A DNA stretch of 64,000 bases from assembly GCA_009782785.1 (NCBI GenBank), contig WRIJ01000001.1, positions 124,001 through 188,000 of the forward strand, read 5' to 3'. Below, in pieces: positions 1 to 64,000 of the stretch (within the stretch, counting starts at the first letter, position 1; each line of letters starts with the position of its first letter). The notes under the pieces were generated by a model that ran no database searches, was not told where the DNA came from, and saw nothing but the letters and a program-made list of their open reading frames with translations. The DNA comes from Propionibacteriaceae bacterium. GTDB taxonomy: Bacteria > Actinomycetota > Actinomycetes > Propionibacteriales > Propionibacteriaceae. Both the position numbers and the translations under genes were made by a program.

Positions 1-1
1 T

Positions 2-625
2 GGGCTGAAGTCCATTACTTTTGCTGTCAAAGGATCCACCCAAGGGGAAGCCCCCTTCGGTGCTCTCAAATTCGAAGGGGGAGTTCACCGAGTTCAACGA
101 GTACCAGTCACAGAATCTCAGGGAAGAATTCATACGTCCGCAGCTGGGGTTCTTGTGATGCCGGAAGTTGATGACACTGACATTGTCATTGATCCTAGTG
201 ACCTTCGCATCGATGTCTTTCGATCATCAGGCCCAGGCGGGCAAGGAGTGAACACCACGGATTCAGCCGTACGCATCACTCACCTTCCCTCGGGAACAGT
301 GGTCTCCTGCCAAAATGAACGCTCCCAGATCCAGAATAAAGAATCTGCTCTGCGCATGTTGAGGGCCCGCCTTACTGCACTAGCCGAAGAACAGGCGGCT
401 GTTTCTGCTTCAGAAGCTCGCAAGACACAGGTACGTACTGTTGACCGCTCTGAACGGATTCGTACCTACAATTTTCCGGAGAATCGCATCGCTGACCATC
501 GTATTGGGTTCAAAGCCCACAACCTTGATGGTGTCTTAGCAGGAGATCTTCAACCCTTGGTGAGCGCTCTCCAAGAAGCCGATCTTGCTGACAGGCTCTC
601 CCAAGCGACCCAGGGCGATTCATGA
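2..625 (+). CDS. prfA: Peptide chain release factor 1, C-terminal part (5' end outside window)
   Basis: RF1 recognises UAA and UAG stop codons on the ribosome and triggers release of the finished peptide. The open frame runs from base 2 without a start, so the gene is cut by the window edge; about 207 of roughly 360 residues remain. The visible part begins within domain 2 with the family stretch [20 protein letters not shown] and contains the universal catalytic GGQ motif in [13 protein letters not shown]. The C-terminal part holds the usual [13 protein letters not shown] segment. The stop overlaps the start of prmC (ATGA at 622-625), fitting their joint job, since PrmC methylates the glutamine of this GGQ. 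RF1 rather than RF2 is inferred from the domain 2 sequence and the prmC partner. Confidence 0.96.
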
Positions 626-1461
626 CCTCTGCTTTGGCTGTCCTAGCAACCACGCGTCGTACCCTTGCAGACGCTGGTGTCGATAGCCCTCAAGCCGATG
701 CTCGTACATTGATGTGTGCAGTGTTGGGGATCGAGGCAACGCAATTACCGCTCGTCGATCACCTCACTGATGTTCAAGAGTCACAACTCAACGAGATGGT
801 GAACCACCGCATCCAGGGCACCCCTGTGCAACACATCACCTCGACGGCTCACTTTCGTACCGTTAGTGTTCAGGTCGGCCCAGGTGTGTTCATACCTAGA
901 CCCGAGACTGAGGCTCTTGCCGGGTGGGCTATTGACCAGGTGCGCACCCAACCACGGCGTGTGGTGGAATTGTGTGCTGGATCGGGCGCACTGTCTTTAG
1001 CGATTCACGCAGAAAGTTGTCCAGCTGCCCAGTGGGCTGTTGAGCTGAGTACCAAGGCCTTCACCTATCTGGAGAAGAATCTTGTCGGTACGCCCATTGT
1101 CCCGGTCCTCGGTGATATGTCTCAAGCGCTGGCAGAACTAGAGGGAACAATTGATCTTGTCGTGGCGAACCCACCCTATGTTCCGACAACAATCCGCAAA
1201 ACTCTGACTCCCGAGGTGCTCGCAGATCCAGATCTTGCACTGTTTGCTGGAGAAGACGGATACAAAGTCTTCCCCCTTGTCGCTCACAGTGCTGCTCGCC
1301 TGTTAGCACCCGGAGGTGTTGTGGGTTGTGAACACGGTGACGGCCAGGAGCGTATTGTTACTACCATCTTTACTGAGGCCGGTTTCACCTCTCTTGCCTC
1401 CCACAAGGACCTCACTGGCCGCCCACGCTTCATTACAGCTATGAAGCCAAACATGCAATGA
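622..1461 (+). CDS. prmC: Release factor glutamine methyltransferase PrmC
   Basis: S-adenosylmethionine-dependent enzyme that N5-methylates the glutamine of the GGQ motif in release factors. The 279-residue length is normal. The N-terminal helical substrate-binding domain is followed by a Rossmann methyltransferase core with the SAM loop [15 protein letters not shown] and the catalytic NPPY motif at residues 183-186. The stretch [13 protein letters not shown] is typical of PrmC and separates it from HemK-unrelated methylases. It overlaps prfA by four bases, so translation is probably coupled, and the threonylcarbamoyl-AMP synthase gene follows one base after its stop. This prfA-prmC-sua5 order is widespread in actinobacteria. 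Confidence 0.95.
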
Positions 1462-1462
1462 T

Positions 1463-2122
1463 ATGGGGATGGGAATGATGTCAGTCTCACCACAGGCGCA
1501 ACCCAGTGTGCTCACCTTTGATGACTCCACTGTGGAAGAGTCTGCCACCAGAGTACTGGGTCGTGGACAATGTCTGGTGATACCGACTGACACGGTCTAT
1601 GGGATCGCGGCTCGCGGTGACGATTTTCGCGGAATTGCTCGTCTTCAGCAGCTGAAAGGACGTAGCGATGGATTCCCTCCACCGATACTCGTTGCCCATC
1701 CACAAGATGTCTGGGGCCTTGTTGCCCCTGTGTCTGATGCAGTACACCGAATCGCCCAGGCGTACTGGCCTGGACCGCTCACGCTCATTCTGCCCACTCA
1801 CCGCCATGATCTTTCCCTGTCGTCACATTTAGGAACACTCGGTCTGCGTGTTCCTGACCATCCACAGTTACAGAAGCTCCTTAGTGTCACAGGTCCTCTT
1901 GCTGTCTCCAGCGCCAATAGGCACCAATTACCACCGTCCACCACAGTTCAGGAAGCCATGGAACAATTCGGTACCGATGTTGAACTCTATGTTGATGGTG
2001 GGCCCACCCAGGGGTTGACCCCCTCAACAGTGGTGGATTGCACTGGCGAGATCACCGTGTTGAGAGTGGGTTTGATTTCGCGAGAAGACATCTTGGCTCA
2101 GGGAGGCAACACCGATGCGTGA
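1463..2122 (+). CDS. L-threonylcarbamoyladenylate synthase (Sua5/YrdC/TsaC family)
   Basis: Makes threonylcarbamoyl-AMP from threonine, bicarbonate and ATP, the first step towards the t6A37 modification of ANN-decoding tRNAs. The YrdC fold is shown by CLVIPTDTVYGIA near the N-terminus, the LKGRSDGFPPPILV loop (family KxRP..P), LGLRVPDH and the SSAN motif. At 219 residues it is a YrdC-only protein without the extra Sua5 C-terminal domain. Four in-frame ATG codons lie in the first 16 bases (1463, 1469, 1475, 1478); the purine-rich GGGGATGGGA would best serve 1475 or 1478, so the true N-terminus may be four or five residues shorter. Its end overlaps the next gene by eight bases. Confidence 0.9.
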   Translation: MGMGMMSVSPQAQPSVLTFDDSTVEESATRVLGRGQCLVIPTDTVYGIAARGDDFRGIARLQQLKGRSDGFPPPILVAHPQDVWGLVAPVSDAVHRIAQAYWPGPLTLILPTHRHDLSLSSHLGTLGLRVPDHPQLQKLLSVTGPLAVSSANRHQLPPSTTVQEAMEQFGTDVELYVDGGPTQGLTPSTVVDCTGEITVLRVGLISREDILAQGGNTDA

Positions 2123-3221
2123 GTATGGGATTATCTTCCTCGTTGCTGTGGCTGTGTGCTTCTGCTTGACTCCAGCATGCCGCTCTCTTGCTCTACGGTT
2201 GGGAGCAGTCGCTCAAGTGCGCGATCGCGATGTTCATGACACCTCCACTCCCTATTTTGGTGGCTTAGCCATGCTGGGTGGACTTGCTGCGGCTACCCTC
2301 ATGGCATCAAAGATGCCCTTCCTCAGTCGCTATCCCACTGTTCTCGGTGACTCCCTGACTATCCTGGCTGCAGCTGCGGTCATGTGCATTATTGGGCTCA
2401 TTGATGATCTCGTGGAACTTAATGCTTTGATGAAAATCGGCGGGCAGATGCTAGCTGCTGGAATACTTGTCCTCGGTGGGGTACAAATGCGCTGGATTCC
2501 CTGGAAAACAGGGGTACTTGTCCTTGACCAAGCAGCAGGAATACTCATTTCTTTCCTGTTTATTTTCTTGTGTACGAACGCGGTGAATCTCATTGATGGT
2601 CTTGATGGTCTTGCGGCAGGAATTGTCGCCATTTCGGGAACAGCATTCTTTATCTATGCCTATTGGTTGACTGTGGGGGAGGGTTTAGTCCGGGCTACCA
2701 CCTCTGCCTTCGCCACGGCAGCGATCTGTGGGATTTGTATCGGATATCTTCCGCACAATTTCCATCCGGCCAAGATCTTCATGGGAGATTCTGGTGCCAT
2801 GCTGCTCGGTCTTCTCTTCGCTGCGTCGACTATTTCACTGACGGGGCAGATAGACCCCACCACACTCAGCGGAAGCCAGCTCGGTCTGTTTGTTGCCTAT
2901 ATTCCACTAGTTCTACCCTTGGTGGCCCTAGGGCTGCCACTACTCGATTTATTTGCGGCCTACACTCGGCGTACCTGGAAAGGAGTGTGGTGGTTTGTCG
3001 CAGATAAGCAACATGTACATCACCACCTTCTGCAACGCGGGCACTCCCAGCGTCGGGCGGTGATCATGATGTACGCATGGACTGCTCTTCTCGCCTTTTC
3101 TGCAATGTTCCTGGGATTATTCCCGTCGTGGCTGACACTTTTCATAGCTGCCAGTGCTTTAATGTCTACCTTGATCTTTGTTCTTGTTACTGGACGGAAA
3201 ACTACTCCCGATAAAGCATAG
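2115..3221 (+). CDS. Undecaprenyl-phosphate GlcNAc-1-phosphate transferase, MraY/WecA/TagO family
   Basis: Integral membrane enzyme that moves a sugar-1-phosphate from a UDP-sugar to undecaprenyl (or decaprenyl) phosphate and so starts a cell-wall polymer such as a teichoic acid, arabinogalactan linker or exopolysaccharide. The 368 residues are almost all membrane helices. The Asp-rich motif IIGLIDDL, the NAVNLIDGLDGLAAG motif, FHPAKIFMGDSGAMLLG and the HVHHHLLQRGHS loop are the family's catalytic and nucleotide-binding elements. The HVHHHL loop and the location outside a mur cluster favour WecA/TagO over MraY. GGGAGG sits eight bases before the start. In actinobacteria this gene commonly sits between prmC/sua5 and the atp operon. 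Confidence 0.9.
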   Translation: MREYGIIFLVAVAVCFCLTPACRSLALRLGAVAQVRDRDVHDTSTPYFGGLAMLGGLAAATLMASKMPFLSRYPTVLGDSLTILAAAAVMCIIGLIDDLVELNALMKIGGQMLAAGILVLGGVQMRWIPWKTGVLVLDQAAGILISFLFIFLCTNAVNLIDGLDGLAAGIVAISGTAFFIYAYWLTVGEGLVRATTSAFATAAICGICIGYLPHNFHPAKIFMGDSGAMLLGLLFAASTISLTGQIDPTTLSGSQLGLFVAYIPLVLPLVALGLPLLDLFAAYTRRTWKGVWWFVADKQHVHHHLLQRGHSQRRAVIMMYAWTALLAFSAMFLGLFPSWLTLFIAASALMSTLIFVLVTGRKTTPDKA

Positions 3222-3229
3222 GAGGGGCC

Positions 3230-3688
3230 ATGGCCGAAGGAAAGATTCGAGTTCCCACAGACTCACTGTCTGCTGCTGGGTGGAAGATGGCCAGTGGTGG
3301 GGTGATCTGCGGTGGTCTTGTTGCTGCACTCACCTGTGTGATTCTTGCACTGGTCGTCACTGGTTCTGCTTCAATCAGTTGCGGAATTGGTGCGCTTGCT
3401 GGGCTCATTGCTCTGGGGGGTAGCCAGGTTCTGCTGATTCTCGTGGAGAAACTCCCCCCCCAGATCACACTGCTCACTGCGCTGGTAGCCATGGCTCTGG
3501 CCGCTGTGGGGCTGTTCATTATCCTGTCGTGGGCGAAAACCTCGTCAACGATTAACGTGAAGTGGATTTTGGTGGGCATCTCGATCGCCTGCTTAGGGTA
3601 TCTTATTGGGGCAAAAGTAGCGCATTCCCGGGTGAGACTACTGCACTATTCCGAGCAAGAGTCAGCAAAAATGTCGAAGAATTCCTGA
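3230..3688 (+). CDS. AtpI-like small membrane protein
   Basis: A 152-residue protein with four predicted membrane helices (about residues 20-45, 50-72, 80-102 and 110-130) and a charged tail. Sequence alone does not name it. Its place directly before atpB, the helix count and the size fit the AtpI family, which helps assemble the c-ring or supports divalent ion uptake in other bacteria. AGGAGGGG lies just before the ATG, a strong ribosome binding site. It reads with the upstream wecA-like gene (8-base gap) and is separated from atpB by 130 bases, so it may be transcribed with either group. Confidence 0.7.
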   Translation: MAEGKIRVPTDSLSAAGWKMASGGVICGGLVAALTCVILALVVTGSASISCGIGALAGLIALGGSQVLLILVEKLPPQITLLTALVAMALAAVGLFIILSWAKTSSTINVKWILVGISIACLGYLIGAKVAHSRVRLLHYSEQESAKMSKNS

Positions 3689-3737
3689 GCAATTTCACAG
3701 TTTGGAACTCAGTTAGTCTCTTGACGACCCAAGGCGC

Positions 3738-3743
3738 TAGGAT
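3738..3743 (+). promoter_or_regulatory. Candidate -10 box for the atp operon
   Basis: TAGGAT matches the TANNNT actinobacterial -10 box and lies in the only sizeable gap (3689-3818) within the prfA-atpC run. The identical hexamer precedes the HTH-MurA gene and hisD in this window. No convincing -35 sits 16-18 bases upstream; the tempting TTGACG at 3721 is only 11 bases away. A start near 3750 would give a leader of about 69 bases. Confidence 0.35.
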
Positions 3744-3818
3744 GACACCAGAAGCCAAGTCATCTCGAAACTTCCGGCCTCTGATCACAGTGTTTACGCT
3801 CTAAGCAAAGGAGGGTCG

Positions 3819-4700
3819 ATGAGCATCATCGCCACAGGGCTGACACTCCTTGATACCGGCGTACATGAAGCTCCATCCTTTGGAGTTGCAGGTTTCGATT
3901 CTCGTCCACTCTTTCCCTCCCAGGCATGGCTCGATTGCCAAGCGGCAACAGAACCAGGGGTTCCCATGGCGTGCGAGTCTCTTCCCTGGACGGATTTTTG
4001 GTTGACCAACCACATTCTTCAAGCGGTCATCGCGGCAACCTTGGTGCTTGCCTTCTGGTTGATCGTCTCCCACAAACCAAAGATTGTTCCCACGAAACGC
4101 CAGTGGATCGGGGAGTGGCTCTACAATATGATCCGCAACGGGGTTGCTCGCGACATGATTGGTGAGGGATATCAGAAGTATGTCCCATGGCTCGTAGCAA
4201 TGTTCACCTTCATCATTGTCAATAATCTCTTCGGCAGTTTCTTCATCTTCATGTTCCCCACCTTCTCCAAAGTAGGATTCGTCTGGGGTTTTGCGATCAT
4301 CACCTGGATCCTCTATAACGCTGTGGGGATCAAGAAGTGGGGATTACTGCGCTATGTGAAGCAATCAACAGTCCCACACGGAGTTCCTGGCCCCATCCTG
4401 CTCATGGTGGCACCCCTTGAATTCCTCTCCAACTTCATCATGCGCCCCATTACTCTGGCGTTGCGACTCTTTGCCAATCTTTTTGCTGGCCACCTCTTGG
4501 TGATGATCTTTGTCGTGGGAGGGACGTACCTTCTCACCGAAGTCAAAGACAACCTCTTCTACAATGTTGCTGGCGGGCTGACCATAGTTGTCAGTTTCGG
4601 AATTTTTGCTCTAGAGCTCTTGGTTGCCTACCTCCAAGCGTACATCTTTGTCGTTCTGACAGCTCAATATGTGGCTTCTGCACAGGCAGAGGCACACTAA
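3819..4700 (+). CDS. atpB: F1Fo ATP synthase subunit a
   Basis: Stator subunit of the Fo motor that provides the proton half-channels against the c-ring. It has 293 residues with a long N-terminal segment before the first helix at about residue 68 and five to six membrane helices. The essential arginine is in MRPITLALRLFANLFAGHL (Arg216), equivalent to E. coli Arg210. AAAGGAGGG lies a few bases before the ATG. It is the first structural gene of the atp operon, and the c subunit follows 13 bases after its stop. Confidence 0.96.
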   Translation: MSIIATGLTLLDTGVHEAPSFGVAGFDSRPLFPSQAWLDCQAATEPGVPMACESLPWTDFWLTNHILQAVIAATLVLAFWLIVSHKPKIVPTKRQWIGEWLYNMIRNGVARDMIGEGYQKYVPWLVAMFTFIIVNNLFGSFFIFMFPTFSKVGFVWGFAIITWILYNAVGIKKWGLLRYVKQSTVPHGVPGPILLMVAPLEFLSNFIMRPITLALRLFANLFAGHLLVMIFVVGGTYLLTEVKDNLFYNVAGGLTIVVSFGIFALELLVAYLQAYIFVVLTAQYVASAQAEAH

Positions 4701-4713
4701 TGAAAGGAAAATC

Positions 4714-4947
4714 ATGACATTACTGGATACAGCGATTAGCATCTCAGGAAGTCTCAATACTCTGGGTTACGGCCTTGGTACCATTGGCCCAGGTATTGGC
4801 GTGGGAATGATCTTCGCCTCGGTGATCCAAGGCACAGCTCGTCAACCTGAAGCAAAGGGCTCATTGATGTCCACTGCGTGGATTGGCTTTGCTGTGGTTG
4901 AGGCACTGGCACTGTTCGGTATCGCATTCGCCTTCACACTTGGGTGA
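4714..4947 (+). CDS. atpE: F1Fo ATP synthase subunit c
   Basis: Ring-forming proteolipid of the Fo rotor. The 77 residues form two membrane helices joined by the polar loop ARQPEAKG. The glycine-rich first helix GTIGPGIGVG and the ion-binding carboxylate Glu63 in VVEALAL are clear. The residues that coordinate sodium in Na+ rotors (Gln on helix 1, Ser or Thr after the Glu) are replaced by Val and Ala, so a proton-driven enzyme is inferred. The ATG at 4714 with GAAAGGAAA just upstream is chosen over a longer in-frame reading that would run back into atpB. The stop overlaps atpF. Confidence 0.96.
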   Translation: MTLLDTAISISGSLNTLGYGLGTIGPGIGVGMIFASVIQGTARQPEAKGSLMSTAWIGFAVVEALALFGIAFAFTLG

Positions 4948-5483
4948 TCATGATTCTGCTCGATGGAACAGGCCCTCTCGGGCCTCTTCTCCCGGAACAT
5001 ATCTCGGAGCTTGTTGTCGGGTTGGTCCTGTTTGGGATCATCATCTTTGTCGTGTGGAAAGTCATTGTTCCGCGGTTCGAAAAAATGTACTCCGACCGTA
5101 CCGATGAAATCCGTGGAGGCATAGAAAGAGCCGAGCAAGCCCAAGATGAGGCAGCCAAAGCTCTAGCGGTCTATAAAGAGAAACTTGCTCATGCCGATGA
5201 TGAGGCAGCGCAGATTCGCGATGCAGCAAAAGCAACTGGTGCCCAAATCGAAGCTGAATCGAGACTCAAAGCTGAAGAAGAAGCTTCGCGTATCGTCAAT
5301 TCAGCTCGGGTACAAGTAGAAGCCGAAAAGTCTTTGGCCATGGAGGATCTGCGTAAAGATGTCGGATCGATGGCTACCACTTTGGCTGGCAAGATACTCG
5401 GAGAATCACTCGATGATGCGAGTGTGAAGAAGACTGTTGATTCGTTCATTGGCTCATTGAACCAGGAGTCGACAAAGAAATGA
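4944..5483 (+). CDS. atpF: F1Fo ATP synthase subunit b
   Basis: Peripheral stalk subunit linking Fo to the top of F1. One N-terminal membrane helix (about residues 20-43, with FGIIIFVVWKVIVPRFEKM at its end) is followed by a long alanine- and glutamate-rich coiled coil (about residues 45-170), the standard layout; 179 residues is usual. The GTG at 4944 overlaps the atpE stop as GTGA, which suggests translational coupling; an ATG at 4950 is an equally possible start two residues later. The 3' end overlaps atpH by four bases. Confidence 0.95.
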   Translation: MIMILLDGTGPLGPLLPEHISELVVGLVLFGIIIFVVWKVIVPRFEKMYSDRTDEIRGGIERAEQAQDEAAKALAVYKEKLAHADDEAAQIRDAAKATGAQIEAESRLKAEEEASRIVNSARVQVEAEKSLAMEDLRKDVGSMATTLAGKILGESLDDASVKKTVDSFIGSLNQESTKK

Positions 5484-6235
5484 CCCCCACGAAGCAAGGA
5501 TCCTCGAACAGTCATCTCACTGGTGAGCTGACCATGATTCTGACTGCTCTACACGAGCACCCAGCTCTAGCTCGCGCATTAACCGATCCTTCAGCCCCAG
5601 TGGATGTGAGAAGGAAGTTGATCGATGGTGCTTTCGCAAGTCTGAGTCCATCAGCAAGAGCCACCCTCGGTGATGCCTTGGACAAGAACTGGGATTCGTC
5701 AGCCTCCTTGCTCAATTGGGTGGAAGAAACTTCCGTGAAGGCAGCCTGGCAGAGCGCTGATAGCTCGGGGTCTATCAATCGTTGCCTCGACGAGGTCTTC
5801 ACCTTCTCACAAATGGTGTACCACAACCACGAATTGCGTTCAGCACTCGTGGATCGTTCTCGCAGCGTTGACCAGCGTCAAGCTCTCGTACGGTCGCTGC
5901 TCGCTCCCACCATGGCTGAACCATCGGTTGATATCGCTGTCGCAGCTCTGGGATCCCACTATGGCACCATCGATGATGCTCTCTCGGCGTACCTCACCAT
6001 AGGCGCTGAGCTCATTGGTGCTCAGATCGCGGTGGTCAAACTTGCCCAACCACTGGATTCGAAGCAGAAAAAAGAACTGACTGCCGAGCTAGCCAAGCGT
6101 ATGGGCACAACAATTATTATCCAAGAAGTAGTGGATCCTTCCGTTCTCGGAGGGGTCCGCGTCGAATGTGGAGCAGAGGTCATCGACTCCACCTTGACAT
6201 CGCGGCTCGAAGCTGCGCGAAGAGAATTTTCGTGA
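5480..6235 (+). CDS. atpH: F1Fo ATP synthase subunit delta
   Basis: Connects the b-subunit stalk to the alpha-beta hexamer (the OSCP homologue). The family C-terminal signature is present in the last third as DPSVLGGVRVECGAEVIDST. At 251 residues it is longer than the roughly 180 of E. coli, in line with the long actinobacterial delta subunits, which carry extra N-terminal helical sequence. It starts inside atpF (ATGA at 5480-5483) and ends 21 bases before atpA, which has its own AAAAGAGGAAG ribosome binding site. Confidence 0.93.
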   Translation: MTPTKQGSSNSHLTGELTMILTALHEHPALARALTDPSAPVDVRRKLIDGAFASLSPSARATLGDALDKNWDSSASLLNWVEETSVKAAWQSADSSGSINRCLDEVFTFSQMVYHNHELRSALVDRSRSVDQRQALVRSLLAPTMAEPSVDIAVAALGSHYGTIDDALSAYLTIGAELIGAQIAVVKLAQPLDSKQKKELTAELAKRMGTTIIIQEVVDPSVLGGVRVECGAEVIDSTLTSRLEAARREFS

Positions 6236-6256
6236 ACTCGGAAAAGAGGAAGATCA

Positions 6257-7900
6257 ATGACTGAAACAACCATCAAGGCAGACACCATTCGCCAAGCACT
6301 TGACAGTTATATCAAGGACTTCACAGTGGCAACCTCCGCCAGTGAAGAGATTGGGTACGTGACTGATTCTGGTGATGGGATCGCCCACGTAGTCGGTTTG
6401 CCCTCGGCGATGGCTAACGAGCTTTTAGAGTTCGCTAACGGTGTGCGCGGTATTGCCATTAACTTGGACGCACGTGAGATCGGTGTTGTCGTCCTTGGTT
6501 CCTCTGAGGGTATCGAAGAAGGCTCTGAGGTGCGTCGCACCGGGGAGATCCTGTCTGTGGCCGTTGGTGATGGGTACCTTGGGCGCGTAGTCGATGCCAT
6601 GGGGAACCCCATTGATGGCCTTGGTCCGATCACTGATGTGGCTGGTCGTCGCGACCTGGAACTTCAAGCCGCTGGTGTGATGGATCGCCAATCGGTCAAC
6701 GAACCACTCCAGACCGGGATCAAAGCTATTGACGCCATGATTCCTATCGGACGCGGTCAGCGCCAGTTGATTATTGGTGACCGCAAAACTGGGAAGACAG
6801 CCATTGTGGTGGACACCATCATCAACCAGAAAGCCAACTGGGATACCGGTGACCCGAAACAGCAAGTACGTTGCATTTATGTGGCTGTCGGCCAGAAAGG
6901 TTCCACTGTCGCAGAAGTGAAGGAGTCCTTGCGAGCCGCTGGCGCACTGGAGTACACCACGATTGTCCATGCACCTGCTTCAGATCCCGCAGGGTTCAAA
7001 TACATCGCACCCTATGCGGGTTCCGCCATCGGTCAGCACTGGATGTACGAGGGCAAACACGTACTCATAGTCTTTGATGACCTCACCAAGCAGGCCGAGG
7101 CGTACCGCGCCATGTCTTTGCTGCTTCGTCGGCCACCAGGTCGTGAAGCATACCCCGGCGATGTGTTCTATTTGCACTCGCGTTTGCTGGAACGTTGTGC
7201 CAAGCTCTCCGACAAGCTAGGGGGAGGGTCAATGACTGGTTTGCCGATCATTGAAACCAAGGCAAACGATGTGTCAGCCTATATCCCGACCAATGTGATC
7301 TCTATCACTGATGGACAGATCTTCCTCCAATCCGATCTGTTCAACGCCAACCAGCGTCCCGCTATCGATGTGGGTATTTCTGTGTCCCGCGTCGGTGGTG
7401 CTGCCCAAGTGAAGGCCATGAAATCGGTGGCTGGTACGCTCAAGATCTCCTTGGCTCAGTTTAGGGATATGCAAGCTTTCGCTATGTTCGCCTCTGATCT
7501 CGATGAGACATCCAGGCGCCAGTTGGAGCGTGGTGCCAGGTTGACCGAGCTTCTACGCCAGCCCCAGTATTCGCCCTACCCGGTCGAAGAACAGGTTGTT
7601 TCGGTTTGGGCTGGACTCGGTGGTTTGCTCGACATCGTACCGGTCAATGACATCTTGCGTTTCGAGCGCGAGATGCTTGACTATCTTCGTCGCGAAACCA
7701 AGGTTCTTGACGGTATCGCTGAATCGAAACTCTTTGGTGATGATGCCCAAGAAGAGGCTCGCAAGGGGATCGATGCCTTCGCGCGTACGTTCCGTACCTC
7801 AGATGGGTCCTTCTTGTTCAGCGATGAATTAGAAGGAACACCGATCTCTCGTGAGGATGACATCGATCAGGAGAAGATCGTGACAGGAAAAGCCGGTTAA
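6257..7900 (+). CDS. atpA: F1Fo ATP synthase subunit alpha
   Basis: Non-catalytic nucleotide-binding subunit of F1, 547 residues. The N-terminal beta-barrel is followed by the RecA-like domain with Walker A GDRKTGKT at residues 174-181 and the Walker B stretch [12 protein letters not shown]. The alpha signature [20 protein letters not shown] and the arginine finger region [10 protein letters not shown] are intact. The acidic C-terminal extension ([19 protein letters not shown]) is typical of actinobacterial alpha subunits, where similar tails have been linked to suppression of ATP hydrolysis. atpG starts one base after its stop. Confidence 0.97.
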
Positions 7901-7901
7901 C

Positions 7902-8789
7902 ATGGTAGCCAGTCTCCGAGAGCTGCGAGAACGCAACAGGTCCGTCCAGGCGACACAGAAGATCACCCGGGCGATGGAACTCATTGCAGCCTCGCGAATC
8001 ACGAAAGCACAAGCGGCGGCTCGGGCAACCTTGCCTTACACCCGTGAACTGAATCGTGCCGTTTCAGCAGTGGTTGGGCATGCTGAGATCAACCACCCTC
8101 TCACCACAGAGCAGAAGTCCATGGGTCGTACGGCCATTGTGGTGATCACCTCTGATCGTGGTCTTGCTGGACCATACTCATCGAATGTCATTCGCATGGC
8201 TGAGAGGCTCACCCAAACCCTGTTGGGGGAAGGCCGTGAGATCGTCACCTACATGGTTGGCCGCAAAGGAATTGCCTACTATGAATACCGTGAACGTCCC
8301 TTAGAGAAGACCTGGGATGGATTCTCTGACAAGCCCACGTATGCTGATTCTGACTCTATTTCTGATGCTCTCATTGAGAAGTTTTTACTCGATGAAGCCG
8401 ATGGGGGAGTGGACGAGATTCAGGTGGTGTATACCCGCTTTGAATCGATGCTGGTTCAAGAACCCAGGGTTCGCCGTATCCTTCCACTCCAGGTGGTACG
8501 TGGAGATGGACCTCGCGAGGTTGGCCCGCTGTACACCTTTGAGCCTGATGCAGAGACTGTCCTCGATGAACTACTTCCCTTGTATGTTCGCAACCGTATT
8601 CACTTCTACCTGATGCAAGCTGCAGCCAGTGAACTGGCTTCGAAGCAGAAGGCGATGAAGTCTGCCACTGACAATGCCCAGCAACTGATCGAATCCTTGA
8701 CGCGCCAAACCAACCAGGCACGCCAAGCCAAGATCACCCAAGAGATTACCGAGATCGTGGGGGGCGCTTCCGCGCTCGCCGAAAAATAG
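7902..8789 (+). CDS. atpG: F1Fo ATP synthase subunit gamma
   Basis: Central shaft of the rotary motor. Its N-terminal helix LRERNRSVQATQKITRAMELIA and C-terminal helix around AMKSATDNAQQLIESLT, which form the coiled coil inside the alpha-beta hexamer, are well conserved, and the ITSDRGLAGPYSSNV stretch is the family signature. The 295 residues include about 15 extra in the globular part (around residues 165-180), as in other actinobacteria. Located between atpA and atpD, with AGGAG before atpD. Confidence 0.96.
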   Translation: MVASLRELRERNRSVQATQKITRAMELIAASRITKAQAAARATLPYTRELNRAVSAVVGHAEINHPLTTEQKSMGRTAIVVITSDRGLAGPYSSNVIRMAERLTQTLLGEGREIVTYMVGRKGIAYYEYRERPLEKTWDGFSDKPTYADSDSISDALIEKFLLDEADGGVDEIQVVYTRFESMLVQEPRVRRILPLQVVRGDGPREVGPLYTFEPDAETVLDELLPLYVRNRIHFYLMQAAASELASKQKAMKSATDNAQQLIESLTRQTNQARQAKITQEITEIVGGASALAEK

Positions 8790-10237
<1,448 letters not shown>

Positions 10238-10238
<1 letters not shown>

Positions 10239-10642
10239 TGGCCGACACCTTCAAGGTTGAGATCGTCTCCGCCGACAAGCTCGTCTGGGAAGGCGAAGCG
10301 ATCCAGCTCACGGCAACCACTATCGAGGGCGAGGTCGGCATTCTTGCTCACCATATCCCTTTGATCGCCAACCTTGCCCCTGGACGGGCAGAGGTCACCG
10401 ATTCTGAAGGTACGCTGCACACAGTCGCGGTCGATGGTGGATTCATCTCGGTCACTGAGGAACTGTCAGCGATCATTTCCCCGTACGCCCAAATGGCTGG
10501 AGATATTGACGCCAAGGCTGCTCAAAGGACTTTACTGGATCTGCAAGCCAAACGTGAAGCAGGGGACAACTCAGTGGCCACCACCATGGCTATTAGGCGT
10601 GCCACTGCCCAAGTGAAAGCCGCCGAGCTTCACACCAAGTGA
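10238..10642 (+). CDS. atpC: F1Fo ATP synthase subunit epsilon
   Basis: Rotor subunit that binds gamma and can inhibit ATP hydrolysis. The N-terminal beta-sandwich includes EGEVGILAHHIPLIANLAPG, the conserved family core, and the two C-terminal helices follow to residue 134. The length is close to the 120-138 usual for bacteria. It ends the atp operon. The 244-base gap after it holds hairpin-forming repeats rather than a gene, and the next gene lies on the other strand. Confidence 0.95.
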
Positions 10643-10725
10643 GTTCTTTCCCTGTCACCATGGCACGTGTTTCCTTTGTCATCTTGCGCTCCTCCGCCTC
10701 ACCCTGTGCGCCTCCCCTTGTCACC

Positions 10726-10868
10726 CTGCGGAGCACTGCGAGTCGCCCTAGCGGGCTCCGCAGCACCACGACGCAGGTTGAGCGGAGAGTGCGCTTGCGC
10801 ACTATCCCGAAACCAAGGAAGTGGTTGACGAACGAAGTGAGGAACACAGGCTCCGCGACTCGCAGGGT
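10726..10868. repeat. Hairpin-rich repeat block between convergent atpC and PPi-phosphofructokinase
   Basis: The gap 10643-10886 has no convincing gene. It holds a 9-base inverted repeat CTGCGGAGC (10726-10734) with GCTCCGCAG (10755-10763), the near-palindrome AGTGCGCTTGCGCACT (10788-10803), and a CTCCGCGACTCGCAGGG stretch at 10851-10867 that echoes GCGAGTCGC at 10738-10746 in the opposite sense. The same CTGCGGAG / CGACTCGCAG words occur in the element at 15360-15519, so the two blocks are probably related interspersed repeats. No U-run follows the hairpins, but they may still stop transcription from both sides. Confidence 0.6.
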
Positions 10869-10886
10869 CCATGAGTCACCACAGTT

Positions 10887-12083
10887 TTAGAGTTGCCCAA
10901 TCTCGGAGAGTAACTCTGTGTACCATTGCTGGGATACGTTGAAATGTTTTCCACCCGCAATACGCGAGAAATCTATCGCTTTGAGGGTATCGCCATCTTC
11001 TTCATCATGCCCGATGACTCCTGGCGTACCAGTTAAAGCGCAGTCCACAGCCATATCTGTCATAGATTTAATCAATGCGAGATCATAGTCGTTAGCCGGT
11101 GCTGAACGAGAATAGTATCCAGACTTCTGGACGGTGACCTTCTCTGCGCCAACACGCTGAGAGAACTCTTTAGCGAACCATGCACCAGGATTAACCTTGT
11201 CGAGTTGGACGTGTCCGAAAGCGTCCCTGGGAACACTGTGTCCAGCGGATTCCATTTCGTGAACGATATTGTCCACACCAGCTCCTTCGGACAGGAAGAT
11301 ATTGACATTGCCAATCTCGTCCATCACCCCTTGGAGACGGTTTGCTTCACCATCAAGGTCAACCTCAGCTTCTGGGACGTACACACCATGGATATCCCAG
11401 GACTCTTGTGCGAGACCAATCTCGGGCAGCCAGGGGGTTTGTTTGATCCAGTCGCGGTATTTTCTGGCTGCAGCAGCAGTGAGCCATCCGCAATGACGTC
11501 CCATCACCTCATGGACAATCAAATGACGGGTGGCGGAATTGTGTTCAGCGAGTACGTTTTTCGCGAACCCGGCAGCCATGTCAGCTGCCGTATCAGCACC
11601 GAGTGACTGTTTGATGGGAATGATGTCATTATCGATGGTCTTGGGTAGACCCACAACCACGAGCGGATAGTTGTGCTCGGCCAGGAATCGAGCCAGGTCA
11701 GCTGCTGTCGTATTCGTGTCATCCCCACCAATAGTGTGAAGTACGTCCACCCCGTCAGCAATGAGTTGATCAGCAGCGACGCGCAGAGCATCGTCACCTT
11801 CCTTGATCAGTCCGCGTTTGACCAGGTTCGCAGTGTTGGTGAGTTTCACCCGTGAGTTGCCGACAGGGGAGCCCCCATAGAGGTGCAGGAAGTGGGCAGC
11901 GTCTCGTACTGCCTGGGTGACCGGGAGATAGTCACCGGTGAGTAATCCTTGGTATCCGTGGGTGTAGGCAATGATCTCAGTGGTGGGGGAGAGGTTTGTG
12001 TATCTTTCGATCAGTCCACCCATGGCTGAAGATAGGCAGGGGGCGAAACCCCCAGCAGTGAGAATCGCAACCTTGTTCACCAT
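10887..12083 (-). CDS. pfp: Pyrophosphate-dependent 6-phosphofructokinase
   Basis: Reversibly phosphorylates fructose-6-phosphate with inorganic pyrophosphate instead of ATP, serving both glycolysis and gluconeogenesis. The 398 residues hold GGDD at 119-122 and PKTIDND at 147-153; an aspartate at the second-last GGDD position plus the lysine of PKT is the established signature of PPi-dependent enzymes. Stretches such as ILTAGGFAPCLSSA and [12 protein letters not shown] match the Propionibacterium freudenreichii enzyme as I remember it. GGAGGAAT just before the ATG is the ribosome binding site. It converges on the atp operon and is divergent from the first LRV gene. A second phosphofructokinase of a different donor type lies at 15809. 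Confidence 0.93.
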   Translation of the reverse strand: MVNKVAILTAGGFAPCLSSAMGGLIERYTNLSPTTEIIAYTHGYQGLLTGDYLPVTQAVRDAAHFLHLYGGSPVGNSRVKLTNTANLVKRGLIKEGDDALRVAADQLIADGVDVLHTIGGDDTNTTAADLARFLAEHNYPLVVVGLPKTIDNDIIPIKQSLGADTAADMAAGFAKNVLAEHNSATRHLIVHEVMGRHCGWLTAAAARKYRDWIKQTPWLPEIGLAQESWDIHGVYVPEAEVDLDGEANRLQGVMDEIGNVNIFLSEGAGVDNIVHEMESAGHSVPRDAFGHVQLDKVNPGAWFAKEFSQRVGAEKVTVQKSGYYSRSAPANDYDLALIKSMTDMAVDCALTGTPGVIGHDEEDGDTLKAIDFSRIAGGKHFNVSQQWYTELLSEIGQL

Positions 12084-12241
12084 GATTCCTCCAGAGAACC
12101 CACACAGTCGTGTGCTTTCATCCTAGTGCTTTCAATGAGTGGGGGAGAAGTGCTCATTTTGCGTTCACTGGGTGAAATGAGTGGAGGAGTGGGGGTTCGT
12201 TGACTAAGATTCTTCTCATACTGAATTAAAGGTAGGTAGAC

Positions 12242-14254
12242 ATGGCTGATTATTCTGATCTTTTGGTAGCAACTAAGGCTGTTGAGGATCCTAGTACGAC
12301 TGGGGCTGATTTAGCTCTGATTGCTCAGGGGCACCCGAGTTTGCACTCTCAGATTGCTTCCCACCCGAATGTCTACCCTGATCTCGTCACGTGGATGAAA
12401 GATTATCCTGGTGCACCAACTGCTGAGGACATACCCGAGGCGGAAGGTGACAAGACAACCTCCGAGGAGGAAGCTACACCAGAAGAAGGAGCTACACCAG
12501 AAGAAGGAGCTGCACCAGAAGAGGGCACTCAACCAGTAGCAGGGACCCAGCCAGCGGAGGTAACTCCACCGGCAGAGGCGGCTCCAAGTCAGGATGCCAC
12601 TCCCACTGAGGTGGTCACTCCAGAGATGACTGCCCCTACTGCGGTTGCCCCAATGACAGCGGCTCAACCTGGGCCGGTGGGCGTAACCCCGACTCAAGAA
12701 CAACCAGCGAGTCCTCCTCGTAAGTTTTGGAAGAAACCCAAGGTGCTGCTGAGCCTCATTGGATCTGTGGTGGTCATCGGTGTTGCCGTGGCGTTGGTGC
12801 TCATGTTCATCATCTTGCCGAACAACAAGAATCACAAAGAAGCTGTGGCTGCCTTCGATGTCGCCAGTGAAGCATGCGTGAGTGCAAACACTGCACTGGA
12901 GGAAGCCATCACCAGTGCAGGTGAAGAGGTTAAGGCAGACCCTGTCACCTTGCAAGACCCGGGCGTACTGGAGAAACTCACTGCTGAAATCGCTACTGCC
13001 CAAGGCGTCACGGCTTGTGCGGCTCCCGATATTGCGAAAGACACCGCAACGATCAAACAGCAGACGACCCAACTAGAGGAAGACACTGCTGTTGTGACCG
13101 CTGCAACCTCTACATTGAACTCGGCCACCCAGGCTGTGAAGGATAGTGCACGAGACAAGCAAGCTGCTCAAGCAAAATTGGCCTCCCTTCAATTGACAAC
13201 CAAGAACAACTGGTATTGGGCGGGTGGCATTCTCCTTGAAGGAGGTGGCGGAACTACTCTCACCTTCTGGATGCCTGGAATGGATGCCACTGGGTCGTGT
13301 ACTTTGTCAGTTCTGAAGTCCAATGAAACGATGATTGGTGGGTACCACACAGCAGCAACCACTGCGGAGAACCCAGTTGTTGCCATTGTCTATTCAGTCA
13401 TTACTGCGGCTGAAGGACTGACCCCGCAATCCAAACAGATTTACGTACAAACCATGGATCCGAAATCATGTGCCTTGGGGGAGAGAATCACCGTCACAGA
13501 TGATTCTGACCTCATTGACGGTAGGAATGAACCGGTATTTGTTGGCATGTCCGACACTATGCTGGCGGTTCAAACATCTCAGCGAAGTTGGGTCGGGTTT
13601 GTTGTGAACATGGAGACCAAATCAGTTGGCTGGAAGCTAACCCAGTCAGACTATAAGGAAATCACTCAACTGGGCGACGATATTATCTGTGCACAGAGCG
13701 GTTTCTACACCCTGTCGACTGGCAAAAAGATTGATGCCTTAGCCTCAGCACCGTGCCGTGGAAGCTGGCAAATAAGTGATGACAGAATCATACTGGACAA
13801 GACTTGGGCCAATGACCCGTACTTGGTCTGGTCTGGAAATAAAGTGTCAGAAATCAAACCATCCCTCAGTGGAGTAACAGTTCAAGTTCACGTTATCTCA
13901 GACATGTGGACACCGGACAAGGGAAGAGTCCTCATTGTTGGTACGCACTCAGGACACTATGCCCAGAACGCACTGGGATATATCTCAGCGGACAATGAAA
14001 TCCACGAAATCATGAAACCAGATCTTGTTAACTCTCTCAAGCTTGAGTTTTACGGTGCCTCCATGGGGACACTCTATGTGAAGACCACTGACCAAAATGT
14101 CACCATGGGTATTGATGGGAAAGAGATTGGCACATGGTCGGGATGGTATCCCACCAGTGAGCGCAAGATTGGCGGAAATGTCTACACTCTGTGGTCTCAA
14201 GAGGGCAAGGATGCGAGCACAGTCATGACCGTCAATGGGCGTGTCCCCAACTAG
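12242..14254 (+). CDS. LRV-module membrane protein with Pro/Glu-rich linker and large outer domain
   Basis: Function unknown. The first 55 residues form the actinobacterial LRV (leucine-rich repeat variant) module, with DPSTTGADLALIAQGHPSLH, followed by HPNVYPDLVTWM. A long Pro, Thr, Glu and Ala-rich linker (about 56-160) includes a three-copy PEEGA repeat. After a basic KKPKV stop-transfer segment comes one membrane helix (about 170-194). The outer part starts with an alanine-rich coiled-coil region (about 200-310) and then about 360 residues of beta-rich sequence with several cysteines. No signal peptide is seen, so the LRV end should be cytoplasmic. AAAGGTAGG precedes the ATG. A shorter protein with the same N-terminal plan follows 52 bases later. 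Confidence 0.85.
   Translation: MADYSDLLVATKAVEDPSTTGADLALIAQGHPSLHSQIASHPNVYPDLVTWMKDYPGAPTAEDIPEAEGDKTTSEEEATPEEGATPEEGAAPEEGTQPVAGTQPAEVTPPAEAAPSQDATPTEVVTPEMTAPTAVAPMTAAQPGPVGVTPTQEQPASPPRKFWKKPKVLLSLIGSVVVIGVAVALVLMFIILPNNKNHKEAVAAFDVASEACVSANTALEEAITSAGEEVKADPVTLQDPGVLEKLTAEIATAQGVTACAAPDIAKDTATIKQQTTQLEEDTAVVTAATSTLNSATQAVKDSARDKQAAQAKLASLQLTTKNNWYWAGGILLEGGGGTTLTFWMPGMDATGSCTLSVLKSNETMIGGYHTAATTAENPVVAIVYSVITAAEGLTPQSKQIYVQTMDPKSCALGERITVTDDSDLIDGRNEPVFVGMSDTMLAVQTSQRSWVGFVVNMETKSVGWKLTQSDYKEITQLGDDIICAQSGFYTLSTGKKIDALASAPCRGSWQISDDRIILDKTWANDPYLVWSGNKVSEIKPSLSGVTVQVHVISDMWTPDKGRVLIVGTHSGHYAQNALGYISADNEIHEIMKPDLVNSLKLEFYGASMGTLYVKTTDQNVTMGIDGKEIGTWSGWYPTSERKIGGNVYTLWSQEGKDASTVMTVNGRVPN
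12473..12526 (+). repeat. In-frame 18-base tandem repeat, three copies, in the linker of the LRV protein
   Basis: Units 12473-12490 and 12491-12508 are identical (GCTACACCAGAAGAAGGA), and 12509-12526 differs at three positions. Each codes for ATPEEG or a close variant. Length variation by multiples of six residues between strains would be expected from slippage. Confidence 0.8.
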
Positions 14255-14306
14255 TCCAGCGAAAACAAGGTGCATATCTGCGCACTCTTGAAGCGATAGA
14301 AGAGAT

Positions 14307-15311
14307 ATGGCTGATTATTCCGACTTGGTGGTTGCGACGAAGGTTGTCGTGGATCCCAGTACGAGTGGGGTGGATCTTGCCTTGATCGCAGCTGCACAAC
14401 CAAGCTTGCACGCCCAAATTGCTGCTCATCCACATATCTACCCAGACTTGATAACGTGGATGGGCGCTCAGAAACCATTGAGTCCTCCAGTTCAAAACGT
14501 GGGGGCTACGCCCTCTTACGTGGCACCGGTTGGTGGTGGGGGAGCGCCAACATTAGCCACATCACCCAAGAAATCACGCACAGGTCTTCTTGTGGGGACT
14601 CTGGTGACTGTCGTTGCCCTGATTGCAGCTGGGATAGGCCTGTTCCTGTGGCAACCCTGGAATTCTTCACCAGCGGTAGCACCCAGCGAGTCCCCAACAA
14701 CAGAATCCATCCGCGAACTACCACCGGTACTAACCACGGAACAGTATGCTTTTCTCCTCATCGATCCGGGATCGGTCTTCTATAGTGACAACCCATTTGC
14801 CATTATTGAAGGTGGGGATACACCTGGTCGCTACTCGTCGCCAGGGGATCTGATCTGGGACAAGGCGAATAACAAGATATTCGATATATGTGGGGGCGTC
14901 CAGTATGTGCGACCGCTCCCCGGCTGCCTCCACGGAATAGGTATGTCGGAAATGGGTGGTAGCGGCCTTGAATCCTATGCTGTGGGTGCCTATCTCTTTT
15001 CAACACCCGAGGAAGCCCGAGAAGCAGCGAGATCTAGTGCACGTGATTTTGGTGAAATGCTTCGCACAGATTGGGGTTCGGCTGCGAGTGTAGTCAGCTC
15101 AGAGAATTCCGGTGCCTACGCTGACAACTATATTTGGTACGAAATATATTCGATCTCTGCCTACAACTGGTCTGGTCATTCAGGGTATATGCAATACGGA
15201 AATGTCATGATTCAGCTTGAATCTGACATTGGAACACCTTGGAGCGATGCTGACGCACAGAGGGTGGCAACAGCTTTTGCTCAATCGGTTGACGTTGCCT
15301 TCCAGCAGTAA
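14307..15311 (+). CDS. Second LRV-module membrane protein, paralogue of the preceding gene at its N-terminus
   Basis: A 334-residue protein whose first 52 residues repeat the LRV module of the preceding gene almost residue for residue (MADYSDLVVATKVV, DPSTSGVDLALIAAAQPSLH, HPHIYPDLITWM). The similarity stops at the linker. A Pro/Gly-rich stretch, a SPKKSRT basic patch and one membrane helix (about 93-116) lead to an outer domain of about 210 residues that is unlike the other protein's. That domain (AVGAYLFSTPEEAREAARSSA and NVMIQLESD near the end) faintly recalls the PknH-type extracellular sensor fold, but I cannot confirm this. Probably cotranscribed with the first LRV gene; AGAAGAGAT precedes the ATG. 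Confidence 0.85.
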   Translation: MADYSDLVVATKVVVDPSTSGVDLALIAAAQPSLHAQIAAHPHIYPDLITWMGAQKPLSPPVQNVGATPSYVAPVGGGGAPTLATSPKKSRTGLLVGTLVTVVALIAAGIGLFLWQPWNSSPAVAPSESPTTESIRELPPVLTTEQYAFLLIDPGSVFYSDNPFAIIEGGDTPGRYSSPGDLIWDKANNKIFDICGGVQYVRPLPGCLHGIGMSEMGGSGLESYAVGAYLFSTPEEAREAARSSARDFGEMLRTDWGSAASVVSSENSGAYADNYIWYEIYSISAYNWSGHSGYMQYGNVMIQLESDIGTPWSDADAQRVATAFAQSVDVAFQQ

Positions 15312-15359
15312 TGGTGGGTCTCGAATCGCGCTGTATGTCATGATGTCATTCCCACCGAT

Positions 15360-15519
15360 CCTGTCATGCTGAGCGCGGAGAATACCGCGTCGCAGTATCT
15401 AGAATCCACACCGTCCATGGTGGTGAGTGTCGGTGGTGGGTGATTAACCACAGACTCCACAATGGTGGTGCATCGCTTGTCTAGATTCTGCGAGTCGCTT
15501 CGCTCCGCAGAATGACAGG
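15360..15519. repeat. Interspersed element with long imperfect terminal inverted repeats
   Basis: The gap 15312-15808 has no convincing gene. The left arm starts CCTGTCATGCTGAGC and runs to GTATCTAGAATCC (15360-15406). The right arm, read backwards, starts CCTGTCATTCTGCGG and runs to AGAATCTAGACAAG (15476-15519). The two arms share most of about 45 bases. The right arm contains its own hairpin, CTGCG...CGCAG around GAGCGAAGCGACT. This kind of short, non-coding, TGTCAT-ended repeat recurs in many bacterial genomes and is probably spread by a transposase or repeat enzyme encoded elsewhere. The remaining 15520-15808 shows only the upstream region of the next gene. Confidence 0.7.
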
Positions 15520-15808
15520 GTTGGATGAGTTGAGGATGACGGCGTGGGTGACAACCGAAGGGGAGTGTGGCAGTCTGTGCGGAAACACCTCGAAATGACA
15601 TAATGTACCTTATCGGACTAGCAACTCAGGCGGGTACAGCCCAGAAACCCCTTTCAGACTCGCTCTAGCGCGGTTTCTTGAATGACAACAACCCAATGAT
15701 CGAATGAGCAATATCTCTCGCAAGTCTCTCCTGATGGCATTTCATACCTGCCAAGACAGCTGATCAGAGTAAGGTTGAACTCAAGGTGCCTACTGGAGAA
15801 AGATCACT

Positions 15809-16939
15809 ATGAGTAAAAAGGCTCGCAAGGTTGGAATTCTTACCGCTGGTGGTGATGCACCAGGACTGAATGCTGTTATTCGTGGTTTGGGTAAGACGAT
15901 TATCACCCACTATGGGATGGAACTCATCGGATTCAGAGATGGTATCACTGGTCTTGTGGAGAATCGCTATGTCAACCTTGACGGTTCAACGCTGTCAGGA
16001 ATCCTGACCCTTGGGGGCACTATTTTGGGAACAAGTAGAGACAAGGTCAATAAATTCCCTCTCCATGGCGAACAGGTGAACATGGTGCCCACTGTGAAAG
16101 AAAACCTAGACAAGTTGGGTATTGATGCCCTCGTCATGCTTGGTGGCGGCGGAACAGCAAAGAATGCGAAACTACTGATGGATGCTGGTGTTAACGTCAT
16201 TCTCTTACCCAAAACCATCGATAACGACATCTGGGGTACGGACACATCATTTGGTTTTGCAACGGCCATGGAGGTCGCTACCCAAGCTGTCGATCGACTA
16301 CACTCCACGGCACACTCACATCACAGAATCATCCTCGCAGAAATCATGGGCCACCGGGCAGGCTGGTTGGCTCTGGGTGCAGGAATTGCTGGCGGAGCTG
16401 ACATTATTTTGATCCCAGAGATCCCCTACACTATCGATTCGGTTACTGAGACGATCAGGGCACGCATCTCCCGTGGGAGTACGTTCTCAGTTGTGGCAGT
16501 CGCTGAAGGTGCTCGTGATGCCACAGACACCGCCAGTACTCAAGCTGCACTAGAGCTTGTGAGTACTGCCAGCACACCGGAGAACAAGAAGGCTGCGAAA
16601 ATTCATTTGGCTACTGTTCAGGACGCCCAGAGAGAACACACCTTCAAACTTGCCCGCGAACTCGAATCTACTACTGGTTTGGAGACTCGCGTCTCGATTC
16701 TCGGATACATCCAACGTGGTGGTACCCCCTCGGCAGAAGATCGCCTCTTAGCAACACGATTAGGTTCTGCCACAGCTGACCACATCTACCGTGGCGAGTA
16801 CGGGATCTTGGTTGCTGCTCGTGGTCAAGGTACCGAACCTGTAGCCTTGGAAGACGTTGCTGGCAAGTTGAAGTCTGTTCCTACCGATCACCATTGGATT
16901 CAAACCGCCAGATGGATTGGTACGGGGCTTGGTGACTAA
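15809..16939 (+). CDS. 6-phosphofructokinase, probably ATP-dependent (group III type)
   Basis: Phosphorylates fructose-6-phosphate. The 376 residues start with [20 protein letters not shown], the donor-binding loop. The donor-deciding segment reads GGGGT at 112-116 with PKTIDND at 134-140. In the family, glycine in place of the aspartate of GGDD goes with ATP use, while the lysine of PKT marks the mixed-substrate group III, so ATP is inferred as donor. The [18 protein letters not shown] stretch is the substrate-binding region. GGAGAAAG precedes the ATG. It converges on lpd with only four bases between the stops. Confidence 0.88.
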
Positions 16940-16943
16940 TCTT

Positions 16944-18335
16944 CTAGAAGTTCGTCATCTGCCCGCCCACTCCTTCAGCGGCTTCTTTGAGTGCTTCTGA
17001 CAAAGTTGGGTGAGCATGGATGGTGCGCGCAATCTCATCAGCTGTGAGATCCCAGGTGCAAGCTAGGGTGAGCTCTGGGAGAAGTTCTGTGACATCAGGG
17101 CCTACCATGTGGGCTCCCAAGATCTCATTGTGGGTAGCATCGGCAACAATTTTGACAAATCCTGTACCCTTCCCCAGTGCCCAAGCTTTTCCGTTAGCAG
17201 CGAAAGGGAATTTTGATACTCGAACATCGTTTCCTTTCTCTTTAGCTTGAGCTTCGGTGTATCCAAAGGAGGCAACCTGTGGTTCACCATAGATTGCCCG
17301 AGGGATCATGTCATAGTCGAGAGGCAGGGGCGCTCCCCCAGCTATTGCTTCAGCTGCCACGACACCTTGGGCTTCGGCCACGTGAGCAAGCATCAGTTTT
17401 CCTGTGACGTCACCGATAGCGTAGAGCCCAGGGACGGATGTTTTCATCATGGCATCGATAGAGATAGCTCCTTGTTCGGTGAGTTCGACTCCAGTCGATT
17501 CCAGCCCGTACCCAGTTGTTCGCGGTTGGAAACCTGTGGCGATCATCACTTGGTCAGCTTCGATTTGTTGGGTGTTCTCACCACTGCTGATGGTGACTTT
17601 GGCAGCTTTCATGTCCTGAATGATGGAATCCACACTGGATGAGGTATGGATGGTAATTCCTAGCGCTTTATACGCTTTGGTCACTTCAGCAGAAACCTCT
17701 GCGTCTTCCATTGGCAAGAGGCGCCCCTGGGTTTCTACCACGGTGACGCTCACCCCATAACTAGCAAGAATATAGGCGAATTCAGTACCAATTGCTCCCC
17801 CACCGACGATGATCACTGATCGGGGAAGGTTGGGTGACATAATGAGCTGCTCATAGGTCATGACCCGCGGCCCGGGTGTGATTCCAGGCAGCATGGCAGG
17901 CGTGGCACCTGTGGCAATAATGCAATGATCGAACGTGAGGTTCTCCATCACCCCAGTATCGAAGGTGACACAGAGTTTCTTTGGCCCTTTGAACTCTCCA
18001 GTCCCTGAATACTCGGTGATCTTGTTCTTTTTCATCAGGAAATGAATTCCTTGGACCATTCGATCTGAGACCGTACGAGAGCGGCTGAAAGCTGCACCAT
18101 AATCACAGGTAGCATCACCCATAATGCCAAAGGTTTTCTTCTCTCGGCTGAGTATCTGCGCAATTTCTGCGTTGCGGAGTAAGGATTTGGTGGGAATACA
18201 CCCCACATTAAGGCAGACACCCCCCCACCACTGCTTCTCTACGACGGCAGTTTTCATGCCTTGCTGGGCGCAACGGATGGCGGCAACATATCCGCCAGGT
18301 CCACCGCCGAGAATCACAGTATCAAAGTGGGTCAT
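16944..18335 (-). CDS. lpd: Dihydrolipoyl dehydrogenase (E3)
   Basis: FAD-dependent enzyme that reoxidises the dihydrolipoyl groups of 2-oxoacid dehydrogenase complexes or the glycine cleavage system with NAD+. The 463 residues show the FAD-binding GGGPGGYVAAIRCAQQG, the redox disulfide pair Cys41 and Cys46 in GGVCLNVGCIPTKS, the NAD-binding VIIVGGGAIGTEFAYI, the second FAD motif GLYAIGDVTG and the C-terminal active-site HAHPTLSEALKEA. No E1 or E2 genes are nearby. A -10 box lies exactly six bases before the ATG with no usable ribosome binding site, so a leaderless message is likely. Confidence 0.96.
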   Translation of the reverse strand: MTHFDTVILGGGPGGYVAAIRCAQQGMKTAVVEKQWWGGVCLNVGCIPTKSLLRNAEIAQILSREKKTFGIMGDATCDYGAAFSRSRTVSDRMVQGIHFLMKKNKITEYSGTGEFKGPKKLCVTFDTGVMENLTFDHCIIATGATPAMLPGITPGPRVMTYEQLIMSPNLPRSVIIVGGGAIGTEFAYILASYGVSVTVVETQGRLLPMEDAEVSAEVTKAYKALGITIHTSSSVDSIIQDMKAAKVTISSGENTQQIEADQVMIATGFQPRTTGYGLESTGVELTEQGAISIDAMMKTSVPGLYAIGDVTGKLMLAHVAEAQGVVAAEAIAGGAPLPLDYDMIPRAIYGEPQVASFGYTEAQAKEKGNDVRVSKFPFAANGKAWALGKGTGFVKIVADATHNEILGAHMVGPDVTELLPELTLACTWDLTADEIARTIHAHPTLSEALKEAAEGVGGQMTNF

Positions 18336-18341
18336 GTCCTT

Positions 18342-18347
18342 ACTCTA
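18342..18347 (-). promoter_or_regulatory. Leaderless-type -10 box of lpd
   Basis: TAGAGT on the minus strand ends six bases before the lpd ATG, which places the expected transcription start on the A of the start codon. The AAGGA close to the ATG is too near to act as a ribosome binding site. Confidence 0.5.
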
Positions 18348-18353
18348 TATCCC

Positions 18354-18386
18354 ACACTCACTGATGTCAGTTCACAGTGTGAGTGT
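18354..18386. promoter_or_regulatory. Nested inverted repeats between lpd and the HTH-MurA gene
   Basis: ACACTCAC (18354-18361) is the exact reverse complement of GTGAGTGT (18379-18386), and between them sits CTGATGTCAG (18361-18370), itself a 4-2-4 palindrome. The block lies just upstream of the lpd -10 box, at the place where a repressor or activator of lpd would bind. The regulator is not identified. Confidence 0.4.
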
Positions 18387-18450
18387 CTAGGAGATGGACA
18401 ACCCTCCTTGTCTGAGCTCAGTCATGACTTCACAGCTGAACTCCATCAAA

Positions 18451-18472
18451 TATCTCATGTATGAGATAGGAT
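18451..18472 (+). promoter_or_regulatory. Palindromic operator overlapping the -10 box of the HTH-MurA gene
   Basis: TATCTCATGTATGAGATA (18451-18468) is a perfect 8-2-8 palindrome. Its right end runs into TAGGAT (18467-18472), which lies six bases before the ATG at 18479, so transcription should start at or next to the start codon. A protein bound to the palindrome would block the promoter. The gene's own N-terminal HTH domain is the obvious candidate for binding it. Confidence 0.65.
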
Positions 18473-18478
18473 GTTCCT

Positions 18479-20002
18479 ATGGTGACATCTGCACAAGAAA
18501 TCGGCCTGTTGGTACGGGAAGCCCGACTTGCGAAAGCTATGACCCAAACCGACTTAGCCCATGCGCTCAACACCTCCCAAAGCGCTATCGGGCGCATCGA
18601 AGCCGGGAATCAGAATCTTTCCCTGGACATGGTCAATCGAATCTCAGCAGTACTCGATAAGCAGCTCATTACTCCAGGCAGTGGAACGGTCAATCTCTCG
18701 ATTGAAGGAGGTCGGAAACTGCATGGCTCAATCGAAACTCGCTCGTCAAAGAATGCTGCCGTCTCCACCTTATGTGCATCCCTCCTCAACAAAGGTCGCA
18801 CCACCTTACGTGGAATTGCCAGAATCGAAGAGGTCAATCGCCTCGTCGAGGTTCTCACCAGCATTGGAGTGGAATGCCAGTGGAGCCAAGACCAGTCAGA
18901 ATTGACCATCACACCTCCAGAAACTCTTGATCTGGCCTCCATGGATGCAGATGCTGCTCGGCGTACTCGATCCATCTTGCTCTTCCTCGGGCCTCTGATG
19001 CATCTGGCCAGCACTTTCGCACTCCCCTATGCTGGGGGATGCAACTTAGGAACGCGAACAGTGGAGCCACACCTCCAAGCATTGCGCCACCTAGGCCTGT
19101 CGGTGGAAGCAACCGAGGGTTTTTATCACTGCGATGTTTCACCTTTAGCCGAAAACCATCGCCAATTTGCCCTCACCGAACGTGGAGACACGGTCACTGA
19201 GAATGCCATCATGGCAGCTGCGCGAGCTCCTGGAGTGACAACGATTCGCAATGCCAGCTCCAACTACATGGTTCAAGACCTCTGTGCCTTCCTGCTGGCC
19301 ATGGGGGTGACCATCGAGGGAGTAGGGTCAACCACCTTGATCATCCACGGGGTAGAAGACATCGACCTCGATGTCGTGTACGACATCTCTGAGGATCCGA
19401 TCGAATCGATGAGCCTGCTCACCGCTGCTATAGCCACTGACTCAGAGCTCACCATCACACGTATCCCCATCGAATTCATGGAAATTGAATTAGCTGTCTT
19501 GGAGTCTATGAAGCTCAACTATTCGCTCTCCGAAGAATACACCTCACGCAACCACATCACTCGACTAGCTGACCTTACCGTGAAACCCTCAGAACTGATT
19601 GCCCCGGTGGATAAGATTCACCCCATGCCCTTCCCCGGGCTCAACATCGACAATCTGCCATTCTTTGTTGTCATTGCAGCTATGGCTGAAGGTTCCACGA
19701 CAATCTTTGATTGGGTGTACGAACACCGCATGATCCACATGATGGGACTCAACAAACTCGGCGTGAACCTCACCCTACTGGACCCACATCGCCTCTTGGT
19801 CAATGGGCCAACCAGGTGGAGAGGTGGAGGAGAAATCGTATCCCCACCGGCCCTGCGTCCAGCGGTCTGCCTCTTCTTGGCTGCGTTAGGTGCTCGTGGG
19901 GAAACTATCCTGGAAGACACCTATGTCATTTCTCGTGGCTACGAGGAACTTCCCGCACGGCTCAATGCACTAGGAGCCAATGTTCACTCTTTCTTAAACT
20001 AG
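18479..20002 (+). CDS. XRE-type HTH domain fused to UDP-GlcNAc enolpyruvyl transferase (MurA-like)
   Basis: Residues 1-62 form a Cro/C1-type helix-turn-helix (REARLAKAMTQTDLAHALNT, SQSAIGRIEAGN). From about 70 to 507 the protein is a MurA, which transfers enolpyruvate from PEP to UDP-GlcNAc in the first committed step of peptidoglycan synthesis. Catalytic features are kept: Lys91-Asn92 in SSKNAAV, Cys188 in AGGCNLGTRT (E. coli Cys115), the aspartate in LNIDNLPFF, the arginine of EHRMIHM and the arginine of PPALRPAV. The enzyme is therefore probably active, and sensitive to fosfomycin through Cys188. HTH-MurA fusions exist in other actinobacteria as I recall; their regulatory role is not established to my knowledge. 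The message looks leaderless. Confidence 0.9.
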   Translation: MVTSAQEIGLLVREARLAKAMTQTDLAHALNTSQSAIGRIEAGNQNLSLDMVNRISAVLDKQLITPGSGTVNLSIEGGRKLHGSIETRSSKNAAVSTLCASLLNKGRTTLRGIARIEEVNRLVEVLTSIGVECQWSQDQSELTITPPETLDLASMDADAARRTRSILLFLGPLMHLASTFALPYAGGCNLGTRTVEPHLQALRHLGLSVEATEGFYHCDVSPLAENHRQFALTERGDTVTENAIMAAARAPGVTTIRNASSNYMVQDLCAFLLAMGVTIEGVGSTTLIIHGVEDIDLDVVYDISEDPIESMSLLTAAIATDSELTITRIPIEFMEIELAVLESMKLNYSLSEEYTSRNHITRLADLTVKPSELIAPVDKIHPMPFPGLNIDNLPFFVVIAAMAEGSTTIFDWVYEHRMIHMMGLNKLGVNLTLLDPHRLLVNGPTRWRGGGEIVSPPALRPAVCLFLAALGARGETILEDTYVISRGYEELPARLNALGANVHSFLN

Positions 20003-20018
20003 CTCAGCTCTGGTATGG

Positions 20019-20873
20019 CTAGCGGATATGGCGTACGGGAAAATGAAAACTTGGCTCAACAAGCTGATCTTGGCCTTGGACGAGGGCGAGTTCTCTGCGT
20101 CCAAGTCGCGTGGTAGTGTCCAGAATCGAATAGACCACATCTGCGGTTCTCCCTAGTGCCAGATCAATTCTATTTGTGTCAAGGAAGTGGGCAAAAAAGA
20201 CTGCTGCAGTGAGGTCCCCTGAGCCAGTAAACACTTGATCAATGCGCGGTGTTGCAACCAGGTAGGCCTCCTGCTGGGAGGCCGCCACCATAGAAATAGA
20301 GTCTTGTGCAGACTCATCAACACTCGCTGAGGTCACCAACACCGTGGAAGGGCCTGAGTCGAGCAGTGCATCCACACTGGCAAGTAAGTCTGCTGTGGTG
20401 GATGTTTCGCCACCAGTGAGGAAGTCCAATTCAAATTGGTTCGGGGTTACGATGTCTGCTTGGGGTACGACCGAGTCACGTAAGAATTCGGGTATACCGG
20501 GGGCAACAAACATACCTCTACCCTCATCCCCCATCACCGGATCACAGCAATAGAGAGCATTGGGTTGGCGAGTCTTCACCAGATCCTTGGCTGCGAGAAT
20601 GGTTTGACCCATCTCCGTCGAACCCTGAAAGCCAGATAAAATACCATTGACGCTCTCCAAGGCGCCGCGCTCATCAACACCAGTGACAACATCCATCACA
20701 TCCTGAGAGGACAACACGGGCCCCTTCCATGAACCATAGCTGGTGGTATTGGAATAGTGGACAGTGAACACTGGGTAGGTTTCCACCCCCATCCGCATGA
20801 GGGCAAAAGCAGCCACTGAATTGCCGACATGCCCATAGGCAACAGAAGACTGGATGGAAACAATGGTGGTCAT
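20019..20873 (-). CDS. pdxY: Pyridoxal kinase (PdxY type)
   Basis: Phosphorylates pyridoxal (and related B6 vitamers) with ATP in cofactor salvage. The ribokinase-like fold shows SSVAYGHVGNSVAAFALMRMG at the N-terminus, the DPVMGDEGRGMFV loop, VTPNQFELDFLTG and the anion-hole motif FTGSGDLTAAVFFAH with the catalytic aspartate. The ATG at 20873 is chosen over an in-frame GTG two codons upstream because a CACAAT -10 box lies seven bases before it. The gene is divergent from the glycerophosphodiesterase gene across a 144-base gap holding an inverted pair of the same promoter-like sequence. Confidence 0.9.
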   Translation of the reverse strand: MTTIVSIQSSVAYGHVGNSVAAFALMRMGVETYPVFTVHYSNTTSYGSWKGPVLSSQDVMDVVTGVDERGALESVNGILSGFQGSTEMGQTILAAKDLVKTRQPNALYCCDPVMGDEGRGMFVAPGIPEFLRDSVVPQADIVTPNQFELDFLTGGETSTTADLLASVDALLDSGPSTVLVTSASVDESAQDSISMVAASQQEAYLVATPRIDQVFTGSGDLTAAVFFAHFLDTNRIDLALGRTADVVYSILDTTTRLGRRELALVQGQDQLVEPSFHFPVRHIR

Positions 20874-20878
20874 GGACA

Positions 20879-20962
20879 CTATTGTGCTCTGTGAACCGTA
20901 CTTCTGTCATCTCATGGGTGCCCACACCGGTTTGTGATCCCCGCGAAGTTGCACCACAATAG
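20879..20962. promoter_or_regulatory. Mirror-image CTATTGTG / CACAATAG pair in a divergent promoter region
   Basis: CTATTGTG at 20879-20886 and CACAATAG at 20955-20962 are exact reverse complements 68 bases apart. Each reads CACAATAG towards one of the two divergent genes. The pdxY copy contains the likely -10 box (CACAAT) of a leaderless message. They may be two matched promoters or two sites for a shared regulator. Confidence 0.4.
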
Positions 20963-21017
20963 GACTGAGCATTGATGAGCAACCTCGTCCATGCGGGCTA
21001 CGAATTTGAGGAATGCG

Positions 21018-21803
21018 ATGTACGCAAAGAATTTCCCGTACTGCTTAGGCAAATTCCACGCTATGGCCCATCGCGGTGGAGCAGAGTACTCCCCCAACCT
21101 TGGCAAAGAAAATACCCTCCATGGGTTTCATCAAGCAGTCTCCTTGGGTTATCGCTATCTGGAGACGGACCTCCAAGCAACCAAGGATGGGCTATTGGTG
21201 TGTTTCCACGACGAAACCCTTGATCGTATGGCAGGGCTGTCGGGGCGTGTGAGCGACTACACAGCAGACGAGCTGAAGAATGTCACCATTGGTGGTGAAC
21301 CTATCCCCTTCTTCGCTGAAGTAGTGGAGGTGTTTCCGCAGACACGCTTTAACGTTGATCTGAAAACCAATGACTGTGTCCTTCCGCTGGTGGCCATGCT
21401 CGATTCATACAATCTTGCTGATCGCATTCTGGTTGATTCTTTCTCACAGCAAAGAATCTCGGCGTTTCGTCAACTCTCTTCGCCGCGCATTCCCACAGCG
21501 ATGGCGCCACTGGGGGTCGCATGGACTGCACTGGTGCCGTACCTATCGGGTGTGGTGTCTTCACCTGGGGTCGCCCTGCAAGTGCCTGTACGCAACAATA
21601 TTGGCCCCTTTAACCTTCAGGTGATTTCACCAGAAGTCATCGATCGCGTCCATGCACTGGGCAAGGTGATCCATGCGTGGACAATCAACGATGCCCACGA
21701 AATGAACGTACTCATCGACTGGGGTATTGATGGAATTATTACTGACCGACCCGATGTGCTGAAAGAAATTCTCATCAGCCGAAACCTATGGGAGGACGAA
21801 TGA
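21018..21803 (+). CDS. Glycerophosphodiester phosphodiesterase family protein
   Basis: Hydrolyses glycerophosphodiesters to glycerol-3-phosphate and an alcohol. The TIM-barrel active site is seen in MAHRGGAEYSP, ENTLHGFHQA, LETDLQATKDGLLVCFHDETLDR (metal-binding Glu and Asp and the second histidine) and the C-terminal WTINDAHEM. No signal peptide is present, so it should act in the cytoplasm. The ATG at 21018 has GAGGAA seven bases ahead and gives 261 residues; an in-frame ATG at 20991 would add nine residues without such a site. Its stop overlaps the transporter start (ATGA at 21800), suggesting that the two work on a linked substrate. Confidence 0.9.
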   Translation: MYAKNFPYCLGKFHAMAHRGGAEYSPNLGKENTLHGFHQAVSLGYRYLETDLQATKDGLLVCFHDETLDRMAGLSGRVSDYTADELKNVTIGGEPIPFFAEVVEVFPQTRFNVDLKTNDCVLPLVAMLDSYNLADRILVDSFSQQRISAFRQLSSPRIPTAMAPLGVAWTALVPYLSGVVSSPGVALQVPVRNNIGPFNLQVISPEVIDRVHALGKVIHAWTINDAHEMNVLIDWGIDGIITDRPDVLKEILISRNLWEDE

Positions 21804-23263
21804 GCACTACCGCTGATGGAGAATCCAAACTCGCTTTGACCAAGACTGAAAAGGTGCCTAAGTCCAAGGTGATCAGCTGGGCCCTGTGGGATTGGGGTAC
21901 ACAACCCTGGGCAACAGTGATTACCACTTTTGTCTTCGCTGTTTACATCACCACCCCAGAATTTTTCAGTGCTGACCGCGCCAATAGTAACGGTCCAACT
22001 CTGGCGCTATCGGTATCTACCATGATTGTTGGGGTCATTATTGCTGTCATTGCCCCCGTACTGGGCCAGTCCGCTGATCGCAGCGGACATCTGATTCGTA
22101 ACCTCCGCTGGCTCACCTGGGTTCTGGGTGTCGCAGCGCTAGCGTTGTTCTTCGTCGCTCCGCATCCTAGTTATCTCATCTTGGGGTTAGTGATCTTGGG
22201 GGGTGGATCTATTGTCAACGAAATTGCTGGATCTTTCTACAATGCCAGTATCGATCAGGTGGCCGATGAAAACAACGTGGGTAAGGTTTCTGGATTCGGT
22301 TGGGGAATGGGTTATTTAGGTGGCATTGTTGTTCTCATCATCATCCTGGTGATCTTCATTCTTCCCGAGGTTGGACTCTTTGGTATAACAGATACTCCGA
22401 TGAAGATCAGGGCCTCCATGGTGGTGTGTGGAATTTGGATGCTCACCTTCACGATTCCACCGCTACTCACTTTGAAAGATCGCCCTGCACAGGTTGCATC
22501 ACCGAAAATGGGGGTGGCTGGCTCCTATCGTGCATTAGGGAGATCTATCGTCCACCTGTGGAAGAACGACCGCCACGTGGCGTACTTCCTTCTTGCGTCA
22601 GCGCTCTTCCGTGACGGACTTGCAGCTGTGTTCACTTTCGGTGCAGTGATTGCTGCCCAGTCCTTTGGGTTCACCACCACAGAAATCATTCTCTTCGGTG
22701 CAGCAGCGAATCTTGTCGCTGGAATTGTCACCATTGTCTTCGGGCTGCTGGATGACAAAATAGGGCCAAAGAAGGTCATCTTGTTTTGTTTGGGAATCCT
22801 GTCGGTGGGGGCCATCATCGTCTTTGCTCTCCACGACCAGGCCTATACCCTGCCGGCAGAATTCTGCAATTCTTTCTCGGGGTACTGCCAAGAAAATCCG
22901 GCCTATAGCGAAGCTAAAGCCGCCCAAGGGAAACTCATTTTCTGGGTCTTCGGGCTCATCTTGTCCTGTCTCGTAGGACCAACGCAGGCAGCTTCACGCA
23001 GCTTCCTCGCCAGGGTCATTCCTGAAGGGAAATCAGGAGAAATCTTTGGTCTCTACACCACGACAGGCCGGGCAGTGTCCTTCATCTCCCCAGCACTGTT
23101 CGGGCTCTTTGTCTATCTAGGTGCTCAAGTATCTGGGATCAATGCAACCCAGCATTGGGGACTTCTCGCTATTGCGGTGGTTCTAGCAGCCGGATTCTTT
23201 GTGCTTCTGCCCGTACACCAACCTTCAGCTGTATCACAAGCACCTCCGGTAACGAAGGAATAG
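21800..23263 (+). CDS. Major facilitator transporter, UMF1 (Atg22-like) family
   Basis: A 487-residue polytopic membrane protein with about 12 helices. ISWALWDWGTQPWATVITTFVF at the N-terminus is the hallmark of the UMF1 (unknown major facilitator) family, whose fungal member Atg22 exports amino acids from vacuoles. The QSADRSGH stretch is the loop 2-3 motif. The substrate is unknown. The ATG at 21800 is chosen because GGGAGGAC lies directly upstream and it overlaps the glycerophosphodiesterase stop; this translational coupling suggests transport of glycerophosphodiesters or their products, which is inference only. Confidence 0.88.
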   Translation: MSTTADGESKLALTKTEKVPKSKVISWALWDWGTQPWATVITTFVFAVYITTPEFFSADRANSNGPTLALSVSTMIVGVIIAVIAPVLGQSADRSGHLIRNLRWLTWVLGVAALALFFVAPHPSYLILGLVILGGGSIVNEIAGSFYNASIDQVADENNVGKVSGFGWGMGYLGGIVVLIIILVIFILPEVGLFGITDTPMKIRASMVVCGIWMLTFTIPPLLTLKDRPAQVASPKMGVAGSYRALGRSIVHLWKNDRHVAYFLLASALFRDGLAAVFTFGAVIAAQSFGFTTTEIILFGAAANLVAGIVTIVFGLLDDKIGPKKVILFCLGILSVGAIIVFALHDQAYTLPAEFCNSFSGYCQENPAYSEAKAAQGKLIFWVFGLILSCLVGPTQAASRSFLARVIPEGKSGEIFGLYTTTGRAVSFISPALFGLFVYLGAQVSGINATQHWGLLAIAVVLAAGFFVLLPVHQPSAVSQAPPVTKE

Positions 23264-23318
23264 ACTCAGCAACTTGGGTGTTGTTCCTAGTGAGGATTCC
23301 ACGGAAAAAGGAGCAACA

Positions 23319-23603
23319 ATGACACCACCCCTCGAGTTAGCACAGCGCATGGAAGTGTCGTATTTCTGCGAGTTTGGTCATCAGCTTACCCACATGTTTG
23401 CTGCTGATGTTGAGCCTCCTTCGACATGGGATTGTCCTCGATGTGGGCGGGTATCCCACCAAGGCAGGGCTCAACCAACACCAACAAGGACAACCCCACG
23501 AAAGACGCATTGGGAGATGGTGTGCGAGCGTCGTACAACGAGGGAACTGGCCACAATGCTCAAGTCTCGTCTGAAGACTCTGCGGGCTTCGGTTTCCTCG
23601 TGA
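23319..23603 (+). CDS. rbpA: RNA polymerase-binding protein RbpA, short form
   Basis: Actinobacterial protein that binds group 1 sigma factors and RNA polymerase and stabilises the open complex. The core FAADVEPPSTWDCPRCGR and the sigma-interaction domain RKTHWEMVCERRTTRELATMLKSRLKTLRAS match RbpA well. Cys17, His21, Cys39 and Cys42 form a likely zinc site as in the Streptomyces protein. At 94 residues it is shorter than the usual 110-125, with only about ten residues before the core, so the N-terminal tail is reduced. AAAAAGGAG precedes the ATG. The last 44 bases overlap the end of the convergent ppm1 gene. Confidence 0.9.
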   Translation: MTPPLELAQRMEVSYFCEFGHQLTHMFAADVEPPSTWDCPRCGRVSHQGRAQPTPTRTTPRKTHWEMVCERRTTRELATMLKSRLKTLRASVSS

Positions 23604-24321
23604 GACGGTGAAAACGATCCACAATCCCCCACCACGTGGTTTTCAGTAAGGCTTCGACAATGATCCCAGGCCCCATTTTTGACTGCCCCATTTCTCTTTG
23701 AGAAAAAGTGATGGGGACTTCCACAATGGTGAAGTTGTTCTTGACGACATTCCATACTAGATCGACTTGAAAGTTGAAACCCACACTAGAGAGATCATCA
23801 AGGACTGCCTCCAGCGTATGAGCGTGAAAACCATTAAACCCTCCCGTGATGTCTCGTATCTTCAGGCGCAGCATGAGGCGGATCCACCAGCTCCCCCCTC
23901 GGCTCAACAGCTGGCGACTTTTGGGCCAATTGACCACTTCCCCACCAGGAATATACCTCGACCCTTTGACCATATCTGCTGTGTCGAGACCTTTCAGCAG
24001 TCGAGGAATCTGCTCAGGATGGTGAGAACCATCCCCGTCCATTTGGATCAAAATGCGATAGTTGGATAACCCCCACCGAAATCCGGCAAGATATGCTGCA
24101 CCGAGGCCATTCTTATCCTTGCGGTGAATAACATGGACGTGTGGGTCTTGCTCAGCTAAAGAGTCGGCAAGTTCCCCAGTGCCATCAGGTGAACTGTCGT
24201 CCACAATAAGAATGTCAACCTGGGGGGTTGCTTGGCGAACACGAGCACAGATGGGCTTGATATTGTCTACTTCGTTGTACGTTGGAATGATCACCAAGAT
24301 CTCAGAAAAGTTCTCCTCCAT
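23560..24321 (-). CDS. ppm1: Polyprenol monophosphomannose synthase (Ppm1-type GT2)
   Basis: Transfers mannose from GDP-mannose to polyprenyl phosphate, supplying the lipid donor for lipoglycan and protein mannosylation. The 253-residue GT-A fold shows VIIPTYNEVDNI, the DDSSPDGTG metal and nucleotide site, QMDGDGSHHPEQ and GGEVVNWPKSRQLLSRGGSW, all typical of DPM1-like synthases. In Mycobacterium tuberculosis this domain is fused to Lnt; here it is a separate gene whose start overlaps the lnt stop by 20 bases. The last 44 bases overlap rbpA on the other strand. Confidence 0.92.
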   Translation of the reverse strand: MEENFSEILVIIPTYNEVDNIKPICARVRQATPQVDILIVDDSSPDGTGELADSLAEQDPHVHVIHRKDKNGLGAAYLAGFRWGLSNYRILIQMDGDGSHHPEQIPRLLKGLDTADMVKGSRYIPGGEVVNWPKSRQLLSRGGSWWIRLMLRLKIRDITGGFNGFHAHTLEAVLDDLSSVGFNFQVDLVWNVVKNNFTIVEVPITFSQREMGQSKMGPGIIVEALLKTTWWGIVDRFHRLTRKPKPAESSDET

Positions 24322-25906
24322 GGCTCACCTCCTTGGCCATCTGTGACCTTGGTCGATGAGCCGTGGCAAGGACTCCAGCTCCCAAGAGTGGCAGCAGTAT
24401 TGTTCCCAGATCGAACCAAGGTCGATAGGCCACTGCTGGGGTGATGTGAGTCCGCAGTGGAACAGTAAACACCTGGGAGTCGGAAGTACGAAGTTGTGAG
24501 GCGTACACCACATGCCCATGAGAATCCACGAGCCCAGCCAAAGAATTCGTCGTCGCAATGAGAATTTCTCTGCGAGATTCCATGGCGCGTACCCGCGTGA
24601 TCCGATCTTGTTGAGCCATCTGTGTCGTACCAGTGAACATGGCATTTGACGTTTGAATGGTGATGACTTGTGCACCATCAATGGTGGCGTCTCCTTTGAT
24701 GACATCATCGAAGGTTGAGTCGTAGGCCAATTCGAAGCAGATGATGACCCCAACTCTTTGGGGTTGTTCTCCTAGTGCGACATCCAGGACACCCACGGAC
24801 GTACCTGGTACGGATTGGGCACCGACGTACTCCAGATCAGGGACCAAGGCAACAAAGAAGGACTTCCACGGTACCCATTCACCAAAAGGAACCAGGTTCC
24901 GCTTATGGTAGGTTGCATCCACCTCGTGACTGGTCGTCCACCACAATGCGGTTGTTTGGCGCTCGTCAACTCCTGGCCCTTGGCTGATCGTTCCCATGAG
25001 TAGAGGGGCACCGGTGATGTCAATCGCTGAAGAAATAATCTCAGCAGTGCGAGGATAGATACTCGGGTCGGTTGCAGTGGAGTTCTCTGGCCATAGGACA
25101 AAATCTGGGTGCGGTGCAAGGCCAGTGCGAACCTTGGCAGCAAGAATGATCGTCTCTGAGAGGTGATTGTTGTCCACTGTATAAGCCGGGCCAATAGCGT
25201 GCATCCCCATCCCTGGAACATTTCCTTGAACCACGCCAACCCTGACTTCTCCTTGATCAGCGGGAGGATCATAATAAACACCGAGGAAATATCCGGCCAT
25301 GGACACGATCAACCCGACAGCTGTTGCGCCAGCAGGAAGTACGACGAGGAACCGTGACCGATGGATCTTGCCTTGTCCATCGACCACCGCTCGTACTACC
25401 CCCACAAGAAGGAAGGCGGTGGAAATGATGATGAAGGATACTCCAGTGGCTGAAATGAGCGGAAAGAAGCCATCGAGCGGGGTCTCCACTGCTGTGTAGG
25501 CCAGTCGGCCCCACCCGAAACCACCAAAGGGTACCCGTGCGGAGATCCATTCGATACTCATCCATGTCGCTACACCCAGTAACCCCCAGACGGAGGTCTT
25601 GCGAAAGGCTGCCACTACTAGTCCAACAAGGCCGTACCAGAGCGCGATTTCAGCTGCAAAAACTAAGAGAACCCCAATACCCAAGACTCCTGACCAGCGG
25701 AAAGCGATCAGAGCCATGCCATAGCCAAAGAGAAAACCATGGAGGAACCCCCAACCAGGTCGTTGTTGAATAACGATGACAAGAAAGCTAGCAATACCAG
25801 GAACAACGAGCCACCATAGGTTGGTGGGAGCAAACCCAAGACCAACCACACAACCGGACGCCAGGGATGCTACACACTGACCAAGAGTTTTCCAACCAGC
25901 ACTCAT
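24302..25906 (-). CDS. lnt: Apolipoprotein N-acyltransferase
   Basis: Membrane enzyme that adds the third acyl chain to the N-terminal cysteine of lipoproteins. About six to eight membrane helices (residues 10-230) precede a nitrilase-type catalytic domain. The triad is visible as the glutamate of LWPENST, the lysine of YHKRNLVPFGEW and the cysteine of VIICFELAYDS. A last membrane helix ends the 534-residue chain. The ATG at 25906, two bases after the metW stop, is preferred to longer readings, since the extra upstream residues are just metW in another frame. Substrates would include the BmpA-like lipoprotein of this window. Confidence 0.9.
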   Translation of the reverse strand: MSAGWKTLGQCVASLASGCVVGLGFAPTNLWWLVVPGIASFLVIVIQQRPGWGFLHGFLFGYGMALIAFRWSGVLGIGVLLVFAAEIALWYGLVGLVVAAFRKTSVWGLLGVATWMSIEWISARVPFGGFGWGRLAYTAVETPLDGFFPLISATGVSFIIISTAFLLVGVVRAVVDGQGKIHRSRFLVVLPAGATAVGLIVSMAGYFLGVYYDPPADQGEVRVGVVQGNVPGMGMHAIGPAYTVDNNHLSETIILAAKVRTGLAPHPDFVLWPENSTATDPSIYPRTAEIISSAIDITGAPLLMGTISQGPGVDERQTTALWWTTSHEVDATYHKRNLVPFGEWVPWKSFFVALVPDLEYVGAQSVPGTSVGVLDVALGEQPQRVGVIICFELAYDSTFDDVIKGDATIDGAQVITIQTSNAMFTGTTQMAQQDRITRVRAMESRREILIATTNSLAGLVDSHGHVVYASQLRTSDSQVFTVPLRTHITPAVAYRPWFDLGTILLPLLGAGVLATAHRPRSQMAKEVSHGGELF

Positions 25907-25908
25907 GG

Positions 25909-26514
25909 TCACCGTGGGTCTGTGGTGGTGAGGCGGTACAAGGCTGCTCCCGCAGTGAGGTTTCTCAACTTGGTGGGGAAACGAGATTTCTTCCCCGAGG
26001 ACGACAAGGCAATGCACTGCATCACAGTGAGTCCCAGTTCTTCGAAGAGACACTCCAGGTCGCGACAGGATCCGAAATGCACATTCGGGCTGTCATGCCA
26101 GGCGTAGGGTAGATCCTTCGATACTGGTGCACGCCCTGCCATCAGGCGAAACCTATTGCGCCAGTACGCGAAATTCGGCATGGACACAATCACTGTGGGG
26201 GCAATTCTCTTCATATGTGTGAGAACAGTTGCTGGTTGGTGGATAGCTTGGACCGTACGAGACAAGATGACCGCATCATAGGAGTTGTCGTCGAATCCAT
26301 CCAATTCCTGGTCAATATTCATTCCCAGTACGGGTACACCTTTGCTCACTGCACTGTGAAGGCAGTCAGAGTCCATTTCCACCCCTTGGACTCGACAGCC
26401 TTGGGTTGTGGCAAGGTGATGGAGCAGAGTTCCGTGTCCACATCCGAGGTCTAGCACGCGTGAGCCTGATTCTACCCACCCGGAAATGACAGAGAAGTCA
26501 ACCCGAACACTCAT
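25909..26514 (-). CDS. metW: MetW-type methyltransferase-fold protein
   Basis: A 201-residue class I methyltransferase fold with the SAM loop RVLDLGCGHGTLLHHL. The stretches VILSRTVQAIHQP, IVSMPNFAYWRNRFRLMAGRAPVS and LPYAWHDSPNVHFGSCRDLE are the MetW family signature. MetW is found next to metX in many bacteria and is needed for full homoserine acyltransferase activity in some, though its own reaction is unclear. It overlaps metX by four bases (ATGA at 26511-26514), so both are made together. Confidence 0.92.
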   Translation of the reverse strand: MSVRVDFSVISGWVESGSRVLDLGCGHGTLLHHLATTQGCRVQGVEMDSDCLHSAVSKGVPVLGMNIDQELDGFDDNSYDAVILSRTVQAIHQPATVLTHMKRIAPTVIVSMPNFAYWRNRFRLMAGRAPVSKDLPYAWHDSPNVHFGSCRDLECLFEELGLTVMQCIALSSSGKKSRFPTKLRNLTAGAALYRLTTTDPR

Positions 26515-27656
26515 GAGATCACCTCCAGTCGATGATTGAGGAAGCGGCGAATCAGCTCAAGATATTCGGGAATCTCTAGGAGGAACGAGTCATGTCCAAC
26601 ACCTGCTCTAATCTCCTGATAAGTGACGGGTACTCCTGCCCTCTCTAAACGGGTAGCTATTCTCTTTGATGCACGTGGGGAGAAACGCCAATCAGAGGAG
26701 AAAGAGCACACCAGTGTGTCCACTGGGTTGGCCCGAATGAGCTTGCAAGAATCATCTGAGCCAAAGGGATCGAAATAGTCCATCACACGACTGAGATAGA
26801 GGTAGCTGAGCGCATCAAAACGGTCCAAGAACGTCTCAGCTTGGTGCTGGAGATAACTCTCGATGGCGAAGTCGACACCAAAATCTCCTGACAGATCACT
26901 GTTTTGTGGTTCGCGACCGAATTTATCCCACAGCGCTCCTTCGGAGGTGTAGGTAATGTGAGCCATCATGCGCGCAATAGACATCCCCGTATCCGGTGTG
27001 GTGCCAGCCTCCAGGTAGTGTCCATCAGAGAATCCTTGATCTCTCATGATGGCTTCCCGCGCCACTGCAGAGAAGGCAATATTTTGTGCTGTGAGACGGC
27101 TAGAGGCTGCGATAATCAACGCTGAGCCCATGTCTTGTGGAGCATTCAAGACCCACTGCAACACCTGCATTCCCCCCAGCGAACCACCAAGACAGCCTAA
27201 AAGAGTGTCAATCCCTAGATGGGCCAGGAGTCGGCGGTGAACGGTAACAAAATCCTGCATGTCGAGTGTGGGGAAATCCAAGCCATAGGACGCACCTGTT
27301 GCTGGGTTGATTGACCCTGGCCCAGTGGTTCCCTGGCATCCACCGAGAATATTGGGGCAAATGACAAAGAAAGAGTCCGTGTCGACAGGTTTTCCTGGGC
27401 CAATGAGAGTATCCCACCATCCTGGCTTGTCTTTCCCTGGGCGTACGCCGCTGGCGTGGGCATCGCCAGTGAGCGCGTGGCAGACAAATATCGCATTCGA
27501 TTTATCAGCATTGAGTGTTCCATAGGTTTCATAGCGAACTTGGACATGACTCAATCGCTCCCCAGATTGAAAGATCAACGGGTCACTGCTCGTAAACAGA
27601 ACCACATCTTCCATTGTGGTATTGAGTGGGTCGGCAACCATGAAAACAAAGCCCAT
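26511..27656 (-). CDS. metX: Homoserine O-acyltransferase MetX
   Basis: Activates homoserine by O-acylation (acetyl or succinyl) for methionine synthesis. The alpha/beta hydrolase fold shows the nucleophile serine in LGGSLGGMQVLQW, the GCQGTTGPGSINPATG loop and the catalytic His in GVGHDSFLLE. Whether acetyl-CoA or succinyl-CoA is used cannot be told with certainty; the metXW pairing is common in homoserine succinyltransferase systems. ATG codons at 27656, 27641 and 27614 are all possible starts and none has a clear ribosome binding site; conserved sequence begins only near FTSSDPLIFQSGE, so the shorter forms are credible. First gene of metX-metW-lnt-ppm1. Confidence 0.9.
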   Translation of the reverse strand: MGFVFMVADPLNTTMEDVVLFTSSDPLIFQSGERLSHVQVRYETYGTLNADKSNAIFVCHALTGDAHASGVRPGKDKPGWWDTLIGPGKPVDTDSFFVICPNILGGCQGTTGPGSINPATGASYGLDFPTLDMQDFVTVHRRLLAHLGIDTLLGCLGGSLGGMQVLQWVLNAPQDMGSALIIAASSRLTAQNIAFSAVAREAIMRDQGFSDGHYLEAGTTPDTGMSIARMMAHITYTSEGALWDKFGREPQNSDLSGDFGVDFAIESYLQHQAETFLDRFDALSYLYLSRVMDYFDPFGSDDSCKLIRANPVDTLVCSFSSDWRFSPRASKRIATRLERAGVPVTYQEIRAGVGHDSFLLEIPEYLELIRRFLNHRLEVIS

Positions 27657-27729
27657 TCGTGTATGAAAACTGGTGAAACCCCCAGGGGAGCTTCTTCAGT
27701 GATAGTAGCATAAGGGAGCTGGCCGCCAC

Positions 27730-27793
27730 GGGGTGAATCCCCGGGATTCGCATTCGACCACGAGCCCTGGATCTGGTACCCTCATAGGGCACC
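27730..27793 (-). promoter_or_regulatory. Inverted repeats upstream of metX
   Basis: GAATCCCCGGGATTC (27735-27749) is a perfect 7-1-7 inverted repeat, overlapping a GGGG-TGAAT-CCCC hairpin (27730-27742). A second hairpin, GGTGCCCT-ATG-AGGGTACC on the minus strand (27793-27775), is stronger on that strand because its mismatch becomes a G-U pair. Both lie between the tRNA and metX and could be an operator or a structured leader of the methionine operon. They fit no riboswitch consensus I know. Confidence 0.4.
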
Positions 27794-27794
27794 A

Positions 27795-27870
27795 TCCTCC
27801 ATAGCTCAATTGGCAGAGCGCCGGACTGTTAATCCGTAGGTTCCTGGTTCGAGTCCAGGTGGGGGAGCCA
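27795..27870 (+). tRNA. tRNA-Asn (anticodon GTT), CCA encoded
   Basis: The acceptor stem TCCTCCA (27795-27801) pairs with TGGGGGA (27860-27866) with one T-G pair. The D stem is GCTC/GAGC, the anticodon loop is CTGTTAA with GTT at 27828-27830, and the T arm is CCTGG TTCGAGT CCAGG. Discriminator G and CCA follow at 27867-27870. The outermost anticodon-stem pair is a C-T mismatch; bacterial tRNA-Asn often has G-T there. It stands alone between the divergent metX and the activase-like gene. Confidence 0.95.
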
Positions 27871-28002
27871 AGATGGCCATCACCAAAAAACCTTCCCACC
27901 CACCGATACTGCGCTCACTGTCAACATCGTCATTCACCGGTGAGGTCTCGAATAGCGGAACACAGTTGCACCTGTTTGAACACTGGGGGGCCATTATTCA
28001 AG

Positions 28003-28008
28003 TAAGGT
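28003..28008 (+). promoter_or_regulatory. Candidate -10 box of the activase-like gene
   Basis: TAAGGT fits the TANNNT pattern. Transcription from about 28015 would give a leader of about 30 bases that includes the AAGGAG ribosome binding site for the GTG at 28045. Confidence 0.35.
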
Positions 28009-28044
28009 AGGTTTTCGGTGATTTTCGCTGATGAAGGAGTATGC

Positions 28045-31000
28045 GTGGATCAACACTATGCGTTGGGATTGGATGTGGGTTCGACCACCCTCAAAGCCGT
28101 ACTGACTGAGAATGGAACCATCATCCATCAGGAATATCGCCGTCATAATGCCGATGTTCAAGCAGAATTGGTCAAACTTGTCCAAGACCTCAGTGCTGGG
28201 TTCCCTGGCATTCATGCGGCAGTAGCAATCACCGGTTCTGGAGGTCTGGGAATCGCCCAAGTACTCGAGGTGGAGTTCATTCAAGAGGTTATTGCAGGAA
28301 CCCATGGTGTTCAGACCCACTACCCGGATGTTGATGTCGCTATTGAGCTTGGTGGTGAGGATGCCAAAATCACCTACCTCAAACCTATTCCTGAACAGCG
28401 CATGAATGGTACATGTGCTGGGGGAACTGGTGCGTTCATTGACCAAATGGCCACATTGTTGCAAACAGATGCAGCAGGGCTCAATGATCTTGCTGCTGGA
28501 CATCTTCACGTCTACCCTATTGCTTCGAGGTGTGGGGTCTTTGCAAAAACTGATCTTCAACCCTTGATCAATGAGGGCGCTCGTCATGAGGATCTCGCGG
28601 CATCCATTTTTCAAGCCGTCGCCACCCAAACAATTTCTGGTCTTGCTCAGGGGCGTCCAGTACGAGGAAAGGTGATCTTTCTCGGCGGACCTCTCCATTT
28701 CCTTCCCGAATTGCGCAACGCGTTTCTTCGTACCCTCGAAGGTGACATCACCGACCATGTTGTGCCTGACAATGGGCAGCTCTTTGTTGCTTTAGGTGCC
28801 GCTAGCAAAGCCTCAACCACCACGATGTCACTGGAGGAGTTAAGTACGCGCTTAACTCGCCACCGCCACCTGGTCCCGGTTACTGGACGCTTGGCTCCCT
28901 TGTTCCCTACCAGGGATGATCGTGCAGCCTTCGACACCAGACATCAGGACCAGACCATCACACAGAAAGACATTTCTGAAGCTGAAGGTGCCTGTTTCTT
29001 AGGGATTGATGCTGGGTCCACCACGATCAAGGCCGTACTCATCGACTCTGACGACACGATCTTGTGGTCTTACTACGCAGGGAATCAGGGTGATCCAGTA
29101 TCAGCAGCTGTTCACATTGGGACTGAAGTGCGCCGCAAGCTCCCGCGCACGGCCATCATCGCTCAAACCTGTGTAACTGGGTACGGTGAGGGGCTCATCA
29201 AAGCTGCTTTAAACATTGACCATGGTGTCGTGGAGACGATCGCTCACTATCGGGCTGCTGACAAGATCGCTCCTGGCGTCACCTCGGTGATCGACATTGG
29301 TGGGCAGGATATGAAATATCTCTCCATTCATGATGGGGCTATTGATTCGATCGCAGTGAACGAAGCATGCTCATCAGGTTGTGGTTCTTTCCTGCAAACT
29401 TTTGCTGAATCCTTGTCCTTGACCACTGAAGAATTCACCCAAGCAGCCTGCGAGGCTCTCGCTCCAGTTGACTTGGGTAGCCGCTGTACGGTTTTCATGA
29501 ATTCTTCTGTGAAACAAGCACAAAAGGAGGGGTCAACTGTTGGTGACATCGCAGCTGGTCTCAGTTACGCGGTCATTCGCAATGCGTTATACAAGGTCAT
29601 TAAACTTCGTGACGCTGATCAGCTCGGTGAAACAGTCGTCGTCCAGGGAGGTACCTTCCTCAATGATGCAGTCTTGCGGGCATTCGAATTGCTGACTGGC
29701 CGAGAAGTCGTACGCCCCACGATCGCAGGACTCATGGGTGCCTATGGAGCAGCACTCACCGCGAAGAAAGAATTCATCCCTGGAACCCCAACCACCTTGC
29801 GCTCCGTTGCTGGGCTTCAACAAATCAAGTTGGAAACAGAAACCACGAACTGTGGCCTCTGTCACAATAATTGTCAGTGTACGATCTCAACTTTCGGCAA
29901 TGGGGAACGCCACATTTCAGGAAACCGCTGCGAACGTGGAGTGGATCCTTCCCAAGAAAAATCCACACTGCCGAATCTCTATGACTACACCTACAAGCGA
30001 CTCTTTGGCTACCGCCGCCTAACTGAAAGAGAAGCAATTCGCGGGGACATTGGAATACCTAGAGCCCTCAACATGTATGAGAACTTCCCTTTCTGGTTCA
30101 CGATCTTGACTCACCTCAAGTTCCGCGTGGTGGTTTCTGGGCGCAGTTCCCATGATCTTTTTGAGCTGGGGATGCACTCGATTGCTTCAGAGAATGTCTG
30201 TTATCCAGCCAAACTTGTCCACGGCCATGTGGAATCCTTACTCGATAGGGGGATCACCACCATCTTCTATCCTTGCGTGAATTACGAGCAGGAATTCATT
30301 GAAGGGACCGACAAGAACTACAACTGCCCGGTGGTTGCCTCCTATCCTCAGGTGATTCAAAACAATCTTGAGAGGATCAAAGAGCCAGGTGTTCGACTCA
30401 TCAATCCCTATCTCAACTTAGCTAATCGCGAGAAACTTGCCCAGCGCTTGGTGGACATCTTTGCCGACTGGAATGTGAGCGAAGAAGAAGCTCGCGAAGC
30501 AGTCGCCAAAGGATACGCTGAGGATGAGGCCGTACGCAACGATATCCGTCAGGCAGGTCAGGAAGCACGAGAATACTGTGCCAAAAATAATATCCGCGGG
30601 ATTGTTCTCGCTGGGCGTCCGTACCACATCGACCCTGAGGTTCATCATGGAATACCCGAGCTGGTGACGAGCTTGGGAATGGCAGTGCTCACCGAAAATT
30701 CAATCCTGGGGGATTCAAACTTGGAAAGGCCTTTAAGGGTACGTGACCAGTGGTCGTACCATTCCAGGTTGTATGAAGCAGCGAGCGTGGTTGCTGAGGA
30801 TGAGAATCTGGAACTTGTACAACTGAACTCTTTTGGGTGCGGACTCGATGCTGTCACCTCCGAGCAGGTCTGCGAGATCCTTGAAGCGAAGAATAAGGTT
30901 TACACCTTGTTGAAAATTGATGAAGTCTCAAGCTTAGGGGCTGCAAGGATTCGTTTGCGCTCATTAGCAGCAGCTGCCGTCGAGCGACAAGCCATCATCA

Positions 31001-32361
31001 GAGCACCGAGAAGCCATGCGTACGAAAGAATTCCTTTCACCAAAGAGATGAAGAAGACTCACACCCTTCTAGCCCCGCAGATGGCTCCTATTCACTTCAG
31101 GTTGGTGGTTCCCCTGATTGAATCCCAAGGTTACCAAGTGAAATTTCTCGAACATGCCTCACCCCAGGACGTAGAAATGGGGCTTCGCAGCGTCAATAAT
31201 GATGCATGTTACCCGGCCATCATGGTGACCGGGCAAGTCATGGAAGCTCTTCGCAGTGGCGAAGTTGACCCAGAACATGCTTCAGTGCTGATTACGCAGA
31301 CTGGTGGGATGTGTCGAGCCACGAACTATGCAGCCCTCATGCGTAAGGCTATGCGTGATGCTGGCTATCCCCAGGTGACCGTCATCGGAATCTCCACCTC
31401 TGGAATCGAATCCAACCCTGGGTTCAAAGTCACCTTGCCTATTGCTCATAAGGTCATGAAGGCTCTAGCGTTGGGTGACCTCCTTCAGGACTTGTTGTTG
31501 AGAGTACGCCCCTATGAACTGGTGGAGGGTTCCTCGACTGAACTGTACCATCGCTGGGATCAGATTCTGAGTGAGTGGATCACCAAGGGCCACTCCCGCA
31601 CTCTGGGGCGGTCAATGAGTTATTCCAAGATTGTGCACCTGCTGGTGGACGAGTTTGATGCACTCCCACTTAAGAATATTTCTCGACGTCCACGGGTGGG
31701 TGTCGTCGGTGAAATCTTGGTGAAATTCCAACCTGATGCGAACAATCATGTCATCGATGTTATTGAGTCAGAGGGGTGTGAAGCAGCACTACCTGGTCTT
31801 GTTGAATTCATGTTGACCGGTTTGCACACAGCTGACTGGAACTGGGAAAACTTCGGCATTGGCCGGAAGGGGCGCAAACTCAAAGGATTACTTCGGTGGT
31901 GGATGGAAACTTACCGCAATCCTATTCGCAAGGCTCTTACCATTGCTAATGCGCGCCATAGTGAACCAAAATTCACGGTCCCAGGGTCTATGGCCGAACT
32001 TGCTGCACGAGCCCAGGAGGTGACGAGTCTCGGCAACCAAGCTGGTGAAGGATGGCTTCTCACCGGTGAAATCGTGGAATTGATCCACCACGGTGTTCCG
32101 AATGTGATCTGTGTGCAACCTTTCGCCTGTCTACCTAACCACGTGACTGGTAAGGGAATGTTCAAAGAGATTCGTCGCCAGCATCCTCGAGCAAATCTTG
32201 TCACTATTGATTATGATCCTGGGGCTTCCGAAGTGAATCAGCTCAACCGAATCAAACTTATGCTGACCACTGCTCACTTAGGCCATGAGACCACAGTGTC
32301 CGAGGATCATGACGCGACGCCGGAGCCCTCACTGGTCTCCTCAGTGACCCGGCAGGATTAA
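28045..32361 (+). CDS. Large 2-hydroxyacyl-CoA dehydratase activase-like protein, double ASKHA ATPase
   Basis: HgdC-type activases use ATP to drive an electron from a [4Fe-4S] cluster into radical CoA-dehydratases or reductases. This 1438-residue protein has two such modules. Module 1 (about 1-270) starts YALGLDVGSTTLKAV and has Cys124 (NGTCAGGTGAF) and Cys163 (SRCGVFAKTD). Module 2 (about 315-580) starts FLGIDAGSTTIKAV and has Cys442 (NEACSSGCG) and Cys481 (SRCTVFMNSS). Both pairs are 39 apart, as in HgdC. A Cys-rich segment (about 602-630), a DUF2229-like part (about 650-870) and an HgdB-like C-terminal part follow. AAGGAG six bases before the GTG at 28045 fixes the start. No partner dehydratase genes are adjacent. 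Substrate unknown. Confidence 0.88.
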   Translation: MDQHYALGLDVGSTTLKAVLTENGTIIHQEYRRHNADVQAELVKLVQDLSAGFPGIHAAVAITGSGGLGIAQVLEVEFIQEVIAGTHGVQTHYPDVDVAIELGGEDAKITYLKPIPEQRMNGTCAGGTGAFIDQMATLLQTDAAGLNDLAAGHLHVYPIASRCGVFAKTDLQPLINEGARHEDLAASIFQAVATQTISGLAQGRPVRGKVIFLGGPLHFLPELRNAFLRTLEGDITDHVVPDNGQLFVALGAASKASTTTMSLEELSTRLTRHRHLVPVTGRLAPLFPTRDDRAAFDTRHQDQTITQKDISEAEGACFLGIDAGSTTIKAVLIDSDDTILWSYYAGNQGDPVSAAVHIGTEVRRKLPRTAIIAQTCVTGYGEGLIKAALNIDHGVVETIAHYRAADKIAPGVTSVIDIGGQDMKYLSIHDGAIDSIAVNEACSSGCGSFLQTFAESLSLTTEEFTQAACEALAPVDLGSRCTVFMNSSVKQAQKEGSTVGDIAAGLSYAVIRNALYKVIKLRDADQLGETVVVQGGTFLNDAVLRAFELLTGREVVRPTIAGLMGAYGAALTAKKEFIPGTPTTLRSVAGLQQIKLETETTNCGLCHNNCQCTISTFGNGERHISGNRCERGVDPSQEKSTLPNLYDYTYKRLFGYRRLTEREAIRGDIGIPRALNMYENFPFWFTILTHLKFRVVVSGRSSHDLFELGMHSIASENVCYPAKLVHGHVESLLDRGITTIFYPCVNYEQEFIEGTDKNYNCPVVASYPQVIQNNLERIKEPGVRLINPYLNLANREKLAQRLVDIFADWNVSEEEAREAVAKGYAEDEAVRNDIRQAGQEAREYCAKNNIRGIVLAGRPYHIDPEVHHGIPELVTSLGMAVLTENSILGDSNLERPLRVRDQWSYHSRLYEAASVVAEDENLELVQLNSFGCGLDAVTSEQVCEILEAKNKVYTLLKIDEVSSLGAARIRLRSLAAAAVERQAIIRAPRSHAYERIPFTKEMKKTHTLLAPQMAPIHFRLVVPLIESQGYQVKFLEHASPQDVEMGLRSVNNDACYPAIMVTGQVMEALRSGEVDPEHASVLITQTGGMCRATNYAALMRKAMRDAGYPQVTVIGISTSGIESNPGFKVTLPIAHKVMKALALGDLLQDLLLRVRPYELVEGSSTELYHRWDQILSEWITKGHSRTLGRSMSYSKIVHLLVDEFDALPLKNISRRPRVGVVGEILVKFQPDANNHVIDVIESEGCEAALPGLVEFMLTGLHTADWNWENFGIGRKGRKLKGLLRWWMETYRNPIRKALTIANARHSEPKFTVPGSMAELAARAQEVTSLGNQAGEGWLLTGEIVELIHHGVPNVICVQPFACLPNHVTGKGMFKEIRRQHPRANLVTIDYDPGASEVNQLNRIKLMLTTAHLGHETTVSEDHDATPEPSLVSSVTRQD

Positions 32362-32371
32362 GCCGATGAGG

Positions 32372-32626
32372 TTAGCGATTCATGAAGAGTCTTATGACAG
32401 GGCACACTGAGAGTTCTGATTCATCCATTCCATCCATGAGTACGCTCAGGGCTTCTTGCTGCCTCATGGCACTGGGTTCCACGACCTTGGCTGCCGCAGC
32501 CCTAGCTGCAGCGACAACAAATGCCGATCGTGATTCACCGAGTTGATCGGCTGCTTGGGTGATGAGATTATCGGTGGAAGCATCGAGCCGAGTTTCAAAT
32601 CGGCGAGTACGCAGTGGTTGAGCCAT
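32372..32626 (-). CDS. DUF1778 / TacA-like ribbon-helix-helix protein without a toxin partner
   Basis: An 84-residue protein with an N-terminal ribbon-helix-helix pattern (RRFETRLDASTDNLITQAADQLG, then SRSAFVVAAARAAA), as in DUF1778 antitoxins that pair with GNAT toxins such as TacT. The C-terminus departs from the usual toxin-neutralising tail. No acetyltransferase gene follows: the stop lies ten bases from the end of the convergent activase-like gene. It may be an orphan antitoxin or a small DNA-binding regulator. A -10 box six bases before its ATG suggests a leaderless message. Confidence 0.75.
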   Translation of the reverse strand: MAQPLRTRRFETRLDASTDNLITQAADQLGESRSAFVVAAARAAAAKVVEPSAMRQQEALSVLMDGMDESELSVCPVIRLFMNR

Positions 32627-32632
32627 GGCACA

Positions 32633-32638
32633 AGTGTA
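32633..32638 (-). promoter_or_regulatory. Leaderless-type -10 box of the DUF1778 gene
   Basis: TACACT on the minus strand ends exactly six bases before the ATG at 32626, and no ribosome binding site is visible. Confidence 0.45.
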
Positions 32639-32686
32639 CGGTGAATGTACGGGATGATGAATAAGAATCGCAGGAATGACCCCAGG

Positions 32687-33763
32687 TTAGTAAGCCATGG
32701 ACATGGCCGCTCGTACCTCGTCTAAGGTTTTCTCTGCAATCGCACAGGCTCGCTGGTTTCCTTCACGCAGGACGGATTCGAGATATCCTTGGTCTTTCAC
32801 CAACTCTAGGCGAGCTTCGCGATGGCCTCGAAGACGCTCATTGAGGGCCTCAGTCACCAGTGCTTTAAGTTTGCCTGCTCCTCCATCACCAATCTGCTCA
32901 GCAATAGCCTCTGGGGTGGAATCTAAACACAGAGCAGCCAAGGCGACCAAGTTGGCTACTTCGGGACGGTTGATCGGATCGTAGGTGATATGTCGGTCTG
33001 AATCTGTCACTGCTTTTTTGAGAGTCTGAGTTGTTTCATCCGCACTCATCCCCAACTCAATGACGTTTCCTTTCGACTTGGACATCTTAGTCCCATCAGT
33101 TCCTAAAATGAGCGCCCCACTGGTGAGTAAAGCGTCGGCTTGGGGAAACACAGGTTTTCCTGGTTCTGCACGCCCATAGCGCTCGTCGAACCGTCGAGCA
33201 ATGACCCGACACATTTCGATGTGAGGTATCTGGTCTTTACCCACAGGAACAAGATTAGCCTTGCAGAACAAAATATCTGCTGCTTGGTGAACAGGATAGG
33301 TCAACATGAGCCCGGACATGGGGATCCCGGCATCCTCCAATTCGGATTTGACGGTTGGATTGCGACGTAATTCTGCGTCGCTGACCAAAGACAGGAAGGG
33401 AAGCATGAGCTGGTTGAGTGCTGGTATCGCAGAGTGTATAAAGATCATCGACTTTGCCGGATCGATCCCCGCAGCGAGATAGTCGACCAGGAGTGAATAG
33501 ACACGGTCCTTGATGGGGCCAACTCCATCCCGGTCGGTGATCACCTGATAGTCTGCGATGAGAATGCAGGTGTCCACCCCCAGCTCTTGGAGTCGTACGC
33601 GATTGGCTAAAGAGCCGAAATAGTGCCCAATGTGGAGATTGCCTGTAGGTCTGTCACCGGTCAGTACTCGATAAGCTTGCGGATCCTTCTCCAATTCGGC
33701 ATTGATCTGGTTACTTCGAGTTATCGTACGCTCCAAGGAGGATTGTTCGTGGGCCTGGGTCAT
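32687..33763 (-). CDS. trpS: Tryptophan--tRNA ligase
   Basis: Class Ic synthetase that charges tRNA-Trp, 358 residues. GDRPTGNLHIGHYFGSLANRV carries the HIGH motif and ILGTDGTKMSKSKGNVIELG the KMSKS motif. The ATG at 33763 overlaps the stop of the PHP gene (ATGA) and has AGAGGTGG seven bases ahead; a TTG two codons upstream is less likely. Gene order is PHP phosphoesterase then trpS, a pairing seen in other actinobacteria. Confidence 0.95.
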   Translation of the reverse strand: MTQAHEQSSLERTITRSNQINAELEKDPQAYRVLTGDRPTGNLHIGHYFGSLANRVRLQELGVDTCILIADYQVITDRDGVGPIKDRVYSLLVDYLAAGIDPAKSMIFIHSAIPALNQLMLPFLSLVSDAELRRNPTVKSELEDAGIPMSGLMLTYPVHQAADILFCKANLVPVGKDQIPHIEMCRVIARRFDERYGRAEPGKPVFPQADALLTSGALILGTDGTKMSKSKGNVIELGMSADETTQTLKKAVTDSDRHITYDPINRPEVANLVALAALCLDSTPEAIAEQIGDGGAGKLKALVTEALNERLRGHREARLELVKDQGYLESVLREGNQRACAIAEKTLDEVRAAMSMAY

Positions 33764-34623
33764 AGACAACCACCTCTTTCTATCACCATAGATCGTAACA
33801 GTTGGTAGGTTTCTTCTGGTGTGGTGAACACACCGAGAGGGTTTCGGGTTTTACCGAGGCCATGGTAGTCGCTTGATCCAGTGGCTTGAATTCCCAGTTC
33901 GCTGGTGAGGGCGCGAAGCTCTTCCCGGCAAGTGTCATCATGGTCCACATGGTCAACTTCGATCCCATCGAGGCCGTGGCTTTCCACTAGTTGTCGCAGA
34001 TACACCCTAGAGAGCACCTTCTTGGTCCCACGCCCCCACGGATGAGCGAGGATGCCCACTCCCCCACTGCGATGGATGATGTCGAGCCCCTCGGCTAAAG
34101 ACGGGGTATATCTCTTGACGTACACCGGAGAGTCATCGCCCAGATAGCGATGAAAAGCTTCGTCTCGCGAGGCGACATAGCCATGGGCCACCATGGCATC
34201 AGCGATATGCGGCCGCCCAGCGACACGGGCATGAGACGATTGTGCTTCCACATCCATCATCGTCAGTGGCATTCCCAGTTCGTCCAAGATCTCCAACATT
34301 CGAGGTACTCGCGAATCCCGGGCTTCTTTCAAGTCAGCCAGGAGATTGTTGAGGTCATCGTATTGAGGTTGGCAACCATAGGCGAGAAGATGCACTGACG
34401 TTTGCGTGCCCTCACCTTCCACATGCGTGGAAATCTCCATACCTCGCAAGACTTCTATCCCAATACTTGCTCCATATTCTTGCCCCTGGTCTACCCCGTC
34501 CATTGTGTCGTGATCGGTGAGAGCTACAACGTCGATCCCAGCCAAGCGGGCTTTATCGAGCAGCTCGGGAACGGAATCTGTTCCATCGGAAATCGATGAA
34601 TGGGTGTGAAGATCGATATTCAC
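33760..34623 (-). CDS. PHP-domain phosphoesterase (TrpH / nucleoside-3',5'-bisphosphate phosphatase type)
   Basis: A 287-residue metal-dependent hydrolase of the PHP family. Metal ligands are visible in DLHTHSSISDGTDS, VALTDHDTMDG and GVGILAHPWG, and near the end in GSSDYHG. Relatives such as E. coli RNase AM hydrolyse 3',5'-nucleoside bisphosphates and short RNA ends. The start is a GTG with AAGGAAAA seven bases upstream. It overlaps trpS by four bases. Confidence 0.85.
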   Translation of the reverse strand: MNIDLHTHSSISDGTDSVPELLDKARLAGIDVVALTDHDTMDGVDQGQEYGASIGIEVLRGMEISTHVEGEGTQTSVHLLAYGCQPQYDDLNNLLADLKEARDSRVPRMLEILDELGMPLTMMDVEAQSSHARVAGRPHIADAMVAHGYVASRDEAFHRYLGDDSPVYVKRYTPSLAEGLDIIHRSGGVGILAHPWGRGTKKVLSRVYLRQLVESHGLDGIEVDHVDHDDTCREELRALTSELGIQATGSSDYHGLGKTRNPLGVFTTPEETYQLLRSMVIERGGCL

Positions 34624-34795
34624 TAGTTTTCCTTCTTTTCTTTGTCCACTATCTCAGACCCTAGAATACAACCACCCCGGCGTGTCTCCTGGTGGTGGGA
34701 ATACTCCCCCAGGGAAGTTCAACTAGCGTTATCCTTGGGAACATCACTACCGTGAACCCAGAACTGTCCTCATACGTCACTCGAGAAGGGAGCCC

Positions 34796-35524
34796 ATGAT
34801 GGCAACCCCACATATAACTGCACAGGAAGGCGATTTTGCCCCTTGCGTACTCATGCCTGGAGATCCCAAACGTGCCCAGCGAATGGCGGAGTCGATTTTG
34901 ACTGACCCTCGCCTGGTCACGCAAGTGCGTGGAATGATGGGTTTCACTGGTACGTACGCTGGACCTGGTGAATTCCATGGACGCCCTTTATCGATCATGG
35001 GTTCTGGAATGGGTATGCCCTCCATAGCGATCTATGCCACAGAACTGTACCGATTCTATGGAGTAAGCAGGATCATCCGCGTGGGTACCGCTGGTGGGAT
35101 ATCCCCCAAGGTCAAAGTTGGTGATGTTCTCATTGGTGTGGGGGCCCACACCACGTCATCAATGAATGAACTACGCATTCCTGGCACACACTATTCAGCA
35201 GTTGCAGATCTCCCCATGGCTGCTGCTGCATGGAAGGCCGGCGACGATTCGATGACACTCCACTGTGGGACTATCATCTCTGCCGACCATTTCTATTTTT
35301 CTATACCTGGTCAACTCGACGGGCTCGTTGCCCATGGTGTTCTCGGTGTAGAAATGGAGGCAGCTAGTCTTTACGCGGTGGCAGCTGAACATGGTACCGG
35401 TGCCTTGTGTGTCCTCACAGTCTCTGATCACTTGACATCCAAGGGTGCTGACATGAGTGCTGACGAGCGTGAAACGAAGTTCCAAGGAGCTTTGACTCTC
35501 GCGGTAGCTGCAGCTTTTGTCTAG
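34796..35524 (+). CDS. deoD: Purine-nucleoside phosphorylase, DeoD type
   Basis: Splits purine (deoxy)nucleosides with phosphate into base and (deoxy)ribose-1-phosphate. The 242-residue protein shows the trimer/hexamer family motifs APCVLMPGDPKRAQ, GSGMGMPSIAIYATEL, RVGTAGGIS and VEMEAASLYAVA; the active-site Asp is in LTVSDHLTS, matching DeoD. AAGGGAG sits six bases before a second ATG at 34799, which is a slightly better start. It converges on the mutase gene of the deo operon, and the two stop codons share the bases CTAG. Confidence 0.95.
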   Translation: MMATPHITAQEGDFAPCVLMPGDPKRAQRMAESILTDPRLVTQVRGMMGFTGTYAGPGEFHGRPLSIMGSGMGMPSIAIYATELYRFYGVSRIIRVGTAGGISPKVKVGDVLIGVGAHTTSSMNELRIPGTHYSAVADLPMAAAAWKAGDDSMTLHCGTIISADHFYFSIPGQLDGLVAHGVLGVEMEAASLYAVAAEHGTGALCVLTVSDHLTSKGADMSADERETKFQGALTLAVAAAFV

Positions 35525-37194
35525 GCAAATAGTGCAGCGGAGAGATCCTCTTTGATGGTTGTTAACCTCTCTGCGGCTCTGGTACGCACCAGGCTCAGTT
35601 CCTCAAAGCCAGCTTCAGGGGAAACAGGTTCGATGACTTCAAGGTAACACTTGACCTTGGGTTCGGTTCCCGAGGGTCTCACGATCACCTGATCATCGCG
35701 GCGGGTTTTCATGAGTATTCCATCAGTCGGCGGCAAGCCCTTCCATCCCTGTTGTAAATCAGCCACCAATTCCACCGGGCTCGACGCCAACTCTCGTAGG
35801 GGAGAAATTCTCAACTTGTCCATGGTCAATGGAATCTGGGGTTGATCATCGAAGCGTACTGACAGTTGAGAACTGAGGTAGAGGCCATGGCGGCGGGCAA
35901 GATCATCGAGAAGTCCCATGATCGAACTTCCCTGCGCCTTCAGCCGTGAGGCGAGCCGAGCCACCATCACACCAGTTGTTATCCCATCTTTATCGCGGAC
36001 AAGATCAGGGCGTACACAATATCCAATAGCTTCCTCATAAGCGAAACCAAGATCTTCGACTCTTCCCATCCACTTGAAACCTGTCAGTGTTTGGACGTAC
36101 TCGTTGCCATGTTCTATGGCAATGACCTCCAGCTGGCGTGAAGAAACCACTGAGTTGGCAAAAACACCGGTACATCCGCTCGTGGCAAGGTCTTCTCCCA
36201 GTACGGCTCCGAGCTCATCACCGTGGAGGATTCTCCACCCAAGACGTGGATCTTCCAGGGCAACCGCACATCGATCAGCGTCAGGATCATGAGCGATGAC
36301 AATGTCGGCTTCTTCACGCTGGGCCAGGGCAATCGCTTGATCGAGAGCACCTGGTTCCTCGGGGTTCGGGAAGGCAACAGTGGGGAATTCCGGATCCGGG
36401 TGGAGTTGAGACTGCACAGAGGTAACCGAATCAAAACCTGCTCGTTGGAATGCTGCTAAGGCTATGTCTGCTCCGACGCCATGCATGGCGGTATAGACAA
36501 TCCGAATCGGTGCAGGCGGTCGTTGTCCCTGGGAGATAGCTTGCAGGTACGTGTCACGCAACTCACCTCCAGCACAAGCCCACCCTTCAGCTCGAGGAAT
36601 CAGATTGGCGTGAGGTGCTGCATCAATGCACTCGGCAATACCAGCGTCGTGAGGGGAGACGATCTGAACCCCCCTAGCATGGTCGTCCACCATTCGCCCA
36701 CCCAAATAAACCTTGAACCCATTGTCAGCAGCAGGATTATGGGAGGCGGTCACCATCACCCCAGCATCTGCTTCAAGATGACGAACAGAAAAGGAGAGTA
36801 ACGGTGTGGGAACAGGGTCATCCAAGAGTATGGCTTCCCCTCCTGCGGCGGTGATGACACCAGCGGTGTCCAGGGCAAATTGCCGAGAATGATGGCGAGC
36901 ATCGTTGCCAATGACAATCTTGGGCTGATCAATATGGGCTTGGAGATAGGTCACTAATCCGTGAGTTGCCTGAATAACCACTGCGCGATTCATCGCGTTG
37001 GGCCCTGCGGCCATCACTCCTCGCAACCCTGCGGTACCAAATTGGAGACGATGACTGAAACGATCCTTCAGCTGGGTTAAGGCGGTTTCATCACTGTGTG
37101 CACGTCGAGCTAAGCTACGAAGCTCCTCTTGGTCCGATTCATCAACATCGCCAGAAATCCATGCAGACACCAACTCATCTAAGGGTTCTTTCAT
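35521..37194 (-). CDS. Phosphohexomutase-family enzyme, PGM2-like, probable phosphopentomutase
   Basis: Alpha-D-phosphohexomutase superfamily, 557 residues, four domains. Motifs are QFGTAGLRGVMAAGPNAMNR, the catalytic phosphoserine loop TASHNPAADNGFKVY, the metal loop AHDPDADRCAV, and the sugar-binding GFKWMGR with FAYEEAIGYC. These fit the PGM2 (phosphopentomutase/phosphoribomutase) branch. It ends an operon with deoA and deoC and no deoB is seen, so conversion of (deoxy)ribose-1-phosphate to the 5-phosphate is the likely role. A phosphoglucomutase or phosphomannomutase role cannot be excluded. The ATG at 37194, one base past deoC, is preferred over a longer frame running back into deoC. Confidence 0.88.
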   Translation of the reverse strand: MKEPLDELVSAWISGDVDESDQEELRSLARRAHSDETALTQLKDRFSHRLQFGTAGLRGVMAAGPNAMNRAVVIQATHGLVTYLQAHIDQPKIVIGNDARHHSRQFALDTAGVITAAGGEAILLDDPVPTPLLSFSVRHLEADAGVMVTASHNPAADNGFKVYLGGRMVDDHARGVQIVSPHDAGIAECIDAAPHANLIPRAEGWACAGGELRDTYLQAISQGQRPPAPIRIVYTAMHGVGADIALAAFQRAGFDSVTSVQSQLHPDPEFPTVAFPNPEEPGALDQAIALAQREEADIVIAHDPDADRCAVALEDPRLGWRILHGDELGAVLGEDLATSGCTGVFANSVVSSRQLEVIAIEHGNEYVQTLTGFKWMGRVEDLGFAYEEAIGYCVRPDLVRDKDGITTGVMVARLASRLKAQGSSIMGLLDDLARRHGLYLSSQLSVRFDDQPQIPLTMDKLRISPLRELASSPVELVADLQQGWKGLPPTDGILMKTRRDDQVIVRPSGTEPKVKCYLEVIEPVSPEAGFEELSLVRTRAAERLTTIKEDLSAALFA

Positions 37195-37195
37195 C

Positions 37196-37843
37196 TTATT
37201 CACACTCCGCAAGGATCGCAGCACTGGCCGAGAGTCCCAGACGTGTTGCACCTGCGGCGAACATGGCCAATGCATCAGCTAGACTGCGTATTCCGCCACT
37301 AGCTTTCACCCCCATGCCATCACCAACACAGCTCCTGATGAGGCTCACAGCGTGGGGGCTTGCACCACCGGCTGGGTGCATACCAGTAGAGGTTTTAACG
37401 AAATCAGCTCCACCAGCCACAGACACTCGGCAGGCTTCTATGATTTCCTCATCGCTCAAAGCTGCGGATTCTATGATGACTTTGAGAATCGTTAGTGCAG
37501 GTACTGCCGTCCGTACTGCTTCAATATCATGGTGTACGAGGTCCCACTGCCCTGCCTTCGCCCATCCAAGATTGATGACCATATCGATCTCATCAGCCCC
37601 TCGCTGGACACTTTCTGCTGCCTCGGCTGCTTTCATTTGACTGGTATGGGCACCTGCTGGAAATCCGCACACGGTGGCCACTTTTAACCCACGAGCGTCG
37701 ATAGGGAGCATGGAGGGGCTCACACACACAGAATAAACACCAAGGTCGACACCTTCAGTCACCAGTGCATCAACATCTCGAGGTGTTGCCTCAGGTTTGA
37801 GTAGAGTATGGTCAATCATGCTCGCAATATCGTGACAGTTCAT
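37196..37843 (-). CDS. deoC: Deoxyribose-phosphate aldolase
   Basis: Cleaves 2-deoxyribose-5-phosphate to glyceraldehyde-3-phosphate and acetaldehyde through a Schiff base. The 215-residue TIM barrel shows [37 protein letters not shown] and the Schiff-base lysine in [16 protein letters not shown], then GVKASGGIR. It lies between deoA (24-base gap) and the mutase gene, the step that would feed it. Confidence 0.95.
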
Positions 37844-37867
37844 GGGATTCTTCTTTCTTCCTCGGTG

Positions 37868-39244
37868 CTACGCCAGTGTTGAAGCTGACACCTTGTCGAT
37901 GATGACTCCGGTGGGCTGCGGGGCTTGTGGGCCAATACTCCAGGCCCCCTCAAGTTTCTCTTGGGCACGAGAAAAAGCATCTGGGGTATCTGTATGGAGG
38001 GTCATGAGTGGTTGTCCTTGTCGTACCCGATCCCCTGGTTTGGCATGAAGGACCACCCCTGCACCGATCTGGACTTTATCCTCCTTGCGTGCTCGCCCTG
38101 CCCCTAGTCGCCAAGCAGCAAGGCCTACTTTCATCGCATCCAGGCTGAGCAGGAATCCATCATGATCGGCCACCACATCTTCAGTGAACTTAGCCCAAGC
38201 CATCTCGCCATCCACATCTCCCCCCTGGGCTCGTATAGTTGCTCTCCATGAATCCATAGCCCGACCATCAGTGAGCGACCTGGCAACATCTGCTGTACGC
38301 AATTCTTCAACTCGGCTCTGTGCATGCTTGCTTCCCGGTAGTATTCCGGCCCCAGGGATTCCTTGAACCTCAACAATATCTGCAGCTACATCAAGCATTT
38401 CTCTCGCCAAAGCAAGGGTGAGTTCAATGACATCCTTGGGCCCTCCCCCTCCAAGCACTTCAAGGGACTCTCGTACTTCGAGCGCATTTCCTACACTCAG
38501 CCCCAAGGGGGTGTCCATATCGGTGATCAAGGCAACCGTGTGGACGCCATGATCCTCCCCTATCTCTACCATGGTTCTTGCTAGTTCCTTTGCCCCTGAG
38601 AGTTCTTTCATGAAGGCACCTGAGCCGCATTTCACATCGAGAACCAAACCCGAGGTTCCTTCAGCAATCTTCTTGCTCATGATTGAGGACGAAATCAGTG
38701 GAATCGAGGCAACTGTACCGGTCACGTCTCGCAGGGCATAGAGTTTGCGATCTGCTGGGGCAAGACCTGCACCAGCTGCACAAATGACAGCACCTGTGGA
38801 TGCTAATTGTTGACCCATCTGTTCAAGGCTGAGTTCAGCTTGCCAGCCTGGGATTGATTCGAGTTTGTCGAGGGTCCCTCCGGTGTGCCCGAGCCCTCGC
38901 CCAGAAAGTTGCGGAATCCCCACACCGTAACTGGAAACCACTGCTGTCAGTGGGAGAGTAATTTTGTCCCCCACCCCGCCAGTGGAGTGTTTGTCGACAG
39001 TCGCTCGAGGCAGGAAAGAGAAATCCAAACGCTCACCTGAGGCGATCATGGCATCGGTCCAGCAATTGAGTTCACTGCGATTGAGCCCTCGCAGGAAGAT
39101 CGCCATCAACAGAGCTGACATCTGCTCCTCAGCAACTTCACCAGAGGTATAAGCATCGATGATCCAGTTGATCTGGTTGTCACTGAGAATCTCTGCGTCA
39201 CGCTTAGCAATAATGATGTCAACAGCATCGAAGGTATCTACCAT
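37868..39244 (-). CDS. deoA: Thymidine / pyrimidine-nucleoside phosphorylase
   Basis: Phosphorolyses thymidine, deoxyuridine and possibly uridine to base and (deoxy)ribose-1-phosphate. The 458 residues show the phosphate-binding VDKHSTGGVGDKITLPL, SGRGLGHTGGTLDKLES (family signature) and LDVKCGSGAFMK. The length suits the family (430-460). It starts two bases after the cdd stop, with GGAGG in front, so cytidine deamination and pyrimidine phosphorolysis are made together. Confidence 0.95.
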   Translation of the reverse strand: MVDTFDAVDIIIAKRDAEILSDNQINWIIDAYTSGEVAEEQMSALLMAIFLRGLNRSELNCWTDAMIASGERLDFSFLPRATVDKHSTGGVGDKITLPLTAVVSSYGVGIPQLSGRGLGHTGGTLDKLESIPGWQAELSLEQMGQQLASTGAVICAAGAGLAPADRKLYALRDVTGTVASIPLISSSIMSKKIAEGTSGLVLDVKCGSGAFMKELSGAKELARTMVEIGEDHGVHTVALITDMDTPLGLSVGNALEVRESLEVLGGGGPKDVIELTLALAREMLDVAADIVEVQGIPGAGILPGSKHAQSRVEELRTADVARSLTDGRAMDSWRATIRAQGGDVDGEMAWAKFTEDVVADHDGFLLSLDAMKVGLAAWRLGAGRARKEDKVQIGAGVVLHAKPGDRVRQGQPLMTLHTDTPDAFSRAQEKLEGAWSIGPQAPQPTGVIIDKVSASTLA

Positions 39245-39246
39245 GT

Positions 39247-39657
39247 CTAGCCTCCTTGAGTGCGGGTGTACTCATTCAAATCCGTAGGCCCAAAAGATTG
39301 CGGCAGAAGATCACTCAGAGTGCACTGACCGCCTGGTGAGAGAATGGCCAGGGTTGGTCCGCCGTGTTCCAGAAGAAGCTGACGGCATCTCCCACAAGGG
39401 GTGATGACTTCCCCTATGCCATTGACACAGGTGAAGGCAACAAGTTGTCCACCGCCGCCGCTGATCAGGGTGCTCACCAATCCACACTCGGCACATAAGG
39501 TGAGTCCATAAGACGCATTCTCCACGTTGCATCCAGTGATGATACGCCCGTCACTGGTGAGTGCTGCAGCTCCCACCGGGTAGTGAGAGTAGGGTACGTA
39601 GGCTTGAGCGGCTGCCGCCCGAGCATGGTCGAGAAGTTCAGAAAAATCCATCATCAC
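39247..39657 (-). CDS. cdd: Cytidine deaminase
   Basis: Zinc enzyme converting (deoxy)cytidine to (deoxy)uridine. In 136 residues it has the catalytic CNVENASYGLTLCAECG segment (zinc Cys and proton-shuttle Glu) and TPCGRCRQLL with the other two zinc cysteines, the homotetrameric short form. YVPYSHYPVGAAAL is the substrate-binding N-terminus. It overlaps the upstream permease by four bases (ATGA). Confidence 0.96.
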   Translation of the reverse strand: MMMDFSELLDHARAAAAQAYVPYSHYPVGAAALTSDGRIITGCNVENASYGLTLCAECGLVSTLISGGGGQLVAFTCVNGIGEVITPCGRCRQLLLEHGGPTLAILSPGGQCTLSDLLPQSFGPTDLNEYTRTQGG

Positions 39658-40946
39658 CCCTTGTACGGTTTGCCTTCCATTGCTGGGGGATGAACTCGAC
39701 CAACGAGTCCGGCCACAGCAAAGATGGTAATGAGATAGGGAGCCATTGACATGAACTGCCCAGGGATATCCACACCAGCGGATTGGAGAGTCTTTGCTAG
39801 CTGATCAGCAAAACCAAACAGGAGAGCTGCCAAGACTATTCGGCTTGGTTTCCACCCACCCAAGATCATGACAGCAAGAGCAATAAACCCTCGCCCTCCG
39901 CTCATTCCTCCATTGAAGGACAAACCTTCAGCCACGGTGAAATAGGCTCCACCAAGCCCTGCAATAGCCCCACCAAGAATAGTGTTGCGCACCCGAGTAC
40001 GGTTGACCTTGATCCCCATGGTGTCAGCAGCGCGAGGATGTTCACCGCAGGACCGCAATCTTAGACCCCATTTGGATTTAAACAACATGATCTGGAGAAT
40101 AATCACAGCCACATACATGACATAGACCAGCACTCCTTGATCGAAAAGGACTGGTCCAAGGACAGGGATCTTGCTCACTAGGGGAATCTTCCAGGTAGGG
40201 AGTTTGACAGCCACAGAGAAGACGGCATACTTTGTGAGAATTGTCGAGTAAAAATACGTGGTCACTCCCAAGACCAAAACATTGAGGACAACACCAACCA
40301 CGATGTGATCCACCCAGTATTTCACAGCAAACAGGGCTAGCAGTGCACCCACGAGAGCGCCAGCAATAGGTGCCGTCACCAAACCGATCCATGGGTTTTT
40401 TGTCCACGCCCCCACAGCACCCGCCAAGAAGGCACCAGCTAATAATTGTCCTTCGATCGAGACATTGATCACACCCACGCGTTCACACACGGTTCCAGCC
40501 ATTCCACCAAAGATCAGTGGAATCGAGCAGAAGAGGGCACCTTTGAGTAGTGAGGTCACGGGCAAGGTTCCACTCTTGTCCGCGACAGCCCAGATCAGGA
40601 AGGCAGAGATAAACAAAGCCCCATAGGCAACCCCGAGAAGGGTTCCCACCCTCACCTTGCCGAGGGCTTCTGTCCGGGTGAAAGTCATCCACCACGCAAA
40701 GACAGTGACACAAGCCATCCCCACGATGAGGAGGAGAATGACATAAAAAGCGGGTAGGTTCCAGGAGGCGACCCCCCAATGAGAGTTGCCAGTGTCGATG
40801 ACAATCCTCGATATTGCCCTGCGTGGGGTAGACAGGAACATAGCCAGTGTGGCAACGGTGAAGATAGACAAGGCGATGGGAAGTTTCCAGGTCCGTGGCC
40901 GCAGAACCACGTGGGCACTATCGGGTTGGAGGTTTATCGTGCTCAC
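39654..40946 (-). CDS. Nucleoside ABC transporter permease (second subunit)
   Basis: A 430-residue inner-membrane permease of the BmpA-associated (NupQ/YufQ, BPD_transp_2) family, with about ten helices. The cytoplasmic loop RLRSCGEHPRAADTMGI is the ATPase-coupling EAA-like motif; FGGMAGTVCERVGVINVSIEGQ is the family's conserved segment. It pairs with the permease just upstream, which it overlaps by four bases, to form the membrane channel for purine or pyrimidine nucleosides. Confidence 0.92.
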   Translation of the reverse strand: MSTINLQPDSAHVVLRPRTWKLPIALSIFTVATLAMFLSTPRRAISRIVIDTGNSHWGVASWNLPAFYVILLLIVGMACVTVFAWWMTFTRTEALGKVRVGTLLGVAYGALFISAFLIWAVADKSGTLPVTSLLKGALFCSIPLIFGGMAGTVCERVGVINVSIEGQLLAGAFLAGAVGAWTKNPWIGLVTAPIAGALVGALLALFAVKYWVDHIVVGVVLNVLVLGVTTYFYSTILTKYAVFSVAVKLPTWKIPLVSKIPVLGPVLFDQGVLVYVMYVAVIILQIMLFKSKWGLRLRSCGEHPRAADTMGIKVNRTRVRNTILGGAIAGLGGAYFTVAEGLSFNGGMSGGRGFIALAVMILGGWKPSRIVLAALLFGFADQLAKTLQSAGVDIPGQFMSMAPYLITIFAVAGLVGRVHPPAMEGKPYKG

Positions 40947-42439
40947 GATGTCACCTCCTTGTCGGAGGTGGTTGGTGGCGCTGAGTCTTTCGGCTCCCCA
41001 AATGTTGGGGATTTCAACACTTTCTTGGTGGGTTTCTTTTTATGGCGCTTCGTATCAGCACTAGTGGTGGGTTCTTCACTGGGTGGATACTCGAGTGGTG
41101 GATACTCTTGCTGAATGTTCTCAGGGTCATAGGTGAGCAAAGGAGTCGCCTCGAGTTGTTGTTCCTCCTGTTTCAGGTCTCGCTGCTGTTTGCGGATCTG
41201 TCTCTTTCGGCGACGCTCTGGATCGGGTAGGTGGAAGATGGCTCGCACGAGTGGTGGAGCTGCAATGAGAAGTACGATGATCGATTGTAGAATCAAGATG
41301 ATGTCGACCGGTGTTTTTGTCGCTGTCCTCATCACATAACTACCGGCCCGCAATCCACCGAACAGGAGCCCAGCTAGAACCGTTCCTAGTGGTCTTGATC
41401 TGCCCAAGAGCGCGACAGTAATGGCATCAAAACCTAAAGTTGCGGCGATATCACCATTGAGTGTTGGACTGCCTAGAGACAATAACTGGGAGGTAGCAGC
41501 GAGCCCTGCAAGTCCCCCACCGATGACCATGACCCACACATACGATGCAGCTACGTTCATTCCTGCTGTTCGCCCCGCATCAGGATTCTCTCCAACAGCA
41601 CGAATACGGAAACCCAGCGTTGAACGCTCCATTAACCACCACACCCCTACGGCGGCGATGAGCACAAGCAAGAATCCAAGATCAATATTGGACCCGAATA
41701 ATTGAGGGAACTGTGCTGAAGAGTTCACTCGGGGACTGACGGGGTAAATAGATCCTGGGCTTCGAAAATGAAAGAGATCATCACGATTTCCCAAAAGCCA
41801 CCCCAGAAGCAGAAGTGCGATCGAGTTCAACATGATGGTGACAATGACTTCGTTAGCTCCTGTTTTGGCTTTCAATATCCCGGGAATAAAACCCCATATG
41901 GCACCACCGAGGAAAGCACCTATCAAGCACAGGAGAAGATGGAGCGCTGGTGGGAGATGGAAGGTGAAACCAATCCATCCGCAGAAGATAGCTCCCAAGA
42001 TAATTTGGCCCTGGGCACCAATGTTGAACAGTCCTGCACGGAAACCCATTCCGAGTGCTAACCCAGCAAAGATCAGTGGAACAGCAAAGGAAATGGTATT
42101 TGTTAGTGGCTCAAAGAATCCAGCCGTGGTGGTTGCGGAAAAGTCGACAACCGCACCAGTGAACAAAGAAGAGTAAGCATTGCCCACACTTGCCCCCACA
42201 GCATGGAAGAAATCCCATGGGCGAGCGCCGAGATAATGGGCGGTGCGTTGAACCTCACTGTCCACTGCAATAATGAGAAGGGCGCTGATGAACAAAGCGA
42301 GAAAAATTGCCAGTATCGTGGTCACGGTCGTGGAATTGGTGACCTTTCTTCCTACGTCTCTCCACTCCACTCTGGGTCGTTTGTCTGGAGATCCTTCGCT
42401 GTCGTGATCAGGGAGAAGTGTTGTCGTGGTTTCAGACAT
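40943..42439 (-). CDS. Nucleoside ABC transporter permease (first subunit) with long charged tail
   Basis: A 498-residue permease of the NupP/YufP type. About ten membrane helices occupy residues 35-400, with GFRAGLFNIGAQGQIILGA and FRIRAVGENPDAGRTAGM as family segments. Unusually, residues 405-498 form a cytoplasmic tail rich in Arg, Lys, Gln, Glu and Pro, including PPLEYPPSEEP and HKKKPTKK. The ATG at 42439 is chosen because AGGAG lies seven bases upstream; longer readings only extend into the ATPase gene, with which it overlaps by eight bases. Confidence 0.9.
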   Translation of the reverse strand: MSETTTTLLPDHDSEGSPDKRPRVEWRDVGRKVTNSTTVTTILAIFLALFISALLIIAVDSEVQRTAHYLGARPWDFFHAVGASVGNAYSSLFTGAVVDFSATTTAGFFEPLTNTISFAVPLIFAGLALGMGFRAGLFNIGAQGQIILGAIFCGWIGFTFHLPPALHLLLCLIGAFLGGAIWGFIPGILKAKTGANEVIVTIMLNSIALLLLGWLLGNRDDLFHFRSPGSIYPVSPRVNSSAQFPQLFGSNIDLGFLLVLIAAVGVWWLMERSTLGFRIRAVGENPDAGRTAGMNVAASYVWVMVIGGGLAGLAATSQLLSLGSPTLNGDIAATLGFDAITVALLGRSRPLGTVLAGLLFGGLRAGSYVMRTATKTPVDIILILQSIIVLLIAAPPLVRAIFHLPDPERRRKRQIRKQQRDLKQEEQQLEATPLLTYDPENIQQEYPPLEYPPSEEPTTSADTKRHKKKPTKKVLKSPTFGEPKDSAPPTTSDKEVTS

Positions 42440-44114
42440 GGTCAACTCCTGAACCTCGGGATCCCTTGGTGGCTTTCCTCTGTGATGGGGTCTTAGGTTT
42501 CTTGGTCGCATTGTGGCCGGCCTGTGCCAAGGCATCGTCATATCCCACACCAGCCATCATGAGTCCAAGAACATGGCGCTCGGTGTCTGGTGGAACAATA
42601 CCCACGATCTTTCCGTCGTACATGACAGCAACTCGGTCAGCAAGGGCCGAGATTTCATTAAGCTCAGTGGAGATGACCAGTACTGCTGTTCCCTGATTAC
42701 GGGCAGCAATGATGCGGGAATGAATGAACTCTATCGAGCCAATATCCACTCCACGGGTTGGCTGCGAAGCAATCAAGACAGATAGATCCCTGGAGAGCTC
42801 TCGTGCGACAACCACTTTTTGTTGGTTACCACCCGACAAGGTTCCTAGCGCAGCGTTAGCCGAACCTGCGCGTACATCAAATTCCTCAACTAGTTTCTTT
42901 GCGTTCGCTGCTATCGATCTTGTTTTCAGTGAGCCCCACTGTGAGAAAGTCTGAGAGGTTACCTGGTCAAGAATCAGATTCTCAGCAATGGTGAACCCGT
43001 GGACTACTCCATCCTTTCCACGATCTTCTGGAATGAAACCTACTCCGGTATCGAGCACTTTTTTCACTGTTTTTCCTGCAAGGTCTATGGGGGGACGTGA
43101 TGGTGTCGTGGAAGGTTGTTCACTAGTGGCTTGCTCCACAGCTAGTTCCGCGGTCAAGGTGCCAGGAGATGTGAGCAGGATTTCACCAGAAGTAGGTTTT
43201 CTTAGCCCAATGAGAGTCTCAGCCAATTCTGTTTGACCATTACCTTGGACCCCTGCAACCGCTAGCACTTCCCCTGCGCAGACTGTGAAAGAAACACTAT
43301 CCAGCAGCGTACGCCCGTCCGCATCAATAAGATCCAGGCTGCGGACGTCCATAACAACATCTCCATGCGTCTGTGCTCTTTGCTTTCTCCCCATATCCAC
43401 GCTCCTGCCCACCATCATTGCTGCTAGGTCACTTTGAGAGGTAGTTGGTGCGGCAGACCGAATCACTTTCCCATGGCGAATGACAGTGATGATGTCAGCA
43501 ACTTCTTGGACCTCGCGGAGTTTGTGAGTGATGAAGACAATAGAGGTGCCTGAGGTTTTCAGTTGTCTCATGATATTCATCAGCTCATCTGTTTCCTGGG
43601 GAATGAGAACGGCAGTGGGCTCGTCCAAAATAAGGATCTTGGCCTGACGGGATAAGGCTTTGATGATTTCAACCCTCTGCTGCACCCCAACAGGAAGATC
43701 CCCCACCAGAGCATCCGGATTGATGTCAAAACCGAATTGTTCAGAGATCTCTTTGACCATCTTTCGCGCCTGGGAAACATTGATGATCCCCAGTGGGTGT
43801 GTAGGTTCAGTTCCGAGAACAACATTTTCCGCAACAGTAAAGACCGGTACGAGCATGAAATGCTGATGAACCATTCCAATCCCTGCGGCCATAGCATCAC
43901 CAGGTCCTGAAAAATGAACCGGAACATCATCGAGAAGGATTTCTCCCCCATCGGCACCATAGAGCCCATAGAGCACATTCATGAGTGTGGATTTTCCAGC
44001 CCCGTTTTCCCCCAGCAGGGCGTGAATTTGACCCTCTTCCACCACGAGATCTATGGAATCGTTAGCCACAAAATCACCGAATTTTTTGGTGACTTGACGC
44101 AACTCAAGTTTCAT
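42432..44114 (-). CDS. Nucleoside ABC transporter ATP-binding protein (double ABC domain)
   Basis: Energises the nucleoside importer. The 560 residues hold two ABC domains. Domain 1 has Walker [14 protein letters not shown] and Walker [14 protein letters not shown]. Domain 2 has the degenerate loop [11 protein letters not shown] and [16 protein letters not shown], as in the RbsA/MglA/BmpA-linked ATPases. A Ser/Thr/Pro-rich insertion of about 25 residues sits in domain 2 before [15 protein letters not shown]. The ATG at 44114 has AGGAGGG in front. A terminator-like hairpin separates it from bmpA. Confidence 0.93.
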
Positions 44115-44190
44115 GAGCCCTCCTGGGGAGTCTTGGGTCCACCCTAGTGGAAAACCCTGTGTTGGCAAGAGGAAATTCTCACCATATTAG

Positions 44191-44224
44191 AAAGGAAACC
44201 CGAGATGCCTAGCAGCATCTCGGG
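44191..44224 (-). terminator. Intrinsic terminator or attenuator between bmpA and the ABC genes
   Basis: CCCGAGATGC (44199-44208) and GCATCTCGGG (44215-44224) form a perfect 10-base stem with a six-base loop. On the minus strand it is followed by TTTCCTTTCT. Since the transporter genes downstream have no obvious promoter of their own, partial read-through would give more binding protein than transporter. Confidence 0.8.
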
Positions 44225-44230
44225 CCCTTG

Positions 44231-44274
44231 CAAGGTGAACAGGTAGCACCTGCGTACAGGTGACCGCCACCTTG
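44231..44274 (-). other. Structured 3' region after bmpA
   Basis: CAAGGTG (44231-44237) pairs with CACCTTG (44268-44274). Inside, on the minus strand, CACCTG-TACG-CAGGTG and CAGGT-GCT-ACCTG can each form a hairpin, but they share the same CAGGT, so only one can exist at a time. It may protect the bmpA message from decay or affect the terminator just downstream. Confidence 0.5.
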
Positions 44275-44278
44275 ATGA

Positions 44279-45343
44279 TTACTGAGGATCTGAGGGAGAA
44301 GAAACCACGTAAGTCCCGTTGGAAATCATTTCAGTCAATTCCGCGATGCGATCCTTAGTTGCCTGGTCCAACTGGGAATCAAAGTTGTGGAAGGGGGCAA
44401 GTGCCACACCGCCATTAGCGAGTGTGCCCACGTACGGAGTTGACGAGTAGTTCCCGTCCACTGATTCTTTGATCGTGTCAAACACTGACGTGCCAATCTC
44501 CTTGATCACGGACGTCAAGACGATGTCCTGGTACTGCGGTGCAGTCTCGAACCAGTCAGCATCGACACCAATGATGACAACATTGTTTGCTTCTTGAGCG
44601 GCGGCAGCTGCTCCTAGACCCACAGGACCTGCAACAGGCATGATCACATCAGCCCCTTGATCGATGAGGGTTTGCGCTGTTTGCTTTCCGGTGGCTTGGT
44701 TATCGAATGTTTCTGTGAACATGCCATTTTGAGCCTCCTTGTTCCATCCAAGAACCTCAACCTTTTTCCCAGTATCGGTATTGTATTGGGCAACGCCATC
44801 GGCAAAACCGTCCATAAAGATGGTCACTGACGGAATCTTCATTCCACCGAAGGTGGCAACCTTGCCAGTGGTGGAGTAAGCCGCAGCAGCATAACCAGCC
44901 AGGAAAGCCGCATCAGAGGTTTTGAAGACCAGAGGTTTCACATTAGGCAAAGTGATCTGGCTATCATCAACAATGGCGAACTTCATGTCTTCATTAGCTA
45001 GGGCCTGTTGTTCTGTGGCGTCCTTGAGCATGAAACCAACAGTAATCGTCAGGTCGCACTTTTGGGTCTTCATGGAATCCAAATTCGGGCCAAAGTCATT
45101 GGCATCCTTCGACTCAGCTTCTTTGATGGAAACACCAAGGTCCTTTTCGGCCCTTGTCATCCCTTCGTAACCTGATTGGTTGAAGGACTTGTCATCAAAT
45201 CCGCCTGCATCTGAAATCATGCATGCAAGGAAATCTACTTTGTCTGCGCCAGGGGTGTCTTCCCCCTCTGGTGGTGTTCCACAACCGGCGAGAGCCAGGG
45301 CTGCAGAAGTCAAGAGCGCAAGTGATACTGCGAATTTCTTCAC
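44279..45343 (-). CDS. bmpA: BMP-family nucleoside-binding lipoprotein
   Basis: Substrate-binding lipoprotein of the nucleoside importer. The GTG start with AGGA eight bases ahead begins a type II signal peptide, ending in LAGC with the lipidated Cys at residue 21. Mature sequence has the BMP fold: ISDAGGFDDKSFNQSGYEG near the N-terminus, VGFMLKDATEQQA, FLAGYAAAAYSTTGKVATFGGMKIP and VIGVDADWFET. The 354-residue length is normal. It heads an operon of eight genes running through deoA and deoC. Longer open reading upstream has no signal-peptide sense and was discarded. Confidence 0.94.
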   Translation of the reverse strand: MKKFAVSLALLTSAALALAGCGTPPEGEDTPGADKVDFLACMISDAGGFDDKSFNQSGYEGMTRAEKDLGVSIKEAESKDANDFGPNLDSMKTQKCDLTITVGFMLKDATEQQALANEDMKFAIVDDSQITLPNVKPLVFKTSDAAFLAGYAAAAYSTTGKVATFGGMKIPSVTIFMDGFADGVAQYNTDTGKKVEVLGWNKEAQNGMFTETFDNQATGKQTAQTLIDQGADVIMPVAGPVGLGAAAAAQEANNVVIIGVDADWFETAPQYQDIVLTSVIKEIGTSVFDTIKESVDGNYSSTPYVGTLANGGVALAPFHNFDSQLDQATKDRIAELTEMISNGTYVVSSPSDPQ

Positions 45344-45387
45344 TATTGTTCCTATCGTTGGGTGGAGGTACGGTCCTCCGCGTGTGC

Positions 45388-45454
45388 ACCCTAATGTACC
45401 GCGCAATTCAAGGAGGATTGAAGTTATGTCCCAGTGCGTTGGGTCACAATTGTG
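45388..45454 (-). promoter_or_regulatory. Promoter region of the nucleoside operon with two palindromes
   Basis: On the minus strand TACATT (45398-45393), or the overlapping TAGGGT, is a candidate -10. TTCAA-TCCTCC-TTGAA (45422-45407) covers the -35 area and CACAATTGTG (45454-45445) is a perfect 10-base palindrome further upstream. Either could bind a nucleoside-responsive repressor. The regulator gene is not in the window. Confidence 0.4.
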
Positions 45455-45471
45455 CAACGATCTGTTGACGA

Positions 45472-47253
45472 CTAGGAAACCTTGGGTTTCTCCTTATGAT
45501 CGACACCAGCTTCTCGGCGTTGTTGGATCGTGATCGGTGCTGGCGCTCCAGTGAGTGGGTCGTACCCACTTCCCACCTTGGGGAAGGCTATAACCTCACG
45601 AATAGACTCCGCACCACTGAGCAAACCAACAATACGATCCCATCCGAAAGCAATGCCACCATGGGGTGGAGCCCCATATTGGAAAGCGCCCAGCAGGAAC
45701 CCGAATTTTTCTGTGATCTCATCATCGCTGAGTCCCATGACAGAAAAGACGCGCTGCTGTATCTCGGAATCGTGAATTCTGATGGATCCCCCACCGATTT
45801 CGTTTCCATTGCACACAATGTCATAGGCATAGGCCAGTGCTGAACCCGGGTCGGTGTCAAAGGTATCCATGGATTCAGGTTTCGGAGAGGTAAAGGCGTG
45901 ATGGGTGGCCGTCCAATTGCTGGTTCCCACAGCGACATCACCCTCTGCTTGGGCCTCGGATGTGGGCTTAAACAATGGAGCATCTACCACCCACACCAGA
46001 CTCCACTCCTGGGGGTTAATGAGTCCCAGTTTGGCGGCAATTTCGTCGCGTGCAGCACCCAGGAGCATTTGTGAACTTGTGCGCGGCCCTGCAGCAAAGA
46101 AAATCGCATCCCCGGCCTTAGCGCCAGTACGAGTAACCACTGACTCCAATTCCGTAGCTGAAAGATTCTTGGCCACTGGTCCACCCATCTCCCCTCCTGC
46201 GTCGACGGTGATATAGGCCAGTCCTTTGGCACCACGAGTCTTGGCCCACTCCTGCCAAGCATCGAATTGGCGTCGTGGAAGACTCGCCCCACCAGCCATC
46301 ACCACTGCACCCACATAGGGAGCTTGGAACACTCGGAATTCGGTGTTCGCAAAGACATCAGTAAGTTCGGTGATCTCAATATCGAAACGCAGGTCAGGTT
46401 TATCAGACCCGTACCGATCCATGGCTTCAGCAAAACTTAAACGCGGGAAGGGGGTGGGCAATTCCACCCCGATCGTCGACCACACCTTGGTGATGATTTC
46501 TTCGCTCAAAGAAATGACATCCTCTTGGTCGACGAAGCTCATCTCCACATCGAGTTGAGTGAATTCGGGTTGACGGTCAGCGCGGAAGTCTTCATCCCGG
46601 TAACACCGACAGATCTGATAATACTTCTCCATGCCAGCAACCATGAGTAACTGTTTGAACAACTGTGGGCTCTGCGGAAGGGCGTACCAAGACCCTGGGC
46701 TCAGCCGCGCTGGCACCAGGAAATCTCGTGCTCCTTCAGGGGTGGACTTGGTCAACGTGGGAGTTTCGATCTCCACGAAATCATGTTGCCCCAATACCTC
46801 GCGAGCAGCCCTGTTCACTTGTGAACGCAACCGCAGGTGGTTGCCTTGACTGGGACGGCGAAGATCCAAATAGCGATAAGCAAATCGTGCATCCTCACCA
46901 ACGTTGACTCTCTCATCGATGGGGAAAGGCAGGGGTGCACAAGGGTTGAGAATGTCTATGTCGGTCACAACAACCTCCACCTCACCAGTGGGCATCGCGG
47001 GGTTGATGGTGTCGGCAGAGCGTGCTTCAACGACTCCACTCACTGCCAAACAGTATTCACTGCGTAGTTTGTGAGCACCAAGTCCATCAACTAATTCTTC
47101 ACGAATCACGCACTGGGCTATGCCGGAAGCATCACGCAGGTCAATGAAGACTACTCCCCCATGATCACGGCGGGTATTGACCCATCCTGCCAGCCGTACT
47201 GTTTGTCCAATGTCTTCGGTTCTCAGTGAACCTGAGTGATGGGTGCGAATCAT
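45472..47253 (-). CDS. aspS: Aspartate--tRNA ligase
   Basis: Class IIb synthetase charging tRNA-Asp, 593 residues, bacterial type with a GAD insertion (about 290-420). The N-terminal OB fold has [23 protein letters not shown]; class II motif 2 is in [23 protein letters not shown], and motif 3 in [10 protein letters not shown]. The ATG at 47253 has AAGGAAAG seven bases upstream. It follows hisS, the usual actinobacterial order. Whether it also charges tRNA-Asn cannot be decided here. Confidence 0.96.
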
Positions 47254-47292
47254 GATCTTTCCTTGTCTGGCCAACGCGACCAACGCACAAGC

Positions 47293-48621
47293 TTAGCAGT
47301 TGCGACCGATGGGAATGATCTGGGGGCTTAGGTCTATGTCATCGATGATCCACCTGTGGGCATCAGCATCGATTTGTTCACCGCTGCGAATGTCTTTCAC
47401 TTGTCCTTGAACAGAACCGAACCACACGTACGGTATTCCTCGACGCTGGGCAAAATGGATTTGTTTGCCGTATTTCGCTGAATTTGGAGAGACTTCACAT
47501 GATATCCCTCTTTCCCGCAGGACTGTAGCGACTTCCTCGGCCTTGTGGCGTTCCTCCTCACTATCAACTGCAATCAGGACAGCTGAAGGAACACACCGAG
47601 AAGCAGTCAACCCACCTTGAGAAATCAGTGGAACAAGAACCCTCGACAACCCAAAGGAGACTCCCACCCCAGGGTAGGCATTCTTCCCATCACTCGCGAG
47701 ATGGTCATAACGACCTCCAGCACTGATGGTTCCGAGAGTTTCGTAGCCTTGAAGTTCAATCTCGAAGACCGAACCAGTGTAGTAGTCCAACCCGCGAGCA
47801 ATTTTTGCATCGACTACCACCTGTGACGGATAGGACTGCGATACTGTGGAATGCAGCGCCATCACATCGCGTACACCGCGTTCGAGAAGGTCATTCGTCA
47901 CACCAAAGCTTCGGACCTGTTCTTCAACATCACCACGAGTCGAATTCACTCCAGCAAAAGCCACAATCTTGTCCTGAAGATCCTTGTCCACCCCCGTGGC
48001 ATCCAGCATTTTCCGAACACCTGATTCACCGATCTTCGCCAGTTTGTCCACCGCTTGTATCACCGGTAAGGGGTCATCGATACCCAGTCCGGTGTACAAC
48101 CCTTCAATGAGTGCACGATTGTTGATTCGCATGAGAACTGGAGGAATCCCCATCTGCTGATGGAGCTGCGTACAGGCATCCATCATCACTAAGGCCACTT
48201 CCGCGTCGTGGTGGAAACCCAATTCACTTTGGCCGACAATGTCAATATCAGCCTGCCAGAATTCACGAAATCTTCCCTCTTGAGGGCGCTCACCACGCCA
48301 AGCAGGTTGGATTTGATACCTGCGGAAAGGGAATGACAAGTGGCCAGCATGTTCACTCACATAACGGGCAAAAGGAATGGTGAGGTCGTAGTGAAGACCC
48401 CAGGTTTCTTCCGTCCCAGCATCGGCGTGGAGCCTTCGTACTGCGTAGATCTCCTTGGTGATCTCACCTTTGCGACTCAATTCGCTCAAGGGTTCAATAG
48501 ACCTGGTCTGGATACTGGTGAAACCATGAAGTTCAAACACTGATCGCATGATATCGATTGCACGCATTTCGACAAAGCGGCCTTGGGGAAGGAACTCAGG
48601 AAAACCAGAAATTGAAGCCAT
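47293..48621 (-). CDS. hisS: Histidine--tRNA ligase
   Basis: Class IIa synthetase, 442 residues. Motif 2 is RRYQIQPAWRGERPQEGRFREFWQADID. The His-binding GLDYYTGSVFEIEL and AGGRYDHLA segments follow, then a C-terminal anticodon-binding domain. The start ATG has only a GGAG too close to serve well, but a TAGACT -10 box ends six bases before it, so the message is probably leaderless. Confidence 0.96.
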   Translation of the reverse strand: MASISGFPEFLPQGRFVEMRAIDIMRSVFELHGFTSIQTRSIEPLSELSRKGEITKEIYAVRRLHADAGTEETWGLHYDLTIPFARYVSEHAGHLSFPFRRYQIQPAWRGERPQEGRFREFWQADIDIVGQSELGFHHDAEVALVMMDACTQLHQQMGIPPVLMRINNRALIEGLYTGLGIDDPLPVIQAVDKLAKIGESGVRKMLDATGVDKDLQDKIVAFAGVNSTRGDVEEQVRSFGVTNDLLERGVRDVMALHSTVSQSYPSQVVVDAKIARGLDYYTGSVFEIELQGYETLGTISAGGRYDHLASDGKNAYPGVGVSFGLSRVLVPLISQGGLTASRCVPSAVLIAVDSEEERHKAEEVATVLRERGISCEVSPNSAKYGKQIHFAQRRGIPYVWFGSVQGQVKDIRSGEQIDADAHRWIIDDIDLSPQIIPIGRNC

Positions 48622-48627
48622 TTCTCC

Positions 48628-48633
48628 AGTCTA
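48628..48633 (-). promoter_or_regulatory. Leaderless-type -10 box of hisS
   Basis: TAGACT on the minus strand ends exactly six bases before the hisS ATG. It overlaps the left arm of a 9-of-10 inverted repeat, CTACTTGCCT (48631-48640) with AGGCAAATAG (48703-48712), whose other arm lies upstream of the divergent DUF349 gene. Confidence 0.5.
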
Positions 48634-48738
48634 CTTGCCTGACTGGGATAGTACCGAATGATAACGATTGGATGAATAAGTTTCTCGAAACTGACCGCTA
48701 GTAGGCAAATAGGGCCAGAATCAGGCAAGATAGTCCCC

Positions 48739-49983
48739 ATGACTGAAACTTCAAGGCATTCATCCTTCGGTCGTGCAGACGAGGATGGAACCGTCTATGT
48801 CCGTGTGGGTGATACCGAGCGTTTAGTGGGACAGGTCCCCGATGCAACTCCAGAACAAGCGTTGGCATTTTATGTACGACGCGGTGAAGCTCTGGAAGTT
48901 GAAGTCGACCTTCTCGCCCAGCGCATCAACAATCGTGCTCTCAACCCTGAAGAGGCACGCAAGTCGGTGGCGAATCTGACGACCTCCATCCTCGAAGCTA
49001 ATGCCGTGGGGGATCTCGCCGGGTTAGCTGCACGACTAGAGCCACTAGGTGAAGTCATTGACAATCAAGCAGAGGTACGCCGGGAAGAGAAAGCTAAAGC
49101 CATCGCGGAAGCTCGAGTACGCAAAGAAGAGATGGTCCAGGCGGCTGAGAAAATCTCCGAAAGTAACGACTGGGGTACCGGTGTACAAAAATACCGGGAC
49201 CTTCTGGAGGAATGGAAGACTCTTCCGCGCCTTGAGCGTGCGGCAGATGATGATCTGTGGCATCGCTTCTCCACTGCTCGAACGAACTATACGAGAAGGC
49301 GCAAAACACACTTTGCTGAACTGGGCGCTCAACAAAGTGAAGCGAAGGAACTCAAGGAAGCAATCATTGCTGAGGCAGAAACCTTGGCACAATCCACTGA
49401 TTGGGGCTCGACTGCCTCCCAATTCCGCCAATTGATGAACCGGTGGAAGGCAGCTGGTGGAGCTGGACGCCAGGTTGATGATGGTCTGTGGGCTCGTTTT
49501 CGGGGAATCCAAGACGAATTTTTCACTCGCCGCTCAGAGGTGTTCACGGCCCAAGACCAGGAATACCAAACAAACCTCACCGCAAAGCTTGAGTTACTCA
49601 CCCAAGCAGAAGCCGATATTCTTCCTGTGAGTGATGTAGCAACAGCACGTAGTCGTTATCGCGAGTTCATTTCTTCCTTCCATGGACTTGGGCGTGTACC
49701 CACCGATCAGGTGAAAGCCCTCGAAGCCAGAGTACGCGCAATCGAAACAGCTATTGATGAAGCTGACAAACGAGAATGGGCGCGTACTGATCCTCAAACT
49801 CGCACGCGAGCTCAAGAGACTGTCAATCTCTTTTCGGCACAGATCGCCAAACTGGAAGACCAACTCGCTGCAGCTGAAGCCAAGGGTGATAAGTCACTGA
49901 TTGCCAAGACACAAAGTTCCTTGCAGACTTACCAAATTTGGCTGGACCAAGCACAACAAACTCTTGATGAATTGATCGCTTAA
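48739..49983 (+). CDS. DUF349 domain protein
   Basis: A 414-residue, strongly charged, mostly helical protein. At least two DUF349 repeats are visible, each with the W..Y..L..EWK..P..... DDLWHRF pattern (about 150-220 and 225-300), flanked by coiled coil. Proteins of this family are common in actinobacteria, usually near rel or hisS as here, and their function is unclear. No signal peptide or membrane helix is seen, so it is cytoplasmic. A CAAGAT -10-like box lies seven bases before the ATG. It converges on rel. Confidence 0.85.
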   Translation: MTETSRHSSFGRADEDGTVYVRVGDTERLVGQVPDATPEQALAFYVRRGEALEVEVDLLAQRINNRALNPEEARKSVANLTTSILEANAVGDLAGLAARLEPLGEVIDNQAEVRREEKAKAIAEARVRKEEMVQAAEKISESNDWGTGVQKYRDLLEEWKTLPRLERAADDDLWHRFSTARTNYTRRRKTHFAELGAQQSEAKELKEAIIAEAETLAQSTDWGSTASQFRQLMNRWKAAGGAGRQVDDGLWARFRGIQDEFFTRRSEVFTAQDQEYQTNLTAKLELLTQAEADILPVSDVATARSRYREFISSFHGLGRVPTDQVKALEARVRAIETAIDEADKREWARTDPQTRTRAQETVNLFSAQIAKLEDQLAAAEAKGDKSLIAKTQSSLQTYQIWLDQAQQTLDELIA

Positions 49984-49996
49984 GATCAACTAAGCG
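49977..49996. other. Hairpin over the convergent stops of the DUF349 gene and rel
   Basis: CGCTTA (49977-49982) pairs with TAAGCG (49991-49996) around an eight-base loop, covering both stop codons. There is no U-run, so a terminator role is only possible. Confidence 0.3.
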
Positions 49997-52254
49997 TTGA
50001 GCCTGCGAACCTCAGAAACTTGTTCGATCGCTTTCAACTTCTTGGTCACCTGTGCTAGGAACTTCGGATCAGGGATCTCAAAAGACAAGGTCATCCGAGC
50101 TGTATGATCCTTCCCCTCTTGGATATTCGCCGAGATGATTGAAACCTTATTGTCAGCTAAACAACTTGAAACATCAGCAAGCAAACCGGTGCGATTGAGC
50201 CCATCAATCACGATAGTGACCAAGTAGTGTGCTCGGGCTTCTTTCACCCACGAAACCTCGAGGATCCGAGCAGGAGTGGCACGCAGGTCTTCAACATTTT
50301 TACACTGGGTTCTGTGTACGGAAACTCCACGACCTCGGGTGACAAATCCGAGGATCTCATCTCCCGGTACGGGGGTACAGCAGCGCGCAAGCTTGACCAG
50401 AACATCTTCGTCTCCAGCCACTCGTACACCAGAGGCTGTCGTGAGAACAGGGGGGCGAGTGGAGGTTAAGAAGGGGCGATGCTTCATCGACGCCTCTAGG
50501 GCCGATTCTTGGCCGCCTTCAATAGCTACCAGCTGATCGACAACCTGTCGAGTATTAACTATCCCCTCCCCGATCGCTGCATAGAGCGATGGAATATCGG
50601 TGTATCGAAGTTTCGACGCGGCTGCTGTGAGGTACGGTACGGTGAGTACCTTCTGAAGATCGAGCCCCGAATGCTTAAGTTGTTTGGATTTGGCTAAAGC
50701 CTGCTCCCCCACTTCAGCATAGAGATCCTTGTTTTCTTTAGAGAAATAGTGGTTGATCTTCTGGCGAGTCTTTGATCCTTTGACGAACTGTAACCAGTCT
50801 CGTGAAGGTCCAGCGTCGCGGGCGGAACTGGTCAGAATCTCGCAGACATCTCCCCCCACGAGTTCAGTATCGAGGCTCACGAGTTTCCCATTGATCCGAG
50901 CGCCCACACAGGCATGTCCGATTTCTGTATGTACAGCGTACGCAAAATCGACTGGGGTTGATCCTTGGGGAAGGAAAAACAGATCCGATTCTGGAGTGAA
51001 AACCATGACATCTTTGCCACCAAGCTCCGTGGTGAGATTCTCCAAAAAGACTCGAGGATCATCATCTTCTGATTGCCACTGTCGCAGTCTTTTCATCCAT
51101 AGCAAGTCCATCGGATTGTGACGAACCGCACCAGTGGTGGATGTTTGACTCTTGTATCTCCAGTGAGCTGCAACACCATATTCGGCATTCCTGTTCATTT
51201 CTTTGGTACGGATCTGGAATTCCATTGGTTTACCCTGTGGGCCAATGACCGTGGTGTGCAGGGACTGATAGGTCGAATCGCGAGGGTTAACAATGTAGTC
51301 CTTGAAGCGCCCGGGAACCGGTTTCCACAGTCCATGAATCGTCCCCAAAGCGATGTAACAGTCACTGGTGGATTCGACAATGACCCGAAGGCCTAACAGA
51401 TCGTAGATGTCAGTAAAATCTCGACCGCGAATGACCATCTTCTGGTAGATCGAATAGTAGTGCTTGGGGCGACCAAGCACCTTAGCTTGGACGTTATTAC
51501 TCCCTAAGGACCCTTCGATGACCGGAATGATGTCTTTGAGGATCTTTTCACGCGCTGGCTGTTCCACGCTGACCTGGTGAACTATTTGGTCGTACACCTT
51601 TGGTTCCAAGGTGGCAAAGGAAAGGTCCTCCAATTCTCGCTTAATGCTCTCCATACCTAAGCGATGGGCCAAAGGGGCAAAGATGTCGAGTGTTTCCCTC
51701 GCTATCCGTTCTTGGCGTGGTTGGCTCAACGAGTCAATAGTTTGCATATTGTGTACGCGATCAGCAAGTTTGATGACCACTGCTCGTACATCAGCAAACA
51801 TCGCAGTAATAATCTTACGTATTGTCTCTGATTTGGCTCGGTCCCCCAGCTGTGATCTTTTCAGTTTGGTCACTGCGTCAACCATGGCGGCAATCTCAGG
51901 ATTGAAGTCCTGCTCTAATTGTTTGAGACTGTATTGTGTGTCTTCAATAGTGTCGTGGAGAAGGGCACCAACAATTGTTGGTTCTGTCATCCCCAGATCA
52001 GCAACAATCTTGGCGACGGCGAGAGGATGAACGATATACGGCTGGCCGGAATCACGTTTCTGTTCCCGGTGGTGATACTCGGCAATCTCGAAAGCGCGGG
52101 TAATGATGGAGGAATCAAAATTGGGGTGATTGATCTTGACAGATTGGAAGAGTTCCTTCATTTGAGGCGCGTACACGCCAAAGTCAACCGATCGACCCTG
52201 TTGATCTGATCGGCGCAATTTCTCTACGGTCGTAGAGCTACGGCGTAAACCCAT
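49990..52254 (-). CDS. rel: Bifunctional (p)ppGpp synthase/hydrolase Rel
   Basis: Makes and degrades the alarmone (p)ppGpp in the stringent response. The 754 residues hold, in order, the HD hydrolase domain (YIVHPLAVAKIVADLGM, HDTIEDT, around 60-180), the synthetase domain (IYDLLGLRVIVES, YQSLHTTVIGP, EFQIRTKEMNRNAEYG, about 220-380), a TGS domain (VMVFTPESDLFFLPQGSTPVDFAY), a helical/zinc-finger region with LARCCTPVPGDEILGFVTRGRGVSVH, and a C-terminal ACT domain. Both activities look intact. The ATG at 52254 has AGGGAG seven bases ahead. It follows apt, as in most actinobacteria. Confidence 0.97.
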   Translation of the reverse strand: MGLRRSSTTVEKLRRSDQQGRSVDFGVYAPQMKELFQSVKINHPNFDSSIITRAFEIAEYHHREQKRDSGQPYIVHPLAVAKIVADLGMTEPTIVGALLHDTIEDTQYSLKQLEQDFNPEIAAMVDAVTKLKRSQLGDRAKSETIRKIITAMFADVRAVVIKLADRVHNMQTIDSLSQPRQERIARETLDIFAPLAHRLGMESIKRELEDLSFATLEPKVYDQIVHQVSVEQPAREKILKDIIPVIEGSLGSNNVQAKVLGRPKHYYSIYQKMVIRGRDFTDIYDLLGLRVIVESTSDCYIALGTIHGLWKPVPGRFKDYIVNPRDSTYQSLHTTVIGPQGKPMEFQIRTKEMNRNAEYGVAAHWRYKSQTSTTGAVRHNPMDLLWMKRLRQWQSEDDDPRVFLENLTTELGGKDVMVFTPESDLFFLPQGSTPVDFAYAVHTEIGHACVGARINGKLVSLDTELVGGDVCEILTSSARDAGPSRDWLQFVKGSKTRQKINHYFSKENKDLYAEVGEQALAKSKQLKHSGLDLQKVLTVPYLTAAASKLRYTDIPSLYAAIGEGIVNTRQVVDQLVAIEGGQESALEASMKHRPFLTSTRPPVLTTASGVRVAGDEDVLVKLARCCTPVPGDEILGFVTRGRGVSVHRTQCKNVEDLRATPARILEVSWVKEARAHYLVTIVIDGLNRTGLLADVSSCLADNKVSIISANIQEGKDHTARMTLSFEIPDPKFLAQVTKKLKAIEQVSEVRRLNA

Positions 52255-52272
52255 GATGACTCCCTGGGTGAA

Positions 52273-52278
52273 ATTGTA
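52273..52278 (-). promoter_or_regulatory. Candidate -10 box of rel
   Basis: TACAAT on the minus strand lies 18 bases before the rel ATG, leaving room for the AGGGAG ribosome binding site. A six-base inverted repeat, CGGCAA (52280-52285) and TTGCCG (52304-52309), sits immediately upstream. Confidence 0.5.
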
Positions 52279-52340
52279 CCGGCAACTAGAGAAATCACTG
52301 AGATTGCCGAAACACAACCCATGTCACAACTAGTGACGAG

Positions 52341-52365
52341 AAAAAAACGCGCACGAAAGTATGCG
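52341..52365 (-). terminator. Weak intrinsic terminator after apt
   Basis: On the minus strand CGCAT-ACTTTC-GTGCG forms a five-pair stem (one G-U), followed after CG by seven T. It would end the secDF-apt transcript just before rel, which has its own promoter. Confidence 0.6.
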
Positions 52366-52375
52366 AAGAAGCACA

Positions 52376-52915
52376 CTAGACTTTCAGCACTGGTGAGATT
52401 CGATCAATCCCCAAAGATGTGAGGTGATCTCGTCCACTGAGGAAACCCAGTTCGAGAACAACCCCAACCTCGACTAGTTCTGCACCGAGGTATTGAATGA
52501 GCTGGGCTGTGGCGCCAATAGTCCCACCTGTGGCGAGTACGTCGTCGACAACAAACACCTTGGCTCCTGGGGAAATAGCATCCTGGTGAACGGTGAGAGT
52601 ATCTTGACCATATTCCAAGTCAAAGGTGTGGGTGTAGACGTCACGAGGGAGTTTCCCTGGTTTGCGGACGGGGACAAACCCGACGCCGAGACCGAGAGCG
52701 ACCGGTGCTGCGAAAACGAACCCTCGCGCTTCCATACCCACGACAACATCAACTCCACGAGGTGCAATATCAATGAGCGCTTCTATGGTGCTGCGATAGG
52801 CCTGAGGGTGTGCGAGCAGCGGCGTGATGTCTTTGAACACTACCCCAGGTTTGGGGAAATCTGGCACATCAACAATATGTGAAGCAATGAGCTCGAGGCG
52901 TTCTTCATTGGTCAT
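52376..52915 (-). CDS. apt: Adenine phosphoribosyltransferase
   Basis: Salvages adenine to AMP using PRPP. The 179 residues show VDVPDFPKPGVVFKDITPL at the N-terminus, GMEARGFVFAAPVALGLG, and the PRPP loop VFVVDDVLATGGTIGA. It overlaps the upstream secF by four bases (ATGA). The secD-secF-apt-rel order is conserved across actinobacteria. Confidence 0.96.
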   Translation of the reverse strand: MTNEERLELIASHIVDVPDFPKPGVVFKDITPLLAHPQAYRSTIEALIDIAPRGVDVVVGMEARGFVFAAPVALGLGVGFVPVRKPGKLPRDVYTHTFDLEYGQDTLTVHQDAISPGAKVFVVDDVLATGGTIGATAQLIQYLGAELVEVGVVLELGFLSGRDHLTSLGIDRISPVLKV

Positions 52916-54099
52916 GATTTGGTTCTCTTTGCCCGCGATTTCTTTGTTGGTTGAACGCGGACATACCCATCAACGTGTTCTGCTGAGACGACTTCGAGGG
53001 AAGCTGGGACCGTCTTGGTGGGTGCCACCTTTTTCACAGCTGCAGCTTCAGCTTTGTCAATCTTCTCGCGCTTCTTGGCTACTCTTTGAGCCTGGAGTTT
53101 CATCTCAGGTTCTCTCATCTTGAGTTGCACCAATAAAGGAGTGGCAATGAACAACGACGAATAAGCCGCGATGATCATCCCAACAAACAAAGCAAGACCA
53201 ATGTCTTCCAAGGGTCCTGACCCGAGGACGAATGCTCCCGTGAAGAGGATCGCAGCCACAGGAAGAACACCAATCACAGTGGTGTTAATCGAGCGTACAA
53301 GCACCTGGTTGACAGACTTGTTGGCTGCCTGGGCATAAGTTAATTTGTGGTCATCCAAGTGAGCTGTATTCTCGCGAATCTTATCGAAGACCACCACGGT
53401 GTCATAGAGTGAATACCCGAGAATCGTGAGCAAACCAGTGACCGTAGCTGGAGTCACAGTGAAACCAACCAAAGCATAGATTCCAACGGTGATGATCATG
53501 TCATGGAAGAGTCCAACTAATCCTGTGACTGCCATCTTCCAGTCACGGAAATACACCGACATGAGCACAGAAACTAGGACCAAGAAAACCACCAGGGCAA
53601 TGATGGCCTGCTTAGTCACCTGCCCGCCCCAGGCACCTGATATCTGAGAAGAATCAACAGTATCGAGGTCCACCCCGGCTGTGGATGCTAGGGCCTGGCG
53701 AATTTTTGCTTGTTCTTCAGGGGTCAAGGAACGAGTCTCCACCGCAACACGGTTGGAACCAATAGTGGTCACTGTTGTGGCATCGAGGTTGGATACCCCA
53801 GAGGACATGACCGCTTCGCGGAAGGTGGGCACACTTTGCTCGGAAATCTGCTCGACACTCACTGTGAATTTCGAGCCACCACGAAACTCAATACCGAGCT
53901 CTAAGCCACGGAAAATCAATGCCCCAATAGCCACCAGAATGAGGATCGCTGAGATGGCATACCAGCGCCTCCATCTGGGGACAAACTCATAGGAAATCTG
54001 GCCAGCCCACAGCTTGTGAGCAAAACTTGTCTTAGCTGCGCTTGGTTCAACAACTGTGTCTTCAACCATGTCTACAACGCTTTCTGCCGTTTTTGCCAT
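52912..54099 (-). CDS. secF: Protein translocase subunit SecF
   Basis: Works with SecD and YajC to pull secreted proteins through SecYEG using the proton motive force. Six membrane helices are arranged in the SecF pattern. The motifs LEIGIEFRGGSKFTV-like GLELGIEFRGG, GLFHDMIITVGIYALVGF, GYSLYDTVVVFDKIREN and NQVLVRSINTT are all present. A basic C-terminal tail of about 80 residues (Lys/Arg/Pro rich) is longer than in E. coli, as usual in actinobacteria. It starts one base after secD. Confidence 0.96.
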   Translation of the reverse strand: MAKTAESVVDMVEDTVVEPSAAKTSFAHKLWAGQISYEFVPRWRRWYAISAILILVAIGALIFRGLELGIEFRGGSKFTVSVEQISEQSVPTFREAVMSSGVSNLDATTVTTIGSNRVAVETRSLTPEEQAKIRQALASTAGVDLDTVDSSQISGAWGGQVTKQAIIALVVFLVLVSVLMSVYFRDWKMAVTGLVGLFHDMIITVGIYALVGFTVTPATVTGLLTILGYSLYDTVVVFDKIRENTAHLDDHKLTYAQAANKSVNQVLVRSINTTVIGVLPVAAILFTGAFVLGSGPLEDIGLALFVGMIIAAYSSLFIATPLLVQLKMREPEMKLQAQRVAKKREKIDKAEAAAVKKVAPTKTVPASLEVVSAEHVDGYVRVQPTKKSRAKRTKS

Positions 54100-54100
54100 G

Positions 54101-55795
54101 TCAGCCCTCCTTCACTATCTGGCGAGCTCCGAGCCTGGAGCGCTTGGTTGATTCAACACCGAGGCGTGAAGCTTCAAACCCTGACCACTTCTTACCTTGA
54201 CCAAAGAACTTCGTGCGCACCAAGAGCGACATCAATGGTTTGGTGAAGAAGAAAATCAATCCAAGGTCAACCAGGGTCGTCATGCCTAAGGCGAATGCGA
54301 ACCCTTTCACCGCACCGATAGACAAGATAAACAACACCACTGCTGACAAAATGGTCACCGAGTCAGCGATGACAATCGTACGCCGTGCCCGCTCCCATCC
54401 AGTCTCGACGGCGGTACGAATACTCTTACCTTCACGAGCCTCGTCACGTACTCTCTCGAAGAAGATGACGAAAGAGTCAGCCGTAATACCAATGGCAACG
54501 ATGACACCAGCGAGACCAGGGAGGGAGACCGCCATTCCTATTGACCCCCCCAGCAGACATAGCAGCGAATAAACCGCGATACCAGCCATCACCAGTGAGG
54601 CAACGACCACGACAGTGAGTCCACGGTAGTAGAGCAAACAGAAACCGATGACGAGCAGCAATCCAATGCCCCCAGCAATGAGGCCAGCAAAGAGTTGGTC
54701 TTTGCCCAAGGTTGCTGACACAGACTCAGCTTCACCAACATCGAATTCGAGGGGAAGAGCGCCATATTTCAACACATTGGCAAGATTATTCGCACTACTT
54801 TGAGTGAAATCTCCAGATATTTGGGCAGAGCCGTTAGGAATAGTGTTCTCCACTTTTGGCGCTGAGATCACTTGGCCATCAAGAACAATGGCAAATTGGT
54901 TCATCGGTTGGGTATTTTCTGCGGAAAGAATAGCCGTCGCTTCTCTAAACAATGTCGAACCCAAACCATCAAATTCTAATCTGACAATCCAACTAATCTC
55001 ATTGTCTGGAATGGCGGCATCAGCTCTTTTGACGAGGGTTCCCTCAATGATCATTGGGCCCAGAAGATATTTTGCCGTAGGGTCTCCCGGTTTGGAGTCT
55101 CTCGCACAAGCGATCAGTGGTGCATCAGGACCAGTGGGCAACTCTTCTGGAGGTGGACTACCACACTCGAAATCCTGGAAATACTGCTCGTAGTCGAGGG
55201 CGGAGTCTTTGTAATTCCACGCCATGTCGGCTTTCAGAAACTCCACTCGCTCCGACTCAGAAAGTTTGGCGAGTTGTTCCAGTGGAGTGTCTTCTGGTTC
55301 TTCACCTGAAGCTTCGGGATTGTCCTCTGCTTTGGTGTCAGTGTTGTTGTCTTCTGTTTCTGGAGTCGGGGCTGTAGGAAATTCGGTGGCCTGGAGTTCA
55401 TCATAGGCAGCAGTCCAATCCTGGAGATGGACTCGACGAAACTCTAGTCGAGCTGTTTGGCCCACCATCTCAGTGAGCACATCTCCTTGGACATTGGGGG
55501 CTGTCACAGTGATCTGGTTGTTTCCACTTGTGGTGACACTCACTTCACCAACACCGAGCGAGTTCACTCGCTGCTCAATAATTGTCCGTGCTTGGTTCAG
55601 GTTGTCTTGGTTGACTCCACCAGAACCAGAGGACCTGACGGTCAAATTAATCGTTGTTCCACCGCTGAGATCTAACCCCAGTTTTGGTGTCCACGTCTGA
55701 GAAAAAGCCATGATAGCTATCATCAAACCAAGGACAATGAATAGACCGAGGATAGTCATCCCCGGCCGACGACGGCGAGTTGTGGCTTTTGGCAC
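54101..55795 (-). CDS. secD: Protein translocase subunit SecD
   Basis: Partner of SecF in protein export. The first helix (about 15-32) is followed by the large outer P1 domain (LGLDLSGGTTINL signature) and five helices near the C-terminus with GLIAGGIGLLLVIGFCLLYY, GITADSFVIFFERVRDE and ALGMTTLVDLGLIFFFTKP. An acidic insertion of about 35 residues in P1 (around 150-185, DNNTDTKAEDNPEASGEEPE) is specific to this lineage. The 564-residue length is normal for actinobacteria. Confidence 0.96.
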   Translation of the reverse strand: MPKATTRRRRPGMTILGLFIVLGLMIAIMAFSQTWTPKLGLDLSGGTTINLTVRSSGSGGVNQDNLNQARTIIEQRVNSLGVGEVSVTTSGNNQITVTAPNVQGDVLTEMVGQTARLEFRRVHLQDWTAAYDELQATEFPTAPTPETEDNNTDTKAEDNPEASGEEPEDTPLEQLAKLSESERVEFLKADMAWNYKDSALDYEQYFQDFECGSPPPEELPTGPDAPLIACARDSKPGDPTAKYLLGPMIIEGTLVKRADAAIPDNEISWIVRLEFDGLGSTLFREATAILSAENTQPMNQFAIVLDGQVISAPKVENTIPNGSAQISGDFTQSSANNLANVLKYGALPLEFDVGEAESVSATLGKDQLFAGLIAGGIGLLLVIGFCLLYYRGLTVVVVASLVMAGIAVYSLLCLLGGSIGMAVSLPGLAGVIVAIGITADSFVIFFERVRDEAREGKSIRTAVETGWERARRTIVIADSVTILSAVVLFILSIGAVKGFAFALGMTTLVDLGLIFFFTKPLMSLLVRTKFFGQGKKWSGFEASRLGVESTKRSRLGARQIVKEG

Positions 55796-55803
55796 GGAGC
55801 CCC

Positions 55804-56232
55804 CTATTTCTTCTTGTCGTTCTTCTTCGACGGTGTGTCGATGGTTATGTCGTCTACAGCAGTGTCTGTCTCTTCTGGTGCAGCAAAAGATGCATCCTCG
55901 TATGGGGTGAATCCTGGTGAATCACCGACATTCTCCTGGAGTGCTGCATCATTATCGGAATACTCAAATTCGTCATCATCGGGAGAAACGACACCACGTA
56001 CCGAGTTGCGAAGCACAGTGAGGTCAACACCAGGAGAAACTTCAATGACGATCTGGCGCTGGCCAAGGTGGCGAATAGTCCCAAAGACTCCAGAACCGAG
56101 CAGTACTCTATTTCCAATTTCCAAGGAATCCTGCATCTGTGCTTGCTGGAGTTGCTGTTGGCGGGTTGGGCGGAGCATGAAGAAATACATTAGTGCTCCA
56201 AAACCCACGATAAGCACAAACATTTCGATCAT
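55804..56232 (-). CDS. yajC: Preprotein translocase subunit YajC
   Basis: Small Sec accessory protein, 142 residues. One membrane helix (FVLIVGFGALMYFFMLRP, about 5-22) is followed by the KQQ-like motif RPTRQQQLQQAQMQ, a conserved beta domain (LEIGNRVLLGSGVFGTI) and an acidic tail of about 55 residues. The ATG at 56232 has CAGGAGTG upstream; longer frames were rejected because they only run into ruvB. The order ruvB-yajC-secD is standard. Confidence 0.9.
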   Translation of the reverse strand: MIEMFVLIVGFGALMYFFMLRPTRQQQLQQAQMQDSLEIGNRVLLGSGVFGTIRHLGQRQIVIEVSPGVDLTVLRNSVRGVVSPDDDEFEYSDNDAALQENVGDSPGFTPYEDASFAAPEETDTAVDDITIDTPSKKNDKKK

Positions 56233-56278
56233 GTTTTTGCACTCCTGACAGACAAAACCTTTATTAACCTCAGCAAGC

Positions 56279-57340
56279 CTACCGCGAGTTGGCCCTAGAC
56301 ACGGAATTGTCCGCCTCAGTGTTCGAGAAGAGATCACCTTGTACAGGTGCGGTCATACCCAGATGTGCGAAACCTTGGGCTGTCGCTACACGCCCACGAG
56401 TGGTTCTCATCAAAAAACCCAGGCGAACAAGGAAAGGTTCTGCTACCTCGGCAACAGTCTCCGCCTCTTCTCCCACAGCGATCGCTAGGGTTGCTAGACC
56501 CACAGGCCCGCCACCAAACTTCTTGCATACTGCCCCCAGCACTTCACGGTCAAGGCGATCGAGACCTAAGCGATCAACTTCAAACAGGTCAAGACCTTGT
56601 TCGGCAACCCCACGGTTGACCGCTCCTGTTCCACGGACTTGGGCAAAATCTCGTACTCGGCGAAGGAGACGATTAGCAATACGCGGTGTTCCCCGCGAAC
56701 GCGAGGCAATAACTTCACACCCATCCACGTCAATATCAATCTCTAACACGTGTGCTGAGCGCTCAACAATCTGTTCGAGGGTGTCATCATCATAGTAATC
56801 CAGTTGTGCTGTGAACCCGAAGCGATCTCTTAGAGGTGACGGGAGAAGACCCACCCGCGTTGTCGCCCCAACGAGGGTGAAAGGGGGGATCTCAAGAGGA
56901 ATCGCTGTTGCACCTGGACCTTTGCCCACCACCACATCAACACGGAAATCTTCCATAGCTAAATACAGCATTTCCTCTGCCGGGCGAGACATGCGATGAA
57001 TTTCATCAAGGAAGAAAACTTCGCCATGGCTCAGCCCGGACAAGATGGCAGCCAAGTCTCCAGCATGTTGGATTGCGGGTCCCGAAGAGATACGTAAAGG
57101 TGCCCCCATTTCCTGGGCAATAATCATCGCAAGAGTGGTCTTCCCTAACCCTGGAGGCCCACTGAGCAACACATGATCGGCTACGCCGGAACGCTTTTTG
57201 GCAGCATCCAAAACCAAACTCAGTTGGTCAACCACCCGAGCTTGGCCCAGAAACTGGGTGAAGTCATGGGGGCGAAGTTTAGCCTCGACGGCTCTGTCCT
57301 CATCAAGAGCACCAGGGGTCAGCGCTGAGTATTCTTCCAT
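56279..57340 (-). CDS. ruvB: Holliday junction branch migration helicase RuvB
   Basis: Hexameric AAA+ motor that drives branch migration with RuvA. The 353 residues show the N-terminal [19 protein letters not shown], Walker [15 protein letters not shown], Walker [11 protein letters not shown], sensor 1 [12 protein letters not shown] and the arginine-finger SPLRDRFG, and a winged-helix C-terminus ([13 protein letters not shown]). The start overlaps the ruvA stop by one base (TGATG). Confidence 0.97.
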
Positions 57341-57936
57341 CAGGACCTCGCTAAGGATTGAAGGGCTGCCCTCATGAGAACGGAGACAGTGACCTCAGGT
57401 GTTGCAGCAAGTTCAGTAATCGACTCCCAGGCATTCTCAGCATCCTTCGATGAGTACCCCAAACCTTGGAGTCCATCAATGACTTGCTCATGAAGATGAT
57501 GGGGACTCGAGCTTAGGGAAGAAACAGCCAGCCCAAGATCAAGGGTCTTGTCTTTCAATTCAAGAATCATTCGTGAGGCTGTTTTCGTACCCAATCCTGG
57601 GATCTTAGTCAAAGAGACAGCGTTCTCTGCTCGAATGGCCGTGGTGAGATCTCCCGCACTCATGTGCGCAACGATACTCAAAGCCAGTTTGGGTCCTATT
57701 CCTGACACTGACTGAACAAGCAAAAAGGACTGTCGCTCCACTTCTTGGGAAAACCCATAGAGGGTCAAGGCATCCTCGCGTACCACCAAAGCAGTAAAAA
57801 GTCGCGTCGTTGCTCCCACCTGGAGCCCGGCTGAGGTGCCTGGCGTGCACAGAATATGGAAACCCACTCCAGAGACATTCATCACCACAAAGGTTCCAGA
57901 GTTGTCAACGATTTCTCCAGTTAATTGCGAAATCAT
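57340..57936 (-). CDS. ruvA: Holliday junction DNA-binding protein RuvA
   Basis: Tetrameric junction-binding partner of RuvB, 198 residues. Domain I is an OB fold ([22 protein letters not shown]), domain II has two helix-hairpin-helix motifs ([12 protein letters not shown] and [18 protein letters not shown]), and domain III (about 150-198) binds RuvB. One-base overlaps with ruvC and ruvB show tight coupling in a ruvCAB operon. Confidence 0.96.
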
Positions 57937-58487
57937 CAGCCTACCTTTCGTGCAGCAACCACCTGGGCCCAGGATTGGTAGGAACGCCCTGAGGTGAGAT
58001 TGGTGAGTTTCTCACTGATCGAACCTCGCCAGCAATGGCAGATTGCCAAAGCCACAGCATCAGCAGCATCAGCAGGTTGGGGAGGAGAATCGAGATGGAG
58101 GATCCGCGACACCATGAGCCCCACCTGCTTCTTGTCAGCCCTTCCTGATCCAGTGATGGCTGCCTTGACTTCCGAGGGTGTGTGTTGGTGAACATCCAAG
58201 TGATGGCGAGCAGCCACAAGCATAGCCACCCCCGCGGCCTGTGCTGTCCCCACCACAGTCATGAGATTGTGCTGAGCAAAAACACGCTCAATGGCAACAC
58301 CATCAAGACGATGAGAGGAAATCCAGGTCTCAATCCCCTCTTCAATGGCTAATAACCGCCGAGAAATATCCATCGATGATGGAGTATGAATAACCCCTGC
58401 TTCGATGAGACTGGCCCTTCCCGGGGTGCCCTCAATCACACCCAATCCACACCGTGTGAGACCAGGATCAACACCAAGGATCAGCAT
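57936..58487 (-). CDS. ruvC: Crossover junction endonuclease RuvC
   Basis: Resolves Holliday junctions by symmetric nicking. The 183-residue RNase H fold has the catalytic acidic residues in LGVDPGLTRCGLGV, VAIERVF, and DAADAVALAICH. GGAGGT lies seven bases before the ATG. First gene of ruvCAB, 81 bases after the yebC stop. Confidence 0.96.
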   Translation of the reverse strand: MLILGVDPGLTRCGLGVIEGTPGRASLIEAGVIHTPSSMDISRRLLAIEEGIETWISSHRLDGVAIERVFAQHNLMTVVGTAQAAGVAMLVAARHHLDVHQHTPSEVKAAITGSGRADKKQVGLMVSRILHLDSPPQPADAADAVALAICHCWRGSISEKLTNLTSGRSYQSWAQVVAARKVG

Positions 58488-58568
58488 CGTACCTCCAGAA
58501 CACCTGTTCGAAGGTTAGCGGTCTTTATCGAGCACCGATGGTGATACACGCCGAAGAAGGTGAATTAT

Positions 58569-59342
58569 TCACTCCTCTTCGGCAAGTTGTGCCTCAATTT
58601 CGCTAGAAACCTCTTCATTGGAATAAACCTCTTGAACATCATCACAGTCATCGAGAGCATCGAGGAGCTTGAGTAGTTTGCTCGCCGTGTCAACGTCATC
58701 AACTGAAGAAGTAAAGGAGGGAAGGAAAGCTGTATCAGCAGATTCGTAGTCAAGACCAGCGTTTTGAATGGCAGTACGTACCTCAACCAATTGGGTTGGA
58801 TCACAGATGATTTCCCAGTTTTCGGCTTCATCATTGATCTGATCAGGATCATAGTCCAAGGTGGCTTCCATGAGATCCAAGTCCGTGATCTCTTTGCCTT
58901 CTTGGGTTTTGGCCACCACAACGATTCCCTTACGTGAAAATACTCGAGCAACCGATCCAACATCCGCCATGGTTCCACCATTACGGGTCACAGCGACACG
59001 GACATCAGTAGCTGATCTATTGCGGTTATCGGTTAAGCACTCGATCAGGACTGCGACCCCACCAGGTCCATAGGCTTCATAGGTGATGGTGATCCAGTCC
59101 GCTCCCCCAGATTCGGCACCAGAACCCCTCTTGATGGCTCGCTCGATATTGTCAGCTGGGACCGAGGTTTTCTTCGCCTTCTGAACCGCATCATAGAGGG
59201 TTGGGTTACCCGCCAAATCACCGCCGCCGATCTTTGCTGCGACCTCAATATTCTTGATTAACTTGGCAAAGAGTTTGCCTCTCTTGGCGTCTATTGCTGC
59301 CTTCTTGTGTTTGGTTGTCGCCCACTTGGAATGACCACTCAT
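58569..59342 (-). CDS. yebC: YebC/PmpR family regulatory protein
   Basis: A 257-residue member of the YebC/TACO1 family, described both as a transcription regulator and, more recently, as a factor helping ribosomes through difficult stretches. The N-terminal [21 protein letters not shown] signature and the [14 protein letters not shown] and [19 protein letters not shown] segments are diagnostic. AAAGGA precedes the ATG. It lies between hisA and ruvC, the second being its usual neighbour. Confidence 0.95.
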
Positions 59343-59368
59343 CGTTATCCTTTGTTCAAACTCGAGAA

Positions 59369-60124
59369 CTATTCTACAAAATCACTGTTGCGCAGCTCGT
59401 CAAGGGCTTCGCGTGCCGCCCCAGTTGCCTCGGCGAAACTGAAATTTTCCAGATAGAGAGCTGTTCCCACGATGACACCCTCAACTCTCGGTGTCAAAGG
59501 GATCAACGCCCGGATATCTGCAAGCTGGGCCACCCCTCCCGAGGCGATGATGGCAGCATCAGTAGCTCCACAGACCCTCTGGAGAAGATCGATGTTGACA
59601 CCTGTCAGGGTTCCATCCGCTTGGGTGTCTGTCACCACGATGCGACGGCATTCAGCGCGATTGAGGCGCCTCAACAGGCTCCAGAGATCACCGCTCGTGG
59701 CTGTCCATCCTCGCACAGCCAAGCGCTCTCCACGTACGTCGAGGGCCACCGCGACACGATCTTCGTAATGTCGGATGACTTCATCACACCAACCGGGGTT
59801 CTCCACTGCGGCTGTGCCAATGTTGACTCTTTCGCAACCGGTCGACAGAGCCCGCTCCAAAGTCTCATCATCGCGGATGCCGCCGGTTACTTCGATACGT
59901 AAATCGGAGTTTTCGACAATCTGGGCAATCACTTCGGCGTTTGAACCGCGACCAAAAGCCGCATCTAAGTCCACCAAGTGAAGCCACTGGGCTCCTTGCT
60001 CCTGCCAATGTTCGGCCATGTCCAAAGGGTCACCAAAGACCTTTTGACTACTAGAAATACCCTGTTCGAGTTGAACCGCTTTGCCGTACTGAATATCGAC
60101 GGCAGGAAAGATCGTGAAACTCAT
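59369..60124 (-). CDS. hisA: HisA/PriA-type phosphoribosyl isomerase
   Basis: Isomerises ProFAR in histidine synthesis; actinobacterial PriA also does the TrpF reaction of tryptophan synthesis. The 251-residue TIM barrel has the catalytic Asp10 (FPAVDI) and the second aspartate in [15 protein letters not shown], with GGIRDDETL and ASGGVAQL phosphate loops. PriA-like [16 protein letters not shown] is kept, and so are the Arg and Trp of VRGWTA. The normally conserved arginine of AVRLVQG (PriA Arg19) is Gln18 here. The ATG at 60124 overlaps the hisH stop (ATGA). Confidence 0.93.
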
Positions 60125-60741
60125 GACTTCTCCAAACTCTTCACCCAAGTCCTGAGAAGGTCGAGACCTGCCTCACCAGATTTTTCAGGGTGGAATTGTG
60201 TCGATAATACTGGCCCATATTCGACAGCTGCGAGGAAAGGGACACCGCCGTGATGACACCATAATCCGAGAGCATTGTCGGGAATATCTTCGTTGCTCAA
60301 TGCGCCATAAGAGTGGACGAAATAGTACCTGTGTGTGTCAGGGAAGAATGTTGAGTGCAGGTCTCCACTGACCTCATTCCATCCCATATGGGGAAGTCGA
60401 CTTGTGGGAAGTTTCTCTACGACCCCTGGGTAGACTCCCACTCCTGGGCATGTTGTCCCGTGCTCAACCCCAGTAGAGAACAGCACCTGATGTCCCACAC
60501 AGATTCCCAGCAGCGGTGCCTGGTTATTGACACGAGTACGAATGATGTCGTCTCCTCCAGCGCTGCGAAGCTGATCCATGCACGCCGAAAAGGCCCCCAC
60601 TCCAGGAACAACGAGACCATCAGCATCGATAGCCTGTTGACGCTGTGAGGAGACTGTGACTGATGCACCACTGGTTTCGAGAGCTTTGACCACAGAATGC
60701 AGGTTTCCTGACCCGTAATCGAAGACAACAACCAGACTCAC
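60121..60741 (-). CDS. hisH: Imidazole glycerol phosphate synthase subunit HisH
   Basis: Glutaminase subunit that feeds ammonia to HisF. The 206-residue class I amidotransferase fold has [16 protein letters not shown] at the start, the nucleophile Cys in [12 protein letters not shown], and the His/Glu of the triad in [14 protein letters not shown]. It overlaps hisB and hisA by four bases each. Its partner hisF is not found after hisA or elsewhere in the window. Confidence 0.95.
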
Positions 60742-61346
60742 AAGGTACCTTTCGTGGAGGGGATACCTGACAGGCGATGATCAGGTGCGATCGCGGCGCG
60801 AAGTGCGCGAGCAAGGGCTTTATATTGAGCTTCAGCAATATGGTGAGGGTCACGACCACTCAAAACAGTGAGGTGGATGCACATCATCGCATTTGCTGCC
60901 AAAGCTTCAACAACGTGATGGGTCATGGACCCCACATAGGGAACACCTGATCCGCCAATGCGAGCATAGGTTTGCGCCTCTGGTTCACCTAAACACTGAG
61001 CATATGCCCGGCCAGAGATGTCCACCACACATTGGGCGAGAGCCTCATCGAGGGGTACGATGGCGTCACCAAACCGCGCGATACCGTACTTGTCCCCCAG
61101 TGCGCTCTTGAGGGCTTGTCCCAACCCAATCGCTGTGTCTTCAACGACGTGGTGCCCATCAACATGGACATCACCGGTGGCTTCAATCGACATATCGATC
61201 AGTGAATGCTTCGACAAGGCAGTCAACATGTGATCGTAGAAACCAACACCGGTCGAAATCGTTGACTCACCATTTCCATCAAGATCGATAGAAAGTTTTA
61301 TCGAGGATTCACTAGTGGTTCGCTCCACCGTAGCTGTCCTGGTCAT
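60738..61346 (-). CDS. hisB: Imidazoleglycerol-phosphate dehydratase
   Basis: Dehydrates imidazoleglycerol phosphate to imidazoleacetol phosphate. The 202-residue manganese enzyme has the two His-rich motifs [20 protein letters not shown] and [13 protein letters not shown], and [15 protein letters not shown]. It is the monofunctional dehydratase; the phosphatase part found in E. coli HisB is absent. Overlaps hisC and hisH by four bases. Confidence 0.96.
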
Positions 61347-62431
61347 GAACTCATCCTTTCCTTGGCTGCTATCGTCGACAAGGCTGCCATGAACTCATCC
61401 ATTTCTTCAGCCGTACCAATAGAGGTACGAAGATAGCTACCCACACCAGTGTCGCGTACGAGGATGCCCTGGTCAACCAATGCCTCCCACGTGTCGTGCG
61501 GGTTGGCGAAAGGCCCAAAGAGGAAGAAGTTAGCTTGAGAATCTTTCGCCTCCAAGTCGAGACCCCTCACCTGAGTCATGGTGGATTCACGCAAAGAGCG
61601 TAATTCTTCCACCTGGGCCATCATGGTGTCAGCATTATCCAGTGCAACCTCTGCAATGCCTTGAGTGATAGAGCTGAGGTGATAGGGCAAACGTACGATA
61701 CGTAGGGCATCAATGACTGCTGGGCAGGCAGCAACATATCCGACTCGAGCGCCAGCAAAAGCGAATGCTTTAGACATGGTGCGCACCACGAGCAGTCTCG
61801 GGTAGTGAGTCAGGAGTTCGAGGGCACTGGGCGCAGAAGAAAACTCTTGGTACGCCTCATCAACCACAACAATTCCTGGTGTGCGATCAAGGATCATCGT
61901 GATCACGCTCAAATCTGTGGTCACCCCGGTTGGATTGTCAGGACTGGCAATAGCCACCACATCATAAGGCCCTTCGTTGAGTGCCGTGTCAGCCACCTCG
62001 GCAGTGATCCGATAATCCTTGGTCTTGTTCGCCGTGACAAATTCGGTGTGGGAACCCCGGGCGTACTCGGGGTACATCGAGTAGCTGGGTGAAAAACTCA
62101 GCATCCTTCGACCTGGGCCACCAAAAGCCCCCAGAATCTGGCTCCAAATCTCATTAGACCCATTTGCTGCCCAGAGGTTCTCAGCTTGTAGGCCGTACCC
62201 GAGGTAGGAGCTGAGTTTCTCACGCAAGGTACGCACTTCCCGGTCGGGATAACGATTGATAGTAGAGCTGGCTGCAGCAACAGCCTTGCTCATCGCGACA
62301 CGAATCTCATCGGAGGGTGGGAACGGGTTCTCATTAGTATTCAACCGTACGCGGACATCGAGTTGAGGAGCCCCGTAGGGGGCAATCCCCTTCAGCTCTT
62401 CGCGAATAGGAAGCCCACGATCATCAGTCAT
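61343..62431 (-). CDS. hisC: Histidinol-phosphate aminotransferase
   Basis: PLP-dependent aminotransferase (class I/II fold), 362 residues. The PLP lysine is in [15 protein letters not shown], the cofactor Asn and Asp are in [11 protein letters not shown] and VVDEAYQEF, and [12 protein letters not shown] is the HisC N-terminal signature. It overlaps hisD by eight bases. Confidence 0.95.
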
Positions 62432-63716
62432 CGGTGCACCTCACAGCTATTGCTTGCCCGTGTCCGGGGAGATTTTCAGCCATGGCAAAGGTTTGCACTC
62501 CATCAGCGACTCGACGAAGACCGAGGCGAGAATAGGTAATGATGTGGACTGTTTTGTAGAAAGCCCGGGCAGTCAAACCAGAGGAGTGCCTGGCCGTACC
62601 TGACGTGGGAAGCACATGGGTGGAACCTGCCGAATAGTCACCCAAGGACACTGGTGAATACTCGCCCACAAAGATGGCACCAGCATTAGTGATCTTTGTC
62701 GCAACCTCATGGGCATCACGAGTATGGATTTCAAGGTGTTCAGCACCATAGGCATTGACGACATCAATACCCTGATCGATATCTCGTACGAGCATCATTG
62801 CTGATTGGGGCCCAGCTAATGCTGTCGTGATGCGCTCGGCGTGGAGGGATTGGGGCACCATGGTGGCCAATTCCTTCTCAACGTCTTCCACCAGTTGTTC
62901 ACTAGTGGTGACCAAAACAGAACCAGCGCCCGGATCATGTTCAGCTTGGCTCAGAAGATCAGCAGCAACAAAGGCCGGGGTGGCACTGTCGTCAGCGAGA
63001 AGAGCGATCTCGGTGGGGCCAGCCTCGGAATCTATCCCAACCAGACCTTTGACAAGGCGTTTCGCAGCGACAACATAGATGTTTCCTGGTCCTGTGATCA
63101 TGTCTACACTCTCACAGACTCCCTCGACCCCATAGGCAAACATCGCAATGGCCTGAGCACCACCCACAGCGTAAATCTCATCAACACCAAGCAGGTGGCA
63201 GAGAGCCAAGATGGTCGGATGGGGCAATCCATCCGGGCCAGGCGGGGAAGCAACTGCTAGCGACGTGACACCCGCAGCCTGGGCTGGAATGACATTCATT
63301 AATACAGATGATGCTAGGGGCGCCAAACCGCCGGGAACATACAGCCCAACGCGATTAACTGGAATAGATTTAATGGTGACCTCAGCACCTTCATCAACAT
63401 CAACAGTGATGGTATCAGCGAGACGCTCTTGAGCCGCGACAATTCGGCGCCTCTCGACAGCTTCCTCCATAGCCTGGCGCAATGAGGGATCGAGGGCCCC
63501 AGCGCATTCCTGAGCACGACCAGGGTCGACACGCAAAGACTCAGGGACAACACCATCGAATTTTTCAGAGAATTCCTTGATTGCTTCTTCACCGCGAACT
63601 CGTACTGCCTCACAAATCGGTGCGACAGCTTCGAGCCCCTGAGCTACGTCAAAGCTTCCCCGAGGTAGGACGTGGCTATAGTCTCCCATCAGGGATCTGC
63701 AGTCGATAATTTTCAC
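62424..63716 (-). CDS. hisD: Histidinol dehydrogenase
   Basis: Oxidises L-histidinol to histidine in two NAD+-dependent steps. The 430 residues include NRVGLYVPGGLAPLASSVLMN, the signature IDSEAGPTEIALLADDSATP, LLSQAEHDPGA with zinc ligands and the catalytic GDYSAGSTHVLPT region. The GTG start has no ribosome binding site but a TAGGAT box six bases before it, so the his message is probably leaderless. First gene of hisD-C-B-H-A. Confidence 0.95.
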   Translation of the reverse strand: MKIIDCRSLMGDYSHVLPRGSFDVAQGLEAVAPICEAVRVRGEEAIKEFSEKFDGVVPESLRVDPGRAQECAGALDPSLRQAMEEAVERRRIVAAQERLADTITVDVDEGAEVTIKSIPVNRVGLYVPGGLAPLASSVLMNVIPAQAAGVTSLAVASPPGPDGLPHPTILALCHLLGVDEIYAVGGAQAIAMFAYGVEGVCESVDMITGPGNIYVVAAKRLVKGLVGIDSEAGPTEIALLADDSATPAFVAADLLSQAEHDPGAGSVLVTTSEQLVEDVEKELATMVPQSLHAERITTALAGPQSAMMLVRDIDQGIDVVNAYGAEHLEIHTRDAHEVATKITNAGAIFVGEYSPVSLGDYSAGSTHVLPTSGTARHSSGLTARAFYKTVHIITYSRLGLRRVADGVQTFAMAENLPGHGQAIAVRCTDD

Positions 63717-63722
63717 CGCACT

Positions 63723-63728
63723 ATCCTA
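63723..63728 (-). promoter_or_regulatory. Leaderless-type -10 box of the his operon
   Basis: TAGGAT on the minus strand ends six bases before the GTG of hisD and overlaps the stop of the upstream membrane-protein gene. Confidence 0.55.
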
Positions 63729-64000
63729 CCCGACCTGGTCGGTTTCCACCGGGGATATGTCTCCAACAGGAACATGGGTAAACCATCGCTGGCGATAGCC
63801 AAGCAACCCAATGATGATAGGCACCATGGCCATTCCCACCCAGATAGCTAAAGGAACCCAGGTCCCACCAGCAAAATCGATGCTGACGACATCGCCTTGG
63901 GCTGCTGAGGCAATGCGTTGTTCAAAATCACGTGGCCCAATAAACTCACCAGTGATTCGGGCTAGGACACCAGCAAGAAGACTTCCCACTCCACCTAAGA
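63726..64000 (-). CDS. C-terminal part of a small membrane protein (5' end outside window)
   Basis: The frame is open to the window edge, so the protein is cut. About 91 residues are visible. A Gly/Leu-rich segment at the left (GSLLAGVLARITGEFIG) may end a membrane helix, and WVPLAIWVGMAMVPIIIGLLGY is a clear helix, followed by a short tail. I do not recognise the family. It ends ten bases before hisD and its stop overlaps the hisD promoter. Confidence 0.6.
   Translation of the reverse strand, partial: LGGVGSLLAGVLARITGEFIGPRDFEQRIASAAQGDVVSIDFAGGTWVPLAIWVGMAMVPIIIGLLGYRQRWFTHVPVGDISPVETDQVG

What the first reader, a model, noticed from the sequence alone, without database searches (positions are those of the whole stretch)
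18451..18660. HTH-MurA fusion with a perfect palindrome over its own leaderless promoter
The gene joins a Cro/C1-type HTH (residues 1-62) to an apparently active MurA. TATCTCATGTATGAGATA, an 8-2-8 perfect palindrome, runs into the TAGGAT -10 box six bases before the ATG. This layout is what a self-repressing gene needs. A cell-wall enzyme that also binds DNA could sense UDP-GlcNAc or PEP through its catalytic domain and adjust its own synthesis, or that of other wall genes carrying the same site. HTH-MurA fusions are, as I recall, known by annotation; the paired operator is what I think is new.
Basis: partly seen in the sequence, partly recalled or inferred. Interest (0 to 1): 0.78.

Follow-up and report, generated by a model that had tools for sequence, protein, structure and literature searches.

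The report
Cell-wall enzyme with self-regulating DNA switch
In many actinobacteria the enzyme that starts cell-wall building carries a DNA-binding domain matched to a palindrome over its own promoter, and lineages that spoil that domain also lose the palindrome, so the enzyme very probably controls its own production.

Summary
TATCTCATGTATGAGATA (18451-18468) is a perfect 8-2-8 palindrome overlapping the TAGGAT -10 box, six bases before the ATG of an HTH-MurA gene (18479-20002). It is the only exact site in the 1.88-Mb genome. The site is conserved before HTH-MurA genes across Actinomycetes, from Propionibacteriaceae to Streptomyces. Of 219 genes with upstream DNA, 194 have an intact recognition helix: 191 have a strong site, 3 a weak one. 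The other 25 have a changed helix and none has a site. The 13 of these 25 checked keep the leaderless -10. On a MurA-domain tree the helix changed 7 times; in 6 supported independent pairs the site went the same way in 5.8 on average, never the other way (median p 0.03). In this family HTH-MurA appears to be the only MurA (56 of 57 genomes). Best reading: the enzyme represses its own promoter, like a trigger enzyme (BirA, PutA) placed at the committed step of peptidoglycan synthesis. A wider wall regulon is not supported. Sensing of UDP-GlcNAc or PEP is untested. Ten open-library searches found no description of this operator.

The parts
18451..18468 (+). operator palindrome TATCTCAT-GT-ATGAGATA
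   Evidence: profile score 31.3 bits, shuffle maximum 11.5
18467..18472 (+). -10 element TAGGAT of the murA promoter, sharing TA with the palindrome
   Evidence: TANNNT at this place in 187 of 204 site-bearing loci; no -35 found
18479..20002 (+). HTH-MurA gene, 507 aa, probably leaderless (start codon six bases after the -10)
   Evidence: no transcript data
18512..18664 (+). HTH_3 (Cro/C1-type) domain, residues 12-62
   Evidence: nearest solved relatives include restriction-modification controller proteins
18578..18616 (+). recognition helix and following loop, residues 34-46 (QSAIGRIEAGNQN); Q34, A36, R39, Q45, N46 invariant in 77 of 77 rows labelled site-bearing
   Evidence: 2 of the 77, L009 and L026, have no upstream DNA
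18704..19957 (+). MurA (UDP-GlcNAc enolpyruvyl transferase) domain, residues 76-493
19040..19042 (+). codon of Cys188, equivalent of E. coli MurA Cys115 (E. coli numbering recalled)
   Evidence: alignment to solved MurAs; invariant in 99 of 99
19850..19852 (+). codon of Ala458, at the place of E. coli MurA Asp369 (E. coli numbering recalled)
   Evidence: alignment to solved MurAs; Ala in 99 of 99

Best explanation
HTH-MurA is a bifunctional enzyme and single-target autorepressor. Its N-terminal HTH domains, presumably as a dimer, bind the 18-bp palindrome that fills the spacer and upstream edge of the -10 box of its own leaderless promoter. This blocks RNA polymerase and holds steady the level of the first committed enzyme of peptidoglycan synthesis. 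Shown here by comparison: conservation of the site, its position on the promoter, its near-uniqueness per genome, and its repeated joint loss with the DNA-reading residues. Inferred: physical binding, dimerisation, and repression rather than activation. Open: whether substrate or product binding to the MurA domain changes DNA binding.
For: Strong site (>12 bits) in 191 of 194 genes with an intact recognition helix and 0 of 25 with an altered one; in the 82 held-out genes 67 of 70 and 0 of 12. Both present in 80 of 80 named loci, the best 80 of 577 relatives. Q23, Q34, A36, R39, Q45 and N46 are invariant in the 77 rows labelled site-bearing and mostly replaced in the 22 without a site, while structural positions G9, R16, E41, G43 and L59 stay in all 99. 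Careful MurA-domain tree (96 proteins): 7 changes of the helix motif; 6 independent pairs on supported branches, site going the same way in 5.8 on average, other way 0.0 (median sign-test p 0.031, range 0.031-0.0625). All 13 no-site loci of set 1 keep TANNNT 6-8 nt before a start codon, so the palindrome is not needed for the -10 itself. With up to 2 mismatches, 13 of 23 intact-helix genomes show the murA site and 5 other places are listed; 3 of 26 genomes without HTH-MurA have any match. No close HTH paralogue in the own genome: next hits E 0.05 and 0.11. The palindrome overlaps the -10.
Against: No binding, expression or transcript data. Three intact-helix genes have only weak sites (8.4, 9.4 and 11.2 bits; L323, L363, L380), at the usual position but within the range of the shuffled controls. 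The number of independent losses is small: the first, smaller tree gave 4 supported pairs (p 0.125) and the quick version of the larger tree 5 (p 0.0625). Five other near-matches examined score 13.4-20.6 bits, overlapping the low end of murA sites; the 20.6-bit one (L154) lies near the end of a purK-like frame and could in principle act on a following gene. In g14/g4 relatives (e.g. Acidipropionibacterium jensenii, L257) the site lies further upstream of a leadered start. Published regulation found for a putative orthologue, S. coelicolor SCO5998, names a predicted DmdR1 site and a SigB promoter, so other inputs may exist.
Confidence: 0.82

Rival explanations
1. Another, separately encoded regulator binds the palindrome, and the HTH of MurA has some other role.
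For: No binding data exist. A predicted DmdR1 site and a SigB promoter have been linked to the S. coelicolor gene SCO5998.
Against: It must explain why the DNA-reading residues of the MurA HTH and the site are lost together (5.8 of 6 supported independent pairs on average, never the other way) and why 0 of 25 altered-helix genes keep the site. The site is nearly single-copy per genome, as expected of a self-regulator.
Confidence: 0.08
2. The palindrome is an activator site: HTH-MurA stimulates its own promoter.
For: The promoter has no recognisable -35. HTH_3 controller proteins can activate as well as repress (recalled).
Against: The site fills the spacer and overlaps the -10, a position typical of repressors (established promoter knowledge). 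The 13 no-site loci checked keep the -10 without it.
Confidence: 0.08
3. The palindrome is only a conserved core-promoter feature, with no bound protein.
For: It shares TA with the -10 and its position is nearly fixed relative to the start.
Against: Both arms are conserved over 18 bp, yet 13 of 13 no-site loci checked retain the leaderless -10 without the palindrome.
Confidence: 0.02
4. HTH-MurA is a wider regulator of wall genes.
For: Matches with 2-3 mismatches exist: eight others in the own genome. Five near-matches examined score 13.4-20.6 bits.
Against: The three own-genome near-matches examined (of eight), and two from relatives, lie inside or at the end of long frames that read as guaA, a VWA-type protein, carA, a proline-rich protein and purK (names from reading the translations); none reads as a known wall-synthesis gene. 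Other places per genome: 0-2 with up to 2 mismatches.
Confidence: 0.03

Closest known systems
Trigger enzymes with DNA-binding domains (E. coli BirA, PutA, NadR)
   Same: [quoted passage not shown] BirA enzymes are ubiquitous but the DNA-binding domain is found only in a subset, and where it is lost the regulon apparently does not exist (PMC5343134, passages), the same pattern as here.
   Different: The enzyme is MurA, first committed step of peptidoglycan synthesis. The target found is its own gene, whereas BirA was reported autoregulated only in Desulfovibrionales among the Proteobacteria studied. Ligand control is not shown.
HTH_3 controller proteins of restriction-modification systems (C.AhdI, C.BclI and the 3clc-type controller)
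   Same: Closest solved relatives of the HTH by sequence, E 3e-5 to 1.5e-3. They regulate their own genes through palindromic operators (recalled).
   Different: Small stand-alone proteins; here the HTH is fused to a metabolic enzyme.
HipB/Y4mF-type antitoxin HTH (TIGR03070)
   Same: Best NCBIfam match of the HTH (45.7 bits, below the 71.65 cut-off). E. coli HipB operators are also 18-bp palindromes with TATCC ends (recalled, not tested).
   Different: The HTH is joined to MurA, not paired with a toxin.
Known MurA control: CwlM in mycobacteria, product feedback in E. coli, Clp proteolysis of MurAA in B. subtilis
   Same: MurA is the controlled committed step (PMC4946905, passages and reference titles).
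   Different: These act on the protein after synthesis; here control would be by transcription through MurA's own domain.

Membership tests
MurA (UDP-GlcNAc 1-carboxyvinyltransferase) | MurA domain over its full length | tested here: met
   Residues 72-503 match NF006873 at 311.4 bits, cut-off 297; solved MurAs, best E 2e-52
MurA (UDP-GlcNAc 1-carboxyvinyltransferase) | TIGR01072 equivalog cut-off | tested here: not met
   294.1 bits against 392.7; 0 of 57 family genomes have any match over the cut-off. A diverged subfamily.
MurA (UDP-GlcNAc 1-carboxyvinyltransferase) | catalytic and ligand residues (E. coli K22, N23, R91, C115, R120, H125, D305, R331, D369, L370, R371, R397; numbering recalled) | tested here: inconclusive
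   11 of 12 invariant in 99 of 99; D369 is Ala in 99 of 99. Effect of the Ala not testable here.
MurA (UDP-GlcNAc 1-carboxyvinyltransferase) | enzyme activity | not testable with these tools
   Indirect: the only MurA found in 56 of 57 family genomes; other hits there are under 60 bits
HTH_3 / XRE DNA-binding domain | HTH_3 profile above cut-off | tested here: met
   42.5 bits, cut-off 23
Trigger enzyme | enzyme fused to a DNA-binding domain | tested here: met
Trigger enzyme | specific DNA target | tested here: inconclusive
   Strong comparative support (conserved operator co-lost with the recognition helix); no binding experiment
Trigger enzyme | DNA binding controlled by substrate or product | not testable with these tools
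   Needs an experiment; the structure job that might have hinted did not finish
BirA-type group II biotin ligase | biotin ligase domain | tested here: not met
   Pfam finds only HTH and EPSP_synthase domains. It may work like, but is not, BirA.

The most novel reading that the evidence does not exclude
HTH-MurA is a metabolite-gated homeostat of cell-wall synthesis: the open-closed motion of the MurA domain on binding UDP-GlcNAc, PEP or product changes the HTH's grip on the operator, so the enzyme reads demand for peptidoglycan precursor and sets its own transcription. It would be a conserved control circuit at the committed step of peptidoglycan synthesis across at least ten families of Actinomycetes.
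Probability: 0.35. Interest if true: 0.87.

Novelty: new variant of a known kind. Interest (0 to 1): 0.74.

Why it matters
[quoted passage not shown] The well-studied control of it seen here acts on the protein; the transcriptional links seen are a predicted DmdR1 site and a SigB promoter for one Streptomyces gene. A MurA that regulates its own transcription would be a new control layer for the cell wall, in Streptomyces and in Propionibacteriaceae, where it appears to be the only MurA. The circuit is one gene and one 18-bp site, so it is directly testable. Natural lineages with a spoiled recognition helix and no site serve as ready-made comparisons. It also shows how an enzyme repeatedly loses an attached regulator.

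Tried and rejected
Wider wall regulon: the own-genome scan and a 26-genome scan gave essentially one site per genome; the five near-matches examined lie inside or at the end of frames, though they score 13.4-20.6 bits. Regulation of the divergent lpdA instead of murA: lpdA is upstream in all 17 named loci L242-L258 but was not found in the flanks of the other 63 of 80, which keep the site. RNA element: no Rfam match at gathering threshold in 18000-20500. Sigma-70 promoter with -35: none on this strand. HTH-MurA outside the class: 181 of the 198 genomes lie outside; their best hits are 34-35% identity beginning near residue 72. Two (G407, G525) align from residue 5-7 at 30% but with a stop inside, and were not examined. 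A second HTH protein of the same kind in the own genome: only hits at E 0.05 and 0.11.

Gly38 proteins (16 rows) never have the TAACTC or GAGTTA half-site while His38 ones often do; not pursued, because ancestry was not controlled. PMC4255298 was searched for MurA and gave nothing relevant.

Dropped or set aside: L009 and L026 had no upstream DNA (contig ends) and were not counted for the site, but are among the 77 'with-site' rows. In the first tree L009, L026 and 11 near-identical rows were left out (86 of 99); in the second L009, L026 and 21 near-identical rows (96 of 119). Set 4 was drawn partly by similarity to an altered HTH (genus g28), set 3 is the best 80 matches; neither is a random sample. 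A few family genomes with only fragments (such as G025, G064, G086, G138) were not fetched. The helix motif and the 12-bit threshold were chosen after seeing set 1; sets 2 and 4 were scored afterwards.

Full report
WHAT IS THERE. The window is G000:C1:124001-188000 of a 1.88-Mb genome in 26 contigs. Its family is Propionibacteriaceae: the same-genus genome G075 has a contig of the same length and gene position as the Propionibacteriaceae MAG contig of L242. At 18479-20002 lies a 507-aa gene with an HTH_3 domain (residues 12-62) and a MurA domain (76-493). Before it, at 18451-18468, is TATCTCAT-GT-ATGAGATA, a perfect 8-2-8 palindrome. Its last TA is the start of TAGGAT (18467-18472), and six bases later comes the ATG. 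A simple promoter scan found no sigma-70 match on this strand, so the -10 stands without a clear -35.

MORE THAN CHANCE. One match with up to 3 mismatches in the window against 0.24 expected. In the whole genome one exact match; eight others have 2 or 3 mismatches. The three of these eight that I looked at lie inside long frames that read as guaA, a VWA-type protein and carA.

CONSERVATION. I scanned 160 bp upstream of HTH-MurA genes in four sets. Set 1 (139 loci: 30 from the family search, 29 from the class search, 80 fetched regions; 2 with no upstream DNA) was used to build a symmetric 18-bp profile; 124 have a site of 17.2-34.0 bits and 13 have none, against a maximum of 11.5 in 2,780 shuffles. 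Set 2, held out, 42 loci: 33 with a site (13.0-32.3 bits), 9 without. Set 3, 80 named loci from the search for related loci (the best 80 of 577 relatives: Propionibacteriaceae, many Streptomyces, Nocardioides, Brachybacterium, Ornithinimicrobium, Nonomuraea and others): 80 of 80 have a site; some repeat genomes of set 1. Set 4, 40 further genomes, partly chosen by similarity to an altered HTH: 34 strong sites, 3 weak, 3 none. A match to HTH-MurA was found in 145 of 147 family genomes (a few only fragments). By my count, 71 of 246 sampled class genomes (own included), in ten family codes, carry an orthologue at 58% identity or more, two of them in split pieces. In the phylum sample no intact full-length orthologue was seen outside the class.

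THE DECISIVE COMPARISON. Genes without a site have a changed recognition helix. The conserved form is T-S-Q-S-A-x-x-R-x-E-x-G-x-Q-N (scored as Q[SG][AV][IV].R.E). Over sets 1, 2 and 4, 219 genes had upstream DNA. Of 194 with the intact motif, 191 have a strong site and 3 (L323, L363, L380) a weak one (8.4-11.2 bits) at the usual position. Of 25 with an altered motif, none has a site (Fisher p 6.5e-30, which ignores shared ancestry). Held-out sets alone: 67 of 70 and 0 of 12. In the 22 altered rows the fold-forming positions G9, R16, E41, G43 and L59 are all kept, while Q23, Q34, A36, R39, Q45 and N46 are mostly replaced: the domain survives but its DNA-reading face is spoiled. Two g28 cases, G112 and G584, keep R39, Q45 and N46 but have lost Q34-S35-A36, and have no site.

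INDEPENDENCE. On a maximum-likelihood tree of the MurA domain alone (96 proteins, 436 columns, careful search) the helix motif changes 7 times. Six pairs of rows lie on well-supported independent branches; averaged over random pairings the site goes the same way in 5.8, the other way in 0.0, and does not differ in 0.2 (median sign-test p 0.031, range 0.031-0.0625). Weaker versions gave 4 pairs (86 proteins, p 0.125) and 5 pairs (quick search, p 0.0625). Rows L384 and L385, full-length fetches of the genomes of L323 and L363, are intact-helix genes scored as no site.

PROMOTER. TANNNT overlaps the site's end in 187 of 204 site-bearing loci (sets 1 and 3), and the first in-frame start codon is most often 6 or 7 bases after it (77 and 87 of 204). 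All 13 no-site loci of set 1 still have TANNNT 6-8 bases before a possible start codon (background about 0.002 per position). So the leaderless promoter survives without the palindrome, and the palindrome is a separate element laid over it. In 14 of 204 loci the first start lies more than 12 bases on; these include g14/g4 relatives and Acidipropionibacterium jensenii (L257), often with a GAAAGGA-like ribosome site, and the palindrome stays upstream.

SINGLE TARGET. With up to 2 mismatches, 13 of 23 intact-helix genomes show the murA site (the others have more diverged variants) and 5 other places are listed; the 3 altered-helix genomes (G011, G082, G022) show none; the reversed control pattern gave 0 in all 26. 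Of 26 genomes without HTH-MurA, 3 have a match and 2 a control match, which is chance level. Against a strictly single target: five near-matches examined score 13.4-20.6 bits, overlapping the weakest murA sites, and the best (L154, in G039) lies near the end of a purK-like frame. The divergent neighbour lpdA is shared by the 17 named loci L242-L258 and was not found in the other 63 of 80, which keep the site.

THE ENZYME. In 57 family genomes a MurA profile search finds the HTH-MurA gene in 56 and otherwise only hits under 60 bits (AroA-like by score, or fragments); the one miss is 77% complete. So HTH-MurA appears to be the sole MurA there. Equivalents of K22, N23, R91, C115, R120, H125, D305, R331, L370, R371 and R397 are invariant in 99 of 99; Asp369 is Ala in 99 of 99 (E. 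coli numbering recalled). Asp369 is named among ligand-interacting residues of E. coli MurA (PMC4062475, passages; also PMC10352792, passages); what Ala means here is unknown.

MECHANISM. Shown by comparison: an operator on the promoter, tied to the HTH's reading residues, with one main target. Inferred: dimer binding, since an 18-bp palindrome suggests a dimer and the HTH's nearest solved relatives include controller proteins (their autoregulation is recalled); repression by blocking RNA polymerase, since the site fills the spacer and touches the -10. Open: ligand control. The structure job never returned.

LITERATURE. Ten searches of the open library. In their listings and the passages read, no paper describing an HTH in MurA, this operator, or HTH-MurA autoregulation was found; most subscription papers, and preprints, are not held. 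S. coelicolor SCO5998 is called MurA2, one of two such enzymes, in PMC12161575, which predicts a DmdR1 site between SCO5998 and SCO5999 (passages); PMC8346170 reports a SigB-dependent promoter for it (passages). That SCO5998 is the HTH-MurA orthologue is recalled and was not tested by sequence. Trigger enzymes and BirA's patchy DNA-binding domain: PMC8249747 and PMC5343134 (passages). MurA control by CwlM, feedback and proteolysis: PMC4946905 (passages and reference titles).

VERDICT. The paired operator is real and, as far as these searches show, undescribed. The protein works like a trigger enzyme whose main target is its own gene. Membership in the trigger-enzyme group needs binding and ligand tests. 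Wider wall control is not supported.

Noticed in passing
L162-L174, L180, L181, L222-L228: The 22 rows with a spoiled recognition helix keep the HTH fold positions G9, R16, E41, G43 and L59, hinting at a second, structural or enzymatic role of the domain.
   Followed up: partly
19850-19852 (Ala458): Position of E. coli MurA Asp369 is Ala in all 99 HTH-MurA proteins examined, including genomes where it is the only MurA found.
   Followed up: partly
L032, L069-L071, L073, L075, L076, L100, L257: In g14/g4-type relatives and Acidipropionibacterium jensenii the start codon lies further downstream with a leader, while the palindrome stays at the promoter.
   Followed up: partly
G227:C1:1261858-1263356 (L382): HTH-MurA open frame appears broken into two overlapping pieces in different frames, with an altered recognition helix and no site; could be real decay or a sequencing error.
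   Followed up: no
L154 (G039:C1:2512783-2512800): A 20.6-bit near-match to the operator near the end of a purK-like frame, the strongest of the five near-matches away from murA that were scored.
   Followed up: no
site-bearing loci, residue 38: Proteins with Gly38 (16 rows) never have TAACTC or GAGTTA half-sites, those with His38 often do; possible residue-level specificity, ancestry not controlled.
   Followed up: partly
12242-14254 and 14307-15311: Two neighbouring ORFs begin with nearly the same N-terminal stretch (MADYSDL.VATK...), an apparent local duplication.
   Followed up: no
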